64,000 nt of DNA from Pectobacterium carotovorum (GTDB lineage Bacteria > Pseudomonadota > Gammaproteobacteria > Enterobacterales > Enterobacteriaceae). Positions 1-64,000 of this stretch are shown piece after piece. How positions within the stretch are numbered: the stretch's first letter is position 1; each line of letters opens with the position of its first letter. The DNA is taken from the NCBI GenBank assembly GCA_016415585.1, contig CP066552.1, positions 1,302,001 to 1,366,000 on the forward strand. Reading direction: 5' to 3'. The notes below the pieces were generated by a model that searched no databases, was not told the DNA's origin, and was given only the letters and a program-made list of their open reading frames with translations. Both the position numbers and the translations under genes were made by a program.

Positions 1-1
1 T

Positions 2-778
2 CAGCAGGCACTGTCACAGTGCGGCCTGCCTGCCGCTGCGGTGCAGGCAATTGAAAGCCCGGAGCGTGAGCTGGTCAATCAACTGCTGAAGCTCGATCGC
101 TACGTGGATATGCTGATTCCGCGCGGTGGTGCAGGTCTGCATAAGCTGTGTCGCGAACAATCGACAATTCCGGTCATCACTGGTGGTATCGGCGTTTGCC
201 ACATTTATGCTGACGACAGCATCGATTTCGACAAAGCGCTGACCGTCATTGAAAGTGCTAAGGTACAGCGCCCTAGCGCCTGCAACAGCCTGGAAACGCT
301 GTTGGTCAATCAACGTATCGCTGACCGTTTCCTGCCGGAACTGAGCAAAAAAATGGCGGCGTCTGGTGTTACGTTACATGCCAGCCCGTCAGCAATGCCT
401 TACCTGACCGATGGCCCGGCAAGCGTCGTTGCCGTGGAAGATGCCAACTACAATGATGAATGGCTCTCTAACGACCTGAACGTCACGCTGGTGGACGATC
501 TGGATGCGGCGGTGGCCCATATCCGCGAACATGGTACACAGCACTCTGATGCGATTCTGACGCGCTCCTTGGGCAATGCAGAACGCTTCGTGCGTGAAGT
601 GGACTCCTCTGCGGTGTATGTCAACGCCAGTACGCGTTTCACCGACGGCGGCCAGTTTGGCCTCGGCGCGGAAGTGGCAGTCAGTACCCAGAAACTGCAT
701 GCGCGCGGTCCAATGGGGTTGGAAGCGCTGACCACCTATAAGTGGATTGGTTATGGCGACGATCTGATTCGTGTGTAA
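2..778 (+). CDS. proA: Gamma-glutamyl phosphate reductase, C-terminal part
   Basis: Cytosolic second enzyme of proline synthesis: NADPH-dependent reduction of gamma-glutamyl phosphate to glutamate semialdehyde. The gene enters from outside the window, so only about the last 258 codons are seen, reading open from base 2 to a TAA at 776-778. The aldehyde-dehydrogenase-like fold is recognisable: a segment [12 protein letters not shown], the region around the expected catalytic cysteine ([13 protein letters not shown]), and a C-terminal segment [25 protein letters not shown] typical of ProA. In enterobacteria proBA is followed directly by thrW; here a broken oxidase gene and an IS lie between them. 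Intact in the visible part. Identification is very secure. Confidence 0.97.
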
Positions 779-785
779 TTTTTTT

Positions 786-841
786 GCTGCCTGAAGGCAG
801 CAGGGTTCTCTGTTATGAGTAGAGAAGATGACAGAGAACCC
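786..841 (+). terminator. Two stem-loops after proA
   Basis: The first hairpin is GCTGCC-TGAA-GGCAGC at 786-801. The second pairs GGGTTCTCTGT (803-813) with ACAGAGAACCC (831-841), 11 perfect pairs, followed by a T-rich stretch. They lie between the proA stop and the end of the oppositely oriented oxidase remnant, so they may serve both strands. Confidence 0.7.
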
Positions 842-879
842 TTTACTTTTACACCGTATTTGAAATTCTAAAAAAAATA

Positions 880-2927
880 TCAATGATGACCTTGCGCAAG
901 CCCTCCCGCCCCGTCAGGAAGCCCAATCACTACATTTTGCATCATTCCCTGATCCTCATGATCCAGAATATGGCAATGCAATACAAACTCACCGATATAG
1001 CGTTCATAACGTGTACGAATAGAAATTTTGTATGACCCGTTGGAGCGTTAATGGAGCTTAATGGTTATGTTACTTTTTATCCATAATGTATCCTTCCAGA
1101 CGCCTTTCAGACCAGCGTACTGTGAGATACTACCATCCGCTTCCTTCGCGCCCTGCATACTCACGTCATTGCCATTTGGATCGAGAATCTGAATAATTTC
1201 GAAAGGATTTACATGAATATGGAAAGGATGACTAGCGAAATAGGATTGTAATTGCCATTCCTGCGCGGTTCCAAGTACCAATGGGCGCTCGATCTGGGTA
1301 GGGGAATAGGAATGAGAGCCAGCAGGGCTATAGGTTCCATCGCTATTTTTTACTACAGAAAATGAATTACCCACTTCAAACGTCGGGGGCGTCTTGGTTG
1401 TATCAATGTAAAACACCAGTTCCTGCGCTGGGACATGGCTCACCTCTTCGTCAGTAATAGGCGGATGGGGAACAAATTTGGTCAGCTTAAGGCCCTCTTT
1501 CAAACTACTGACAATTTCTTTGGCCAGCTCGGGTTGATAAGCCTTCTGCGCACGCTCGATCAGTTGCTGAGTTGTTGACGCTATGGGGTCGCTTGTAGGG
1601 TTCCCGCCTTTGACTCTGACGAAACCCAGCACCGAGCGTGCTTTGTCTTCACGCGAGGCGTTATCCGCTGCTTTTACCGGTGGATTGACAATACAATAGA
1701 GGCCATCTTCAGGGAAATTGACAAGTAGATCATTGCGATAGCCGGGTTGCAGGGTAGTATTAGTTTGTACCAGTCCCTGGGGCATAGTCAGTCCGTCAGC
1801 TGCGACGACAGCATAAGGGCTCGGTGAGCCAGTGCAGAGATCGCGTACAAAACGATCCTCATCTGCTGCGCTAAGGTCCTTTTCTCGTGAGAGAAAATCA
1901 TTGGTATTGAGTTTACGAAACTCTACTTTAATAGTCTCACGCACCCCAGCATGAACCAGACGCCAGCGTTCAACCTGACCAGCTTTGGTATTGGCAAAAA
2001 CAGGCCTTACTCGGCCGTTGACTGTAGTAAAACGACCCGAATCATCCCATGATCCTGGCTCGAATTGCTTATAAGAGGCTACTTCGCCAGGGTTACATGA
2101 CCAGTCAATAGATCCATCTGGTTTTTCCTTCAGCTCGCCATCCTTGAGGCAGGCATAGGGAATTTGCTCAAAAACCAGCGGATGTTCAGGGAATGGTTTA
2201 CCATCCGTGGTCTTCAGCAGTGTATCGATATCGCCGTTTGACGTTTCGGTTGGCATACGATTCCCACGAATAACAAGCGCACCAGCCATACCACTGCCAA
2301 CCTGAACTGCGGTTGAACCATGCTTATGCGGGTGATACCAAAATGTTCCAGAAGGATGATCGGAGGGAATGTTATATTCATATTCAAACTTCACACCTGG
2401 GTTAATTGACAACAGGACATTATCGCTATTCCCGGTTGGGCTAACCCAAAGCCCGTGGCTATGTAGATTGGTGTAGTTGTAACAATGTGGGACGTTAATG
2501 TTATCATTTTTTTGCTGCAATCAGGTTCGGGAGGTAACTGGTTATCGAGTCTTATTCTGACAGTATCTCCCGGCATGGCTTCAATCGTTGGGGCTATAAA
2601 AGGGTGGTAGGGATCGACACCTGTGCCGCTATAGCTACGTAAGCGTACTTTATCGGGGTGTCCTTGTGCTGGATTGTGAATTAATCCCTCTATATATTTC
2701 ACTTTAAGATCTAAAGTTTGCTCTCGACCTGCATGAGGCTGAGCTGGATTATCAGTTTTCATTAGATAAAGTGTTCCAGACGGCATCATTGACGATTCGG
2801 TCAGTATGGGAGGGTTCATGAATGTATTTACTTGCGACTCATTTTTTGCTTCTTGAGCATCTACATTAGGTAGATAAAAATTGAATAGAAAAACAGTCGC
2901 GCTGAGAAATAATTTTCTATATGCCAT
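880..2927 (-). pseudogene. Multicopper oxidase, broken by a frameshift and an in-frame stop
   Basis: Exported multicopper oxidase with a signal-peptide-like N-terminus (MAYRKLFLSATVFLFNF...DAQ). All copper-ligand motifs can be read if two lesions are ignored: LHSHG and WYHPHKHG in the N-terminal cupredoxin domain, HPFHIH near the C-terminus, then FVLHCHILDHEDQGMM. Lesion 1: a run of seven A (plus-strand T run 2507-2513) shifts the frame; one extra A would join DCSKK to NDNINVPHCYNYTN. Lesion 2: a TAA at 1048-1050 interrupts the frame, which then continues unchanged to a TGA at 880-882 and encodes the second HCH copper site. The product would be about 680 residues. As read, no fragment has all the ligands, so it is probably inactive unless one or both lesions are sequencing errors. 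A short near-duplication (CCATTAAGCT / CCATTAACGCT on the coding strand) surrounds the stop. Confidence 0.88.
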
Positions 2928-3537
2928 ATCTTCCCTATGCCTTAATTTTTTAAGTTTATACGAATTTATTTTTATAAATGAGTTTTTTTACCTCGCTATT
3001 TTTTTTTGCAATTAATTTAATGGTTAAATTAAAGTATAAATTTATAAAATTTCAAAATTGATAAACATCATATTGAATGTTTATGATTTTCAATGAATAT
3101 TTTCTATTTTTTTATGGAGGAGTATTTTTTAAATTTATATTTAGCCTAATTATTTTATAGGAGGGATAATGATTTTTACGAAAATTTATTTTTTGAGTAA
3201 ATGGTAGTAAGCGCGTGTCATGTGGACGAAGGAAAGCTCTGACGACAATGAAGGATGGCTTGTTAACAATCCTGACGCCATACAGATATACCCGTCATAC
3301 TTCAAGCTGCTTATGCGTTGGCAATACTCGGCTCATCTCTGAACCTCGGCCTTAAGGGCTGACGAATCCCCAGAAAAGGAGACAGGCATCGAGTTTTATG
3401 ATCTACTGATTTTCGCCAAAAAATTCAATGAGATATCCCTGTACCTGTCCGTAAAGTATGCCAGACTTTTTTCCGTGATACTTTAGCTTCGACACATCAA
3501 TATCGGCAAAATGCGCTTATTGATTCAACCACTGCGT
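2928..3537. other. AT-rich gap with a dispersed repeat, no gene seen
   Basis: About 250 very AT-rich bases upstream of the oxidase remnant could hold its old promoter. Bases 3292-3309 (CCGTCATACTTCAAGCTG) recur in opposite orientation at 62445-62462 before aroL, so this is part of a dispersed intergenic repeat. No convincing coding frame was found in the rest, up to the IS left end. Confidence 0.5.
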
Positions 3538-4409
3538 AGTTTTGTTGAATAAATCGAACTTTCAGGTGACTGGCGGATCTGATCACGACAGTTCGTTTCA
3601 ACACAGATCCTCATGGCAAAGCAAAAGTTTAAAATCACCAACTGGTCTGCCTACAACAACGCGCTCAGGCAACGTGGTTCACTGACGGTCTGGCTTGATG
3701 AATCAGCGATTGCCGCATGGACCGACAACGCACAACCTGAAGGTCGTGGCCGACCACTTCACTACAGTGAAATCTCGCATCTGGTCATCGACAGTACCGG
3801 TCTGAAGGTCTTCGGCGAAGGCGAATGGAAAGTCAGGCAGTACGGGACAGATAAGCACAGAGTATGGAGAAAACGCCATCTGGCGGCAGACAGTGTCACA
3901 CATGAGACTATCTGTGCCGATTTATCTCTCAGTGGAACCACTGATGCGCAGGCTCTTCCTGTGTTGATAAACCAGACTCACCGCAAAATCAAACAAGCCT
4001 CAGAAGATGGCGCTTACGATGTCTGCTACTGGTATGATGCCCTGATGAAGAAAAAAATCAGGCCACTCATCTCGCCGCGAAAGGGTGCGCAATACTGGCC
4101 CGACAAGTACCCTGAGCGTAACCATGCAGTGGCGAATCAGCACCTGAGCGGAAGTAATGGCGTCTGGAAAAAGAAAGTGGGTTATCACCGTCGCTCAGTG
4201 GCAGAAACGGCTATGTTCCGTATCAAAACCCTGCTGGGTGGTCATCTGAGCCTGCGGGACTATGACGCGCAGGTGGGTGAAGCGATGGCGATGGTTAACG
4301 CGCTGAACCGAATGACGTTATTGGGTATGCCGCACAGCGTCCGGATCGCGTAACAAGGGTTCCAGTTGGAGCCATCCTGTCGGCTGACTCTGATTTATTC
4401 AACAAAGCC
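3538..4409 (+). mobile_element. IS5-family (IS903-like) element, shortened
   Basis: The right end is GATTTATTCAACAAAGCC (to 4409) and the left end is TTTGTTGAATAAATC (from about 3541), which together form the terminal inverted repeat of IS903-like elements. The outermost three bases on the left (AGT at 3538-3540 instead of the expected GGC) do not match. The element is about 872 bp, whereas the family is about 1.05 kb; the deficit agrees with an internal deletion in its transposase gene. No matching target duplication is seen at the two sides, so flanking DNA has probably changed since insertion. Confidence 0.85.
3613..4353 (+). pseudogene. IS5/IS903-type transposase with internal in-frame deletion
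   Basis: The 246-residue reading frame starts MAKQKFKITNW and carries the DDE-type motifs of the family: VIDSTGLKVFGEGEW (first Asp), a DGAYD segment (second Asp) and AETAMFRIKTLLGG (Glu). Relatives are about 305-310 residues. From recall of the family, around 60 residues that normally sit between GRPLHY and ISHLVIDSTG are absent; here the two segments are fused as GRPLHYSEISHLVID. The frame is kept, so a shortened protein could be made, but it lacks a large part of the N-terminal domain and is probably inactive. The missing block is inferred from memory of IS903-like proteins. Confidence 0.8.
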
Positions 4410-4578
4410 TCTTTCTGATACTTCATGTGAAGAAGACCGTGGGTTTAGGGTACGTGGCGTACAGCGCGTCCGTTAAGCCGAAAAATTATAGTATATGGTG
4501 TTATTAGTACGGAAAATTATCAGAACTGCCTTATCAATATAAGGGTGATGATAAAACCAGCATACGACCGCCAAGCGC

Positions 4579-4607
4579 TTGACTTGGCGTACCATTATCA
4601 CTAATTT
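4579..4607 (+). promoter_or_regulatory. Candidate thrW promoter
   Basis: TTGACT (4579-4584), a 17-base spacer and TAATTT (4602-4607) lie about 45 bases before the tRNA. The -35 is good and the -10 moderate. Confidence 0.5.
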
Positions 4608-4652
4608 GTCACCCCGTAGTTCACGTCTGGCTCTCGCCACGACGATCCCAAA

Positions 4653-4728
4653 GCCGATATAGCTCAGTTGGTAGAGCAGCGCATTCGTAATGCGAAGGTC
4701 GTAGGTTCGACTCCTATTATCGGCACCA
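4653..4728 (+). tRNA. thrW: tRNA-Thr (anticodon CGT), island attachment site
   Basis: Complete 76-base cloverleaf. The acceptor stem is GCCGATA / TATCGGC with an encoded ACCA end, the anticodon loop is TTCGTAA giving CGT for ACG codons, and the T-loop is TTCGACT. Position after proA and sequence match enterobacterial thrW, a classic integration target. A tyrosine integrase begins 87 bases downstream, so the 3' half of this gene is probably attL of the island. No second copy of the tRNA 3' end was found downstream in the window. Confidence 0.97.
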
Positions 4729-4815
4729 TTCACTTATATCTTATTGATTTAATTAACGTTAAATTCATTCAAAGTGAAATCGCGTAGCCTCTACTACATA
4801 GAGGTCATACAGCCG

Positions 4816-6756
4816 ATGGCTCAACGTGATAATCTGTATCGCCGTAGCAGCGGTATTTATGTTGTCCGTATTGCAGTTCCCGCCCGATACCGTCTCTACA
4901 CGGGACAGCGTGAGATTCACGCTTCAACAGAAACAAACGACATCAGAAAAGCGAGAGCGATTGCCGCAGGTTTATTGGTTGTCTGGCAGCGATGTCTGGG
5001 TGAGTATCAAAAATTGGATAGAGAAAAGTTGGTAAGCAGTGCGCCTGCTTTGGCTGGAGAAGGAATGATCAGCCTCGCTGAATTTTGCGGTTTAACGAGC
5101 GCTTCCCTGCAACAAGTGGCGCAGCGACTACTTGATACGAATATCCCGCTTTTTTGGCTTGCTGATGGGCGTCCTGCCTACTATGTAGAAGACCTCTCAC
5201 TCGTTGATAAGGATGATCCTGGGGCTTCTGGATTTATCATCGATAGTGCCATTAACATCGGGATCAGAGGTTCTCTGAACGGTTATATTCAGCCCTTGGT
5301 TGCCTCACGTATATTACGTCAGATGATAGCAGGCGAGACGCTGGAAGCAGAAACCGCGTTTAAATCCTCAGAGGCTTCATCCAAAGCTGCATGGTTCGTT
5401 GACTTTCCCGGTGTCGAAATCTCACCTACTTCATTAATGATTCATCGTGTGCAAGCTGAGCGCTTACGATTATTTTGGCTGTCATATAGTCCCGTGCTCT
5501 CTCCTGCAACTCCTGAGAAGCCAAAAGCAATATCCACTGCAATATTGTCCCCATCATTGCCAGAGAATGAGTATGTAAATCGTAAATACTACTCTGTGAA
5601 AATGAGCGAGCTATGTGAAAAATATATTCGCTACAAGCGCGGGGGGAAATTCACGGAAAAGGCAGAGAATCGAGTTCGGGAAGGTTTTAGCCTACTGGTT
5701 GAAGTCATGGGTGATCCAAAGCTTATAAAAGTAGATCGTGACTATCTCCGTGAGTATGAGAGCTTACTAAGGTCGATACCTGCACGGCGTGATTTGGCTA
5801 AAATCCGATACAAAATCAATGACATTCATAAGCTGGTGGTTAAAGCAAAAGAGAATGGCGACTCTCTAATGAGCGATAACACCGTTCGTAAATATATGCG
5901 GGTTATCTTCGAAGCTTTCAGGTGGGCTGATGGAGAAGGTATTTTTATTAAGTCCCCAGCGAATCAATTCTTCGCACCTGTAGAAAATGAAAAGATGGAT
6001 CAGGACTTCAAAGCTGATTTCACTGATGAGGATTTGCGCGCTATTTTTAACTGCCCTTGGTTTAAACGTGGAACTGTGGATAGAAATAGCGAGGGACGCT
6101 TCCATCATTACCGTGCATTTCATTACTGGTTGCCACTCATCGGATTCTTTACCGGAGCAAGGATTAATGAGTTATGCCAACTTTATCTAGATGATATTAA
6201 GCAGGATGCGACCGGGTTTTATTTCTTTGAAATCAACAACGATCGGGCCGATCAGTCACTGAAAACGATTAATTCACGAAGAAAAATACCGTTGCATCCG
6301 ACATTGATAAAACTTGGATTAATCCGCTATTGCGAAGCATTGAAGAAAGCAGGTCATGCGCGTTTATTTCCAGAGCTTCCTTACCACCCTGTAAAAGGAT
6401 ATGGCGATAAAGCTTCGGACTGGTTTAATCGCTCGTTGCTCAAAAAACGGTTAGGCTTTGAAAAAGACAGCAAAAAATCTTTCCATTCATTCCGTCACAC
6501 GTTTTCTACCAGGCTCAAACAAGCAGGAATCGACAGCGAGACGCGTGCGCAGTTTGTTGGACATATCCGCGGTTCTGGAGAGACGGAGAACCGATATAGC
6601 AAAGATCATCCACCAGCAGCCCTCTATGCTGTGCTTGAGAGCGTTACGTTAGGGCTACCAGAAGTTGCTCCATTTGTTTGCGAAGATGGTGTAGATGCGG
6701 TAGCTGATGCGCTACAAATTAAAAGAAATAATAGAGAGCGTAATCTTAAACAATAA
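4816..6756 (+). CDS. Tyrosine-type site-specific integrase of the thrW island
   Basis: Catalyses integration and excision of the island at thrW. A C-terminal phage-integrase domain carries the expected residues: Arg449 in TGARINEL, His557 and Arg560 in FHSFRHTFS, His583 in VGHIRG and the nucleophile Tyr594 in ENRYSK. The N-terminal half contains a DNA-binding region. I chose ATG 4816 (MAQRDNLYRR) over the GTG at 4774 because GAGGTC lies at the right distance before it; this gives 646 residues. Integrases this long with a C-terminal extension past the tyrosine are typical of genomic islands rather than lambda-like phages. It looks intact. An IS256-family copy lies just downstream. Confidence 0.93.
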   Translation: MAQRDNLYRRSSGIYVVRIAVPARYRLYTGQREIHASTETNDIRKARAIAAGLLVVWQRCLGEYQKLDREKLVSSAPALAGEGMISLAEFCGLTSASLQQVAQRLLDTNIPLFWLADGRPAYYVEDLSLVDKDDPGASGFIIDSAINIGIRGSLNGYIQPLVASRILRQMIAGETLEAETAFKSSEASSKAAWFVDFPGVEISPTSLMIHRVQAERLRLFWLSYSPVLSPATPEKPKAISTAILSPSLPENEYVNRKYYSVKMSELCEKYIRYKRGGKFTEKAENRVREGFSLLVEVMGDPKLIKVDRDYLREYESLLRSIPARRDLAKIRYKINDIHKLVVKAKENGDSLMSDNTVRKYMRVIFEAFRWADGEGIFIKSPANQFFAPVENEKMDQDFKADFTDEDLRAIFNCPWFKRGTVDRNSEGRFHHYRAFHYWLPLIGFFTGARINELCQLYLDDIKQDATGFYFFEINNDRADQSLKTINSRRKIPLHPTLIKLGLIRYCEALKKAGHARLFPELPYHPVKGYGDKASDWFNRSLLKKRLGFEKDSKKSFHSFRHTFSTRLKQAGIDSETRAQFVGHIRGSGETENRYSKDHPPAALYAVLESVTLGLPEVAPFVCEDGVDAVADALQIKRNNRERNLKQ

Positions 6757-6810
6757 ACATAAGTTTGAGTGTTTTTGTTAGCTGTCTGATTTAATTTGTT
6801 TGTTATAATA

Positions 6811-8125
6811 GAGACTGTAATTAAAATTGTGTAATTGCCTGTTTTTGATATGTTCACTCCAACAACGGAGACAGGCAAACGATGGACGAAAAGAAACTTA
6901 AAGCACTGGCTGCTGAATTGGCTAAAGGCCTTAAAACCGAAGCCGACCTCAATGCGTTTTCCCGCATGCTGACGAAGTTAACCGTCGAAACCGCGCTCAA
7001 TGCAGAACTGACTGAGCATCTCGGGCACGAAAAAAATGCCCCTAAATCAGGCTCCAATACCCGAAATGGTTACTCGTCTAAAACCGTGTTATGTGACGAC
7101 GGTGAGATTGAACTAAGCACGCCACGTGACCGTGAAAACACCTTCGATCCGCAACTGATAAAGAAAAATCAGACGCGCATCACGCAGATGGACAGCCAGA
7201 TTTTATCCCTGTACGCCAAAGGTATGACGACCCGTGAAATCGTTTCTACATTCAAAGAGATGTACGATGCCGATGTGTCGCCCACGCTGATATCCAAAGT
7301 CACCGATGCGGTTAAAGAACAGGTGACAGAATGGCAAAATCGTCCGTTAGACTCACTGTATCCCATTGTTTACCTTGATTGTATTGTGGTGAAAGTCCGT
7401 CATAGCGGCAGTGTCATTAACAAAGCGGTATTCCTCGCTCTGGGTATTAACACCGAAGGCCAGAAAGAGCTGCTGGGTATGTGGCTGGCCGAAAACGAAG
7501 GCGCGAAGTTCTGGCTAACAGTGCTGACGGAGCTTAAAAACCGAGGACTTCAGGACATCCTGATTGCCTGCGTGGACGGCTTGAAAGGCTTCCCAGAGGC
7601 CATCAACAGCGTCTATCCGCAGACACATATCCAACTGTGCATCATCCACATGGTGCGAAACAGCCTGAAATACGTCTCGTGGAAGGATTACAAGGGCATC
7701 ACCAGCGGGCTGAAAGCGGTGTATCAGGCCCCAACCGAGGAAGCGGCGTTGATGGCGCTGGACACATTCGCGGGCATCTGGGATGAGAAATACCCCCAAA
7801 TCAGCAAAAGCTGGCGTGCGCACTGGGAAAATCTCAACACGTTCTTTGGCTACCCGCCGGATATCCGCAAGGCTATCTACACCACCAATGCCATCGAGTC
7901 GCTGAACAGTGTGATTAGGCAGGCGATAAAGAAACGTAAGGCGTTCCCGACAGATGATTCGGTACGTAAAGTGATTTATCTGGCGATACAGTCGGCCTCG
8001 AAAAAATGGAGTATGCCGATCCAGAACTGGCGGCTGGCAATGAGCCGTTTTATTATCGAGTTCGGTGACCGCCTGAGCGATCACCTTTAATACGGTGGCA
8101 ATTACACAGAATTATGGACAGGCTC
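6811..8125 (+). mobile_element. IS256-family element, copy 1
   Basis: 1315 bp with terminal inverted repeats beginning GAGACTGTAATT (left) and GAGCCTGTCCAT (right, read inward). It carries one transposase gene and appears identical in protein to the inverted copy at 10047-11361. The 8-base flanks are TTATAATA on the left and GTTTCGAG on the right: they do not match each other, but each is the reverse complement of the corresponding flank of copy 2. That pattern shows inversion between the copies. Confidence 0.95.
6882..8090 (+). CDS. IS256-family (mutator-type) transposase, copy 1
   Basis: 402 residues, a normal length for the family. DDE-type catalytic residues sit in the expected context: first Asp in VYLDCIVVKVRHSG, second in ACVDGLKGFPEAI, and Glu in TTNAIESLNSVIRQAIKKRKAFP, the hallmark segment of Transposase_mut proteins. 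It reads through without damage and ends a few bases before the right inverted repeat. The protein is identical to that of copy 2, which points to recent transposition. The two copies provide the homology for the local inversion described at this locus. Confidence 0.96.
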   Translation: MDEKKLKALAAELAKGLKTEADLNAFSRMLTKLTVETALNAELTEHLGHEKNAPKSGSNTRNGYSSKTVLCDDGEIELSTPRDRENTFDPQLIKKNQTRITQMDSQILSLYAKGMTTREIVSTFKEMYDADVSPTLISKVTDAVKEQVTEWQNRPLDSLYPIVYLDCIVVKVRHSGSVINKAVFLALGINTEGQKELLGMWLAENEGAKFWLTVLTELKNRGLQDILIACVDGLKGFPEAINSVYPQTHIQLCIIHMVRNSLKYVSWKDYKGITSGLKAVYQAPTEEAALMALDTFAGIWDEKYPQISKSWRAHWENLNTFFGYPPDIRKAIYTTNAIESLNSVIRQAIKKRKAFPTDDSVRKVIYLAIQSASKKWSMPIQNWRLAMSRFIIEFGDRLSDHL

Positions 8126-8453
8126 GTTTCGAGTTTTGATTCAAACCATCTATTTCATTCATATTCATTTATAAAAACGTATTGTAATGATGCAAAGCAA
8201 CTTTTTTTACTAACTCATAACTTTACGTTTTTCAAATTGGCACGCGACTGGTTCAATACAAACAATAAAAACAGAAAAAGGAAAGAAAAAATTGAAAACG
8301 CATTTTTCTATACCATTGAACCCAGTGCTGTTACGCCTCGCTCATCAGCAATATGTAATGCTGACCCGAGTTTAATTGATTACAACTCAGAATATCATTA
8401 TATCTTTGATACTTTGTATAAGCATAAAGAACATCCTCGACTAACTCGTGAGC
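8126..8453 (+). pseudogene. AAA_13/RloC-like ATPase, middle fragment (inverted)
   Basis: Middle piece of the ATPase gene whose 5' part is at 11362-13013 on the other strand. It opens with the IS256 target duplication GTTTCGAG and encodes SSFDSNHLFHSYSFIKTYC, which completes the Walker B/D-loop region (DDPV-SSFDSNH), followed by LLTHNFTFFKLARDW with the switch histidine. It stops at the 10-base duplication ACTCGTGAGC (8444-8453), where an ISAs1 element is inserted. After inversion it lies on the plus strand and cannot be expressed as part of the original protein. Confidence 0.9.
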
Positions 8454-9673
8454 CAGGGTGGGATCCCACTTTACTTATTGAAATAGAGAACTTATTTCGA
8501 TTTCATTGATCTGAGTTTTATCTCCCCCCAACACTCAGTGAAAGACAATGACCATCTTTAATTATATCAATGAAATACCCGACCCTCGCTGCGAGACGAA
8601 TAAAAAGCATGAATTGATGGACGTCATTTTCCTCACCTTTGCTGCCGTGCTCAGCGGCGCATCGGGTTGGAAAGCCATACAGCAATTCGGTGAGTGCCAA
8701 CTCCCGTGGCTGAGACAGCATTCTCCTTTTGCTAATGGTATTCCAAAACGTCATTGTATCGCCAATATTATCAAGGCATTAGATAGCCAGTCCCTGATGT
8801 CGGCACTGTTAAGCTGGATTAATGAACGTCGCAGTGGTAATGGCAGAAAACAGATAGCAATTGACGGTAAAACACTTCGCGGAACGGGCAACGGCTTTTT
8901 AGCGCAAGCCCTGCATGTCGTCAGCGCTTACGACATTGGCAATGGTATTGCGTTGTATCAACAACTTACTGAAAGAAAAGGTAAAGAAGGACCAGTGGCC
9001 CGCCAGCTTATTGAATGTCTGTCGCTGGAAAATGCCACCGTCACGCTGGATGCTCTTCATTGTCAGGTGGAGACATTGCAGCTTATCTGTCAGCGTAAAG
9101 GCGAGTTTATCGTCGGCATTAAAGGGAACCAAAAAAAGCTGTATGAATTTGTTAAACAGCGTTTTTCTTCATGTTATGACGATGAAGGGCTGGCGACGCA
9201 CAGTGAAAATAATCAGGCGCATGGGCGGACGGAATATCGTCAGGTGATGCAGATAGATGCGGACCTTCCCGAGGAGTTAAAACAACGCTGGCCGACAATT
9301 CGTACGTTAATAGAAGTGGTGAGTGAACGTGGTGAGCGGGGAAAGGTGGTACACAGAGAGTCGCGTTGGTATGTCAGTTCGTTGGCGGTAGACGCACGGG
9401 TAGCGTCACAAATGATACGCGAGCATTGGTGTATAGAAAATCAACTGCATTGGGTATTGGATGTGGTTTTCAGAGAGGATGAGATGAACCTGAAAGACCC
9501 GGAAGGAGCGGCGCATATGGCGCTGTTCAATCGAGTCGCGTTGAGTGTTCTGAAACAGCATGAAGGTAAAAAAGATAGCATAGCGGGCAAACGACAATGT
9601 GCCGGATGGTCAGGAGATTTTCGTAGCGAGGTTATCTTTGGTTAATTCATCGACAAAGTGGAATCCCGCCCTG
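8454..9673 (+). mobile_element. ISAs1-family element inside the ATPase gene
   Basis: 1220 bp. The ends are CAGGGTGGGATCCCACTTT (left) and its near-complement AAAGTGGAATCCCGCCCTG (right). Perfect 10-base direct repeats ACTCGTGAGC flank it at 8444-8453 and 9674-9683, within the 8-10 bp range known for the family. Removing the element plus one repeat restores the ATPase reading frame exactly (THR-ARG-GLU-GLN-ALA-PHE). Confidence 0.95.
8548..9645 (+). CDS. ISAs1-family transposase
   Basis: 365 residues, about full length for the family. It begins with the typical N-terminal region (IPDPRCETNKKHELMDVIFLTFAAVLSG), then has AIDGKTLRG with the first catalytic Asp, VTLDALHCQ with the second, and RWYVSSL / REHWCIENQLHWVLDVVFREDE with the glutamate. 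The frame is intact, so the element may still be active. It inserted into the RloC-like gene independently of the IS256 insertion, because its 10-base target repeat is undisturbed and direct. Confidence 0.95.
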   Translation: MTIFNYINEIPDPRCETNKKHELMDVIFLTFAAVLSGASGWKAIQQFGECQLPWLRQHSPFANGIPKRHCIANIIKALDSQSLMSALLSWINERRSGNGRKQIAIDGKTLRGTGNGFLAQALHVVSAYDIGNGIALYQQLTERKGKEGPVARQLIECLSLENATVTLDALHCQVETLQLICQRKGEFIVGIKGNQKKLYEFVKQRFSSCYDDEGLATHSENNQAHGRTEYRQVMQIDADLPEELKQRWPTIRTLIEVVSERGERGKVVHRESRWYVSSLAVDARVASQMIREHWCIENQLHWVLDVVFREDEMNLKDPEGAAHMALFNRVALSVLKQHEGKKDSIAGKRQCAGWSGDFRSEVIFG

Positions 9674-10003
9674 ACTCGTGAGCAGGCATTCTTTACAGCA
9701 AATCTATCTCGTAAATTGTTAGAATCATTTTTAAACTTCAAATACCCAAAACATAGATCAGATTTATCACAACTAATGGATGTTGCTGCAAAAAATTGTG
9801 TTGTCTTTGATAGCAATAAAAAAGAAAAGGTTTATCGCTTCATTAACAAATATTCCCATAGTGCTGTTATCGAAATGAATGAAGATATTGCTGAAAATTT
9901 AATAGGTGAAGGCACAAACGTAATCGGAGATATCTTTTTATGGATAGAAGAAATTGACAAGGTTCATTATGATGAAATGGTAAGTGTTTGCCAGAAAAAC
10001 TGA
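9674..10003 (+). pseudogene. AAA_13/RloC-like ATPase, C-terminal fragment (inverted)
   Basis: C-terminal piece of the disrupted ATPase. In the rebuilt frame it reads TREQAFFTANLSRKLLESFLNFKYP, then YRFINKYSHSAVIE, ending at TGA 10001-10003. R-K-L-L-E followed later by a Ser-His is reminiscent of the Arg/Glu/His triad of PrrC and RloC anticodon nucleases, but I compared this only from memory. With the two other pieces, counting each target repeat once, the gene is 2292 bases or 763 codons plus stop, a whole number of codons. Confidence 0.88.
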
Positions 10004-10008
10004 TAGTT

Positions 10009-10036
10009 GCATCCCCCCAATTGTTATGGGGGATGC
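10009..10036 (+). terminator. Stem-loop after the ATPase C-terminal fragment
   Basis: GCATCCCCC pairs with GGGGGATGC around a ten-base loop, starting 5 bases after the stop codon. It was probably the natural terminator of the ATPase gene before the inversion. There is no strong T run. Confidence 0.55.
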
Positions 10037-10046
10037 CATATTATAA

Positions 10047-11361
10047 GAGCCTGTCCATAATTCTGTGTAATTGCCACCGTATTAAAGGTGATCGCTCAGG
10101 CGGTCACCGAACTCGATAATAAAACGGCTCATTGCCAGCCGCCAGTTCTGGATCGGCATACTCCATTTTTTCGAGGCCGACTGTATCGCCAGATAAATCA
10201 CTTTACGTACCGAATCATCTGTCGGGAACGCCTTACGTTTCTTTATCGCCTGCCTAATCACACTGTTCAGCGACTCGATGGCATTGGTGGTGTAGATAGC
10301 CTTGCGGATATCCGGCGGGTAGCCAAAGAACGTGTTGAGATTTTCCCAGTGCGCACGCCAGCTTTTGCTGATTTGGGGGTATTTCTCATCCCAGATGCCC
10401 GCGAATGTGTCCAGCGCCATCAACGCCGCTTCCTCGGTTGGGGCCTGATACACCGCTTTCAGCCCGCTGGTGATGCCCTTGTAATCCTTCCACGAGACGT
10501 ATTTCAGGCTGTTTCGCACCATGTGGATGATGCACAGTTGGATATGTGTCTGCGGATAGACGCTGTTGATGGCCTCTGGGAAGCCTTTCAAGCCGTCCAC
10601 GCAGGCAATCAGGATGTCCTGAAGTCCTCGGTTTTTAAGCTCCGTCAGCACTGTTAGCCAGAACTTCGCGCCTTCGTTTTCGGCCAGCCACATACCCAGC
10701 AGCTCTTTCTGGCCTTCGGTGTTAATACCCAGAGCGAGGAATACCGCTTTGTTAATGACACTGCCGCTATGACGGACTTTCACCACAATACAATCAAGGT
10801 AAACAATGGGATACAGTGAGTCTAACGGACGATTTTGCCATTCTGTCACCTGTTCTTTAACCGCATCGGTGACTTTGGATATCAGCGTGGGCGACACATC
10901 GGCATCGTACATCTCTTTGAATGTAGAAACGATTTCACGGGTCGTCATACCTTTGGCGTACAGGGATAAAATCTGGCTGTCCATCTGCGTGATGCGCGTC
11001 TGATTTTTCTTTATCAGTTGCGGATCGAAGGTGTTTTCACGGTCACGTGGCGTGCTTAGTTCAATCTCACCGTCGTCACATAACACGGTTTTAGACGAGT
11101 AACCATTTCGGGTATTGGAGCCTGATTTAGGGGCATTTTTTTCGTGCCCGAGATGCTCAGTCAGTTCTGCATTGAGCGCGGTTTCGACGGTTAACTTCGT
11201 CAGCATGCGGGAAAACGCATTGAGGTCGGCTTCGGTTTTAAGGCCTTTAGCCAATTCAGCAGCCAGTGCTTTAAGTTTCTTTTCGTCCATCGTTTGCCTG
11301 TCTCCGTTGTTGGAGTGAACATATCAAAAACAGGCAATTACACAATTTTAATTACAGTCTC
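10047..11361 (-). mobile_element. IS256-family element, copy 2 (inverted)
   Basis: Same 1315-bp element as copy 1 in opposite orientation. It is flanked by TATTATAA (10039-10046) and CTCGAAAC (11362-11369), the reverse complements of the left and right flanks of copy 1. This copy originally inserted into the ATPase gene at DDPVSSFD, creating the duplication CTCGAAAC (GTTTCGAG in the coding direction). Confidence 0.95.
10082..11290 (-). CDS. IS256-family transposase, copy 2
   Basis: 402 residues, identical to the protein of copy 1 throughout, with the same D-D-E motifs (VYLDCIVVK, ACVDGLKG, NAIESLNSV). It is intact and has the same spacing to its inverted repeats. It separates the 5' portion of the RloC-like gene from its inverted remainder. 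Confidence 0.96.
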   Translation of the reverse strand: MDEKKLKALAAELAKGLKTEADLNAFSRMLTKLTVETALNAELTEHLGHEKNAPKSGSNTRNGYSSKTVLCDDGEIELSTPRDRENTFDPQLIKKNQTRITQMDSQILSLYAKGMTTREIVSTFKEMYDADVSPTLISKVTDAVKEQVTEWQNRPLDSLYPIVYLDCIVVKVRHSGSVINKAVFLALGINTEGQKELLGMWLAENEGAKFWLTVLTELKNRGLQDILIACVDGLKGFPEAINSVYPQTHIQLCIIHMVRNSLKYVSWKDYKGITSGLKAVYQAPTEEAALMALDTFAGIWDEKYPQISKSWRAHWENLNTFFGYPPDIRKAIYTTNAIESLNSVIRQAIKKRKAFPTDDSVRKVIYLAIQSASKKWSMPIQNWRLAMSRFIIEFGDRLSDHL

Positions 11362-13013
11362 CTCGAAACGGGATCATCGAAAACTATGATGCTGTCGGAG
11401 ATTTTGTTATCATTCTCTGTTAGTTTTGTTATAAAGTAAATCAAGGCTATGGCAGTTTTTTCACCCTCGCTAAGATTAGGTGCATGCCCAATTTGGTTAT
11501 CTCTGAGTATTTCGTATCCATTTTTTTCTTTATTAAATTGGAGAGATAATTCTGAACGACCAAGAAAACCGTGTAGATGCTTATTGAAAATATCTGCTGC
11601 TATGGTTTCATTTGATAACGAATCTTCAATGGATTTTATTTCTGCTTTTATTTCTTTTAGGTCATTATCATTTGTTTGCAAGTTTTTTGTTTCTGCATCG
11701 CGATTTGATATTTTTCTGAAATAATCGAAGCTATTTACCTCCGATGCTGCATAGTGTGACTCAAGTTTTGATTTTACCTTGTGAGTTTCTTCTTTGAAGT
11801 CTTTGCATTTTTTATTATGCATTTCTATTATTTTATTAATTTCGGTTGCGATTTGATTGAAGTTAATAAATAAGGAGTTAGGTATCTCAACGGCAAAGAG
11901 ATCAATGTTGAAAGGGTTGGTTATTTTTTCATCTAATGTTTTCTCCCATTCATTGATGTAACTGTTTATTTTTTCAGCCTCATCTTTAAGGAGTGATGAT
12001 TTTTCTTTTAGAAGATCTTTATGTTCGTCATAAATATCAATATCACTGTTGCTTGCTAACACAATGAAATGGCTTGTTAACCATGTTTTAGCTTTGTCTA
12101 GAGTTTCTGAAAACTTTCTGTATTCATCATTAAAATGTGCGTTTAATTCATCGATTCGTTCTTGTGAAATCTTGTTCCCGCAAAAATGACAGCTATCGCT
12201 ACCTAGATTTAAATTCAATCCACTAAAAACCCAAGATTGTATATCTTGATTGTTTTTTAAGCTCTCAATAACTTTGTTTGTTACTGATTGTTTAAATAGT
12301 TCATTTAACCTATCTTGTGCTTTTTTAAGTAGAGAAGAGTCTACGCTCGGAGTTTTGGTTGTAATTGCCGGTTTTTGTGTGGGATTTGCTGCTTTAGTTA
12401 ACCTTGCTACTTCATTTATATCTAGGATTGAATCTGCTTTTTTTATTAGATCAACATTTGACGTGATGAAGTTTTCAAGTTTTGTTCTATTATAGCTTAA
12501 AAATCTTGAGTCACTGGTATCAATAACTTGTAAACTTGTTTTAGTTCTCTTCGCTGCATCCGTTAGAAACTTTTGAAGTTCATCGGTAAGTTTATCATTC
12601 GCTGTTTTTCTTCTAACATACTCTTTTGTTTTTTTATCTAAAGATGTTCTCAATTCCTCTAATTTTTTCTTCTCTTCAATTTTTTCTTGAGCTATCAACA
12701 AAATACTTTTTACTGAGTTATTCCAGTCAATGTTTTTGTTTATAAAACTCTGATTGAATACTTTCAGATTTAAATTATTTGCGAAAATGTTATCTTTTGT
12801 TATCGTTCCTTGATCGAAGGTTTTTATAGAAAAGGTTGAATTAGGGTATCTAGTATTCTGGCGGTTTTCTATCTGCTCAAAAAGCGATGATAATGTTGAT
12901 TTTCCGCTTCCATTCCAGCCGTATATTAAATTAAGCCTTCCAAAATCTTTTGCATCAGTCTTGATGTAATTTCTGAAAATTCCGTAGTCTCTAAGTAAGT
13001 CAATGCTTTGCAC
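11362..13013 (-). pseudogene. AAA_13/RloC-like ATPase, N-terminal fragment
   Basis: 5' part of a large SMC/Rad50-like ATPase gene, starting at GTG 13013. It encodes Walker A (GWNGSGKST, near residue 34), long charged coiled-coil stretches, a CHFCG pair of cysteines in the middle like the zinc hook of RloC, then the ABC signature LSEGEKTAIALIYF and Walker B SIIVFDDPV. It is cut there by IS256 copy 2; read-through into the IS adds only a few codons. The family (AAA_13) includes the anticodon nucleases PrrC and RloC, which act in phage exclusion. The length of the rebuilt protein (763 residues) fits RloC better than PrrC. Function is inferred and the gene is dead in this arrangement. Confidence 0.87.
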
Positions 13014-13391
13014 TATAGTAGTAACCCTGCGTGATTATATCTATGCCATTTTTTTCTCATACAGACTTTACGAATAAAAATACTCTATTATTTGTATGTG
13101 TTGCGATAGTTTTATGGTTCAACAATTTGATATATGCCAAAAAAACGTTATATCTTCGCAGTATCAAGGTCATTGTCCGTAAGTTTAGTAATAGCGATCT
13201 AACTTCCGCTACGGGTAACATCCTGCGAATGAAGCGCAACAAGAAAACGCGAAAAGAACCGCAACAGCCTGACTCTCTTTCTTGATCTAACGCGCTCAGA
13301 ACGATTCTGGCGCATTTTTTTATTAAGGGTTGTAGATTTCATAGTGCGAAATTTGGAGATGCTCAAAACGCGTTTAGTGAAACTTGATGAC
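13014..13391. other. Gap between the ATPase and NIPSNAP genes
   Basis: This presumably contains the ATPase promoter reading leftward. A hairpin-like GCGCTCAGAACGATTCTGGCGC at 13292-13313, followed by a T run (13315-13321), looks like a plus-strand terminator. An 84-codon open frame on the plus strand (13031-13285) has one hydrophobic segment but no recognisable family or good ribosome site, so I do not call it a gene. Confidence 0.45.
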
Positions 13392-13724
13392 CTACAATTG
13401 CACCCGCAGCCCTTCCACGCTTTCTGATGGTAGATTCATCACTGTTTTAATGCTGGTTCCAATGCTGCGAATAATGTCTTCGCGTGGGCCGCTGCGCCAG
13501 TCATCGCTTGCATAAAAATCATTGAGAACCGCAGCCATTTTTTCAGCGCTGTCAAAGGCGCGAATCAGGTAGTAGCAATCCGGGTCATGAAGCGAGTTGC
13601 CAAACGAAACAACGTCGATCCCGTGGCGTCGGTGTAGGGGAACGCTGATTTCCTGCATGATTGCGTGAAAAGCAGTTCCGGTGCCTTTACGTAAGGTGTA
13701 TTGCAGTATTTCGACGGTTATCAA
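13392..13724 (-). CDS. NIPSNAP-family protein
   Basis: 110 residues. The pattern MITVEILQYTLRKGTGTAFH, a central FGNSLHDPDCYYLIRAF and DFYASDDWRSGPREDII match small bacterial NIPSNAP/dimeric alpha-beta barrel proteins, whose biochemical role is mostly unknown. The start is a TTG at 13724 with GGAGA about nine bases before it; no ATG gives the full domain. It is a single-gene unit with no obvious link to the neighbouring mobile genes and is probably cargo. Confidence 0.75.
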   Translation of the reverse strand: MITVEILQYTLRKGTGTAFHAIMQEISVPLHRRHGIDVVSFGNSLHDPDCYYLIRAFDSAEKMAAVLNDFYASDDWRSGPREDIIRSIGTSIKTVMNLPSESVEGLRVQL

Positions 13725-14029
13725 AAAGTTGTCTCCGTTAGTAGCTACTGGGCGGTTCCTTGTTGATAGAGATTAAAGTAAACCTGGCTGGCCTATGAAG
13801 CTACTACTAACCAGACAGCTATTCGTAAGCCGAAGCAGCAAAACCCCTCAGACGCGCAGGGAAGCTGTGTGGCGCGTTTTTTCTCAGGGGTAGTGAAATC
13901 ATGGTGCAGAATTAGCGGAGCTGTCATAGAGTTGCTGGCGAAGCCAGTGGAAACAAGCGCGTAACCTTGCCACTGATGGAATATGCGGCAACGTGCTGAA
14001 AAATATCAACTAGCGGAGTATGGACATCT
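13725..14029. other. Intergenic region with stem-loops
   Basis: ACCCCTCAGA and TCTCAGGGGT around 13845-13895 form an imperfect inverted repeat enclosing a GCGC-rich loop and a T run, a possible terminator. Further down CCAGTGG and CCACTG form a second short repeat. No gene is visible until the small frame at 14030. Confidence 0.35.
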
Positions 14030-14239
14030 ATGGCGACCTATCGACAAATTGCTGATGATGTTAAATCTCGAACAGGGAGATCAGTCAAAACATGCTGGAT
14101 AGCGCATGTTAAGTCATTGCATGGACTAACCCGCCGCGTATCTCCGAACCGGATCAGCACCGAAAGCCGGGTTTACCCTTGTCCTAATAAGTGGGTAGCG
14201 GAGATTGAGCTATCACTGAGAAATCTGGGTGAGCTTTAA
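14030..14239 (+). CDS. Small conserved-looking protein of unknown function
   Basis: 69 residues from ATG 14030, with GCGGAG eight bases upstream. The sequence MATYRQIADDVKSRTGRSVKTCWIAHVKSLHG resembles a short helical DNA-binding domain, and PCPNKW follows near the end. I do not recognise a named family. It sits alone between the NIPSNAP gene and the replication-like cassette, which it faces. Basic, compact proteins like this are common accessory genes on mobile elements. It is more credible than other short frames here because of its start context and composition. Confidence 0.5.
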   Translation: MATYRQIADDVKSRTGRSVKTCWIAHVKSLHGLTRRVSPNRISTESRVYPCPNKWVAEIELSLRNLGEL

Positions 14240-14654
14240 CTTTTGTATCGAAAGCGCTTGTAAAGCCCCTTGCCGCGTTTTTATCCTGGGCAGTAGGTTT
14301 TTTATGGGGTGGTATTTGCGGCGCTCTCTCAGCACTTTTGGCATTAAGCATAATCGCCCACAATTCTTTGTATAAGGTTTTGTTTTTCAAACTCCGAAGT
14401 TTTTAACTGCTTCGCCAAGAAGGGGGATGTTAAAACCTAAGACTCTTCACTTTTCAGCGGTCATATCCCTGACAGCTTGTTGGTGAAGTTCGCGGCTCCG
14501 CTTCTCACTTCCGGTTTTCCCTGTTACCTGTTGTTGTGTGTAAACGTAGTTGGTTAGCGGCTGAATGTATTTAAGTTATTAGGTAGCAGCCCGTCCCCCC
14601 TGTAGATACGCGGATCAATGCTTCAAAATCCGCACACTTTTTTGGAATGGATAT
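14240..14654. other. Possible origin/control region of the rep-like cassette
   Basis: No gene is seen. Several hairpins are present, including GCGGAT...ATCCGC (14610-14633) followed by a T run, and GAAG...CTTC around a GC-rich core near 14490. It lies just downstream of the replication-like gene, so it may hold a terminator or a replication origin. That role is a guess. Confidence 0.3.
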
Positions 14655-15581
14655 TCACGGGTGTAGGTGCCGCAATGCTGCTCTAACCCGGTTACTCAGT
14701 TCTTTGTCTGCTGTCAGGTGACTGCTCTCTGTCCGAGTTCGGCCTTTCTTGTCGCGTTGTCCTACAGTGCTGAACGAGTGAATGCCGCGTTCCGTCGTTG
14801 CATCTCTGTATGTGCGTATCCAGTTGATTGAAATGAGTCGGAACATATCCCCTTTTGCCATCTGTGCCGCAGCTATCGGACTGCGGAACGTGAAAAGACT
14901 GGAGAGCGTTTCAAACGGGAAGTGTTGCAGCCCGGAGAGAAGACCGAAGCCGTGTTGCTGTAGCGCGTCACCCTGTAATGTCGCCTCTATACGAGCACGT
15001 TGCAGACGAAGCGGCAGCGGCTGCTTCTTGTCGGTGCACTTGTGATAGCACTGCCATGAAATGGCGTCATCTTCGTTGCCAATCCGTAGGTTATAAGCCG
15101 GGTTTATACGATTGCCGGGCTTATCAAGAAATTGGTTACTGTTGTTTTCGCCGTTGTATTGGCGATGATTGGTGCCCGGAGCGAACAGGCTTGTTTGCAT
15201 CCGATATGTGAGGGCGCGAGTTGCTTCAACTGACTGTTGTTTGTGCCAGAAGTCACAACTGATCTCTATCCCGGCAATAGTCGGTTCGGTTGTAAACGTG
15301 AACCGTCTGGCTAACGCATGGAGCGCAGCACGGAGCTGCTGATAGTTGTTCACCAGCTCGTCATGAAAGCGAATGCGGAATGTGTCAGTAACATCACCGG
15401 GCTGCATGTCGATTGCCTCAACCCACCAGCGATTAACGTTCGTTATCTCTCTCAGCGCTCTGCGGATGTGTTGGTGTTGTGTTGGGCGTTCAGTGCGAAT
15501 CTCAACGTCGAGCCAGTCGATGACGGCGGTAGCCCTGAATTGCTTCAAGGCTGAATCCGCTGTTTGTTGATAGTTGTTCAT
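14655..15581 (-). CDS. Putative replication-initiation-like protein of a small mobile cassette
   Basis: 308 residues, basic and without membrane segments. The segments AVIDWLDVEIRTERPT near the N-terminus and RLQRARIEATLQGDAL in the second half recall the layout of rolling-circle/phage-type initiators (pII/RstA-like), but I could not assign a family firmly and saw no unmistakable catalytic Tyr/HUH motif. It is the third gene of a tight minus-strand operon, 10 bases after the preceding small gene. Its company (a ribbon-helix-helix protein and a divergent serine recombinase) supports a role in replication or transfer of a small element. It could also be an unrelated DNA-binding protein. Confidence 0.45.
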   Translation of the reverse strand: MNNYQQTADSALKQFRATAVIDWLDVEIRTERPTQHQHIRRALREITNVNRWWVEAIDMQPGDVTDTFRIRFHDELVNNYQQLRAALHALARRFTFTTEPTIAGIEISCDFWHKQQSVEATRALTYRMQTSLFAPGTNHRQYNGENNSNQFLDKPGNRINPAYNLRIGNEDDAISWQCYHKCTDKKQPLPLRLQRARIEATLQGDALQQHGFGLLSGLQHFPFETLSSLFTFRSPIAAAQMAKGDMFRLISINWIRTYRDATTERGIHSFSTVGQRDKKGRTRTESSHLTADKELSNRVRAALRHLHP

Positions 15582-15591
15582 TGCCAGCCTT

Positions 15592-15921
15592 TCAGCTCGT
15601 CGCTATTGGAGGGCGAACGCTCCAATGCCGCTTATCGGTGAGGTCAATGTCAACCTCAAGCATAGACAGCATGTGCGGCTTGGCGGGGGGAGGGCAAAGG
15701 CGTGAGACTTTTTCGACGAACTCACATACTTCACTAAATAGATAAACCGGGCGAGGGTGGCGAGTGGCGGAATACTTTCCGACAGGAAGTAAGAACTCAC
15801 CGCAATAGCTAGCCCTCCCGCGCCGCATATCCGCTAATAAATCATCCCATGCCCTGACGTCGCCCAGCTTGACTCTCAAAAAGTAAGCCGTCTCACTTGC
15901 TGAAAGCGTTTTAACTTTCAT
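15592..15921 (-). CDS. Small hypothetical protein, middle gene of the rep-like operon
   Basis: 109 residues if started at ATG 15921 (MKVKTLSASETAYFLRVKLG), which has a perfect AAGGAGG five bases upstream; the longer frame starts 18 bases earlier without such a site. The N-terminus (ASETAYFLRVKLGDVRAWDDLL) looks like a helix-turn-helix of the excisionase/MerR-like kind that recognises a specific site. The Shine-Dalgarno overlaps the end of the upstream gene, indicating translational coupling. No named family was recognised. A regulator or recombination directionality factor for the neighbouring serine recombinase is possible but unproven. Confidence 0.55.
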   Translation of the reverse strand: MKVKTLSASETAYFLRVKLGDVRAWDDLLADMRRGRASYCGEFLLPVGKYSATRHPRPVYLFSEVCEFVEKVSRLCPPPAKPHMLSMLEVDIDLTDKRHWSVRPPIATS

Positions 15922-15931
15922 TTTTTCCTCC

Positions 15932-16414
15932 TTAATCAACGTCTGGAGCGATCATGAGATGTAGCTGACCGCGTAGCTCGTTCTGGATGATCACGAATGG
16001 TGATCCGCCGTAGCTTTTATCTCTGTAGCCAGTCAGTAAGGTAAACGCCGCAAATGAGTTATCACGTGTGACGATGGTTGCGCCGTCTAGCTCGCTCTGA
16101 AGTTGCTCGTCATTTAACCGCCAATAGCCATTTCCGATAATTTTATGGCTGATATTGGCTTGAACTGGCCCAGCTTCCGCGAGGGTAAGAATCTGCTCGG
16201 TCATTAATTCTTCTACTACCGCGGCTCGGAGCAAAGCTGCCTTATTTGGTGAGTCAGGATTTGCTTTAAGCACCATCTTTGCCCAGCCTTTCCAATCAGT
16301 GCCTTGTTTCCCAGCCAGCATGTCAATTGCGGCCCAAGTGCTTTCATCAAGCTTCAACGAAGTACGATTTTCTCCAATTAACTTGGCTGTTCTAATTTTT
16401 GGTTCAGAGTTCAC
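15932..16414 (-). CDS. Ribbon-helix-helix-like DNA-binding protein
   Basis: 160 residues from GTG 16414. The start region KIRTAKLIGENRTSLKLDESTWAAIDMLAGKQGTDWKGWAKMVL has the beta strand plus two helices of a ribbon-helix-helix (Arc/MetJ-type) domain. The C-terminal half has no recognised motif. It is the first gene of the minus-strand three-gene operon and is divergent from the serine recombinase. It probably autoregulates through the shared 144-base intergenic region, which contains an inverted repeat (16477-16499). Role inferred from fold and position. Confidence 0.6.
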   Translation of the reverse strand: MNSEPKIRTAKLIGENRTSLKLDESTWAAIDMLAGKQGTDWKGWAKMVLKANPDSPNKAALLRAAVVEELMTEQILTLAEAGPVQANISHKIIGNGYWRLNDEQLQSELDGATIVTRDNSFAAFTLLTGYRDKSYGGSPFVIIQNELRGQLHLMIAPDVD

Positions 16415-16476
16415 AACATCATCCTTATAGTTAGTAACGCAATGACATTATACCCAATGGAATTAATTTGCACAAC

Positions 16477-16499
16477 ATAGGAAACTAATTGCATCCTAT
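16477..16499. promoter_or_regulatory. Candidate operator between the rep-like operon and the recombinase
   Basis: ATAGGA (16477-16482) and TCCTAT (16494-16499) form a perfect inverted repeat with an 11-base spacer in the divergent promoter region, a suitable target for the ribbon-helix-helix protein. Confidence 0.35.
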
Positions 16500-16558
16500 A
16501 TTGTTTGTGTATACATTGACCACACATTAAACGTTCGATTAGCTGCGAGGTCAGCGAC

Positions 16559-17224
16559 ATGGCAAAAGGCAAGTTCATCCCTTACTACCGCGTTTCCACT
16601 GCGAAGCAGGGTAAGAGCGGTTTAGGGTTGGCAGCTCAAAGGGAAGCTGTCTCTGCTTACATCAGAAGCACTACTGGGGAAGTTGTCGACGAGTTTGAAG
16701 AGATTGAGACAGGTAAAGGTTCAAATGCTCTAGAAAGACGTCCGCAACTGCGGGCAGCGCTGGCCGCGTGTAAGAAACAAGGTGCTACTTTGCTGATCGC
16801 TAAGCTTGACCGCCTGGCCCGCAACGTGCACTTTGTTACCGGACTAATTGAAACTGGGATTAATTTTGTGGCCGCCGATATGCCACAAGCTGACAAGGTG
16901 ATGATCCAGATGCACGCGGTTATGTCTGAGCATGAACGCGACCAGATTAGCGCCCGGACAAAAGCAGCTCTCGCAGCCGCCAAAGCACGTGGTAAAGTTC
17001 TGGGGGTGGCGGGTAGTGCTAACCTCAAAAGTAACATTGAAGCCCGCCAACAAGCGGCAGAGAGCTTCGCAGAGAATATGCGGCCGTTAATCGAAAGCAT
17101 GAAAGTGCGCGGACTATCGCAGCGCAAAATGGTTGAAACGCTAAATGCTTCACGGACACCAGCACCGAAAGGTGGTGAGTGGGGATTGTCGCAGCTCCAA
17201 AGGGTAATTTCACGGCTCGGCTGA
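16559..17224 (+). CDS. Serine recombinase (resolvase/invertase family)
   Basis: 221 residues. The N-terminal catalytic domain has the nucleophile Ser13 in YYRVSTAKQGKSGLGL, then LIAKLDRLARN with the conserved arginine and SEHERDQISARTKAAL. The C-terminal third (ESMKVRGLSQRKMVETLNAS) is a Hin-type helix-turn-helix. The size is that of small resolvases, not large integrases. It is transcribed away from the rep-like operon and could resolve or integrate that cassette. A 12-base direct repeat (ATACATTGACCA) occurs upstream (16511-16522) and downstream (17304-17315) of it and might mark recombination sites. Confidence 0.9.
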   Translation: MAKGKFIPYYRVSTAKQGKSGLGLAAQREAVSAYIRSTTGEVVDEFEEIETGKGSNALERRPQLRAALAACKKQGATLLIAKLDRLARNVHFVTGLIETGINFVAADMPQADKVMIQMHAVMSEHERDQISARTKAALAAAKARGKVLGVAGSANLKSNIEARQQAAESFAENMRPLIESMKVRGLSQRKMVETLNASRTPAPKGGEWGLSQLQRVISRLG

Positions 17225-17340
17225 TATATTAATTTATTGTTAAGTAATGATTTTTTTTCGAAAAAACAGTAGGTATTTGTTGATTTAGAAACCAGTTGTC
17301 TAGATACATTGACCAATAGAATCAACATGGTTACGATTGT

Positions 17341-17461
17341 GTTGGGCCTCAGGACCCGCATTTCTGAGATGTATACGTCTCGGCTTGTAGTGCCTTTACC
17401 TTTGACGCTAACGCGTCGCGCCGCCACGGGTTACTCGCGGTTGTTGGGGTCCTGAGTTGCC
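17341..17461 (+). ncRNA. Candidate retron msr-msd RNA
   Basis: This region lies directly upstream of the reverse transcriptase, where retrons encode their structured RNA. CTCAGGACCC (17348-17357) pairs perfectly with GGGTCCTGAG (17447-17456), giving the long-range stem expected of the a1/a2 repeats. Inside are GAGATG-TATA-CGTCTC (about 17366-17381), GACGC-TAAC-GCGTC (17404-17417) and CCGC...GCGG (17421-17440). A promoter candidate (TTGTTG 17277-17282, TAGATA 17301-17306) precedes it. The branching guanosine and msDNA borders cannot be fixed from sequence alone. Confidence 0.6.
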
Positions 17462-17488
17462 CTCTCATACCAGAAGGAGCATGAGCCA

Positions 17489-19198
17489 GTGATGGATACA
17501 TTTTTCCCTTTTAATACCTCGCCAAAATATAAGATAGAAAACAATAAAGAATTAGCTGCACTAATCGGTATTACTACTGCTAAGTTAACTTATTACGCCT
17601 ATTATTTAAGTGATGATGATAAGTATCACTCATTCAAAATTCGCAAGCGAATTAACGGAGAAAGATTAATTGAAGCTCCAAATAGAGGGCTTAAAGATAT
17701 CCAAAAAACAATTTCTCATTTTCTGGAGAGAAACTATACACCTCGTTCTTGCGTATTTGCGTATGTTAAAGAAAGAGGCATAGTTGAACATGCCTCAATT
17801 CACGTTGGGCAACGATGGCTACTACGCCTGGATTTAAAGGATTTCTTCCATTCAATAAGTTCGGCGCGAGTTTCAGGAGTGTTAAGACGCGCTCCATTTT
17901 GCTTTGCTAAATCCCCGGCAAATACTGTAGCACGTCTTTGCACAAAAGATGGGCGCTTACCACAAGGTTCACCAGCTAGTCCAGTGATTAGTAACATCAT
18001 TTGCAAAGGATTAGATTATAAACTTAAGCAACTAGCTTCTTCAAACAAGTGTTACTACACTCGCTATGCCGATGATATATTTATCTCTAATAATGGAAGT
18101 GTATTCCCTTCGGCAATAGCAATAAGAGGCGACGATGGTAATGTAGAACTAAGTGAAGCAATAAAAAATATCATAATAAATTCTGGTTTTGAAGTGAATG
18201 CTGGTAAGACGACTCTTCGTAAAAAATCCGAGAGGCAACTTGTTACAGGGGTTATAGTTAACAAAAAAACCAATATACCGAAGGAGTATATAAAGTCTAT
18301 CCGTGCAGGACTTTATGCGTGGGAGAAGTTTGGCTTGGACGCTGCTGAGGAATATTGGAAGAAAGAAATAGAAAGATCTAATAAATTTGATGATCAACCG
18401 CCACAAATGAGATTGGTAATACGCGGTAAAATAATCCATGTTGGTCATGTAAAAGGATATACTGATGCAACTTTCCTAACGCTTGTTAAGCGATTACAAA
18501 CACTTGATAGCGAATTTAAAATTGATGAGCAGAAATTTCGGCGAGAGATAACCGACGAAATTCATATTTATACCGAAGGTGTGACTGATACAAAACATTT
18601 CCAAGCGGCGCTGAATGCATTTCAAAATCGTGGTGAATTCCTTGACTTGAAAATAATATTCAAAAACTCAAGCAAGCCTGGAAGCGCAAATCTTAAAACG
18701 CTGTGTGAAAATCTGCGAGAAACATCACAAAAACATCTCACTTTATGCATCTTTGATAGAGATGAAAGAAATATAGTAAATGAAATGAGTGGTTCTCCGG
18801 GTAATTACAGAGATCACGGTAATAACGTATTTAGTCTAATTATCCCTATTCCTGAATTTAGAAAAGGGAATGACTCAATATGTATTGAGCATCTGTATCA
18901 AGACTCGTTACTTTTTACTTGTGATAGCGAGGGAAGACGTTTGTATTTTAAGGATGAGTTCGATAACCTTAATTGTCATAAGACTGATCCTAATCTCTTC
19001 TGCCGGATTAACAAGAGTTCTCTTGTGTATGATGATAATGTGATTAATATCTCAGAGAGGAAAAATGTAGCATTACCTAAAAACAAATTTGCAGATTATG
19101 TTTGCAGCGGTCAACCACCTTTTAATAATGTCGATTATAGTGGTTTTCATGAGGTTTTCATACAAATACTTGAAATAGCCTCTACGTATAATAAGTAG
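17489..19198 (+). CDS. Retron reverse transcriptase fused to a TOPRIM domain
   Basis: 569 residues. The N-terminal ~320 residues are a retron-type reverse transcriptase: RLDLKDFFHSI, LPQGSPASPVISN, catalytic YADD at residues 193-196, and LVTGVIVN, the retron-type segment after the palm. The C-terminal ~220 residues form a TOPRIM domain with IYTEGVTDTKHF (Glu363) and LCIFDRDE (Asp423, Asp425). This single-protein layout is known from retron Ec67 (Eco2), where the RT makes msDNA and the TOPRIM part is the toxic effector in anti-phage defence. The start is GTG 17489 (nine bases after AAGGAG) or ATG 17492; a three-codon frame overlaps the start. A bidirectional hairpin follows the gene. The frame is intact. 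Confidence 0.9.
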   Translation: MMDTFFPFNTSPKYKIENNKELAALIGITTAKLTYYAYYLSDDDKYHSFKIRKRINGERLIEAPNRGLKDIQKTISHFLERNYTPRSCVFAYVKERGIVEHASIHVGQRWLLRLDLKDFFHSISSARVSGVLRRAPFCFAKSPANTVARLCTKDGRLPQGSPASPVISNIICKGLDYKLKQLASSNKCYYTRYADDIFISNNGSVFPSAIAIRGDDGNVELSEAIKNIIINSGFEVNAGKTTLRKKSERQLVTGVIVNKKTNIPKEYIKSIRAGLYAWEKFGLDAAEEYWKKEIERSNKFDDQPPQMRLVIRGKIIHVGHVKGYTDATFLTLVKRLQTLDSEFKIDEQKFRREITDEIHIYTEGVTDTKHFQAALNAFQNRGEFLDLKIIFKNSSKPGSANLKTLCENLRETSQKHLTLCIFDRDERNIVNEMSGSPGNYRDHGNNVFSLIIPIPEFRKGNDSICIEHLYQDSLLFTCDSEGRRLYFKDEFDNLNCHKTDPNLFCRINKSSLVYDDNVINISERKNVALPKNKFADYVCSGQPPFNNVDYSGFHEVFIQILEIASTYNK

Positions 19199-19285
19199 GC
19201 TTTTAATGATAAATGAGCAATGGATAAGTAACTGGGAAGAATACTTTTAATTAAACTGTTTTTATTGTTTGTTACTATTAGTAAA

Positions 19286-19314
19286 GAAGAAAGCATCATT
19301 AAGATGCTTTCTTC
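19286..19314. terminator. Bidirectional terminator after the retron
   Basis: GAAGAAAGCATC and GATGCTTTCTTC form 12 perfect pairs with a five-base loop, between the convergent retron gene and the membrane-protein gene at 19336-19851. Confidence 0.75.
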
Positions 19315-19335
19315 AAAATTATTGGGAAGCATTAT

Positions 19336-19851
19336 TCACTCAAATGACGCAGCGATAATTTCTCCGGTGTTAGCGTTGAAAATACAAAAGTATTGGAGTG
19401 GCGTTAATATTCCTAAACTGTTTATCGCTTTAGCCTGTTGACCGAAGATTTGTATAGTTCGTTTGGTCTGGTCGTGCCAAAGATATTTTTCAAAAATCTG
19501 TTGAGATGCGTTTTTCAGCCATATATGGTGAAATTCTGCTTTTTCATCAATTGCCTGCCTGCACTTTCTTACGGGGTTATAGTGCGCTTTCGCATAACAT
19601 TCAGGGCTGTTATTTGAACATTGGACGTTCTGCTTAGTTAACGTCTGTTCCGCTCCTATAGCGGAAAAAGCGCTTACGCCAAGCATCATTGTGAGAGTTG
19701 CAAGAACGCCCCATGATATAGCACGTAGCGTGTTAATTTGCCGTTTCGACGTAACGTGAGCGACTACATTGTAACTTACCCAACCAAGCACGGCCCCCAT
19801 TGCCATCGGTAATAAAAAGTATGATCCCGTCATGATTCCCTCGTTTTCCAA
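19336..19851 (-). CDS. Membrane-anchored protein of unknown function
   Basis: Up to 171 residues; the real start may be the internal MTGSYFLLPMAMGAV six residues in. Two hydrophobic segments lie in the first third (YFLLPMAMGAVLGWVSYNVV and a second centred on WGVLATLTMMLGVSAFSAIGA), followed by a polar domain with two cysteines (CSNNSPEC) and a third in RKCRQ, so most of the protein may face the periplasm. I do not recognise the family. It is convergent with the retron and divergent from the XRE regulator. The position inside a defence island is suggestive, but nothing in it shows a function. Confidence 0.55.
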   Translation of the reverse strand: MENEGIMTGSYFLLPMAMGAVLGWVSYNVVAHVTSKRQINTLRAISWGVLATLTMMLGVSAFSAIGAEQTLTKQNVQCSNNSPECYAKAHYNPVRKCRQAIDEKAEFHHIWLKNASQQIFEKYLWHDQTKRTIQIFGQQAKAINSLGILTPLQYFCIFNANTGEIIAASFE

Positions 19852-19939
19852 ATTACATCTACCTGATAGAGATTGCTGGCTTAGCCCAGCCGATAATGAT
19901 CATCATACTGGTTAGATTTGAAATGTCACCATTGGTGAT

Positions 19940-20023
19940 CATTTTGAATCTTATGGGGCGAAAGGATGAAAGGTGTTGATGATGGTGATGGTGCTCACAA
20001 AGGAGGTCTTTAGATTCAAAATG
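19940..20023. promoter_or_regulatory. Inverted repeat in the membrane-protein/XRE divergent region
   Basis: CATTTTGAATCT (19940-19951) and AGATTCAAAATG (20012-20023) are perfect 12-base reverse complements 60 bases apart. Located between divergent genes and just upstream of an XRE regulator, they may be paired operator sites. Confidence 0.4.
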
Positions 20024-20072
20024 TCTCAATTGGAGCGTGGCCTTGTAGAGGTCAAACTTGCACATTCAGGGC

Positions 20073-20534
20073 ATGAAGAAATCTTTAAGAATCCTGTTTG
20101 GACAACGAGTAAAAGAGTTGCGTATCGCTACCGGAATGAGCCAGGAAGCTTTTGCTGATTTATGCGGGTTTGCGAGAAGCTATCTGAGTAGAATTGAACG
20201 TGGTGGCTCTAATGCGTCTCTTGATGCGATTGAGGTGCTGGCTGAGGCTTTAAGTGTTGAGCCTTGGCAGTTGTTGACGTTCGACTCATCCGAAGATAAC
20301 GATCCGGAACTGTTGGTTCCATATGCTGCCGATGGCTCGTGCTTTCATCCCGGACTGGCAAGCACTCGCGATGGTTCTTTTGGCGTTGGTGATAAAGCGG
20401 CTCAAAAGCGTTTTGACTCATTTTCCGAAGCACTGGAGTATCTCCGTAGCATGGAGACGGCAAAATGGCGTAGGCCCAATGCCAGTGGCAACTGGGGTAT
20501 AGTTTCAGCAGTGCGGTGGGATAAACTGAAATAA
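20073..20534 (+). CDS. XRE-family transcriptional regulator
   Basis: 153 residues from ATG 20073 (MKKSLRILFGQRVKELR); the TTG 15 bases upstream is less likely. A Cro/C1-type helix-turn-helix occupies about residues 8-62: RVKELRIATGMSQEAFADLCGFARSYLSRIERG. The rest contains a segment ending WGIVSAVRWDKL with no domain that I know. It is 31 bases upstream of the DUF4062 gene in the same direction and likely in one transcript with it, suggesting that it controls that gene. An inverted repeat in front (19940-20023) may be its operator. Confidence 0.85.
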   Translation: MKKSLRILFGQRVKELRIATGMSQEAFADLCGFARSYLSRIERGGSNASLDAIEVLAEALSVEPWQLLTFDSSEDNDPELLVPYAADGSCFHPGLASTRDGSFGVGDKAAQKRFDSFSEALEYLRSMETAKWRRPNASGNWGIVSAVRWDKLK

Positions 20535-20565
20535 TTGTGTTTTTTTTAAAAGGAATATTTTTATT

Positions 20566-21747
20566 ATGGCTGGATTAAGGGTCTTTGTTTCCTCTACTTG
20601 CTATGATTTATCGCTTCTACGTTCGCAATTAAGAATTTTTATACAAAATCTTGGTTATGAACCTATGATGAGTGATTATAGTGATCTTCTCTATGACCCA
20701 AGACAGCATACTCATACTAGTTGTATTGATGAGGTTTCTTCCGCCGATGTTGTTGTTCTGATTATTGGGTCCCGTTTTGGTGGGAAAGTAGTTCCAGAAG
20801 CTTTAACAAAAGTAGATTTTGATTCTCTTCAAGAGCCAGGGAAAACAATAGAGTTTTTAAAAAAGAAAGAGAATATATCGATAACTCAGTTGGAAATTTT
20901 AAAAGCAATTGAGTCTGGGATTCCTATATTCACTTTTGTTGACAATGCAGTATGGCATGATCACTCTTTGTATGAGAGGAATAAAGATAAGGGTATCATT
21001 AAAGATATAATATTCCCATCCATTGAAAAAAATGAAACCGCAGTTTTTGTTTTTGAATTTATTAATTTCCTAAGGCAGAGAGCAAAAGGAAATAGCTTAT
21101 TCCCATTTTCGAAAACTCAAGATATTGAAGAAACATTACGCAAACAATGGTCTTTCTTATTTCAACGGTTGATTCATGAGCAAAGAAGGAAAGCCATTGA
21201 AATTAAGAAGATTGATAGTCTTACAGAACAGTTCGAAGATTTGAAAACCGCAATTTTAACTTCAATTGGCTCTAGTAACGAGAGAGAAGTTGCTAGAGGT
21301 GTAGTCAAATATAGACGATTAATTGATTTTATGAAGGCATTGAGAATCGGAGATGATCAAATTTTTATCCGTTGTAAAGACTCATGGGATGTGCTTCTTA
21401 AAAATCATGCCGGTATAGAGAGAGTTGTTGATATAAGTAATTTATCACCAGAGTTAATTCAAAGCATTAAGGAAAGCTCATCTTATCATATGCGGGGGCG
21501 GACGTTCTTAATTAAAGCTGATGAAACTTACTTTGAGTTACGTTTTCCGATTGAATATATTAATAATCTTTCATTGGACTGGGAGGCATTTATTAAGTTG
21601 TCTGAAGATGTTAGAGCTATTATATTTGATGCGTTGGGTGATATGAGAACACCCTTAGGCATCATTAGATATATAAAAGAACCTTTTGGTAAGAAAACAT
21701 CCGAATGGCAAGAAAACGGTGAATTGCTATCCGATAACGAGAGTTGA
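20566..21747 (+). CDS. DUF4062-domain protein, candidate defence effector
   Basis: 393 residues. The N-terminal ~150 residues match DUF4062: LRVFVSSTCYDLSLLRSQLRIFI, then ADVVVLIIGSRFGG and SITQLEILKAIESGIPIFTFV, a TIR/flavodoxin-like alpha-beta arrangement. The C-terminal half is helical and basic with no recognised catalytic motif. Proteins with this domain often sit in variable islands and are fused to STAND or sensor domains in other genomes; here it is followed only by an unassigned helical domain. AAGGA precedes the ATG, and it follows the XRE gene closely. A role in phage defence is inferred from location and domain, not shown. Confidence 0.75.
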   Translation: MAGLRVFVSSTCYDLSLLRSQLRIFIQNLGYEPMMSDYSDLLYDPRQHTHTSCIDEVSSADVVVLIIGSRFGGKVVPEALTKVDFDSLQEPGKTIEFLKKKENISITQLEILKAIESGIPIFTFVDNAVWHDHSLYERNKDKGIIKDIIFPSIEKNETAVFVFEFINFLRQRAKGNSLFPFSKTQDIEETLRKQWSFLFQRLIHEQRRKAIEIKKIDSLTEQFEDLKTAILTSIGSSNEREVARGVVKYRRLIDFMKALRIGDDQIFIRCKDSWDVLLKNHAGIERVVDISNLSPELIQSIKESSSYHMRGRTFLIKADETYFELRFPIEYINNLSLDWEAFIKLSEDVRAIIFDALGDMRTPLGIIRYIKEPFGKKTSEWQENGELLSDNES

Positions 21748-22134
21748 TTTAGTTATAAATAATTTACAATGCCCTGTTTTTTTAAATAGGGCTAAAAGTA
21801 GGTGCGTTTCAGAGGTGTTATGGTTGCATTTTCTCCTTGATAAAGACAATTCAAATCTCTTAAAAACTATTAATAACATAAAGTTAATTTAACCATAGAA
21901 GAGTTGATTGATTATTCATGAGTCCTTTCGAAATATGAAAGCAGTTGCATTACCGGCTAGTGTTAAAGCGAACAGTAGTAAATGACCAGTGAGATCGAAA
22001 CATTGACGGAAACTACGCATTTCCTAAAACTGTGATGCGTTTGCATGTAGTGAGTATTCCCTTTTAGAAAACAAAACATTTAATGGGAATAGTTCCGTTC
22101 ACGTTGAAAAATCAGTTCTACATATCATCAAGAG
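21748..22134. other. Gap between the DUF4062 gene and the IS3 element
   Basis: GCCCT...AGGGC (21771-21792) with T-rich loop may be a weak terminator. Short open frames here have no support. The DNA is AT-rich and unrelated to the EAL remnant found on the other side of the IS3. Confidence 0.4.
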
Positions 22135-22145
22135 TGTAGTGGTCA

Positions 22146-22787
<642 letters not shown>

Positions 22788-22847
22788 TCAGTGTCAGCAT
22801 AGTTGTCACCCCCTCTGAAAATAAACGCGAGGGTGATGGAGTGACAA

Positions 22848-23330
22848 ATGAAACGTATTTCCCCTGAACGAAAATCCGGAATACTGGCAAAACTGCTGCC
22901 GCCCTACAATATGACCGTGGCTGCTGTTGCACAGATGGAAGGAATATCCGAAGCTACCCTCTATAACTGGCGAAATCAGGCTAGATCAGAGGGAAAACCC
23001 GTGCCCAGAGCAGAGAAAACAACAGACCAGTGGTCAGCAGATGCGCGCTTTGCCGTGATAGTCGAAACCGCCACACTCAGTGAGGCAGAAATCGCGGAAT
23101 ACTGCCGTAAGAAAGGACTCTACCCGGAGCAACTTGTTCATTGGAAACAAGGTTTTATGCAGACTGAAAATCCCGATGATAAAGCAGCCCTCAAGCAGAG
23201 TCAGAAAGAAAACAAACAGCTAAAGAGAGAACTTCTCCGTAAAGAAAAAGCCCTTGCGGAGGCGGCAGCCATACTGGTATTGCGAAAAAAGCTCACAGAC
23301 TACTACGGGGAAACCGACGGGGACGACTGA
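22848..23330 (+). CDS. IS3-family OrfA (inner element)
   Basis: 160 residues, longer than typical OrfA. It has a helix-turn-helix (YNMTVAAVAQMEGISEATLYNWRNQAR), a second similar module (LSEAEIAEYCRKKGLYPEQLVHWKQGF), and a coiled coil (ENKQLKRELLRKEKALAEAAA). The codons CGA AAA AAG at 23283-23291 form a canonical A-AAA-AAG heptamer; a -1 slip there enters the open OrfB frame, so an OrfAB fusion transposase is expected. Confidence 0.9.
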   Translation: MKRISPERKSGILAKLLPPYNMTVAAVAQMEGISEATLYNWRNQARSEGKPVPRAEKTTDQWSADARFAVIVETATLSEAEIAEYCRKKGLYPEQLVHWKQGFMQTENPDDKAALKQSQKENKQLKRELLRKEKALAEAAAILVLRKKLTDYYGETDGDD

Positions 23331-24361
23331 CACCTGAAGGTGAGCGACAGCAGTTTATTCTCTGGATAAATGAAGCGGTAACCTCGGGAGCGCGACTGGC
23401 CATTGCCTGCCGTGAAGTCAACATCAGCCTGCGTACCTGGCGACGCTGGCAGTACTTTCCCCGTGACCGGCGAGCTGAGGCGGTAAGACCCGTGCCGTTT
23501 AATCGGCTGAGTCCGGAGGAAGAAAACCGGATACGGGGTGTCTGTCATGAACCGGAATATGCCAGCCTTCCCCCCTCACAAATCGTGCCGCGTCTGGCCG
23601 ACAGGGGTATTTACCTGGCCAGTGAGTCAACATTCTATCGGGTGTTGCGTCGCTCAGGTGAAGTCCATCGCAGAGGACGTCAGGCACGGCAGCAGAAGGT
23701 ATCAGCACCGACAACCTTTATAGCGTCTGGGCCTTGTCAGGTGTGGTCGTGGGACATCACCTGGCTACCCTCTGTAGTGCGTGGTCGCTGGTTTTATCTG
23801 TATATGATACTCGACCTGTACAGCCGAAAAATCACCGGTTATGAGGTGTATGAGACGGAAAGTGGTGAACAGGCAGCGGCACTGATGCAACGTAGCGTGA
23901 TACGGGAAGGCTGCTGGCGTCAGCCCCTGGTGTTACATGCTGATAATGGTGCGGCGATGAAATCGCAGACGCTGCGGATGAAACTACATGAACTGAATAT
24001 CACAGCGTCTCACAGCAGACCGCGAGTCAGTAATGATAATGCGTATGCAGAGTCGCTGTTCCGGACGCTGAAATATGTCCCACAGTGGCCGTCATCAGGG
24101 TTCCGAAGGCTGGAGGATGCCCGTCACTGGGTGAATCAATTTATCCGCTGGTATAACGAAGAGCATCGTCACAGTGGAATACGCTATGTGACGCCGGCAG
24201 AACGACATCGTGGTGAAGACAGAGCTCTGCTGACCCAGCGGGATGAACTGTATAGTCAGGCACAGAAAGCGCATCCTGAGCGCTGGTCAGGGAAGACAAG
24301 AAACTGGCAGCCGGAAGGCCCGGTAACGTTGAATCCGGAACGGGAAAAACAGGCGGCTTAA
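23291..24361 (+). CDS. IS3-family OrfB (inner element), reached by -1 frameshift
   Basis: The frame is open from the slippery site at 23291 to 24361; the first internal ATG-type start used by a simple search is GTG 23492, but the upstream part encodes meaningful sequence (LTPEGERQQFILWINEAV...SLRTWRRW). The integrase core has WSWDITWLPS (Asp), VLHADNGAAMKS (Asp) and NDNAYAESLFRTLKY (Glu), followed by HRHSGIRYVTPAERH. The element appears intact and possibly active. Confidence 0.9.
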   Translation, partial: AHRLLRGNRRGRLTPEGERQQFILWINEAVTSGARLAIACREVNISLRTWRRWQYFPRDRRAEAVRPVPFNRLSPEEENRIRGVCHEPEYASLPPSQIVPRLADRGIYLASESTFYRVLRRSGEVHRRGRQARQQKVSAPTTFIASGPCQVWSWDITWLPSVVRGRWFYLYMILDLYSRKITGYEVYETESGEQAAALMQRSVIREGCWRQPLVLHADNGAAMKSQTLRMKLHELNITASHSRPRVSNDNAYAESLFRTLKYVPQWPSSGFRRLEDARHWVNQFIRWYNEEHRHSGIRYVTPAERHRGEDRALLTQRDELYSQAQKAHPERWSGKTRNWQPEGPVTLNPEREKQAA

Positions 24362-24622
24362 ATTAACCAAGGGTGCCAACTACCTTGACACTTACCGCCC
24401 GCCAGCGGCTCAGTTTTATACCTTTGGTGGTGACCATCGCGGCAATGCTTCGCGCTCCTGCTGAGCCGTTACTTTCGCGATAAACTTCACGCACAAGGCT
24501 CAGTAATGCCACTCTCGTGGCGTCAGGCTTCCTGGGCTGCCGCCAGTATTTATAACTGCTGCGATGAACCCCAAACACGTTGCACACAACGGCAACAGGA
24601 AACCGCGCCCTGAGTTTCTCAA

Positions 24623-24934
<312 letters not shown>

Positions 24935-25007
24935 AATGTCACCTGTTTTGACTGTGAGGTGATGATATCACCTCTATTCAGGTGGCCAAATTCAGTGTGC
25001 CACTACA

Positions 25008-25339
25008 ATGTTGCCATTGATGATTTTGGCACTGGGTACGCAGGGCTGTCATATCTTGAGCGGGTAAAAGCCAATAAGCTTAAAATCGACAAGTCCTTTG
25101 TTGGGAATGTTAGTGACCATTCACCGACTGATATTGTGCTGTCTCATATTGTCAGCATGGCGCACTGCCTTAATCTGCATATCGTTGCCGAAGGGATTGA
25201 GACTCCTGCCCAGGAAGCCTATCTGAAAAGCCTTGGCGTCGCTTATGCGCAGGGTTGACTGTATTCCAAAGCGCTAACGCAAGAAGCACTGATTACGTTT
25301 CTGGCGGAAAAAGGTGAAACCGCGTCGGATGAGTCGTAA
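25008..25339 (+). pseudogene. EAL-domain c-di-GMP phosphodiesterase, truncated
   Basis: The C-terminal ~110 codons of an EAL protein: AIDDFGTGYAGLSYLERVKANKLKIDKSFV, LSHIVSMAHCLNLHIVAEGIET and LKSLGVAYAQG. The 5' part, including the ELL/EAL signature itself, is missing; the sequence starts exactly at the right end of the IS3 element. A TGA at 25256-25258 replaces the tryptophan codon expected in YAQGW, after which the same frame continues (LYSKALTQEALITFL) to a TAA at 25337-25339. Doubly inactivated. It is probably a core-genome gene cut at the right edge of the island. Confidence 0.9.
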
Positions 25340-25459
25340 AGTCACGATAAACACGGCTTCACTATTAAAAATGCACATAAAAGGGTAAAATATCGAAAAT
25401 AGGGGAGTTACCTAATGATATTTATTACTTTTTTATTGTGAATTTTTCAGGAGTTTATC

Positions 25460-25801
25460 ATGCAACAGTTACCTCATTGTCCAAAGTGCAGTTCTGAATA
25501 TACCTGGCAAGAGGGCGAAATGCTTAACTGCCCTGAATGCGGAAATGAGTGGTCGGCGGCAGGCGATGCGCCAGCGCAGGATGACGGTTTAGTGGTGAAA
25601 GATGCCAACGGCAACCTGCTGGCGGATGGCGATACAGTAACGGTCATTAAAGACCTGAAAGTAAAAGGCAGTTCGACGCCGCTGAAAATCGGTACCCGCG
25701 TGAAAGGCATTCGTCTGGTCGAAGGCGATCACAATATTGATTGTAAAATCGACGGTTTCGGCCCGATGAAGCTGAAGTCCGAGTTTGTGAAGAAAAACTG
25801 A
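25460..25801 (+). CDS. yjdM: PhnA/YjdM-family zinc-ribbon protein
   Basis: 113 residues. An N-terminal zinc ribbon with two CxxC pairs ([21 protein letters not shown]) is followed by the compact PhnA domain ([27 protein letters not shown]...[36 protein letters not shown]), as in E. coli YjdM, formerly called PhnA. Despite the old name it is not phosphonoacetate hydrolase, and its cellular role is unclear. It has an AGGAG ribosome site and stands alone between the EAL remnant and mltB. Identification is secure. Confidence 0.93.
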
Positions 25802-25939
25802 TTCGGATGTGATAACGCGCGCGCCGGTCTTCTATTTGGTTGGCGCGCTGCATTTTTTCACCTCTGGCTGGTTTTTTCACATCAGACAATCCTTTACCAT
25901 AGCCTGTATTGATTTCTTACCTGGCTATACGGATATCTG

Positions 25940-27025
25940 ATGCGTCATTTGGTTCGTTTTCTCCCTCTGCTCGTTTTGCTCTCGGCCTGTAGCAGTCAGC
26001 CGGCCCCTCCTCCCGCAGAAGCGCCTTCAGGTAATCCTTTTAAAGGTGGCTTCCTGCTTGAACCCGCACACAATGTTCATCCGCTAGGCGGTGATTTTGC
26101 GACTAACCCGGCTACCGCGCGGTTTGTCGATAAAATGGTGCTGGAGCACGGCTTTAACCGCCAGCAACTACATGATGTGCTGGTTCAGGCGAAAAGTCTG
26201 GATTGGGTAATCCGTCTGATGGATAAACAAGCCCCGACATCGCGCCCGCCGTCAGGGCCGAACGGCGCCTGGAACCGCTACCGCAATCAGTTTATTACGC
26301 CAGACAACGTGCAGAACGGTGTGGCGTTCTGGAATCAATATCAGGATGCGTTACAGCGCGCCCAGAACATTTACGGCGTCCCACCTGAGATCATCGTTGG
26401 CATTATTGGCGTGGAAACCCGCTGGGGTAGAGTGATGGGGAAAACGCGCATCATTGATGCCCTGGCAACGCTGGCGTTTGATTACCCGCGACGTGCCGAT
26501 TACTTTGCGGGCGAGCTAGAAACCTTCCTGTTGATGGCGCGTAAAGAAGGCAACGATCCGCTTAGCCTGCGCGGCTCTTACGCGGGCGCGATGGGCTATG
26601 GGCAGTTTATGCCGTCATCCTTCAAGAACTATGCGGTGGATTTCGACGGCAACGGACATACCAACCTGTGGGATCCGGTGGATGCGATTGGCAGCGTAGC
26701 CAATTATTTCAAAGCACACGGATGGGTGAAAGGCGCACCTGTCGCGGTGCAGGCAAACGGTCAGGCTCCGCTGCTCCCGAACGGTTTTAATACCCGCTAC
26801 TCGCTCACGGAACTACAGGCTGCGGGTCTGACGCCACAGCATTCTCTGGCGGGATACAGTGAAGCCAGCCTGCTGCGACTGGATATCGGTACGGGATATC
26901 AATACTGGTACGGCTTGCCGAACTTCTACACCATCACGCGCTACAACCACAGCACGCACTACGCGATGGCCGTGTGGCAACTGGGTGAGGCTGTAGGCCG
27001 CGCTCGACAGAATCAGAGCTATTAA
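25940..27025 (+). CDS. mltB: Membrane-bound lytic murein transglycosylase B
   Basis: 361-residue outer-membrane lipoprotein that cleaves peptidoglycan glycan strands to 1,6-anhydro products during wall turnover. The N-terminus MRHLVRFLPLLVLLSACSS carries a lipobox (LSAC). The catalytic glutamate is Glu159 in IIGVETRWGRVMGK; SYAGAMGYGQFMPSSFKNYAVDFDGNG contains the conserved substrate-groove and EF-hand-like calcium site, and the length matches E. coli MltB/Slt35. Monocistronic, with a hairpin after the stop. Fully intact. Confidence 0.96.
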   Translation: MRHLVRFLPLLVLLSACSSQPAPPPAEAPSGNPFKGGFLLEPAHNVHPLGGDFATNPATARFVDKMVLEHGFNRQQLHDVLVQAKSLDWVIRLMDKQAPTSRPPSGPNGAWNRYRNQFITPDNVQNGVAFWNQYQDALQRAQNIYGVPPEIIVGIIGVETRWGRVMGKTRIIDALATLAFDYPRRADYFAGELETFLLMARKEGNDPLSLRGSYAGAMGYGQFMPSSFKNYAVDFDGNGHTNLWDPVDAIGSVANYFKAHGWVKGAPVAVQANGQAPLLPNGFNTRYSLTELQAAGLTPQHSLAGYSEASLLRLDIGTGYQYWYGLPNFYTITRYNHSTHYAMAVWQLGEAVGRARQNQSY

Positions 27026-27042
27026 GCTTTTCCCTTTACAGG

Positions 27043-27081
27043 CTGTCTCTTCGTCATATTTTCAATGTAGACGCAGAGACA
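27043..27081 (+). terminator. Stem-loop after mltB
   Basis: CTGTCTCTTCGTC (27043-27055) pairs with GACGCAGAGACAG (27069-27081), one mismatch. It starts about 18 bases after the mltB stop. Confidence 0.65.
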
Positions 27082-27182
27082 GTTTCGTGCGCCATAACGC
27101 TGCTATTCATATGCTATACCGTATACGCGCCCGACGCAGGGCGCTCAGTCGCCGCCGCCCTGCGAACCCAGGCTTCTGGCAT

Positions 27183-27317
27183 AAATTATGCCGCTGCGCG
27201 GTGCCATCGGCATTCGTGACCGCTAACCGAGCCGCCAGTGACGCGTTCCCTACGCGGCACTGGCTTTCGCGACGTCCTGTCGCTCACTCGGCGGTCACGC
27301 CCACCGCTGCATAATTT
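27183..27317. repeat. Large nested palindromic element between mltB and the TauE/SafE gene
   Basis: Three nested stems. The inner one is GCCAGTG-A-CGCGT (27234-27246) with ACGCG-G-CACTGGC (27252-27264). The middle one is CGTGACCGC (27216-27224) with GCGGTCACG (27291-27299) and a CCGAG/CTCGG pair inside it. The outer one is AATTATGC near 27183-27191 with GCATAATT near 27309-27316. No coding support. It may be a non-autonomous repeat or a structured RNA. It occupies part of the 488-base gap 27026-27513, the remainder of which shows no gene. Confidence 0.6.
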
Positions 27318-27513
27318 TTTACGCCAGATAGCGACAACCCCATGAGCAGTCGCCGCATCGCATGCGATGCGAAATCTCACTTCGACTAACCCTCCCTTTG
27401 CCTCCAATTTTTCCTGAATCACCCTCAATACAATCCGCATAGACACCAGCAGCGACCTCATTGGACTATTCCTGCATAGGGGTTTTCTATGGTGCAGCAA
27501 ACCGAGGCGATAA

Positions 27514-28239
27514 ATGACGACGATGATGGTGGTGTTCCTGCTGGCTGGCGTGGTGAAAGGCGTGATTGGCCTGGGATTACCGACGATCGCGATGGGATTG
27601 TTAACGCTGGCGATGCCCGCAGCCAGCGCGGCCGGGCTCCTGATTGTTCCGTCGCTAGTGACGAACATCTGGCAGCTCGCCTGCGGCCCCGCTTTTCTCA
27701 GCCTGATTAAACGGTTTTGGACGCTGTTTGCCGGGATCATTATCGGGACGTTCTGGAATGGTTTGCCAGCGCTCACCTCGTCATCGTCATGGACGAGCGC
27801 GGCACTTGGCGGCATTTTGGTGGTTTACGGCCTGTGGGGAATCATGGCGACGACGTTGCCGCAGCCGGGCCGTCATGAAATCTGGCTGTCGCCGCTGGTG
27901 GGTTACATCACCGGAGCTATCACGGCGGCAACGGGCGTCTTCGTGATTCCCGCAGTGCCTTACCTGCAATGCCTGCGGCTCAATAAAAACGATCTGGTGC
28001 AGGCGCTGGGGCTGGCGTTTACCGTTTCTACGTTGGGGTTGGCGCTACAGCTGATGCAGGGGATTGGACTACAGGGCATCGATCTCTGGCAGTCGATGCT
28101 GGCGCTGATTCCCGCGCTGCTGGGCATGATGATGGGGCAACGCCTGCGCCACGCGATTAGCGAACCGGTTTTCCGGCGCTGCTTCTTCATCGGGCTGGTG
28201 GCGCTGGGCGGATACATGGCTGCACGCGGGCTGCTTTAA
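27514..28239 (+). CDS. TauE/SafE-family membrane exporter
   Basis: 241-residue inner-membrane protein with about seven or eight hydrophobic helices. The family pattern is clear: FLLAGVVKGVIGLGLPTIAMGLL at the N-terminus and the repeat-related GYITGAITAATGVFVIPAVPYLQ in the middle. TauE/SafE proteins are predicted exporters of sulfite, sulfoacetate or other small organosulfur anions; the substrate here cannot be read. It is convergent with a LysR gene, the two stop codons overlapping within TTTAA. The start at ATG 27514 keeps the first helix complete; ATG 27523 is also possible. Confidence 0.88.
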   Translation: MTTMMVVFLLAGVVKGVIGLGLPTIAMGLLTLAMPAASAAGLLIVPSLVTNIWQLACGPAFLSLIKRFWTLFAGIIIGTFWNGLPALTSSSSWTSAALGGILVVYGLWGIMATTLPQPGRHEIWLSPLVGYITGAITAATGVFVIPAVPYLQCLRLNKNDLVQALGLAFTVSTLGLALQLMQGIGLQGIDLWQSMLALIPALLGMMMGQRLRHAISEPVFRRCFFIGLVALGGYMAARGLL

Positions 28240-29129
28240 GCCGCATTCTCTTCTGTAATAAAAGCCACGAAATCCTGAACATAGCCGGGCAGTGCGGAAA
28301 ACTGGCGGGCGCAGACCACCAGATTGCGTGTCGCCCAGTCGTCTGACAGCGGGATCGTGCGAATCGCCAGCCGTTCCATCATGCGCTGTGCGGCATGTCG
28401 CGGAAGAATGCCAATGCCGATACCGCTGTGAATCACCTGCGTGACGGCATCGAAGCTGGCAAGACGCACGCGGTAATTCAGGCGTTTTCCCAGCCTTTTG
28501 GCGTGCTCGTCGATGTGTTCCTGCAAGGCCGCGCCTTCGCTAAGCCCGATAAATTCGGCGTCGGCAATGGCGGAAAAGGTGAGCTGCTGTGCATCAGACC
28601 ACATGCTGTCACGGGGAACCACAACGACCAGCTCGTCCTGACGGAACGGACGCGTTTCCAGCCCGTCGAGCGGCACGGAATCGGCGACAATACCAATATC
28701 GGCGGTTTGATTACGGATAGCGCTGACGATATCACGGCTGAGTTTTTCATTCACCGCGACGGATATCTGCGGGAAAATCACTAGATAGCGACCCAGTAGG
28801 GCAGGCAAATATTCATTCAGCGCCGCCGAGTTGCACAGCAGCGGAATATGGCCGCGCAGCCCTTTGCTGTACTGGTGTAGCTCGCTGCGCATATGTTCGA
28901 CCTGACGCAGGATAATGTGGGCATGGTGCGCCAGCGAAAAGCCCGCGTCGGTGAGCGAGACACCTGCCTTTGAGCGCAGCAGCAGTGGTACGCCAAGTTC
29001 ATCTTCCATTCCCCGGATTCGTTCGCTGGCAGCCTGCACGGTCAGGCTGGACGCCGCTGCGCCACCGGTAATGCTGCCTGCTTTCTGAATATTGAGAAAC
29101 AGCCGGAGATCGGTTAAATCGAATCGCAT
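28236..29129 (-). CDS. LysR-family transcriptional regulator
   Basis: 297 residues, typical of the family. The N-terminal winged helix-turn-helix is MRFDLTDLRLFLNIQKAGSITGGAAASSLTVQAASERIRGMEDELGVPLLLR, followed by a LysR substrate-binding domain (ALLGRYLVIFPQISVAVNE... VIHSGIGIGILPRHAAQRM). It overlaps the 3' end of the TauE/SafE gene tail to tail. Regulators that adjoin TauE/SafE genes often control them, but a convergent arrangement makes that uncertain. The inducer is unknown. Confidence 0.93.
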   Translation of the reverse strand: MRFDLTDLRLFLNIQKAGSITGGAAASSLTVQAASERIRGMEDELGVPLLLRSKAGVSLTDAGFSLAHHAHIILRQVEHMRSELHQYSKGLRGHIPLLCNSAALNEYLPALLGRYLVIFPQISVAVNEKLSRDIVSAIRNQTADIGIVADSVPLDGLETRPFRQDELVVVVPRDSMWSDAQQLTFSAIADAEFIGLSEGAALQEHIDEHAKRLGKRLNYRVRLASFDAVTQVIHSGIGIGILPRHAAQRMMERLAIRTIPLSDDWATRNLVVCARQFSALPGYVQDFVAFITEENAA

Positions 29130-29207
29130 AGGGGATCTGTCTCGGAGGAGCTGATACCCACTATTATGGTTGTGAGTCTGGGCGACGGCAATCGCCCAGC
29201 CTGCGGC

Positions 29208-29915
29208 TTACTGAAATTCCACTCGATTTCTGCCTTTTTCCTTGGCCTGATAGAGCGCGGCATCCGCGGCACCGTAGAGCGCATCAAAGCGGGTTTTCTG
29301 CGGTGCCCAACTGACGCCGAAGCTGGCAGTAACGCGCTGTTGTGGCAGCACGCTGAGCGGCATTCTGTTGAGATCCTGATGAAGACGGCTGGCGAGCGAG
29401 ACGGCCTGCATGAGCGTATGCCCTTCCAGCAGGATGGTGAACTCTTCACCGCCGACGCGGCCAATGCTGCTCGTGGTATTCAGAATCTGTTGCACGCGTG
29501 AAACCAGATCGCAGATCACGGCATCTCCGGTAGGGTGACCATAGGTATCATTCACCTGCTTGAAATGATCGATATCCAGCACGATGAGCGCGGCCTGATT
29601 ACGCTCCAGCGCGTGGTTAATGTGTTCAATAATCGCGCCACGGTTATACACGCTGGTTAGCGGATCGTGGCTGGCTTTGTACTCCAGCTCGACTGCCAAC
29701 TGATTGAGCTGTGCGTTCAGACGGTTCAGCTCTTTCTCCGCCCGGTCGCTGCGTGAAATCAGGCGGTGCGACTCGCGTACCAGCCGCTGATAGTGGTCGG
29801 TTAACGCCAGCAGCGTGTCGCGATAGACTTCGGCTGGCCTTTCCTGCTGGTTAGCGATGTTGCGCGCGGCGAGCAGAATGTCGTATTCCGGTGTAAACAA
29901 TTCAATTGTGCTCAT
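29208..29915 (-). CDS. siaD: Diguanylate cyclase, SiaD-like
   Basis: 235 residues from ATG 29915 (MSTIELFTPEY); this start overlaps the end of the preceding gene. A helical/coiled-coil N-terminus (RESHRLISRSDRAEKELNRLNAQLNQLAVELE) leads into a GGDEF domain with HDPLTSVYNRG, LDIDHFKQVNDTYGH and the active-site variant GGEEF, expected to be active. There is no membrane segment. In Pseudomonas SiaD the coiled-coil stalk binds unphosphorylated SiaC and so activates c-di-GMP synthesis; the same partner gene is immediately upstream here. Last gene of the four-gene operon. Confidence 0.88.
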   Translation of the reverse strand: MSTIELFTPEYDILLAARNIANQQERPAEVYRDTLLALTDHYQRLVRESHRLISRSDRAEKELNRLNAQLNQLAVELEYKASHDPLTSVYNRGAIIEHINHALERNQAALIVLDIDHFKQVNDTYGHPTGDAVICDLVSRVQQILNTTSSIGRVGGEEFTILLEGHTLMQAVSLASRLHQDLNRMPLSVLPQQRVTASFGVSWAPQKTRFDALYGAADAALYQAKEKGRNRVEFQ

Positions 29916-30354
29916 GATTATCACTCAAAATTGTGCTGTGAAAGGTCAGGGCAGGGAAATCGATGTGAAGCTCTTCACCAAATTCTTCCGCAATGTCGTC
30001 GTCTTTGTCGTAATACCAATACAGTGCAATCGAGAGCGTCTGTTCAGCAGCCTGATTAAGCAGGTTGAATAAACTGAACAGCATCTTGGTGCTGGAGCTA
30101 TTGAAATAAATCAGGGAGACGTGAATGTCGATGCTCGGCAGCGCTTCATCCGGCGGCATCGTTTCCGCGTAGGTTGTTAACGCGTGCAGATACGCCTGAA
30201 TCTCGGTGAGCAGCGGGCGATAAAACGCCGCGGCATTCTCAGGGTAAGATTCGCCGGAAAGATAAAGACGGTGTGTGTCAAAGTGAAAATCAACCGTCGG
30301 GGTACAGGATGTCCCCGAAATATGGAGGTTGCTTAGGGTTGTTATATTTTTCAT
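29902..30354 (-). CDS. siaC: SiaC-like (DUF1987) regulatory partner
   Basis: 150 residues. DUF1987/SiaC pattern: FDTHRLYLSGESYPENAAAFYRPLL, then IDIHVSLIYFNSSSTKMLFSLFNLL. The threonine in SSSTK (about residue 89) aligns with the phosphorylated threonine of Pseudomonas SiaC. In that system SiaB phosphorylates SiaC, SiaA removes the phosphate, and the free form switches on SiaD. One base separates it from the kinase gene, and it overlaps siaD by 14 bases, indicating tight co-translation. The role is transferred from the Pseudomonas family. Confidence 0.87.
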   Translation of the reverse strand: MKNITTLSNLHISGTSCTPTVDFHFDTHRLYLSGESYPENAAAFYRPLLTEIQAYLHALTTYAETMPPDEALPSIDIHVSLIYFNSSSTKMLFSLFNLLNQAAEQTLSIALYWYYDKDDDIAEEFGEELHIDFPALTFHSTILSDNHEHN

Positions 30355-30355
30355 G

Positions 30356-30931
30356 TTAAATGATTGCCTTCAGATAAAACGTAGATAGCCCCGTTGATGC
30401 ATCGGCCCGAAACGTAAACTGGAGTGGCTCACTGGCATCACGCGCGACGGTCAATAGCCCCATATCCGCGCCTTTGCTTGATGACGGGGTTTCATCACGC
30501 AGAGAGACTTTGTAGGCGAGTCGGATTTCATCAAGCGTCATACCGCGCAGTGGCTCAAGACGCCCTCGCAGCGTCTCGACATCGTCGGGGTGTATCGGGT
30601 TGGCACACAACAGGAAGTATTTCCCATTTTCGTAACCCAAACACACGGAGCCATGACGGACTTCGACGGGCTGATCGAGAGCCGTTAACGGTGCAGCGGA
30701 ATAGCGAGTAATGTTCTGCACCATTTCGACGAACGTAGAAAACAGTCGGCGACGGATGCCGGCAGGAAGCTGTTTTTTCTCCAACTGTAGCCGCATGGTT
30801 TCGGCCAGTGAACTGATGATGTTTTGTGAAAAATAGCCCACGTAATACAGCGTAATGTCATGCTGGTGTGAGGGTGAAAAAAATTCGGTGTATTTGATGT
30901 TTGGCATCATTCTGTCTGCCTGATTAAACAA
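30356..30931 (-). CDS. siaB: SiaB-family GHKL protein kinase
   Basis: 191 residues, soluble. GHKL-type ATP-binding features: an N-box-like FSTFVEMVQNITRYS and a G-box-like SSSKGADMGLLTVARDA. It lacks a histidine phosphoacceptor domain and so resembles anti-sigma-type/SiaB serine-threonine kinases. The predicted target is the SiaC-like protein encoded next. It overlaps the phosphatase gene by eight bases; an internal start (MMPNIKYTEFF) would avoid this. Function inferred from family and operon order. Confidence 0.85.
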   Translation of the reverse strand: MFNQADRMMPNIKYTEFFSPSHQHDITLYYVGYFSQNIISSLAETMRLQLEKKQLPAGIRRRLFSTFVEMVQNITRYSAAPLTALDQPVEVRHGSVCLGYENGKYFLLCANPIHPDDVETLRGRLEPLRGMTLDEIRLAYKVSLRDETPSSSKGADMGLLTVARDASEPLQFTFRADASTGLSTFYLKAII

Positions 30932-32168
30932 AAGTCGAACAATGTCGGAAGCCCCAAAATGTTAAATCGTCTCGTCGGGTCTGATCGCCCTGGTAGATCT
31001 TGTGTGTCGACAGGAGCTGGTTAGCCAGTTCGCGCATCGGCTGGTGTTGATGGTGTCGGAGGTACTCCTGTAGGCGACGTTTACCAAACATAATCCGGCG
31101 TTCTCCGCCAATTTGATCCGTCAATCCATCCGTGGTGGTGAAAAACATATCGTTATCATGAAGCGGTAATTCATAGCTTGACCACTGGTAGTCATAAGGC
31201 GTTTCGGTATAGCCGACGCCCATACGATCGCATTGGAGTGGTGTCAACTGTCCTGTCTGGCGTTGCAACATGAACGCGGGCATTCGCGCACTGGAAAACG
31301 TCAGCGTGTTTCGCGTCATATCGCAGAACACCAGCATCGCGTCGCAGCCGTCGTTAGAGGTAGCAAGCTGACGCATTTCGTCACGCTGCCCCAGCGTATC
31401 TTTGATATGACGGTTGATTGCCTGTAATAACTGCGCCGGCAGCATCGGACCGTGCTGTGTCAGCGCCTGTTCCAGTGCAGAAGAGAAAATCAGGGTCATG
31501 AATGCGCCGGGTACGCCGTGTCCGGTACAGTCCGCGACGGCGGCAAGCCAGCCGTTCTGATAGGTTTTAAAGGCATAACAGTCGCCGCCCACACAGTCTC
31601 GCGGTTCCCAGGCTAAACACCAGTCGGCCAGCGTGCGGGACATCGCCTGTGTTGATGTCGCCAGCATCGCTGTCTGAATCACGCTGGCATATTCGATGCT
31701 CTGCATAATCTGCTGATGCTGGCGTAGGTGCATATCGGAGACGGCCTTGATCAGATCGATGCCTAATCCGATACCGATATAACGCCCGTTCTCGGTGATC
31801 ATAAAGCCATCCGTCAGCGATTTATCACCGGTAATCACCGTTTGATCCGCGACGTCGTTCAATGACGCCAGCGCATCGACAATCAGCGGATTTTTATCCA
31901 TAAACGCGATGCAGCTCTTTTTGTCGTACAGTTCGCGATAAAAAGGCCGGGACATCTGCGAGAGAAAAATATGGCGGTTGATTAAGCCGAAAGGGCGTCC
32001 ATCCTCCACCACAGGCAGACTGACCCACTCTTTATTCTTACTGAATAACTGCAATACGGTGGCGTTGTCGGTGTTAGGAGAAACGTCCGGCAGAGGAATG
32101 CAAAGATCTCGCGCCACGGGTGTACCCCGCAGGAGTGGTCGGGCGCAAGGAACGGGCATGGCGGTCAT
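30924..32168 (-). CDS. siaA: PP2C/SpoIIE-type phosphatase with N-terminal CBS-like region, SiaA-like
   Basis: 414 residues. The C-terminal ~230 residues form a PPM/SpoIIE serine-threonine phosphatase: WEPRDCVGGDCYAF, AVADCTGHGVPGAFMTL and a late MFFTTTDGLTDQIGG with metal-binding aspartates. The first ~150 residues look like a CBS pair (VSLPVVEDGRPFGLINRHIFLSQM; GFMITENGRYIGIGLGIDLI), with no membrane helix. Pseudomonas SiaA instead has a membrane-bound HAMP sensor, so the input signal here is probably cytoplasmic, perhaps a nucleotide. Likely dephosphorylates SiaC. First gene of the operon. Confidence 0.85.
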   Translation of the reverse strand: MTAMPVPCARPLLRGTPVARDLCIPLPDVSPNTDNATVLQLFSKNKEWVSLPVVEDGRPFGLINRHIFLSQMSRPFYRELYDKKSCIAFMDKNPLIVDALASLNDVADQTVITGDKSLTDGFMITENGRYIGIGLGIDLIKAVSDMHLRQHQQIMQSIEYASVIQTAMLATSTQAMSRTLADWCLAWEPRDCVGGDCYAFKTYQNGWLAAVADCTGHGVPGAFMTLIFSSALEQALTQHGPMLPAQLLQAINRHIKDTLGQRDEMRQLATSNDGCDAMLVFCDMTRNTLTFSSARMPAFMLQRQTGQLTPLQCDRMGVGYTETPYDYQWSSYELPLHDNDMFFTTTDGLTDQIGGERRIMFGKRRLQEYLRHHQHQPMRELANQLLSTHKIYQGDQTRRDDLTFWGFRHCSTFV

Positions 32169-32250
32169 GGTTAATCTTTGGGCGTATTTATCTTTAAGTC
32201 AAAATACCCGCCCTTGATGACCAAATGATGACAGCCCGTTTTTAGTAAGG

Positions 32251-33444
32251 TTATTGCGTGCTCAACACGTTGGCCATGATCTGATTTTGCCAGTCGAAAT
32301 AGGGGTTAAAGGTCAGGCGCACATGAGTTTTGCCATTTTCCACGTATCCCCAGTCGGAATACCACAGCGTGCTGCGATCCTGACAGGTTTTCAGGTCGTT
32401 CAGGGGTTGTCCGTTGGCGCAGATGACGATTGCCCCTGTTTTGCCGTATTCCTTATTGTCTGGCGAAAACAGGAGCGACATGTGCGAGAACTGGCTGATT
32501 CGCCAGTCGGGCAGTGAGCCTGTCCGCACCAACACGCGCGAAGAATGGATACCGGCAGGGCGATCGCCATACCAGATCAGGCGGCTGTGCGGGTTGGTAA
32601 ACTGCTTATCGAATTCGTTGACAACATAAGCCGTATCAACGACGGAATCATGCTCTGCCAGCACGATTAACACCGGCTTGTCATAAGGCCTTTTGGCGAG
32701 CTGTGAGCGCACACTGCTGCTGGAATAATAATATTGGGCGAAGCCGTTGGTCGGCACTCGCATATAGCGGGTTGCCAACTGCTGGGGGTAGCCGGGGCGC
32801 GGCGGCATCAGCCAGTCGGTAAACACGGAGAGCACCGGGGCCATGAAGTCGTATTTTTCGTTGGATTTAATTGCGGGGGAGAACAGCACCAGCCCTTTGA
32901 TTTCAGGGTGCTGTAAGGCGTATTCCAGAACCAGATTACCGCCGGTGGAAAAGCCGCCCAGATAAACCTCATCAACCTCTTTACTGAGGATGGCAGCCTG
33001 CTCGGCAACCACGTTGCGCCAGTCATCGACGGTGACGTGCAGCAGGTCGGAGGGGTGGGTGCCATGACCCGGTAGCAACACGGTTCTGACCAGAAAGCCT
33101 TGTTCGACCAATTGCGGAGTGATGTCAGTGAATGAACCGGGTGAGTCACCCAGCCCGTGCACCAGCAAAATGGCTTTATGCGGTTGGCTGGTGGGGCGGG
33201 TTTCACTGGGCGTATTCCAACGTAATTCCAGCTGTTTATCCGTGGTCTGGAAGGCGCGATGCTGTTCTACCCAGCGCGTGGTGTCTTGCTGGTAACGCTC
33301 GAATGACGTTTGTCCTAATGGCGTGATGTCGCGCGGGCTGCTATTGCATCCCACCATGAAAAGTACGCCGATGAGGGCGAACAAACCTGCCACTCCCCGT
33401 TGCCAGCCTGTCCACGAAACGAACCGGAATACGTCTATTGTCAT
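32251..33444 (-). CDS. Alpha/beta-hydrolase lipoprotein
   Basis: 397 residues from ATG 33444, preceded by AAGGAGC; an upstream in-frame start at 33531 adds 29 residues that do not resemble a leader. The N-terminus has a hydrophobic segment ending in a lipobox-like FMVGC, so an envelope lipoprotein is expected. The hydrolase fold is clear: LLVHGLGDSPGSF (oxyanion region), nucleophile in GGFSTGGN, acid in LAEHDSVVD and histidine in FSHMSLL. The substrate is unknown; relatives act as carboxylesterases or lipases. Monocistronic, with its 5' end 211 bases from the divergent uxuR. Confidence 0.88.
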   Translation of the reverse strand: MTIDVFRFVSWTGWQRGVAGLFALIGVLFMVGCNSSPRDITPLGQTSFERYQQDTTRWVEQHRAFQTTDKQLELRWNTPSETRPTSQPHKAILLVHGLGDSPGSFTDITPQLVEQGFLVRTVLLPGHGTHPSDLLHVTVDDWRNVVAEQAAILSKEVDEVYLGGFSTGGNLVLEYALQHPEIKGLVLFSPAIKSNEKYDFMAPVLSVFTDWLMPPRPGYPQQLATRYMRVPTNGFAQYYYSSSSVRSQLAKRPYDKPVLIVLAEHDSVVDTAYVVNEFDKQFTNPHSRLIWYGDRPAGIHSSRVLVRTGSLPDWRISQFSHMSLLFSPDNKEYGKTGAIVICANGQPLNDLKTCQDRSTLWYSDWGYVENGKTHVRLTFNPYFDWQNQIMANVLSTQ

Positions 33445-33654
33445 TTGTGCTCCTTGCCTGCTGGCAACATCAACCTGATCGCTAACTGGATATGGCGTTT
33501 CGACAACACTATATCTGAAATTATTTATCATGCAGATTGCTCAACGTGCTGCGCTATAAGGCTTCATGTTATACTTCAGACAAATTGGGCGTTTTTCCTG
33601 TCTTTTGGTCAGGCCAATATTATGATGGCCGATGTTGAATAAAGGGATGGCGGT

Positions 33655-34389
33655 ATGCGTTTATATCAGCAGATTGGCGACAATCTTCGCGCGGAAATTC
33701 TGAAGGGAAACTATCAGATTGGCGACCGCTTGCCTCCCGAGCGTGATATTGCTGAAACCTACAACGTCAGCCGCAGCGTAGTGCGTGAAGCCCTGATCAT
33801 GCTGGAGCTGGAAAAGCTGATTGAGGTGCGCAAAGGCTCTGGCGTTTATGTCATGCAACTGCCGAGCGCGCAGGGAAAAGACAGCGTGGTGGACAGCGGC
33901 TATGGCCCCTTCGAGCTGATGCAGGCGCGTCAGCTGCTGGAAGGTGAAGTCGCTGCGTTTGCCGCGATGCAGGCGACCAAGAGCGACATCGTGAAAATGC
34001 GGCAGGCCATTGAACAAGAACGGGCGTCGCTTGAGAACGGCAGCGTGGATGAAAGCGCCGATGAACAATTCCATTGCCTGCTGGCGCAGTCTACCCAAAA
34101 CAGCGTCTTAGCCAATATGGTGTATGAGGTGTGGCAGGCGCGTAAATGCAGCCCCATGTGGCAAGGCATTCACTCCCATACCGATGATTTCAGCTATCAG
34201 CGCCAGTGGCTGGACGATCATGAACAAATCCTGCGTGCCGTGTCTCGTCGTGATGTGAACATGGCGCGTCAGGCAATGTGGCAGCATCTGGAAAACGTAA
34301 AAATTAAACTGCTTGAAATCTCAAATGTGGACGATCCGGCCTTCGACGGCTACCTGTTCGAGTCCGTTCCCTCACGTCTGGAATCCTGA
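33655..34389 (+). CDS. uxuR: GntR/FadR-family regulator of hexuronate genes
   Basis: 244 residues. An N-terminal winged helix (IGDNLRAEILKGNYQIGDRLPPERDIAETYNVSRSVVREALIMLE) is joined to an FCD effector domain (YGPFELMQARQLLEGEVAAFAA..., DDHEQILRAV, AMWQHLENVKIKLLEISNVDD). The C-terminal end is closer to my recollection of UxuR than of ExuR, and it lies just upstream of uxuA. Expected to repress uxuA until fructuronate or a related uronate binds. A hairpin ends its transcript, and a palindromic operator candidate precedes uxuA. ExuR is the main alternative name. Confidence 0.8.
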   Translation: MRLYQQIGDNLRAEILKGNYQIGDRLPPERDIAETYNVSRSVVREALIMLELEKLIEVRKGSGVYVMQLPSAQGKDSVVDSGYGPFELMQARQLLEGEVAAFAAMQATKSDIVKMRQAIEQERASLENGSVDESADEQFHCLLAQSTQNSVLANMVYEVWQARKCSPMWQGIHSHTDDFSYQRQWLDDHEQILRAVSRRDVNMARQAMWQHLENVKIKLLEISNVDDPAFDGYLFESVPSRLES

Positions 34390-34419
34390 TTCCCCCCTGC
34401 GTTTCCCTTCCTGTGTAAC

Positions 34420-34457
34420 TTTTCTCTCCGGCATCGCATTGGTGTACGGAGAGAAAA
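34420..34457 (+). terminator. Stem-loop after uxuR
   Basis: TTTTCTCTCCG (34420-34430) pairs perfectly with CGGAGAGAAAA (34447-34457). It separates uxuR from uxuA. Confidence 0.65.
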
Positions 34458-34551
34458 GATATCAGACCAAATAATCCATTTCTGACTTTGCTCCTCACGA
34501 TTTCAGCTTTATTACGCATGATGTTAGTCCAAAATGCGAATTTTTTGTGTA

Positions 34552-34567
34552 ATTGGTCAATCAATTC
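34552..34567 (+). promoter_or_regulatory. Candidate UxuR/ExuR operator before uxuA
   Basis: AATTGGTCAATCAATT, near-palindromic, 110 bases upstream of the uxuA start. It resembles the AATTGGT-ACCAATT type of site known for this regulator pair. Confidence 0.5.
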
Positions 34568-34676
34568 GTGAGTTTAGTTTGACAGCCTGTGTCGGTGAGG
34601 TAGGCTTTTCCTTATTTATTGATGAAAGAAAGTGACGAAAACAACTCTCTCACTTGGCGAAAAAAGGTAACTCAAT

Positions 34677-35873
34677 ATGGAACAAACCTGGCGTTGGTAC
34701 GGCCCGAACGATCCTGTCTCACTGGATGATGTGCGGCAAGCAGGTGCGACCGGCGTGGTGACGGCGTTGCACCACATCCCGAATGGCGAAATCTGGTCGA
34801 TTGAAGAGATTGAAAAGCGCAAAGCCGAATTGAAGGCGAAAGGGCTGGTGTGGTCGGTAGTAGAAAGCGTGCCGGTTCATGAAGAGATCAAAACGCAGAC
34901 GGGGAATTATCAGCAGCATATTGCCAATTATCAGCAATCGCTACGTAACCTGGCGCAGTGCGGGATCGATACGGTGTGTTATAACTTCATGCCTGTACTG
35001 GACTGGACGCGAACCGATCTGGAATACGTTCTGCCGGATGGTGCAAAAGCGCTGCGTTTCGATCATATCGCCTTTGCGGCTTTTGAACTGCATATTTTAC
35101 AGCGTCACGGTGCTGAAAAAGATTACACGGCGGATGAACAGGCACAGGCTGCCGACTACTTCCGTGCGATGAGCGAAGAGGATATCGCGCGCCTGACGGG
35201 CAACATTATCGCCGGACTGCCGGGCTCTGAAGAGGGCTATACGCTGGAGCAATTCCGTGGCCGTCTGGCGGAATATGATGGTATCGACCATGCGAAACTC
35301 CGTGAGCACCTTGGGCATTTCCTCCGTGAGATTGTGCCCGTTGCGGAAGCTGCCGGCCTTCGTCTTGCCATTCACCCAGACGATCCACCGCGTCCGATCC
35401 TTGGGCTGCCACGCGTGATGTCCACGATTGAAGACATGCGCTGGCTGAAACAGACGGTCGATAGCCTTCATAACGGCTTTACCTTCTGCACAGGATCCTA
35501 TGGCGTAAGGGCCGATAACGATCTGTTGACGATGCTGGAAACGTTCGGCGATCGCGTGCATTTCACCCATCTGCGTGCCACCTGTCGGGAAGACAATCCC
35601 AACTCGTTCCATGAAGGGGCGCATTTGCAGGGGGATGTGGATATGGTGGCGATTATCAAGGCCATTCTGGCGGAAGAACTACGGCGTCAGAAGGCGGGCG
35701 ATCGCCGTCCAATCCCCATGCGCCCAGATCACGGACATCAGATGCTGGACGATCTGAAAAAGAAAACTAATCCCGGCTACTCGGCAATCGGGCGCTTGAA
35801 AGGGCTGGCGGAACTGCGTGGTGTCGAGCTGGCGCTGAAGCGCACGCTGTTTACCGAATTGCAGCAAGGATGA
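34677..35873 (+). CDS. uxuA: Mannonate dehydratase
   Basis: 398 residues, the usual size. Dehydrates D-mannonate to 2-keto-3-deoxygluconate in the cytosolic glucuronate branch, which feeds the same KDG pool as pectin breakdown. Family segments are [95 protein letters not shown] and RPDHGHQML, which together supply the metal ligands (His, Cys, His, Asp). Controlled most likely by the adjacent uxuR. Intact, followed by a strong hairpin. Confidence 0.97.
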
Positions 35874-35882
35874 TGAAATGAA

Positions 35883-35910
35883 ACAGACCGTGCTTGATAG
35901 CACGGTCTGT
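35883..35910. terminator. Terminator between uxuA and pelI
   Basis: ACAGACCGTGC and GCACGGTCTGT form 11 perfect pairs with a six-base loop, starting nine bases after the uxuA stop; the genes on both sides are convergent. Confidence 0.8.
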
Positions 35911-35974
35911 TGAAGATGGATGCGTCAGGACCCCAGAGGATATATGAACTTAGGTGTGAATTCTGCTGGCAGAA

Positions 35975-37018
35975 TTACAGGGCTTTAACGTTTGAACGGC
36001 TTACTTTGCAGTTCTTGGTATCCCATTTCTCACCGTGTTTAGGGGACTCACCCTTGCCTTTCTCTACACCAGTAAACTCTTCACATACCGGCGGTTTACC
36101 TTCTTTGTAGTTTTTAATACGCAGATCGCGGATGTCAGCGATATCACCAAAGTTGCGGTTTACGCCAGCAATGCTACCAATGGTGCCGTCAACAGTTGCG
36201 CTGATGATGGTGAGGTTACGTGGGCCGCCGTTGTTGGTGCAGTCACCACAAGAACGCCACAGTTTGCCGTGTTGCCCAGTCAGGGTGAAGTTACCTTGAA
36301 CGATCGTGTGGCTGTTTTTGGCATTCTGTTGCAGCACTTTGTCCGGCTTACCGCCAGGGCCATTGGTGGTGTTATGTGCCACACCGCCGATGATGGTCAT
36401 GGTTTTGCCGTTGTTGGTTGCTGCATCTTCACAGATGTCTTCCCAGATCACGTTTTCAATACGGCAGTCGCCGCTTGCGCAGTGGATGCCGTCAGAACCG
36501 CCTTTTGCCGAGATGCGCAGGTTCTTGATACTCGCGTTTTCCAGCGTGATAACAGGAGGTTGCTTATCACTGTCACCGCTACAGCTCAGACCGAGAGTAA
36601 TCCCACCGCAGTCGACAGATTTGTTTTTGATTACCGCGCCGGCTTTACATTCAGGGCTTGCTGCCTTAAGCGGCGCTGCGCGCAATGGTGCTGGTGCTGT
36701 TGAGGCGGCATTAGATTTCAGGACACTCTTATTGCCGCTAACGGTATCTACCCAATACCAATAATCTGACTGTGGATTGGCGGTTAAATCGGTAAAGGTT
36801 CTGTCGCTGGAATTGAGCTCTGCGATTTTTTCGCTGCCAGCCGGAGCACTACTGGTGCTGCGATACACATCCTGGCGAACAACGTTGCCTGCATCGGTAG
36901 ACCAGCTTAAATAGGTAGCATTATCTTTTTTCAGCAGCATCAGCATGGTGTCATCAGCCTGAGCCTGAAAAGAAATAGCAGCGGTGCATAAAAATATCGG
37001 TGTTAAATACTTAAACAT
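35975..37018 (-). CDS. pelI: Pectate lyase I (PL3) with N-terminal fibronectin-III-like domain
   Basis: 347-residue secreted enzyme that cuts polygalacturonate by calcium-dependent beta-elimination. Signal peptide (MFKYLTPIFLCTAAISFQAQA), then an FnIII-like region (TYLSWSTDAGNVVRQDVYRSTS...YWYWVDTVSG) to about residue 105, then a cysteine-rich PL3 catalytic domain (SVDCGGITLGLSCSGDSD, GGSDGIHCASGDCRIENVIWEDICEDAATN, KLWRSCGDCTNNGGPRN). This two-part layout matches PelI of Pectobacterium, presumably exported by the type II (Out) system. Divergent from pehA across a 579-base regulatory gap. Confidence 0.93.
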   Translation of the reverse strand: MFKYLTPIFLCTAAISFQAQADDTMLMLLKKDNATYLSWSTDAGNVVRQDVYRSTSSAPAGSEKIAELNSSDRTFTDLTANPQSDYWYWVDTVSGNKSVLKSNAASTAPAPLRAAPLKAASPECKAGAVIKNKSVDCGGITLGLSCSGDSDKQPPVITLENASIKNLRISAKGGSDGIHCASGDCRIENVIWEDICEDAATNNGKTMTIIGGVAHNTTNGPGGKPDKVLQQNAKNSHTIVQGNFTLTGQHGKLWRSCGDCTNNGGPRNLTIISATVDGTIGSIAGVNRNFGDIADIRDLRIKNYKEGKPPVCEEFTGVEKGKGESPKHGEKWDTKNCKVSRSNVKAL

Positions 37019-37597
37019 GTGTTTTTCCTTGTAAATTAAACGGATATTTTTCTCTTTATTTATTCCAAATAAAGAGGGAGTCCTTGCGCATCGGGAAGGA
37101 TTATATAGCAGGGGATATGAAATGAATAATAATTCGTGGATTTTATTGAGGTTAATCAGATTATTTAATTTATCCTGTGATTATTTTATATTTAATTTTA
37201 TTATTTATTTATTATTTTTTATTTAATAATTTTTTATCAAATTGATAAATATTATGAGGTTTCTTATTTTTAATAAGAAAAATGAATGAATGCTGTGAAG
37301 AGAAGAAAAGCTTACCACCCGCTGGCTTCTGCGCATGACTGGATTCGTTTTGTTTCCACGTTTCGTTGATACTTCATTTAATTTTTTGGTGATATTTTAA
37401 TCATGCGTAAAGTTGAATGCTTTCCGAATAAGCATTGGAATAATTTTATGTAAATGGACTTTTCATTAATCTACATAGGTATGTGTGACAATTTTTAGTT
37501 TCTATAAAGGCGTTTTATTTTTCTTATTAAGCAAAATGAAAGCGTAATGCCTTTTGGGGATGGAAAAGTTGTGGATGCTTATAAGGTAAGGTTTGAC
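37019..37597. promoter_or_regulatory. Shared pelI/pehA regulatory region
   Basis: A 579-base, strongly AT-rich gap between two divergent plant-cell-wall-degrading enzyme genes. It contains two perfect palindromes: TTTATCAA-A-TTGATAAA (37233-37249) and TTCTTATT-TTT-AATAAGAA (37261-37279). KdgR and CRP control such genes in soft-rot bacteria, but I could not place a confident KdgR box. Confidence 0.5.
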
Positions 37598-38806
37598 ATG
37601 GAATATCAATCAGGCAAGCGAGTTTTATCATTATCACTGGGGCTTATCGGTTTGTTTAGCGCATCGGCATTTGCTTCTGATTCCCGAACGGTGAGTGAAC
37701 CGAAAGCACCGTCTTCCTGTACGGTGCTTAAAGCGGACAGTAGTACTGCCACGAGTACAATTCAAAAAGCGCTGAATAATTGCGGGCAAGGAAAAGCGGT
37801 AAAGCTGAGCGCAGGGAGTTCATCCGTTTTTCTGAGTGGCCCGCTTTCTCTACCTTCTGGCGTGAGCTTATTAATCGACAAAGGGGTAACCCTACGTGCT
37901 GTGAATAATGCCAAGTCTTTTGAGAATGCGCCGTCATCCTGTGGCGTGGTGGATACAAACGGTAAAGGCTGCGATGCATTTATTACCGCTACAAGCACGA
38001 CGAATAGCGGAATCTATGGGCCGGGCACCATTGATGGACAGGGGGGCGTGAAGCTTCAGGATAAAAAGGTGAGCTGGTGGGATCTGGCTGCCGATGCCAA
38101 AGTGAAAAAGTTAAAACAGAATACCCCCCGGCTGATTCAGATTAATAAGAGCAAGAACTTCACGCTGTATAACGTTTCTCTCATTAATTCCCCGAATTTC
38201 CACGTCGTGTTCAGCGATGGTGACGGCTTCACCGCGTGGAAAACCACGATCAAAACGCCATCTACCGCCAGAAACACCGACGGTATCGATCCGATGTCGT
38301 CAAAGAACATCACCATTGCCCACAGTAATATTTCGACGGGCGACGATAATGTGGCGATCAAAGCCTATAAAGGGCGTTCTGAGACACGCAATATTTCCAT
38401 TTTGCATAATGAATTTGGAACGGGACATGGCATGTCGATCGGTAGCGAAACGATGGGAGTTTATAACGTGACGGTCGATGATCTGGTTATGACTGGCACC
38501 ACGAATGGCTTACGTATTAAAAGCGACAAATCGGCAGCCGGCGTTGTCAATGGTGTTCGGTATAGCAACGTAGTCATGAAGAACGTGGCGAAACCGATCG
38601 TGATTGACACGGTATATGAGAAAAAAGAGGGAAGTAATGTTCCTGACTGGAGCGACATTACGTTTAAGGATATTACGTCTCAAACCAAAGGTGTGGTGGT
38701 GCTGAACGGCGAGAATGCGAAAAAGCCGATAGAAGTGACGATGAAGAACGTCAAACTGACGAGTGACAGCACATGGCAAATCAAGAACGTCACCGTTAAG
38801 AAGTAG
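37598..38806 (+). CDS. pehA: Endo-polygalacturonase (GH28)
   Basis: 402 residues from ATG 37598 (MEYQSGKRVLSLSLGLIGL), the known PehA start; a longer upstream frame lacks a leader. Signal peptide to about residue 26 (ASAFA). GH28 parallel beta-helix motifs: NTDGIDP, STGDDNVAIK, GTGHGMSIGS and GLRIKS, containing the catalytic aspartates and histidine. Hydrolyses polygalacturonic acid inside plant middle lamella; exported through the Out system. Nearly identical in recalled sequence to Pectobacterium carotovorum PehA, which is the main organism clue in this window. Confidence 0.97.
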   Translation: MEYQSGKRVLSLSLGLIGLFSASAFASDSRTVSEPKAPSSCTVLKADSSTATSTIQKALNNCGQGKAVKLSAGSSSVFLSGPLSLPSGVSLLIDKGVTLRAVNNAKSFENAPSSCGVVDTNGKGCDAFITATSTTNSGIYGPGTIDGQGGVKLQDKKVSWWDLAADAKVKKLKQNTPRLIQINKSKNFTLYNVSLINSPNFHVVFSDGDGFTAWKTTIKTPSTARNTDGIDPMSSKNITIAHSNISTGDDNVAIKAYKGRSETRNISILHNEFGTGHGMSIGSETMGVYNVTVDDLVMTGTTNGLRIKSDKSAAGVVNGVRYSNVVMKNVAKPIVIDTVYEKKEGSNVPDWSDITFKDITSQTKGVVVLNGENAKKPIEVTMKNVKLTSDSTWQIKNVTVKK

Positions 38807-38904
38807 TTCGATTAATAAGTTGTTTTGTCATGACAACGTCCAGAGCGTTGACAAATCTACTTGCAGAACGAGAACGGTGGTAATGGGATAGAAGAGTAAA
38901 GCGT

Positions 38905-38924
38905 CCGCGCCAGGGATGGCGCGG
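38905..38924. repeat. Perfect GC-rich hairpin downstream of pehA
   Basis: CCGCGCCA-GGGA-TGGCGCGG, eight pairs and a tetraloop, about 100 bases past the pehA stop in the 243-base gap to the secretion genes. It has no T tract and looks like an intergenic repeat unit rather than a classical terminator. Confidence 0.5.
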
Positions 38925-39049
38925 CTCGAGCTTACAGGGAGGTACTCGCAGCGTCTTTACGATCTACCCATTATCACCGCTCGACTCATTTTTTCAGCAA
39001 TCACAGCACCGTTATTTATAAAATGACAGCGTGCATTGAGTGTACTGAC

Positions 39050-40219
39050 TTAACGCTCACGCAGTGCTTCATTGACCTTGTTCAGCGGTTTAATCAGATA
39101 ATCCAGCACGCTTTTTTGACCGGTTTTTATCTCCACGCTGGCGACCATGCCGGGCACAATGGGGAATTTTTCACCGGCTTTGTTGGCCAGCTCTGCCTGC
39201 GTGGTGCGCACATAGATCCGATAATAAAACTGATCGCGCCTGACTTCGTCCTGAAGGGTATCGGGTGACACGCTTTCGACTTCACCCGTTAAATTGCCGT
39301 AGATGGAGGAATCATAGGCGGTGATTTTTACCGTGGCGGGCAAACCCGGTCGGATATAGGCAATATCGCGTGGGTTGATGCGTGTTTCGATCAGCAATTG
39401 GTCTTCCAGCGGTACGATTTCCATCAGCTTGCCGCCCGGTTGCAGCACGCCGCCCACGGTCGTGACCTGAATATCTTTCACAATCCCTCGCACCGGTGAC
39501 GTGATGGTGGCGCGCTTGAGCTGATCGGCTTTCCCGCTGACCACTTCCATCTGCGCTTCCAGATCGGCGTTGTTTTTGACCTGTTCTTCCCGCGCCCGGA
39601 CGGCGTATTGGTTGTTGGCTTCGTCGATTTTGCCACGGATTTCGCTAATCTGACGGCGTAACCGGATCACCTCGACGGCGCTGGCGGCACCGCGCTGCAC
39701 CAGCGGCTCCGTCATTCGCAGCTCTTGTTCCACCAGCCGCATAGACTGTTGCAGGTTGGCGACAGTTTCATCGCGATTGCGCAAGCGTGATTCATAAAGT
39801 TGGCGTTCGCGTGCGGCCAGCGCGGGTTCCTTCATGGTTTCTGCGCTGAATTTTAGCGGTGCGCCGCTGAGCTCGGCGTGCAGACGTTCGGCGGACGCCC
39901 GCAGCGTCTGCACGCGGGAGAAGGCTTCGCCGTAGACGGACTGGAAGCGGTTGATGTCCAACTGCGCCAGCACCTGACCCTTCTCGACGACGTTACCTTG
40001 TTGCACATAGATCTGGCCGATAATCCCGCCGTCCAGACTTTCAATCACCTGTGCGCGGGTCGATGGCGTCACCTTACCGCTCCCGACGGAAACCTCATCC
40101 AGCACGGCGAAGGTGGCCCAGATAAAAAACACGATCAGCCCCAGCAGGCTGAGCCAGATAATAACGGAGACGCGTCGACCCTGGCGTTTCAGGTCATCAT
40201 GGATCGTGATGCTACTCAT
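39050..40219 (-). CDS. Type I secretion periplasmic adaptor (HlyD/LapC-like)
   Basis: 389 residues. A short cytoplasmic tail, one membrane helix (VIIWLSLLGLIVFFIWATFAVLDE), then a biotinyl-lipoyl-like beta domain (SGKVTPSTRAQVIESLDGGIIGQIYVQQGNVVEKGQVLAQLD), a long coiled coil and the C-terminal HlyD motif (PGLPATVKITAYDSSIYGNLTGEVESVSPDT...VVPGMVASVEIKTG; the first V here reads I). It bridges the ABC transporter and outer-membrane channel. Last of three minus-strand genes downstream of the giant adhesin, 11 bases after the ABC gene. Confidence 0.94.
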   Translation of the reverse strand: MSSITIHDDLKRQGRRVSVIIWLSLLGLIVFFIWATFAVLDEVSVGSGKVTPSTRAQVIESLDGGIIGQIYVQQGNVVEKGQVLAQLDINRFQSVYGEAFSRVQTLRASAERLHAELSGAPLKFSAETMKEPALAARERQLYESRLRNRDETVANLQQSMRLVEQELRMTEPLVQRGAASAVEVIRLRRQISEIRGKIDEANNQYAVRAREEQVKNNADLEAQMEVVSGKADQLKRATITSPVRGIVKDIQVTTVGGVLQPGGKLMEIVPLEDQLLIETRINPRDIAYIRPGLPATVKITAYDSSIYGNLTGEVESVSPDTLQDEVRRDQFYYRIYVRTTQAELANKAGEKFPIVPGMVASVEIKTGQKSVLDYLIKPLNKVNEALRER

Positions 40220-40230
40220 TGTCTTTCCCC

Positions 40231-42369
40231 TTACGCCACGCTCTGTGCGGTATCTGCCGGTTTGCTGACCGCCTTCAAAATCTGGTCACGCGGGCCATCT
40301 GCCACGATGCGCCCGCCATCCATGACAACCACGCGGTCAACCAGCTTGAGCAGTGCTGGACGGTGTGTCACCAGTACCAGCGTACGGCCCGTGAGCCAAC
40401 TGCTTAACTGGTGGATAACGTGGCTTTCCAACTGTTCATCCATCGAGGCGGTGGGTTCATCCAGCAGCACAATCTGGGGATTTCGCAACAGCATCCTGCT
40501 GAGCAGAATCATCTGCCGCTGCCCGCCGGATAAACCGCGCCCGCCTTCATGAATGATGCGATCCAGGCTGGAGGCATCCTGTTGGATCAGGCTGAGCGCA
40601 CCGCTAATGCGCAGCGCCTGCAACAGTTCCTGCTCGGTAGCGTGCGGGTTGCCAAGCATTAGGTTTTGCCGCAGGCTGCCGAAGAACAGGCGCGATTCCT
40701 GTGACAGAAAACCCAACTGGCGGCGGACATCCGCCGGATCGATCTGGCTGATATCGACGCCATCAATAATGACCTTGCCGCGCGTCGCGGTCGCTTGATT
40801 GGCAAGCAGCTTGAGCAGGGTGGATTTACCCGCGCCGACCTTACCCAGCAGCGCCACTTTTTCGCCCGGTTTGATCTCCAGTTTGCCGACCTGCAAGGCG
40901 GTATCGCCTTTTTCAGGATCGTAGCTGTATTGCACGTTGTGCAGTTGGAAGTGCCCTTGAAGGATCGGACAGTGCGCCATTTTGCCGTCTTCCGGCCGAT
41001 CCAGCGGTTTTTGCAGGAGGTCATCCAACCCGGTCATCGCGGTTTTCGCATGCTGCCAGCGGGAAAACACCATCGTAAGCTGCATGAGCGGGGCGATGGT
41101 GCGGGAGGAAAGCAGGCTACAGGCCACAAGCGTACCGGTAGTGATATCACCTGCCATCACCAGATAGCAGCCGAAAACCAGCATGCCAGCATAGGTGAGC
41201 TGTTGAACGGTCGATGCCCAGCCGCTGAGCCGTGCCCCCCACACGCGCTGCTTCATCCCGATGGCGGCGCTGACTTCATGAGTTTGCTCCCACTGGCGCT
41301 GGAAGTAGGGTTCGGCCTGCAACGCTTTAATATCTTCGATCCCTTCGATGGATTCGACCAGCACCGCATTGCGCAATGCGCTTTCACGCATCCCTTCTTT
41401 GGCGAGCTTCGCCATCGGCCATTGCAGCAGCAGGCCGGGGATCACAATCAGCGGGATCGCCAGCATGGGAATAAACACCAGCGGGCCGCCGATCATCGCC
41501 ATGATGCCGAGAAATAGCAAGACGAACGGCATGTCGGCTGCTGCCCCCACGGTTGTCGACGTCAGCAGTTCACGCACCTGATCGATTTCCCGCAGCTGCG
41601 AAATAAACGAGCCGGTGGATTTCGGACGAGCCTCATTTTTTATCGCCAGTGCGCGGGCGAACAGCATACCCGACACGTTCAGATCGATGCTTTTTCCCAT
41701 CAGGTCGGAGACGATGGTACGTGATAAACGGATGGCATACTCTAATGCGGCGGCCAGCAGCACACCGAAAAACAGCACCCACAGCGTGGGAATCGACTGC
41801 GCCGGAATCACGCGGTCATACACCTGCATGGAGAACAGAATTCCCGCCAGCGCCAGAACGTTACCCACGATAGAGGCCAGGGAAATTTCCCCGATCTGTC
41901 GTTTTGCGCCGCGAAAGTGTTGCCAGAACCAGTGCTTACGGTATGGTTTGACGAAATCATCGATGCGGGTATCGCGGCCGCGTTCCGCGATGCCGACCAG
42001 CACGATAATCCCCTGACTGTGTTTGATGAGTTCAGCCAGTTCGGCTTCGCGTTGAAGGTCGCCGCCGTCATTCAGCCAGTAGGTTGCCATGCCTTCGTCA
42101 TTCAATGATTCGATGACGATGACGCCGCCGTCATCGGTTTCCGCCAATACCGGTAAGATCTGGTTGCGCCAGCGGAGTTTCTCCGTGTGTCGCAGGCTGA
42201 TGCTCAACCCCATCAGGTGACTGATTTGTTCTAACTGGCGGGCAATCGGCTGCTGTTCGTACCAGCGCATTTGCTGGCGTACCGACTGGGTATCCACCAC
42301 CTGTCCATAGTGGGCGGCGGCGCGAGCCATCGCGGCAATCCAGACTTCAGTTTGGGTGACTTGTGTCAT
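40231..42369 (-). CDS. Type I secretion ABC transporter (LapB-like)
   Basis: 712 residues: an N-terminal C39-peptidase-like domain to about residue 140 without the catalytic cysteine motif (so a substrate-docking domain), an exporter-type membrane domain with about six helices (SLASIVGNVLALAGILFSMQVYDRVIP...), and an ATPase with Walker A GKVGAGKST, signature LSGGQRQ and Walker B IVLLDEPTASMD. Powers export of the adhesin encoded upstream, which lacks a cleavable leader and so fits this class. The gene is intact and lies between the TolC-like gene and the adaptor. Confidence 0.95.
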   Translation of the reverse strand: MTQVTQTEVWIAAMARAAAHYGQVVDTQSVRQQMRWYEQQPIARQLEQISHLMGLSISLRHTEKLRWRNQILPVLAETDDGGVIVIESLNDEGMATYWLNDGGDLQREAELAELIKHSQGIIVLVGIAERGRDTRIDDFVKPYRKHWFWQHFRGAKRQIGEISLASIVGNVLALAGILFSMQVYDRVIPAQSIPTLWVLFFGVLLAAALEYAIRLSRTIVSDLMGKSIDLNVSGMLFARALAIKNEARPKSTGSFISQLREIDQVRELLTSTTVGAAADMPFVLLFLGIMAMIGGPLVFIPMLAIPLIVIPGLLLQWPMAKLAKEGMRESALRNAVLVESIEGIEDIKALQAEPYFQRQWEQTHEVSAAIGMKQRVWGARLSGWASTVQQLTYAGMLVFGCYLVMAGDITTGTLVACSLLSSRTIAPLMQLTMVFSRWQHAKTAMTGLDDLLQKPLDRPEDGKMAHCPILQGHFQLHNVQYSYDPEKGDTALQVGKLEIKPGEKVALLGKVGAGKSTLLKLLANQATATRGKVIIDGVDISQIDPADVRRQLGFLSQESRLFFGSLRQNLMLGNPHATEQELLQALRISGALSLIQQDASSLDRIIHEGGRGLSGGQRQMILLSRMLLRNPQIVLLDEPTASMDEQLESHVIHQLSSWLTGRTLVLVTHRPALLKLVDRVVVMDGGRIVADGPRDQILKAVSKPADTAQSVA

Positions 42370-42408
42370 TGATATTCCTGCATGTTCTTATCCGGCAGGC
42401 AAGCCGGC

Positions 42409-43848
42409 TTACAGCGACGGTAGCGTCTCGCCACTAGCTTGATGACGTTCAATACCCAGCATATCCAGCAGATTATCGACGGCAGCGGCATAGTTAACCG
42501 CCGCCTCCCAGCCGTCGTATAACGCGCCGATGCGTGAGGTTTCAGCCTGCAACACGTCTTGCTCAACGCTGAGCAGATCGTTCAGGCTGCGCTTGCTGAG
42601 CTTGTACTCATCCTGATAGACGTTACGGGTGTAGGTCGCGCTGGTAATTTGCTGCTGGCTGGCTTTTTCACGCTGCTGCGCACCGATGAGATCGGCATAG
42701 GCCGTGGAGGCTTTCTGGTTCATATCCAGCTTCGCCGCTTCGACTTCGGCCTGCGCCGCTTCGCGCGTGCCTGACGCCGCATCAACGCGTGCGCTGACGG
42801 CCCCGCCCTGATATAGCGGGGCTTCTACCACCAGCTGTAGCTGGTCATCCCAGTAATTACGTCTGTCGGTTTCATAACGGGTGCGACCTGCCTGCACGGC
42901 AATGGTGGGGAAGTGCTGGGCTTCCGCCTGACGAATCCGGTGGCGCGAGGCCTCTTGCTTGGACTGTGCGCTCAGCACTGCATTACTCTGCTGGTACGGG
43001 AGCGCCTTGAGCGTAATTTTTTGTTGCAGCAGCGCGCGGGGCAGATCGGGCAGGGCGGTGGGGAGAACGCCGGTCAACACGCTGAGCTGTGCCAGTGAGG
43101 AACGTTCCAGCGCACGGTATTGCTCCAGTGTTGCTCGCATACCCGCGATACGGGTTTCCGCTTGCAGGATGTCGGATTGCGTACTGAGGCCAGCTTCGGC
43201 GCGGAGCGTCGCGGTGTCTTTTACCAGACTGAGCGACGTGATATTGCGCTCGGCTGCCTGACTCAGTTCCTGATAGCGTTTGACTTTCAGGTAGGTGAGC
43301 AAGGTTTGTTGACCGACCGTGGTCATGGTGCCGTAGAGCTGATAGCGGTAGGCGTCTGACAGGCTGTGCTGCTCATCAATGCTGCCGCCGGTCTTACCGA
43401 AATCGTACAGGAGCTGTTTCAGCGTAAGACCCGCTGTGGAATTGTTGCTCATCGTGCCGCCGGTATCACTTTGATCTGAACGGCCGACGTTGCCGCTCAG
43501 GCCGATTTGCGGGAACCAGGCACTTTGTGCCACGCGCAGATCGGCTTCGCCGACGCGAATTTGCGCCGAGGCCTGTGCGATTTGTGGGTTGCGTGCGAAT
43601 GCGCGGAGAATAGCCTGCTTGAGATCCAGACTGTCGACCTGCTGTTCCGTTGGTGCGGCGGACCAGTCAAACGCAACGGCCTGAGCAAACGTCGGCGGGC
43701 TATAGAGGAGAGGAAGGCCGCAGGTCAGCCCGAGCGCCAGTCCGGTCGTCAGCACGCAACGCGGCGTGTGATGGCGTAATGTACGTGTTAAAAAAGCGCG
43801 ATTGCGCGGAAAAAACATGCCCCTGATAAAAAATGGTTTGTGCATCAA
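42409..43848 (-). CDS. TolC-like outer-membrane channel for type I secretion
   Basis: 479 residues with a long N-terminal leader region (hydrophobic stretch CVLTTGLALGLTCGLPLLYSPPTFAQA). It has the duplicated outer-membrane efflux protein pattern: LDLKQAILRAFARNPQIAQASAQIRVGEADL, LLYDFGKTGGSIDEQ, and VVEAPLYQGGAVSARVDAA...ARNVYQDEYKLSKRSLNDLLSVEQDVLQAE-like second half (the last run begins TYTRNVY). Having its own channel gene separates this locus from systems that borrow the housekeeping TolC. 39 bases before the ABC gene, in one operon. Confidence 0.93.
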   Translation of the reverse strand: MMHKPFFIRGMFFPRNRAFLTRTLRHHTPRCVLTTGLALGLTCGLPLLYSPPTFAQAVAFDWSAAPTEQQVDSLDLKQAILRAFARNPQIAQASAQIRVGEADLRVAQSAWFPQIGLSGNVGRSDQSDTGGTMSNNSTAGLTLKQLLYDFGKTGGSIDEQHSLSDAYRYQLYGTMTTVGQQTLLTYLKVKRYQELSQAAERNITSLSLVKDTATLRAEAGLSTQSDILQAETRIAGMRATLEQYRALERSSLAQLSVLTGVLPTALPDLPRALLQQKITLKALPYQQSNAVLSAQSKQEASRHRIRQAEAQHFPTIAVQAGRTRYETDRRNYWDDQLQLVVEAPLYQGGAVSARVDAASGTREAAQAEVEAAKLDMNQKASTAYADLIGAQQREKASQQQITSATYTRNVYQDEYKLSKRSLNDLLSVEQDVLQAETSRIGALYDGWEAAVNYAAAVDNLLDMLGIERHQASGETLPSL

Positions 43849-43942
43849 TGACCCCTGTTTTCATCACTCTTTGTTTTAGTTCCTTTCAAAGGGGTCAGCC
43901 TGTTGGTAACAGTGATTTTCCCTAACTGACCTCCTTTCAAAA

Positions 43943-43966
43943 CCTTCCCCCTTGGCAGGGGGAAGG
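43943..43966 (-). terminator. Terminator between the adhesin and secretion genes
   Basis: CCTTCCCCCT and AGGGGGAAGG form ten perfect pairs with a four-base loop, followed on the minus strand by TTTT. It starts 12 bases after the adhesin stop and probably uncouples adhesin expression from that of its exporter. Confidence 0.8.
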
Positions 43967-43977
43967 CGTTAACACCG

Positions 43978-46900
43978 TTACACCATATTGACGAGCAGGC
44001 CTTGCTGCACCAGTACATCTCCCAGGTTGTTGGCGCTATCTAACGATGAATGGTGGTAGACGTCGAAACGCTGACCATCAATATCGCGCTGTCCTACCGT
44101 GCTCCACGCCCCTTCTCCTGGGATGAGGTTCACCTGATTGCCTTCGCCCCCGACGATCAGCAAATCATCCTCTGGTCGGTCGGTGACATTCAGGGCGCGG
44201 TCGAGATCCAGCGTGATGCTGTTGGTGCCGCTTTGGCCTAAATCGAAGATTTCCACGTTGTCGATTTTCAGCCCCAGCGCGGTGAGATCCAGATTGAGCT
44301 CGGTGCCATCCAGAACCAGCGTATCAATGCCGTTACCACCATCGATCTGAGTGAAATCAAGCGTTGAGAGCGTAATGAGATCGTCGCCTTCACCGCCTTC
44401 GACATCTTCGCCCGTTTGCACGGTGCCGTCGGCCAGATTGATAACAACGCCGCCGATGGCATAAACGCTGTCTTCCACGTCGGTACTGGCGCTGTTGTCG
44501 AGGGGGTTGGTCTCGCTGAGTGCGACTGCCGCCATTTTCGAGCTGACATGAAGGGGTTGCACATCGGTGTTTTCCCCAGTGTCGCTCTGTTCGATGGACA
44601 GCGAAGACACCTGAGCGACGCTGCTATCGTCAACATCCAGCGCCATCATGCTCATCAGCGGTAACCCGAGGGAGATACCGGAAGTTAATCCGGCGGATAC
44701 GCCGGTGAAGTTACCCGCCTGATCGGTGACGGAGGCTTCAACCGCCGTTCCCAGCAGCGCGGTCAAAATTGCACCAACGTTCAGGACGTTGATCCCCAGC
44801 AGTGAGCTGGTGAACTGTGTGCTCCACTTGCCATCGGCACCGACGGTGCCCTGTAGCGTCTGGCCGAGCAGTGTGACGGTTACCTTGGCCCCTTGCTGCA
44901 CGTAGCGCGATGTTCCGCTGACGGTGACGCCATTCGCCAGCAGGCCAACCGTGTTACCAATCAGCGATCCCACCGCATCAATACCCAACTGCGGCAACTG
45001 GTGCGTTTTCACGACTACATTGCTGCTGGTGTTGTTAGTGTTGCCATAGCGGTCAGTGACTTTGACACCGACGGACAAATTGCCATCGGCGATGTTGAGC
45101 AGGTTAGCGCTCGGGACGCTGATGCTCCAGGTACCGTTGCTGGCGACAGCGGCGTTGAGCACGAGTCCGCCCACGGTCAGCGTGACGCTACCGCCTGCCG
45201 CGTTGGTTGTGGTTCCGCTGATGATCTGGTTTATGCCCGCTTCGGCCAGATTCAGGTAGCCGTCTCCGCCAAACAGGGAACCGAGGTTGACCGTTGGCAG
45301 TGCATGAACGCCCACACCGATTGAGGCGCCCGCGCTGGTACTGTTTCCTGCGGCGTTGGTCAGAGAGGCGTTGAGGGAAAGCGTGCCGTCGGTCAGGCTG
45401 TTGAGATCGAGCGAAGGCAAGCTGACGGACCAACTACCGTTGCTTTGCACCACGGCAGAGTAGGTCTTGGTACCCAGCGAAATCTGGATCGTAGAACCTA
45501 TCGCATTGGTACTGGTTCCGCTGATGACCTGACCCGCCGCCGCTTCGACCGCATTGAGTAGGCCATCACCGCCAAAGAGCGGATTGATGGTCAGTGTTGG
45601 CTGACCGTTAATCGCTACGCTGACGGTACTGGTTTGCGTACCCACGTTACCCGCTGCATCGACCAGACGAACACCGACGTTAGTGACGCCATCCGCAAGG
45701 GCTTTCAGATCGAGGTTAGGGACCGGCAGGCTCCAACTGCCGTTGGCACCGACCGTTGTGGTGTAGGTTTTACTGCCCAGCGTGACGTTGATCGCGGTGC
45801 CCGCTGGTACATTGGCCGTGGTCCCGCCAATGAGTTGCGTACTTAACAGGCTGGGGAGATCCAGGACTCCGTTGTTGAACAATGGGTTAAGGGTAATCGT
45901 TGGCGGTAATATGGCAATGTTGAGGCCTGTGCTGATACCCGTACTGTTGCCTGCCGGATCGGTTACCGTGGCACTGACGGTGAGGTTACCGTTCGCCAAG
46001 CCGGACAGTTGCAGCGGCGTGACGCTGGTGCTCCAGGTGCCGTCATTGCCGACGGTCGCATTTAGCGTCAGGGTGCCGATGCGTATCACGACAGACGATC
46101 CCGCGACGGCGTTAGTGGTGGTGCCGCTAATCGTCTGCGTCAATGCGGCTTCTGCGGCATTGAGGAAACCGTCACCGCCAAACAGTGAGCCAAGGCTAAT
46201 CGTTGGCAGGTTTTTGGCAATAATATTGATAGCGTTATTGACCGTGCCAATATTGCCGGAAGTATTCGTAACCGACACATTCAGCGTGGTACTGCCATCG
46301 AGCAGCGTGCCGAGATCGGACGGTTGTAGCGTCAGGCTGAACGCGCCTCCCGCTCCAACCGTAGACAGGAAGGTTTTACCACCAAGGGTAACGGCAACCT
46401 GCGATCCGGCGCTGGCATTGGTGACCACGCCACCGATCGTTTGCGCCACCAGTGCTTCTGCGGCGTTGAGGAAACCATCGTTGCCAAATACCGGGTTGAG
46501 AGTAATCACTGGCTGGGCGAAATCGAACTTGATGCCCGCACTGCCGCTGCTGCTATTGCCTACGCTGTCTGTCGCGGTGGCGCTCACAGTGAAATCACCG
46601 CTGCCGAGCCCTTGGAGAATACCCAGTACGCTCGGGGTGACGGCAGCACTCCACTTGCCATCTGAGCCGACGGTGGCTGTGGCGATTTGTGAGCCTGAAA
46701 TGCTGAGCGTAATGGTTCTGCCTGCCAGACCGGTGGCCGTGCCGCTAAGCGTTTGGTTGACCAGCAGGTCGCCCAGATTCAGCAGGCTATCGCCAAAGAC
46801 CGGGTTGAGCGTAATACTCGGCAGATTCTTGATGACGGTTGGGACGTTCACGATCTGGCTGGCGGTATTGCCTGCGTGATCGGTGACCGCGACGCCCAGC

Positions 46901-49900
46901 GCCAGCGTTCCATCTTGCAAGGCTTGTAAATCAAGCGCAGGAACGGACAGGCTCCAGGCACCGCCTGCACCGACGGTAATCCCAGTGTAAATCTTGGTGC
47001 CCAACGTCACGGCAACCGTTGCGCCAGCGCCGATATTCACATTGCTGACGACACCGCTGATAATCTGGCTGGTCGTAGCATCCGCGGCATTCAGTGCGCC
47101 ATCCGTGAAGGCCACAACAGAGTCAATGACTGGCAGGGTTTTCAACACGTCAATGTTGACCAACTGATTCTTCACGTTGCCGTGTGAATCGACGATGTCG
47201 ACATTAACCGCCAGCACGCCATTGCTTAAGCCAGTGAACACGTTCGAGGGCAGGGCAACGCTCCAGGCCCCGTTGGCGCCGACGGTGCCTTCCACTGTGG
47301 TGCCCAACACGGTGACCTGTACTTTCGCACCCAGATAGTTGCCGGTCGCGTTACCGCTGATGACCTGCGTCAACAGTGATTCGGCCAGATTCAGGATGCC
47401 ATCGTTACCGAAGATATCGGTAATGCCTGCGCCGAGCGTTTTGTTCAACGCAACGTCAAGCGTGACATCAAGGTGTGTGCTATTACCTGAGGTATCGGTC
47501 AGCGTCACGCCGATGACCTGCGGCCCGTCGATCAGGTTTTGTAAATTGGCGGACAGTACCGGAATCGTCCAGTTGCCGTCGGACCCGACGGTTGTCGTGC
47601 CTGTCAGCGGCCCGGCGGTTAACGTAACCGTGGCACCCACTTCGCCTGTACCGGTAATCGCCGCGCCCGCTAACGCTTCAGCCAGCGTCAGGATATTGTC
47701 ATCGAACAATGTCACGCTGAGCAGTGGAATACCCGTATCAACGCTAACGACCTGTGTATCCGTGGTGGTATTTCCTGCTGTGTCCGCGAGCGTTGCCGTA
47801 ATGGTGTGGGAGCCATCGGTTAACTGTGCCAGATCGGCGGCAGGGACACTCACACTCCAGGTGCCGGTGACGGAAACCTGAGCGCTGTAGGTTTTTCCAT
47901 TCAGCACCACGCTGACGAGCTGTCCGGCCTCTGTGGTGGATGCCGTACCCGTAATCGTCTGTGCGGTGCTGGCTTCTGTACCGCCCAGCACGTTATCACC
48001 GGCAAAAGCAACGATATCCAGCGTGGGCGCGACCGTATCGACCAGCACGGGTCTCGTGAGGGTCGCATCGAGCGACGTCGCGGTGATATTGATGTTGCCT
48101 TGCGTGGTGAAATAGAGGCTGGCGGGAATGGTGGTGCTCCAGAAGCCATTGTTGTCGGTGATGACGACAAGTGGCGTACTTCCAATGTTAAGCGATACCG
48201 CGGTCATCGCCGATGACGGGCCGATAGAGCGCCCGGAAATGGTGACATTACCGTTTATCTCGCTGGCGTTAATGATGTTGTCGCCCGCTATCGGGTCGAT
48301 CACCATCACCATGGGTGGTTGTGTCAGGTTGACGTTGAATCCCACGCTGGCTTGTGTCGCCGGATTACCCGCTTTATCTGTTGCATCAGCGGTGATCGTG
48401 TACGCCGTATTTGCCAGATCCTGCAAATCGGCTGATGGGATGGTTACGCTCCAGGTGCCGCCTGCGAGAATTTTTCCCGTGTACTCGATGTTATTCAGCG
48501 TGACGGTCACGGTTTGCCCCACCGCCAAATCGGTGGAGGTACCGCTGATGGTCTGCGTGGTGCGGCTTTCCGCGTAGTTAAGGCCATCCAGTCCGGCGAA
48601 TGCGGTAATCGCCAGCGTCGGCGTGGCTTGTACGGCAAGGATCGCCTGAGAATTCAACGTAGCGCTGTTGCCCAGGCTATCCGTTGCCGTGATGACGATG
48701 TTATGTGTTCCGTCAGCAAGCTGGCTGAGCTGTGTTGGGGTCAGTGTTGCTGTCCATACGCCTCCGCTCAGCTGTGTGACAAGCGCCTGTCCGCCAAATG
48801 TGACCGTTACGTTCACGGCATCCCCCGCGTTACCACTCAGCGTTCTGCCCAGCAGAGTGCCCGCTTCCACGATACTCAGGTAGCCGTCGTCAAACGGGGT
48901 ATTTAAGGTGATCGCCGGTGGCGTGAGATCGCTGGTAAAGATGATGGGCGTCGTGCCGGTGTTGCCTGCGGCATCGACGGCGGTCACCGTGATGGTATGT
49001 TGACCGTCGACCAGCGAATTCAACGCATTAGGAGGAAGCGTAACGGACCAGTTGCCGTTGCTATCTACCGTCGCGGTGTAGCGAATGCCGTTGAGGTCGA
49101 TCTCCAGTTTAACGCTTTGCCCGTTGCCGCCAATCTGCGTGCGGCCAGAGAAGGTCAGCGCGGATGCGGCTTCGGCGCTGCTCAGGATGCCATCGATGCC
49201 AAACGGTTGTACATCGACAATCGGGGCGGGCCGTGTTTGCGCCGAACTGACATCGAGCGCCGTGCTGGTATTGCTATTGCCCACCCAGTCGGTGACCTTG
49301 ACGCTAATGCTGTAATTGCCTTCGGTAAAGAGCGCCAAATCGGCAGGACTCAGATTTCTGGACCAGCCGCCTAAGCCGTCTGCGGTGGCGGTAAAGGTGG
49401 TGACTGCCAGCGTGGCTTTGTTGGTCACGGTAATCGTGACTTCCTGGCCTGCGCTGGTAATACCGGTTTTACCCGTTAAGGTCTGGATGGCCAGAATTTC
49501 AGTGGTGTTAAGGATGCCATCGCCAAACGGCAGGTCTAGCGTTGCCACTGGCATGGTGGTAGTCAGCACATTTGCCGTGGCCGCTGCGGTACTGGTGTTG
49601 CCCGCAGAATCGGTCACGGTGACAGTGAAATTCACTGAGCCATCCGGCAGGTCGATAAGCGTCTGGCGATCCAGCGATAGCGACCAACTACCGTTGGCAT
49701 TCACGGTGGCTGGGAGGCTTGTGCCGTTAATGCTGACCGACACGGTTTGCCCCACGTTGCTGGTTAGCCCCGTTTGCCCGGATAGTGTCGCGCCCGGCTG
49801 TGCATCAGCCAGACTCAGTTTGCCATCGCCGAACGGCGTATCCAGCGAGGCGACGGGAACCCCCACAATCACGCTGGTGAAGGATCCGTTTCCTGTTCCT

Positions 49901-52900
49901 GTGTTGCCCGCGCGGTCAGTGACGGTGACGTTAATGGTGTGTGTACCGTCACCGAGTGAAGTCAAATCGGCAGATGGCAGTGTCACATTCCACTGACCAT
50001 TAGCGGCAACGGTGGCGCTGTAGGTGTGTGTTAACGTGCCGTTGGTGATCGAGATAGACACGCTCTGGCCCGGATCGATGAGCCCCGTTGTCCCCGTCAG
50101 CAGCTGATCTTCCGTGCTTTCTACCTGATTGAGTACGCCGTCAACAAACGGTGTGGCGATACTGATGGTGAAATTGGTGTGGATGACGACATCCAACGTA
50201 CCGCCCGCGCTGCCGGTATTACCCGCGCTGTCTGTGACCGTCGCGCTGACCTGTACGTTGCCATCTGCCAGAATGCTAAGCGCATTGGCCGGAATGGTGG
50301 CGCTCCACAGGCCGCCCGCGAGCGTCACACCCGTCGTGGTGTAAGCCCCGATCGTAACCTGAATCACTGTCCCGACGGGCAGGTTGGTGTAACTGCCGCC
50401 AATGGTTGTTGCCGTCGCCAGCTCCGCGATAGTCAGGACGTTGTTGTCATAGAGCGAATCCAGCGTTAGTGTCGGGAGTGATTGCGTTTTTAGCGTGATA
50501 TCAATGCTGGCGGCGCTGGCATTACCTGCGCCGTCGGTCACGCTGGCTTGCAGCGTTTTCACTCCGTCGCCCAACGCCAGCAGGTCGTTTGCCGCAACGG
50601 TGATTTGCCAGACGCCGTTGCTATCGGCGACAGCGCTATAGACGGCCGTACCGACTTTTATCGTGACTAGAAGGTTCGCTTCGGCCTTGCCGCTCAGCGG
50701 TAGTCCGGCTAGTGCGTCCGCCAAACCGATGTCGCTGGTGTCAACCAACATGTCGATAGACAGCAGCGGTGGAACGGTATCGACTGTGAACGGATGGGTG
50801 GCCGTAGCCGGGTTCTGTGCGATGTCGTTGACCGTTGCGGTCACATTCTGATTGCCCTGCGGCAGATTTTGCACATCGCTAGCGGGAACGGTCGTACTCC
50901 AGTTACCGTCAGCGCCAACGGTCGCCAGATACGTTTTGCTATTCAGCGTCACCGTGACGCGCTGTCCCACTTGAACATTTGTCGTTGAACCGGAAATGAG
51001 CAGGTCGGATTGCGCATCCTGCGCGCTGACGACATCGTCGCCAGACAGGGTGGCGATGGTGATGGCTGGCAGGTTAGTCGCATCGGTGATGACAGTGATG
51101 CTATGCGTCGCTGAACCGGGGTTACCACTCACGTCCGTTACGCTGGCATTCACGGTTTGCTTGCCGTCAGGGAGGTTGCCGACATCTGTTGCAGGGACCT
51201 GTACGCTCCAACTGCCATCCGCACCCACGGTGGCGAAATAAATTCCACCGTTGAGAGTGATAGTGACCTGCTGGCCCTGTTCCACATTCTGACTGCTACC
51301 GCTGATGGTCAACGGCTGGCCCGATTCGGCCAGATTGAGGTAATCATCGGTCGACAGCGTGGCTATCGTCAGAGTCGGTGCTTTGGCCGGGTCGGTATCC
51401 AGCGTAATCGAATGGCTTACCGTACCAGTGTTGCCGGCAGCATCGGTCAAGCTGGCGGTGATTGCCGTGATGCCGTTTGGCATATTTTGCAGGTCGCCAG
51501 CAGGCACGGTGACGCTCCAGGTGCCATCTGTCTGCGCCAGCCCCTGATAGATCTGCCCGTTGATGGTGACGTTAACAATGATAGGACGGCCGCTGTCGTG
51601 GATGGGCGACGTACCGGTGATCTCCAGTGGCAGCAGGCTTTCCGCAATGTTGATGATATCGTCAATGCCAATCGGATTGATGGTCAGCACCGGTGGGGTC
51701 AAGTCAACGAAGGCGCTGCCCTGAACGGTGGAGGTATTGCCTGCCGCATCGCTGACGGTAACGGAAATGTTGAGTAGTCCGTCTGCCAGCGGAGTCAGAA
51801 CGCTCGGTGACAGTTGAAGGCTCCAATTACCGTTGCTGTCAACCGTGCCGGAATAGACCGTGGTGCCAATGGTGACGCTGACGGTTTGCCCGGCTCCGCG
51901 CAGGCCCGTCGTGCCGTAGAGTGTTTGTCCGGCCTGTGCGTCGCTGAGATTCAGGTAACCGTTGCTGAATGGCATATGCAGTGATGCCACCGGTGGATTA
52001 TTGATGCTGACGCCCAGTTGTTGCGTACCCGACAGGGCATTACCCGCCTGATCGACCGCCGTGACGTTAACCGTGATGATGCCATCCCCCAGCACTCGCA
52101 GATCGCCTGGCTGAATGGCGGCGCTCCAGGTCCCGTCTGGCTGCACCTGCACGGTGTAGGTTTTCCCGTTGAGTATGACGTTGACATCCGTGCCCGCCGC
52201 GACGTTGACGGCGCCGCCGTTAATCGTAATGCCGCTTGTCGCTTCCTGCGCGTTTAGCAGGTTATCCCCGGTGATTGGCGCAATAGACAGCCCGCTCGCG
52301 TTAGTGTTAACCGTAACAGTGCTGCTGGATGTCGCGGTATTGCCAGAGACATCACTCACGCTGACGGTAATCGTCTGGCTGCCGTTAACCAGCAGTGCCA
52401 TGTCGGTATCCGAAATCGTGGTGCTCCAGCTCCCGTTCGACAGAACCTGTGCGGTGTACGCTTTGCCATTGAAGCTAATCGTTACCGTCTGGCCTTGCTC
52501 AACATTTTTACTGGTGCCGCTGAGCATCTGGCTGACGCGCGCTTCTGCTCCGTCGATAATGTTGTTGCCAGCGAAAGTACCAATTGTAACGACCGGTGCA
52601 TTGAGCGGGCTGGCATCGACGCTAATAGTCTGCGTGGTGGTGGCGGTATTACCTGCGGCGTCGGTCAGACGTGTCACGATGCTGTAATTGCCATCGGACA
52701 GGTTACTCAGATCGGCTGACGGAATGGTGATGTTCCAGGTGCCGTCACTGCCGACGGTGCCGCTGTAGGTTTTCCCATTCAGCGTGGCGGTCACGGTTTG
52801 ACCCGCGCTGGACGGTGAGGCGGTACCGGTTAGCAACTGATTGCTCAGAACCTCGGTGCTATTCAGGATGTTGTCAGCCGTAATGCTGGTGGCTGTCAAC

Positions 52901-55900
52901 GCAGGCGGCGTACGTGCCACGGTTATGTTGCTGGTTAGGGTGCTGCTGTTTCCGGCTGCGTCACTGACGCTCACCTGCAATGCGGTGGTGCCATTCGGCA
53001 GATTTTGCAGGCCATTTGCAGGCAGAGAAATCGTCCAGTTACCTGCCGCATCCACGATCCCGGTGTACGTCACGCCGCCGAGTGTGGCGGTGACGGTTTG
53101 CCCTGGTGAGGCGATACCGGTTGTGCCGCTGAGCGTCTGAGTCATGCCCGCTTCTGCGGCATTGAGTATGCCGTCGCTGAACGGTGTGTTCAGCGTCAGC
53201 GTCGGGCTACTGTGGGTGAAGACCTCGATCGTACGGCTGCCGCTTAACACATTCCCTGTACTGTCTACCGTCGTGACGGTCAGGGTTGAGGTGCCGTCGG
53301 CCAGCGTGCTGATATCCGCTGCTGATACGGTGATGCTCCAGGTGCCGTTCGGCTGTATGATGCCAGCGTAGCTTTTCCCGTTCAGCGTAATCGTGACGGC
53401 GGTGCCTGCTGCCACGTTCTGGCTGCTGCCGTTGACGGTGAGATCTTGCGCCGCTTCGGCTTGATTCAGCTTGTCATCGCCCGCGACGGTATCGATGGCG
53501 ATACCGCTCAGGGAGGTGTTCACCGTAATTGTCTGGCTAAGCGTTGCGGGGTTACCGCTGACGTCGTTGACGCCAATCGTGATGGTATGCGTGCCTTGTG
53601 CCAGATGAAGGAGATCGACAGACGGTATGCTGACGCGCCATTGGCCGTTGCTGTCAACCGTCGCGGTGTAGGTGTTGTCGCCGAGTGTCATGGTAACGCG
53701 CTGCCCCGCCTCGACATTCAGGCTACCGCCGCTGATGATTTGCGCGACGTTGATTTCACCGCCGTCGATGATGTTATTGAGCGCGATGGCGTTCACGGTG
53801 AGCAGCGGCAGGTTGGTCGGATTGGCATCCAGCGTTAATGACCCAGTGCTGGTGGTGCTGTTGCCTGAGGCACTGGTCAATGTTGCCGTCACGGTGTAAC
53901 TACCGTCAGCCAAAGCCTGGAGATCGGTGGCGGGAACCGTGGCACTCCAGCTACCGTCAGCCTGAATCTGGGTCTGATAATTTTTATTGTTGATCGTGAC
54001 AATGACGGCGCGGCCAGCATCGGATTGTAGCGCATTACCGGAGATCACCTGATCGTTCAAACTTTCGGCGGCGTTGATGATGCCATCGCTGGTCAGCGGT
54101 TTCAGCGTCAGCACGGGACGAACCATGTCGACGGTGATGTCGCGAGCGCTCTGTATGCTGTTTCCTGCGGTGTCGGTTGCTTCTACGCGGATTGTTTGTA
54201 CGCCGGTTAACAGGGATTGTAGGTCGGTGGCAGGAAGTGCTGCACTCCAATTACCCTGATTATCCACGGTTGCTGTATAGGTCTTGCCGTTCAGCGTGAC
54301 GATGACGCTTTGGCCCCCTCCGCTGATCCCTGTTTTCCCTGTCAGGTTCTGCCCGCTGGTCGATTCGATGATGTTGAGTACCCCGTCACCGAAAGGCTGA
54401 TTGATCGTTGGCTGCGGCAGGTTATTAATATGGATATCAATATTGCGGCTGGTGGTCACTGGGATATCGCTGGGGCCAGCGACGCTGGCGATAATGGTTG
54501 TTGTTCCATCTGGCAACGCGAGCATATCGCTGCTGTCTATCGTGACGCTCCAGCTCCCGTTCGCGGCAATCATACCGATATAGGTTTTGCCATTGAGCGT
54601 AACGGTAATGTTTTCTCCTGGCATGACGTTGACCGTTGAACCCGAAATGGTCAGCGGCTGTGACGCTTCAAGGCGGTTGATCTGGTTATCCAGCGCAACA
54701 ATGCTGATGGAGATACTGTCATTACTGATATCGACGTCGGACCAGGCTTCATAATTTCCTTTATTTCCGGCCAGGTCGGAGACTTGTGCGCTGATAGAAA
54801 CCATTCCTTCAGATAGCTGTGCCATATCTTCAACTGGAATTTCTACCCCCCATTTCCCTCCGCTCTGGATGGTGGCGAAATAGAATTTTTTGTTAAGAAG
54901 AATGGTCACTATTTGGCCAGTTTCCACATTCGAACTGCTGCCCGTTAACCACTGGCTGACTTTTAGGTCGGCTGCGGTGATGGTGTTATCTTCACCGATA
55001 AAAGGATCAACGAAGATGGTTGGTTGGAATGCGGGGTCTGCACTGAGCGTGATGGATTTCTCGATGCTGGTGGTATTCCCGACGGCATCGCTCAGCGACG
55101 CGGACAGCGTGTAGCTGCCATCGGCCATGCTGCGTAGGGCGGCGGTGGGTAAACTGATGCTCCAGTTTCCGTTGTTGCCGACAACGCCGGTATAGAACTG
55201 TCCATCAAAAGAGATAACGACGGTGCGGCCTGCTTCGCTGACTGAGGCGGTGCCGTTGACGGTCTGGTTGCTTTGCGCTTCGGCCAGGTTGATGGTGTCA
55301 TCACCTGCAAGGGTGCCGATGGTCAGGGTTGGGGCTGTAAAATCGGTACGGCTCACGAACGACTGGCTTGTCTGATTGCCTGCGGCATCCTGTGCGGTGA
55401 CCAGAAGCGTATTATTTCCTTCCGGCAATTGCTGGAGATCGGCAGCAGGAACGGTAACGGTCCATTTGCCCGTAGTATCAACGGTACCCGTGTAAGATTT
55501 CCCGGCGAGGGACAAAATAACGCTCTGTCCAGCCCCAGTAATGCCTGTTTGGCCGGTAATTGTCTGGTTGACCAGCGCCTCTGTGCCATTCAGTGAGCCG
55601 TTACCAAAGGGGGTATCAATAGTGGGTTGAGGCAGAGTATGAATGTGTACGCCTAGCGGGTGAGTGTCCGTTACGGCAGCGCTTCCTGTCACATTTACGC
55701 TGGCGGTGATGGTGGCATTGCCGTCTGACAGAAGTTGGAGATCGGCACTGGGGACTTGTAATGTCCAACTGCCGTCCGCGGCAACGGTCGTGGTGTAATT
55801 TTTCCCGTTCAGCGTAACGGTCACTGTCTGCCCTGCGGGAACATTAGCAGTATTCCCGCTGATCGCCAGCGGTTGCAGAGATTCTGCCCGACTTAACAGA

Positions 55901-58563
55901 TCATCGCTGGCGATAATGTTGATGGCGATGCTGTCACCAGACTTATCTACGTTGATGTTACGGCTTTCGCTCGCGGCGTTGCCCGCTTTGTTACTCACGT
56001 TAACGTTAATGCTGTATGCGCCGTCTGCTAATAGCGCGATATCTGCGGTTGAAACGTTGATGCTCCATACACCGCCGGATTGCACGGTGGCAAGATAGGT
56101 TTTTCCATTCAGGCTAATAGTGACAATCTGTCCTGCCTCAACGTTGGTCGTCGTCCCGCTCAATTGCTGGCTGACTTTTGCTTCCGAGCCATCAATGACG
56201 TTATCGTCCGCGAAATTATTGATGGTAATGGTCGGTGCGGTGGTTGCGCCGCTGTTAATGGTCAGCGGGCGGGTAATCGTTGTGGTGTTGCCTGCGGCAT
56301 CGGTCAGCGTAACGGTCAGGTTCTGGTTACCGTCTGCTATAGCGACCAGATCGGCCGTTGGCAGCGTGATGCTCCAGTTTCCGTCGCTGCCGACGGTGGT
56401 GGTGTAGGGTTTGGCATTCAGCGTAACGGTGACCGTGCGACCAGCTTCACTAAGCGATGCTGTCCCGCTGACCACCTGATTGGCGGCCAGTTCTGCGCCA
56501 TTGAGGATATTGTCCTGAGCGACAGTGGAGACGGTGAGCGTCGGGGGCGTCGTATCCACATTGATATTTTGCGTTATGGTCGCTTTGTTGCCTGCAATAT
56601 CGTGGACAATGACTTCTAGTGAACTGGTGTTGTTCGATGGCAGGCTCTGCAGAACGCTTTTGGGGATCGTGACACTCCAATGTCCATTGGCATCAACAGC
56701 TCCGGTAAAGGTATATCCGCCGATCGTCAGGCTAACCGTTTGGCCTCTACCACTGATCCCTGTTTCTCCACTGATGATCTGATCCTGCGCCGCTTCAGCC
56801 CCGTTTAATACCCCGTCAGTGAAAAGGGGGGGCAGCGTGATGGAAGGTAGGGTATTGATGTGTACATCCAGCGCGCGGTCGACGGTGACGGTATTACCAC
56901 CGTTCCCCTGTACGCTAGCAGTGATGGTGCTACTGCCGTCTGACAGCAAAAGCAGGTCGGCGCTGGGGATGTTCAAAGACCATTTGCCGTCTGCGCCTGT
57001 GGTGGTGGTATAGGACTTTCCGTTCAATGTGACCGTGACGGTTTGGCCTGCAGCAACATTGGCCGTCGTGCCGCTGATAGTCAGTGGTAGCCCAGCTTCC
57101 ACAGCATTCAGACGGTTATCTGTCGAGACGATGCTGATGTTGACCGCTTCGGCGTTGGTGTCCACTGTGATGGTTTGGGGCGGCAGGGTGGTGGTGTTAC
57201 CCGCTTTGTCCGTTAATGATGCCACCAGATTGTAGGTGCCGTTAGTCAGCGCCTGGATATCGCTGGAGGGAATGAGAACACGCCATGTACCGCCGCTCTC
57301 TACCGTCGTCGTGTAGGTTATACCGTTAAATGTCACCGTTACAGTCTGGCCGATATCCGACAGGGAAGCTGTACCGGAGACAACCTGCGAGGACTGGAGT
57401 TCGTCTGCGGTGAGTTTGTTGTCTCCGGTCAATGACGACAGGGACAGCTCCGGCGGCGTGGTATCGACAATAATGGTGCGGTTGACCACGGTGGTATTGC
57501 CGGCGCTATCGCTAATCGTGAACGACATGGCGTGCTCGCCTTCGCTCAGTGCGCGAAGGTCTGCGACCGACACAGTCAGGGTCCAGTTACCGTCTGCATT
57601 AATGGTCGTGGTATAGGTTTTCCCATTGAGTGTGATGGTGACGCGCTGGCCTGCTTCACCGGTTCCGTTGAGAATCTGGCCGTTTGCCAGTTCTCCTACG
57701 GTGAGGTAATTGTCGCCCGTAAATTTATCAACGGTTAGGTTCGGAGGCAGGGTATCAATGGTGAGGCCGAGAGTTTTCTCATGGATCACACCGTTCACAC
57801 CTGGAACGCTTACTTTTAATGCATAAATGCCGTCTTGTAGCCCGGAAAATGCGCTTGCTGGCAGCATAAAACGCCATGAGCCGTCGACGGCTGTGGTGGT
57901 GGTGTAAACCACGCCGTTTAACGTGATGGTGACGATTTGGCCCGCACCGATGCCGTTTGTATTACCGCTAAGGATGTGGGATTGGCCGATCTCCGCACGA
58001 TTCAAGATATTATCTTCAGCGAAGGCATTAACGGTTAAGGACTCTGGCGTTGTGGGCTTCTTGTCGTCACTTGATGAACCCACTGCGATAGCTGCTCCTC
58101 CGATGGCGATTGCACCCAGAATGCCGCCCAACGTTGCCGTAGAGAGTGTAGTGGTCGTGCTGCTGCCAATCAGTAGTGACGTCATATCGCCCAGAGCGGT
58201 GTATTCTGGCGTAAGGGCTATGGTTTCCCCCGCGAGGGCTGCGCCTTCTGCCGCTGCCGCGCCGGAGAACTGTGCATGGATGAGTCGGGTGCCATCGTCA
58301 AAAACCAGTTCGCTGTGATAACCGGCGGCATCCAAAGTAAAGAAGCTTTCATAGCGGACGGTGGTACCGTCTTTCATGTGCAAGATAAGATCGTTGCCAA
58401 CACGCTCATAGCGAGACACCACGTCGGGTGTGCCAAAGATTCTGACGGTGCTGCTTTCTAGTAGTTTGATGTCAGTCGTTCCCTGAGGCACGGTACTGAT
58501 GAGCTGGCCACCATGACGTGACAGGATGTTTGCATTTCCCGCAATAATGTTCATATCTGACAT
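43978..58563 (-). CDS. Giant BapA/SiiE-like type I-secreted adhesin
   Basis: 4861 residues, single open frame. Residues 1-135 form a BapA-type prefix (VRIFGTPDVVSRYERVGNDLILHMKDGTTVRYESFF); residues ~140-165 are a Gly/Ala-rich hydrophobic segment ending SSSDDKK. From ~175 to ~4630 I count 44 Ig-like modules of about 100 residues, each with LTGDN-x-LN-x-xE, GQTVTVTLNGKTYT, DGxWSVxVPAADL and a closing VTDAAGNT. The tail (last ~225) is acidic with an RTX-like GGEGDDLITL...GGNGIDTLVLDG and a hydrophobic end typical of type I signals. No cysteine cluster, catalytic domain or obvious LapG-type TAAG site. Surface attachment and biofilm formation are the expected roles, with dedicated exporter genes downstream. 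Confidence 0.95.
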   Translation of the reverse strand: MSDMNIIAGNANILSRHGGQLISTVPQGTTDIKLLESSTVRIFGTPDVVSRYERVGNDLILHMKDGTTVRYESFFTLDAAGYHSELVFDDGTRLIHAQFSGAAAAEGAALAGETIALTPEYTALGDMTSLLIGSSTTTTLSTATLGGILGAIAIGGAAIAVGSSSDDKKPTTPESLTVNAFAEDNILNRAEIGQSHILSGNTNGIGAGQIVTITLNGVVYTTTTAVDGSWRFMLPASAFSGLQDGIYALKVSVPGVNGVIHEKTLGLTIDTLPPNLTVDKFTGDNYLTVGELANGQILNGTGEAGQRVTITLNGKTYTTTINADGNWTLTVSVADLRALSEGEHAMSFTISDSAGNTTVVNRTIIVDTTPPELSLSSLTGDNKLTADELQSSQVVSGTASLSDIGQTVTVTFNGITYTTTVESGGTWRVLIPSSDIQALTNGTYNLVASLTDKAGNTTTLPPQTITVDTNAEAVNISIVSTDNRLNAVEAGLPLTISGTTANVAAGQTVTVTLNGKSYTTTTGADGKWSLNIPSADLLLLSDGSSTITASVQGNGGNTVTVDRALDVHINTLPSITLPPLFTDGVLNGAEAAQDQIISGETGISGRGQTVSLTIGGYTFTGAVDANGHWSVTIPKSVLQSLPSNNTSSLEVIVHDIAGNKATITQNINVDTTPPTLTVSTVAQDNILNGAELAANQVVSGTASLSEAGRTVTVTLNAKPYTTTVGSDGNWSITLPTADLVAIADGNQNLTVTLTDAAGNTTTITRPLTINSGATTAPTITINNFADDNVIDGSEAKVSQQLSGTTTNVEAGQIVTISLNGKTYLATVQSGGVWSINVSTADIALLADGAYSINVNVSNKAGNAASESRNINVDKSGDSIAINIIASDDLLSRAESLQPLAISGNTANVPAGQTVTVTLNGKNYTTTVAADGSWTLQVPSADLQLLSDGNATITASVNVTGSAAVTDTHPLGVHIHTLPQPTIDTPFGNGSLNGTEALVNQTITGQTGITGAGQSVILSLAGKSYTGTVDTTGKWTVTVPAADLQQLPEGNNTLLVTAQDAAGNQTSQSFVSRTDFTAPTLTIGTLAGDDTINLAEAQSNQTVNGTASVSEAGRTVVISFDGQFYTGVVGNNGNWSISLPTAALRSMADGSYTLSASLSDAVGNTTSIEKSITLSADPAFQPTIFVDPFIGEDNTITAADLKVSQWLTGSSSNVETGQIVTILLNKKFYFATIQSGGKWGVEIPVEDMAQLSEGMVSISAQVSDLAGNKGNYEAWSDVDISNDSISISIVALDNQINRLEASQPLTISGSTVNVMPGENITVTLNGKTYIGMIAANGSWSVTIDSSDMLALPDGTTTIIASVAGPSDIPVTTSRNIDIHINNLPQPTINQPFGDGVLNIIESTSGQNLTGKTGISGGGQSVIVTLNGKTYTATVDNQGNWSAALPATDLQSLLTGVQTIRVEATDTAGNSIQSARDITVDMVRPVLTLKPLTSDGIINAAESLNDQVISGNALQSDAGRAVIVTINNKNYQTQIQADGSWSATVPATDLQALADGSYTVTATLTSASGNSTTSTGSLTLDANPTNLPLLTVNAIALNNIIDGGEINVAQIISGGSLNVEAGQRVTMTLGDNTYTATVDSNGQWRVSIPSVDLLHLAQGTHTITIGVNDVSGNPATLSQTITVNTSLSGIAIDTVAGDDKLNQAEAAQDLTVNGSSQNVAAGTAVTITLNGKSYAGIIQPNGTWSITVSAADISTLADGTSTLTVTTVDSTGNVLSGSRTIEVFTHSSPTLTLNTPFSDGILNAAEAGMTQTLSGTTGIASPGQTVTATLGGVTYTGIVDAAGNWTISLPANGLQNLPNGTTALQVSVSDAAGNSSTLTSNITVARTPPALTATSITADNILNSTEVLSNQLLTGTASPSSAGQTVTATLNGKTYSGTVGSDGTWNITIPSADLSNLSDGNYSIVTRLTDAAGNTATTTQTISVDASPLNAPVVTIGTFAGNNIIDGAEARVSQMLSGTSKNVEQGQTVTISFNGKAYTAQVLSNGSWSTTISDTDMALLVNGSQTITVSVSDVSGNTATSSSTVTVNTNASGLSIAPITGDNLLNAQEATSGITINGGAVNVAAGTDVNVILNGKTYTVQVQPDGTWSAAIQPGDLRVLGDGIITVNVTAVDQAGNALSGTQQLGVSINNPPVASLHMPFSNGYLNLSDAQAGQTLYGTTGLRGAGQTVSVTIGTTVYSGTVDSNGNWSLQLSPSVLTPLADGLLNISVTVSDAAGNTSTVQGSAFVDLTPPVLTINPIGIDDIINIAESLLPLEITGTSPIHDSGRPIIVNVTINGQIYQGLAQTDGTWSVTVPAGDLQNMPNGITAITASLTDAAGNTGTVSHSITLDTDPAKAPTLTIATLSTDDYLNLAESGQPLTISGSSQNVEQGQQVTITLNGGIYFATVGADGSWSVQVPATDVGNLPDGKQTVNASVTDVSGNPGSATHSITVITDATNLPAITIATLSGDDVVSAQDAQSDLLISGSTTNVQVGQRVTVTLNSKTYLATVGADGNWSTTVPASDVQNLPQGNQNVTATVNDIAQNPATATHPFTVDTVPPLLSIDMLVDTSDIGLADALAGLPLSGKAEANLLVTIKVGTAVYSAVADSNGVWQITVAANDLLALGDGVKTLQASVTDGAGNASAASIDITLKTQSLPTLTLDSLYDNNVLTIAELATATTIGGSYTNLPVGTVIQVTIGAYTTTGVTLAGGLWSATIPANALSILADGNVQVSATVTDSAGNTGSAGGTLDVVIHTNFTISIATPFVDGVLNQVESTEDQLLTGTTGLIDPGQSVSISITNGTLTHTYSATVAANGQWNVTLPSADLTSLGDGTHTINVTVTDRAGNTGTGNGSFTSVIVGVPVASLDTPFGDGKLSLADAQPGATLSGQTGLTSNVGQTVSVSINGTSLPATVNANGSWSLSLDRQTLIDLPDGSVNFTVTVTDSAGNTSTAAATANVLTTTMPVATLDLPFGDGILNTTEILAIQTLTGKTGITSAGQEVTITVTNKATLAVTTFTATADGLGGWSRNLSPADLALFTEGNYSISVKVTDWVGNSNTSTALDVSSAQTRPAPIVDVQPFGIDGILSSAEAASALTFSGRTQIGGNGQSVKLEIDLNGIRYTATVDSNGNWSVTLPPNALNSLVDGQHTITVTAVDAAGNTGTTPIIFTSDLTPPAITLNTPFDDGYLSIVEAGTLLGRTLSGNAGDAVNVTVTFGGQALVTQLSGGVWTATLTPTQLSQLADGTHNIVITATDSLGNSATLNSQAILAVQATPTLAITAFAGLDGLNYAESRTTQTISGTSTDLAVGQTVTVTLNNIEYTGKILAGGTWSVTIPSADLQDLANTAYTITADATDKAGNPATQASVGFNVNLTQPPMVMVIDPIAGDNIINASEINGNVTISGRSIGPSSAMTAVSLNIGSTPLVVITDNNGFWSTTIPASLYFTTQGNINITATSLDATLTRPVLVDTVAPTLDIVAFAGDNVLGGTEASTAQTITGTASTTEAGQLVSVVLNGKTYSAQVSVTGTWSVSVPAADLAQLTDGSHTITATLADTAGNTTTDTQVVSVDTGIPLLSVTLFDDNILTLAEALAGAAITGTGEVGATVTLTAGPLTGTTTVGSDGNWTIPVLSANLQNLIDGPQVIGVTLTDTSGNSTHLDVTLDVALNKTLGAGITDIFGNDGILNLAESLLTQVISGNATGNYLGAKVQVTVLGTTVEGTVGANGAWSVALPSNVFTGLSNGVLAVNVDIVDSHGNVKNQLVNIDVLKTLPVIDSVVAFTDGALNAADATTSQIISGVVSNVNIGAGATVAVTLGTKIYTGITVGAGGAWSLSVPALDLQALQDGTLALGVAVTDHAGNTASQIVNVPTVIKNLPSITLNPVFGDSLLNLGDLLVNQTLSGTATGLAGRTITLSISGSQIATATVGSDGKWSAAVTPSVLGILQGLGSGDFTVSATATDSVGNSSSGSAGIKFDFAQPVITLNPVFGNDGFLNAAEALVAQTIGGVVTNASAGSQVAVTLGGKTFLSTVGAGGAFSLTLQPSDLGTLLDGSTTLNVSVTNTSGNIGTVNNAINIIAKNLPTISLGSLFGGDGFLNAAEAALTQTISGTTTNAVAGSSVVIRIGTLTLNATVGNDGTWSTSVTPLQLSGLANGNLTVSATVTDPAGNSTGISTGLNIAILPPTITLNPLFNNGVLDLPSLLSTQLIGGTTANVPAGTAINVTLGSKTYTTTVGANGSWSLPVPNLDLKALADGVTNVGVRLVDAAGNVGTQTSTVSVAINGQPTLTINPLFGGDGLLNAVEAAAGQVISGTSTNAIGSTIQISLGTKTYSAVVQSNGSWSVSLPSLDLNSLTDGTLSLNASLTNAAGNSTSAGASIGVGVHALPTVNLGSLFGGDGYLNLAEAGINQIISGTTTNAAGGSVTLTVGGLVLNAAVASNGTWSISVPSANLLNIADGNLSVGVKVTDRYGNTNNTSSNVVVKTHQLPQLGIDAVGSLIGNTVGLLANGVTVSGTSRYVQQGAKVTVTLLGQTLQGTVGADGKWSTQFTSSLLGINVLNVGAILTALLGTAVEASVTDQAGNFTGVSAGLTSGISLGLPLMSMMALDVDDSSVAQVSSLSIEQSDTGENTDVQPLHVSSKMAAVALSETNPLDNSASTDVEDSVYAIGGVVINLADGTVQTGEDVEGGEGDDLITLSTLDFTQIDGGNGIDTLVLDGTELNLDLTALGLKIDNVEIFDLGQSGTNSITLDLDRALNVTDRPEDDLLIVGGEGNQVNLIPGEGAWSTVGQRDIDGQRFDVYHHSSLDSANNLGDVLVQQGLLVNMV

Positions 58564-59312
58564 GAGATAGCCTCTTACTTATCTGAAACCATGGTCTTAA
58601 TACCTCTCCCAGCGGATTGGGGCCGCGGTGGGGGACGTATGGGATATGCACCACCAACAATATGGGATATGCACCACCAACAAACAGAGGGGTCGCTAAA
58701 GCTGACCTGGTTCAGAAACAAGAAACAGAAATAGTCAAATATGATTAAATAAATTGCTGTGCATCTCTTTTCGTAGGGATTAGGTTATTGGGATGATCTT
58801 CAACCCAATTATTGATATTTATAGGAGTGGCTTAACTAAAAATCCAATTTTTTTGAAATGTTTTGAAAATAAAAATATGACAATATTTTTACGTGTTAAA
58901 TGGCTTAGCGGTGTTGCTATTATTAGTTAATTACTATCACACTAATTATCATGTTGAATTACCATTACTTAGCGCACCTGATGGCGTGACAATATGCTTT
59001 TTTCCACATTTGAGTGGGGCGATGCGAGCTACTCAACGTTAAGAAGGAGGCTTTATCTGGATTTGTTGTATCAATTTGTGTTTATTTTCGTTGGCGGTAA
59101 TACGCGAGTGTTAAGCGGAGTGTGTTACCAGCAAAATGATAACGAAGTGTGATGATTAATCATATTTTCTTATGCGTTGTATTGACGATACCAGGCGTGG
59201 TTTTTGAATAGATGGCGTCTGGCGTAGTACTGGATATGAGAATTATTCTTGATATCACGGTCATCCCCATTACACTGCGGGCGATTGTTTTCATCTGAGA
59301 GACCAGGTTGTT
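58564..59312. other. Long divergent promoter region with a 23-bp tandem repeat
   Basis: 749 bases between the adhesin and yojI. Bases 58638-58660 (TATGGGATATGCACCACCAA + CAA) are repeated exactly at 58661-58683, about 75 bases before the adhesin start and so in its leader or promoter. The rest is AT-rich with no gene visible; such length suits complex regulation of the adhesin. The yojI ribosome site is near 59300. Confidence 0.65.
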
Positions 59313-60959
59313 ATGGAGTTGCTCCGCATTGTTTACCAGCAGTACCGTTGGCCCTTTCTTGCCGTTATCCTGCTAAGTTTGTTGAGTGCCGCACTGGGCA
59401 TTGGGCTTATTGCCTTTATCAACCTGCAATTGATTGAAACGGTCAATCAGTCACTGAGCGTATTGCCGCAATTTCTGGGTTTGCTGCTGCTCCTGATGGG
59501 CGTGACGCTGGTGTCGCAACTGGCGCTGACGACGCTGGGGCACCATTTCGTTTACCGCCTGCGTGGGCAATTTATTAAGCGTATTCTGGACACTAACATT
59601 GCCCGTATCGAACAGATCGGCAGTGCGCAGCTGCTTGCCAGCCTGTCCAGCGATATCCGCAATATCACGATTGCATTTGTGCGTCTGCCGGAGCTGATTC
59701 AGGGCATTGTGCTCACCATTGGTTCGGCCGCTTATCTGGCTTGGCTCTCCCCTAAAATGCTGGTGGTGACGTCCGTTTGGATTTCGATAACGCTCTGGGG
59801 CGGCTTTATGCTGGTTTCCCGCGTGTATCGCCACCTGACTCAGGTGCGGGAAGCGGAAGATCGTCTCCAGAAAGATTACGAAACCGTGATTAACGGGCGT
59901 AAAGAGCTGACGCTCAACCGTGAACGGGCGCAGAAGCTGTATGAAGAGGTTTATCAGGCTAATGCGCAGGATTACCGACAGAATGTAATTCGTGCCGACA
60001 CCTTTCACCTCAGTGCAGTGAACTGGTCGAATATTATGATGCTGGGCGTGATTGGCGCGGTCTTTTTCATGGCAAACAACCTCGGCTGGGCGGATACCAA
60101 CGTGGCGGCGACGTACTCACTGACGCTGCTGTTTTTACGCACGCCGATGCTTCAGGCCGTTGGCGCACTGCCGACGCTGTTGAGCGCGCAAGTCGCGTTT
60201 AATAAGTTGAAACGTTTCGATTTGGCGGATTATCAGGAAGCGTTTTCCGCAGCGGCTGCTCCTGCTGACTGGCACACGCTGGAACTGCGTGACGTGGTGT
60301 TTCGCTATGACGACTCCGGCTTTGAAGTCGGACCGATCAATCTGGTGATAACGCGTGGTGAACTGGTGTTTCTGATCGGTGGCAACGGGAGTGGGAAATC
60401 TACGCTGGCGATGTTGCTGACGGGGCTTTATACCCCGGTTTCCGGCTCGTTGCTGCTGGATAACCGCCCCGTTACGGCGGAAACGCGAGAGGATTACCAA
60501 AAGCTACTTTCTGCCATCTTTACCGATTTCCACCTGTTCGGGCAGATGATGGGGCCGAACGGAACGGAGCCGGATATGGCGCTGGTCGATAGCTGGCTGG
60601 ATCGCCTGAACATGCGGCATAAGCTGACGCTGGAGAATCATCAGGTGATGAACTTACAGCTTTCTCAAGGGCAGCGTAAGCGTGTGGCGCTGCTGCTTGC
60701 TGTCGCCGAACAGCGGGACATCCTGCTACTGGATGAATGGGCGGCCGATCAGGATCCACAATTCCGCCGCGTGTTCTATCTTGAGCTGTTACCGCAGCTG
60801 CGCGCATTGGGGAAAACGATTGTGGCGATCAGTCATGACGATCACTACTTTGAACACGCCGATCGCCTGCTTGAAATGCATCAGGGAACGCTGTCAGAAC
60901 TGACGGGGGACGCGCGTGAACAGGCCTCGCAGGATGCCGTGGCGCAGATTAGCCGGTAA
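59313..60959 (+). CDS. yojI: ABC transporter, microcin J25-type peptide/multidrug exporter
   Basis: 548 residues, matching E. coli YojI along its length. A fused permease ([37 protein letters not shown]..., six helices) and ATPase: Walker [10 protein letters not shown], signature [18 protein letters not shown], Walker [14 protein letters not shown]. The D-E-W-A version of the Walker B end is typical of this cyclic-peptide exporter group. In E. coli YojI expels microcin J25 together with TolC. Intact and monocistronic. Confidence 0.95.
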
Positions 60960-60986
60960 CGCAAATCGGCGCGGTGGAACACCGTG

Positions 60987-61025
60987 CTGTGAGACATCAC
61001 ACACCGTTAGCGTGAAGTCTCACAG
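60987..61025. terminator. Stem-loop between yojI and ansB
   Basis: CTGTGAGAC (60987-60995) pairs perfectly with GTCTCACAG (61017-61025). A TCAC/GTGA stem continues inside after one mismatch, leaving an 11-base loop. No T run follows, so it may be an attenuator or RNA-protecting hairpin rather than a strict terminator. Confidence 0.5.
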
Positions 61026-61165
61026 GCATATATTAATTCGTTGAATTCTGGGGCATTATAAGCGCCAATGTTGGCAGGTTGCTAACAGAATGGGCGTTTT
61101 TTACTTACAGATCAGGCATCTGACGTATCTGGTCTGCCACTTAACTCAATAAGTTGGTATAGGTT

Positions 61166-62215
61166 ATGAAAAGGATATTTAACGCATTATTCGTTGTTGT
61201 TTTTGTTTGTTTTTCGTCTCTGGCAAATGCGGCAGAAAATCTGCCTAACATTGTCATTTTGGCAACGGGCGGTACGATTGCAGGCTCCGCTGCGGCCAAC
61301 ACGCAAACCACAGGTTATAAAGCCGGTGCGCTGGGCGTAGAGACGCTGATTCAAGCGGTGCCAGAGCTGAAAACGCTTGCCAATATTTCAGGCGAGCAGG
61401 TTGCCAGCATCGGTAGTGAAAATATGACCAGCGACGTGCTGCTGAAGCTGAGCAAGCGCGTGAACGAGCTGCTGGCACGCAGCGATGTTGATGGCGTGGT
61501 CATTACGCACGGTACGGATACGCTCGACGAATCGCCTTACTTCCTGAACCTGACGGTGAAGAGTGACAAACCGGTGGTCTTTGCCGCCGCGATGCGTCCG
61601 GCAACGGCAATCAGTGCCGACGGCCCAATGAACCTGTACGGCGCAGTAAAAGTGGCAGCGGATAAAAACTCTCGCGGTCGCGGCGTTTTAGTTGTGCTGA
61701 ACGACCGTATTGGTTCTGCTCGTTTCATCAGCAAAACCAACGCTTCTACGCTGGACACCTTTAAAGCGCCAGAAGAAGGTTATCTGGGCGTGATTATCGG
61801 TGACAAAATTTATTACCAGACGCGTCTGGATAAAGTTCACACCACACGTTCCGTATTTGACGTGACCAACGTAGATAAACTGCCAGCTGTCGACATTATT
61901 TATGGCTATCAGGACGACCCTGAATACATGTATGACGCTTCTATCAAACACGGTGTAAAAGGCATCGTGTATGCGGGGATGGGTGCAGGCTCAGTATCCA
62001 AGCGCGGCGATGCAGGCATCCGTAAAGCGGAAAGCAAAGGTATCGTTGTTGTGCGTTCCAGCCGTACCGGCAGCGGCATCGTGCCACCGGACGCGGGCCA
62101 ACCGGGTCTGGTTGCCGATTCTCTGAGCCCGGCTAAATCACGCATTCTGCTAATGCTGGCGCTGACGAAAACGACGAACCCAGCGGTGATTCAGGATTAT
62201 TTCCACGCGTATTAA
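61166..62215 (+). CDS. ansB: Periplasmic L-asparaginase II
   Basis: 349 residues. Signal peptide [22 protein letters not shown], then the asparaginase fold with nucleophile threonine in [13 protein letters not shown] and the second catalytic segment [30 protein letters not shown] is the usual C-terminal substrate-binding part. Converts asparagine to aspartate and ammonia in the periplasm; enterobacterial ansB is induced anaerobically through FNR and CRP, but I did not find a clear site for either. Intact, ending in a rho-independent terminator. Confidence 0.97.
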
Positions 62216-62240
62216 TCGCCTGATCGATTTTTAGTGTGGT

Positions 62241-62268
62241 AGCCCCGCCTTTAAACGCGGGGCTTTTT
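62241..62268 (+). terminator. Rho-independent terminator of ansB
   Basis: AGCCCCGC and GCGGGGCT form eight perfect pairs with an eight-base loop, followed by a T run. Confidence 0.9.
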
Positions 62269-62444
62269 ACTTCCTGTCATCCCATTTTTACTTTTGGTTA
62301 TTCAACTTTTCGTTTCCACTGAGAAGTCACTTCCCTCTCTGTTGATTTTATCGGTATGATTCAGCTCACGACAAAGCAGGTAATCACCCTTATTTATCTT
62401 TGATACCCGAAATAATTCGAGTGGCGGGACTGCCTACGCGCGTC

Positions 62445-62462
62445 CAGCTTGAAGTATGACGG
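62445..62462 (-). repeat. Dispersed 18-bp intergenic repeat upstream of aroL
   Basis: The minus strand reads CCGTCATACTTCAAGCTG, identical to 3292-3309 on the plus strand. It is preceded by GATACCCGAAATAATTCGAG (62402-62421), another part of a common enterobacterial intergenic repeat. It may form part of the aroL leader. Confidence 0.6.
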
Positions 62463-62496
62463 AGTGGGTGAATAAAGAAGAAGGATACGTCATTAC

Positions 62497-63018
62497 ATGA
62501 CACACCCCATTTTTATGGTTGGTGCCAGAGGCTGTGGGAAGACCACCGTTGGGCATCAACTGGCGCAGGCGTTAGGATATGACTTTGTCGATACTGACCT
62601 GTTTATGCAGCAGACCACCAATATGACGGTGGCTGATGTGGTTGCGCAGGAAGGATGGCATGGGTTCCGCCAGCGTGAAAGTCTGGCGCTTCAGCAGGTG
62701 ACGTCTAATCGCTGCATCGTCGCGACGGGTGGCGGTATGGTGTTGGCGGAAGCCAATCGGCGTTTTATGCATGACAAAGGCACAGTTATTTACCTCCATG
62801 CGGATGCGGAGCTACTGGCTCAGCGGCTGGAAGAAAATCCGCAGGATAACCAGCGTCCGACGTTGACGGGTCGTCCTATCGCAGAGGAAATGGCTGATGT
62901 ACTGGCCGCGCGCGAGGCGCTTTATCGCGGCGTCGCGCACCACGTCATCGATGCATCACAAACGCCGGAAGCGATTGTGGCAAGCGTGTTGAAAGCGCTG
63001 CGCTCGTCGGCTGCATAG
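62497..63018 (+). CDS. aroL: Shikimate kinase II
   Basis: 173 residues. Phosphorylates shikimate at O3 with ATP in the chorismate pathway. P-loop [32 protein letters not shown] with the shikimate-binding Asp, [10 protein letters not shown] with the Arg, and VATGGGMV. The AroL form is indicated by [17 protein letters not shown] and the length. In E. coli the gene is repressed by TyrR/TrpR; no clear operator was identified here because the leader carries a repeat. Intact. Confidence 0.95.
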
Positions 63019-63157
63019 GAAAGTGGACCGGACACTGGCAAAATAATCACCAGTCAGTGTTACCGAACACCAACTTTCAATGAATAGATCGTGACAGTGG
63101 CTCGACTCTCCTTTTAAGATGAATTTCCTGAATTTTTTCGATGATAGGTGCCGCGCT

Positions 63158-63442
63158 ATGCTGAATGTAAATGAGTATTTTGCAGGGAAGGTCAAATCAA
63201 TCGGTTTTGAAGGCGACAGCATTGACCGCGCCAGTGTCGGCGTCATGGATGCGGGTGAATACACCTTTAGAACTGGGCAACCGGAAGAAATGACGGTGAT
63301 CACCGGAACATTGAAAGTCCTGCTGCCTGACGCACCGGATTGGCAGGTTTTCACACCGGGAGAAACGTTTTTCGTTTCGGGAAAAAGTGAGTTCAACTTA
63401 CAGGTGGTCGAACCGACCTCTTATCTGTGTAAATACCTGTAA
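63158..63442 (+). CDS. ppnP: Pyrimidine/purine nucleoside phosphorylase
   Basis: 94 residues from ATG 63158 with AGGTG at seven bases; the longer frame from 63119 adds 13 residues that do not resemble the family. Single-domain cupin (formerly YaiE, DUF1255): [52 protein letters not shown] and the C-terminal [18 protein letters not shown]. Phosphorolyses several nucleosides to base and ribose-1-phosphate. In E. coli it also lies close to aroL. A terminator follows. Confidence 0.95.
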
Positions 63443-63477
63443 TTTCTATTCTATCTCTGTAGATTAGATCATTCTCG

Positions 63478-63510
63478 CCGCATTGTGTGCTACATAATGC
63501 GGTGTTTTTT
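63478..63510 (+). terminator. Terminator of ppnP
   Basis: CCGCATT (63478-63484) and AATGCGG (63496-63502) form seven perfect pairs, followed by a run of six T. Confidence 0.8.
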
Positions 63511-63702
63511 ATGCTCATCCTGATTCATTCCTCTTGTTCCCCCAACGCGGTTAGTGCCTTTCTCTGCCATTCTTCCCCTGATGGGAGTAAATAATGCTGC
63601 AAAAATGCTAAGTAGCTCAAGTAATGAACGCAAAGGTATTTAAAAGGTATTATTAATTGGTATTTTAAAGGTGTACCTTACTCTGTCATGAAGGATGTAA
63701 AT

Positions 63703-64000
63703 ATGAAAACTACAGCAAAGCTGTCGTTCATGATGTTCGTTGAATGGTTTATCTGGGGAGCCTGGTTCGTTCCACTCTGGCTGTATCTGAGCAAAAGCGG
63801 ATTTACGGCGGGTGAAATCGGCTGGTCGTATGCCTGTACCGCGATTGCCGCGATTCTGTCGCCGATTCTGGTGGGATCGCTCACCGATCGCTTCTTTGCC
63901 GCGCAAAAGGTGCTGGCAGTCCTGATGTTCGCCGGGGCGATACTGATGTACTTCGCGGCGCAGCAAACGGAATTTATGTATTTCTTCCCACTGTTGTTGG
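63703..64000 (+). CDS. MFS nucleoside transporter-like protein, N-terminal part
   Basis: Open from ATG 63703, after AAGGATG, to the window end, 99 codons seen. MKTTAKLSFMMFVEWFIWGAWFVPLWLYL and SKSGFTAGEIGWSYACTAIAAILSPILVGSLTDRFFAAQKVLAVLMFAGA show at least three membrane helices and the MFS loop motif GSLTDRFF, similar in layout to nucleoside:proton symporters (NupG/XapB). Nearness to ppnP fits nucleoside uptake, but the substrate cannot be fixed from this fragment. Confidence 0.8.
   Translation, partial: MKTTAKLSFMMFVEWFIWGAWFVPLWLYLSKSGFTAGEIGWSYACTAIAAILSPILVGSLTDRFFAAQKVLAVLMFAGAILMYFAAQQTEFMYFFPLLL

Follow-up and report, generated by a model that had tools for sequence, protein, structure and literature searches.

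A probable single-gene retron of Pectobacterium carotovorum with a reverse transcriptase-TOPRIM fusion and a compact conserved RNA

Analysis of a 64,000-nucleotide stretch of the Pectobacterium carotovorum genome (hereafter called the window) identified a gene for a retron-type reverse transcriptase (RT) fused to a C-terminal TOPRIM domain, preceded by a structured RNA that is conserved in other genera. By analogy with retron Eco2, we consider this locus to be, with a probability of roughly 0.7, a complete and working single-gene retron, in which a short msDNA primed from G17358 would restrain the TOPRIM domain until phage attack. The features on which this reading is built, and the flanking genes, are as follows.

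4653-4728 and 4774-6756, + strand: tRNA-Thr gene and phage-type integrase gene, likely island end
16559-17224, + strand: resolvase-type recombinase gene (Resolvase, E 2.9e-28), a constant neighbour in enterobacterial islands
17309-17337, + strand: promoter-like site (TTGACC, 17-nt spacer, TACGAT) preceding the RNA
17344-17462, + strand: putative msr-msd non-coding RNA (ncRNA) of 119 nt, comprising the a1-to-a2 span and the outer helix
17344-17347 and 17459-17462, + strand: outer helix, 4 bp
17348-17357, + strand: a1 arm, CTCAGGACCC, with 10 of 10 pairs standard in all eight sequences compared
17358, + strand: candidate branching guanosine right behind a1, invariant in all eight sequences
17364-17383, + strand: msr hairpin 1, 8 bp with a 4-nt loop, 8 of 8 pairs standard in all eight sequences
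17384-17403, + strand: single-stranded and conserved (17 of 20 positions invariant across eight sequences), likely border of msr and msd
17404-17417, + strand: msd hairpin 2, 5 bp, with one G-C pair replaced by U-A in L129
17421-17440, + strand: msd hairpin 3, 4 bp with a variable loop, two of the four pairs changed on both sides
17447-17456, + strand: a2 arm, GGGTCCTGAG, perfect 10-bp partner of a1
17489-19198, + strand: RT-TOPRIM fusion gene, with RT at residues ~16-345 and TOPRIM at ~355-569, from motifs, profiles and fold

The open reading frame encodes 569 residues from a GTG codon (17489) or 568 from the ATG at 17492. The latter is the likelier start, and the E. coli copy L125 is annotated with 568 residues; residue numbers below are counted from the GTG. 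As an earlier note on this DNA had recognized, the RT carries the YxDD and VTG motifs of retron-type enzymes, both intact (YADD at 193-196, VTG at 252-254). Pfam RVT_1 covers residues 51-255 (E 2.5e-21), and a search of PDB sequences gave 15 matches, the best one to the retron Ec67 protein (5.8e-46, residues 19-281). In an alignment of 60 sequences, Y193, D195, D196, E363, G364, D367, D423 and D425 are each present in 60/60, as are E467 and K531; position 194 is Ala in 54, 252 is Val in 52 and 253 is Thr in 56. The NAxxH motif is replaced by HASIH in the window. Residue 101, corresponding to its Asn, is N in 34, H in 21 (window included) and K in 5 of the 60 relatives. The name of this motif comes from one paper on Eco1 and Eco2 (PMC12405507), and we did not treat it as defining by itself.

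The C-terminus of the protein gave no match in the Pfam search, which revealed no TOPRIM domain. We nevertheless identify it as TOPRIM from its motifs, a profile alignment and the fold match of the full-length model to Eco2. Profile-profile comparison with five Ec67-type proteins (511 aligned columns; probability 100, E 8.8e-81) matched EG.TD with EG.TD, DRD with DND and the two IE motifs with each other. The earlier note had named E363, D423 and D425 as the TOPRIM residues, and their positions proved right. With the Eco2 catalytic residues listed in PMC12405507 as reference, sequence alignment sets E363 and D367 opposite Eco2 E374 and D378, over a short stretch that by itself gives little weight (9.2 bits). 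Two of the Eco2 residues are not cleanly reproduced. Reported S513 of Eco2 corresponds to the residue two positions ahead of E467, which is Cys in 56/60, and for K562 a weak alignment sets K531 opposite Eco2 K546 instead. The full-length AF2 model (60 rows; mean pLDDT 90.1, pTM 0.61) has the Eco2 entries as its best fold matches, with residues 9-569 aligned at an rmsd of 12.0, a high value over both domains, which we take to mean that their relative placement in the model differs or is uncertain. Most other rows of the fold-match list cover residues 10-345 only, and the TOPRIM part is tested by the Eco2 rows alone; folding this domain by itself from four sequences gave a pLDDT of 39.5 and was not used.

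Profile collections disagree with this architecture in name. The best PADLOC models are those of RT-TIR_XII (PDLC02961 and PDLC02962, 603.2 and 547.9 bits, near full length), ahead of the best RT-Toprim_I-C model (445.8 bits), and the isolated C-terminus scores 116.7 and 110.6 bits against the two RT-TIR_XII models. Both labels match 60/60 aligned members. Because the C-terminus is TOPRIM, the 'TIR' label does not fit the effector domain. A TIR effector was ruled out by the TOPRIM motifs and profile together with the partial match to the NCBIfam TIR-retron model, which covers residues 20-358 only at 306.2 bits against a cut-off of 600. The NCBIfam Ec67 model is also under its cut-off (296.5 versus 450 bits).

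A maximum-likelihood tree was built from 87 RT domains, 31 of them labelled as belonging to the window's family. Of these, 28 form one clade (99/96), while L127, P0099 and P0102 sit elsewhere; the 29 Ec67-type RT-TOPRIM rows form a clade of their own (100/99), and the tree does not settle the deeper order of clades. Among the tree labels, 'TIR' and 'protease' were assigned by eye from the C-terminal sequence and 'Ec67-type' by motif. Judging from these sequences, the window's RT belongs to a branch apart from Ec67-type RTs. The earlier note had described the fusion as being as in Ec67/Eco2: the architecture and the best full-length fold match bear this out, but a close kinship does not hold, and since the RT clades are separate the likeness to Ec67 is limited to architecture. 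We found no paper on this RT-TOPRIM lineage in the open-access literature searched, which is not proof that none exists.

Several other RTs were observed alongside this lineage. L127, on a Herpetosiphon plasmid (3001-4680), is a full-length relative at 36.5% identity with the same 61-residue spacing between the EG and DxD motifs, and by eye only it has a possible upstream a1/a2 pair. The window's genome contains a single full-length copy of the RT-TOPRIM gene, and two further retron-like RT genes, L002 (C1:3009148-3009792) and L003 (C1:3777800-3778525), which are 35% and ~28-29% identical to the window RT over the RT core.

Upstream of the gene, the earlier note had seen a perfect 10-bp long-range pair enclosing three hairpins over about 110 bases, and this description is accurate, the a1-to-a2 span being 109 nt; its start of the feature at 17277 was too early, and the RNA likely begins near 17344. 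The locus thus has an adjacent ncRNA with a1/a2 repeats and a G behind a1, and an effector encoded with the RT as a fused TOPRIM. By analogy with rG15 of Eco2 (PMC12405507), G17358 is a candidate for the branching guanosine; RNAalifold places it in a G-U pair with position 17388 that never varies. Within the 264-nt intergenic stretch, no perfect inverted repeat is longer than the a1/a2 pair. By itself a 10-bp repeat is moderately unlikely (4/200 dinucleotide shuffles reach 10 bp), and its conservation and the paired changes in relatives take it far beyond chance. The segment 17335-17470 folds at -56.7 kcal/mol versus -41.9 for shuffled sequences (z -3.84, 0/200 shuffles as good). A promoter-like site with a 17-nt spacer ends 10-13 nt 5' of a1 in 8/8 loci (tied with an 18-nt site in L155). 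Singly these sites are weak, with 0-111 of 500 shuffles scoring as well across the eight loci, and a regional scan gave 10 sites versus 7.7 expected.

The ncRNA is found 5' of the RT gene in Phytobacter (L004), E. coli (L125, L126) and Pseudomonas (L005, L006), as well as in the IMG/VR contig L042 and in L128, L129 and L155, and is kept in relatives whose protein identity ranges from 56 to 99.6%; L122, L123, L124, L154 and L156 are the same loci fetched again and were left out of the counts. Five Pseudomonas-type loci share 88-90% of the RNA sequence with the window (L005 89.1, L006 89.1, L042 89.9, L155 88.2, L128 88.7%), versus 63-68% of the gene DNA (67.2, 67.7, 67.9, 64.8 and 62.6% in the same order) and 49-61% of the 100 nt upstream. 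In L129 the corresponding values are 70.3% for the RNA and 62.4% for the gene.

The earlier note had named a lack of conserved covariation among homologues as part of what would refute the retron reading, and paired changes are present. With helices drawn by hand in eight sequences, the a1/a2 pairing includes a C-G to U-A change in L128 and L129, and hairpin 1 has one pair changed on both sides. All five pairs of hairpin 2 are formed in 7/8 sequences and four in L155, and the outer helix has 4/4 pairs in three sequences and 3/4 in five. Relative to the window, L129 has both bases changed in each of the four outer pairs, which nevertheless form. Statistics were taken from a covariance-model alignment of the eight sequences, A8 (31 pairs, 248 cells), in which the outer pairs of L129 count as unpaired because its bulge differs. 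Standard pairs occupy 96.4% of the 248 cells versus 92.7% after shuffling, both-sided changes affect 5/31 pairs versus 1.0, and the overall score is 0.167 versus 0.107, none of these values being reached in 500 shuffles; as A8 was fitted to the structure, with a model built from the same sequences, these statistics lean towards structure. The number of further pair types is ordinary (12, with 60/500 shuffles as high), and many pairs are silent on structure because they never vary. Structures slid along the alignment pair in 28-50% of cells, with a slide of -2 giving 3 double-changed pairs, and the RNAalifold covariation term is small (-0.73). An antisense match in L155 (23.1 bits), tried as an alignment member, inflated the double changes to 9 pairs and was left out of A8.

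This RNA appears specific to the lineage. The RNA model R1 has one match in the window's genome (152.9 bits) and nothing credible in 77 other RT loci, a set drawn up without L007-L037, L115-L121 and L130-L153; the single match at E <=1 among them (15.9 bits, E 0.81) lies in L063, >2 kb from its RT. These loci include 29 of Ec67 type, and R1 matched upstream of none of them, in agreement with the remark of the earlier note that the RNA does not resemble that of Ec67. Several of these other RT loci carry their own upstream long-range inverted repeats (e.g. 13 bp in L041, 18 bp in L085) and R1 matches none credibly, so long-range pairing is general and the window-type RNA is not. At gathering thresholds, no Rfam retron family matched in the 64-kb window, and a permissive Rfam scan of 17200-17520 returned one chance match (E 6.4). 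Elsewhere in the window, Rfam Ysr224 matches at 38898-39004 on the minus strand (77.2 bits).

The system is sparsely distributed. Among the best 120 of 1655 homologous proteins (7996 candidates scored), the nearest match listed is 97% identical and named Hafnia alvei, and most of the named ones after it are Pseudomonas. The RT locus is present in 23/5426 E. coli genomes, a patchy spread, and the ncRNA in the same number. RT-TOPRIM was found in 1/59 genomes of sampled relatives (the window's own), 1/56 of a further sample, 1/295 of an order-level sample (the window's own), 4/369 of a class-level sample at 1e-80, where only the window's genome falls in its clade by RT identity, and 3/398 and 2/398 of two Pseudomonas-side samples. 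BLASTN against plasmids with the window or L129 RNA gave no match, and a further search for relatives returned contig L042 alone, already in the set. A 15-base pattern also picked out 24 stretches in viral contigs (L130-L153), which we treated as chance since none of them appeared in a tblastn search with the RT protein at E 1e-20.

The surroundings of the retron vary from locus to locus. Three E. coli regions examined share one gene order (recombinase, RT, hypothetical gene, HTH gene), and each has a site-specific integrase at a greater distance; the genes beyond this block differ, and one integrase adjoins tRNA-Leu. Thoeris ThsA/ThsB genes lie 3' of the retron in L005 (ThsA 669 bits), L006 shows a phage integrase and a DUF927 protein on the 5' side and a weak SIR2 match on the 3' side, and in L042 (2817-7725) the retron is directly behind Mu-like head genes (Portal_Mu, Phage_Mu_F), as phage cargo. 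Such varied partners fit a self-contained travelling unit.

In the window, the integrase after tRNA-Thr marks the likely end of the integrase-bearing island proposed in the earlier note. The suspected defence genes near the retron are weaker candidates than the note implied. A second copy of the 16-mer from the 3' end of tRNA-Thr was absent from the window and the genome, so the second island end is not placed, and a search for direct repeats at the island ends found none. The AAA_13/PDC-S06 candidate defence gene is split by insertion sequences into pieces on opposite strands (9599-10003 and 11352-13013), separated by ORFs that we take to be transposase-like. Two inverted ORFs (6882-8090 and 10082-11290) have identical 402-residue translations and presumably encode a mutator-type transposase. 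Downstream of the retron, 20058-21747 harbours an HTH gene followed by a DUF4062 gene without a PADLOC match, at whose site E. coli islands have DUF4062 or an AAA ATPase. Near the window's start, overlapping minus-strand ORFs at 1048-2927 are apparently one gene in two pieces, which we assume to be multicopper-oxidase-like.

From the analogy with Eco2 we infer branching, msDNA formation, restraint, a trigger, a nuclease substrate and protection. A short RNA would be transcribed from just 5' of 17344, and the pairing of a1 and a2 would present G17358. The RT would bind msr hairpin 1, and G17358 would prime copying of the msd from ~17446 back into 17384-17404, giving an msDNA of ~43-63 nt, or 54 nt if synthesis stops 9 nt past hairpin 1 as in Eco2. 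RT-TOPRIM with bound msDNA would be inactive until the msDNA is damaged or sequestered by some phage function; the freed TOPRIM nuclease might then attack RNA, the substrate in Eco2, or some other nucleic acid, and abort the infection. According to PMC12405507, the TOPRIM of Eco2 is an RNase, its msDNA complex is self-inhibited and phage DenB is the suggested trigger.

Structurally, what speaks most against a textbook msDNA is the weak folding of the predicted single-stranded DNA, which is not unusually stable (-9.0 versus -8.07 kcal/mol, z -0.47, 63/200 shuffles as good). This weakly structured DNA form and the very short msd, conserved in sequence beyond pairing, would suit an RT-nuclease defence system that makes no stable branched msDNA and whose RNA acts as a scaffold or is copied in another way, for instance only during infection or many times over like that of DRT systems; RT-ncRNA systems without msDNA, such as DRT2, are known. 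We consider this unlikely, as the RT is nearest to retron RTs in the PDB sequence and fold searches, and a1/a2 with an invariant G straight after a1 is the layout of a retron. We prefer the retron reading and tentatively suggest a variant of it: a distinct RT-TOPRIM lineage with a minimal RNA of its own, in which the msd sequence is conserved beyond the shape and the short msDNA may act, through its sequence, as sensor of or decoy for a single phage or host protein.

Two other explanations appear very improbable. The RNA lies 35 nt 5' of the ATG in the window and is co-directional with the gene, as would a cis-acting leader that regulates RT-TOPRIM and is no template; however, it is better conserved than the gene, its distance to the ATG ranges from 13 to 36 nt among loci, and neither a terminator nor an Rfam riboregulator was found over it. 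The insertion sequences and the split AAA_13 gene of the island might likewise suggest a decayed or silent element that has kept its motifs only through recent arrival, but the RT frame and the catalytic residues are undamaged, and copies of the RNA in other genera match that of the window.

If the single-gene retron reading is correct, this locus represents an additional RT-TOPRIM lineage. Its compact RNA, which measures 109 nt from a1 to a2, is conserved in Enterobacterales and Pseudomonas alike and turns up in islands of E. coli, in other islands and in a Mu-like phage. It would provide a clean system to address the minimal RNA need of a retron and the roles of msd sequence versus shape as sensor; a sequence-sensing msDNA, if true, would contrast with the shape-sensing long hairpins of better-known retrons, and developers of retron-based editing tools could find a short natural msd of interest. 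The locus also reveals a weakness of current annotation: the top-scoring PADLOC model says TIR, E. coli records name the gene merely as a reverse-transcriptase protein, and in the 20 E. coli records listed no annotated feature covers the ncRNA. PADLOC has RNA covariance models (PMC9252829).

Among known systems, Ec67/Eco2 (type I-C in PADLOC naming) has the same architecture of RT and C-terminal TOPRIM with aligned EG.TD and DxD motifs, and gives the best full-length fold match; the EG-to-DxD spacing is 61 residues in the window versus 73-100 in Ec67-type loci with both motifs clear. PADLOC type XII (RT-TIR) provides the best RT model, whereas its TIR effector is replaced by TOPRIM in the window. 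The effector of Eco1 (Ec86) is a separate protein, none being fused to the RT (PMC12405507), unlike the fused TOPRIM of the window. The same paper gives the Eco2 RNA as G, 4 nt, a 23-nt hairpin, 9 nt and an 11-nt hybrid, compared with G, 5 nt, a 20-nt hairpin and a 20-nt conserved stretch in the window. Both RNAs thus share the order a1, G, short single strand, one hairpin, single strand, msd and a2, and they differ in the msd itself, which is predicted to form two small hairpins in the window and is a single long hairpin in Eco2.
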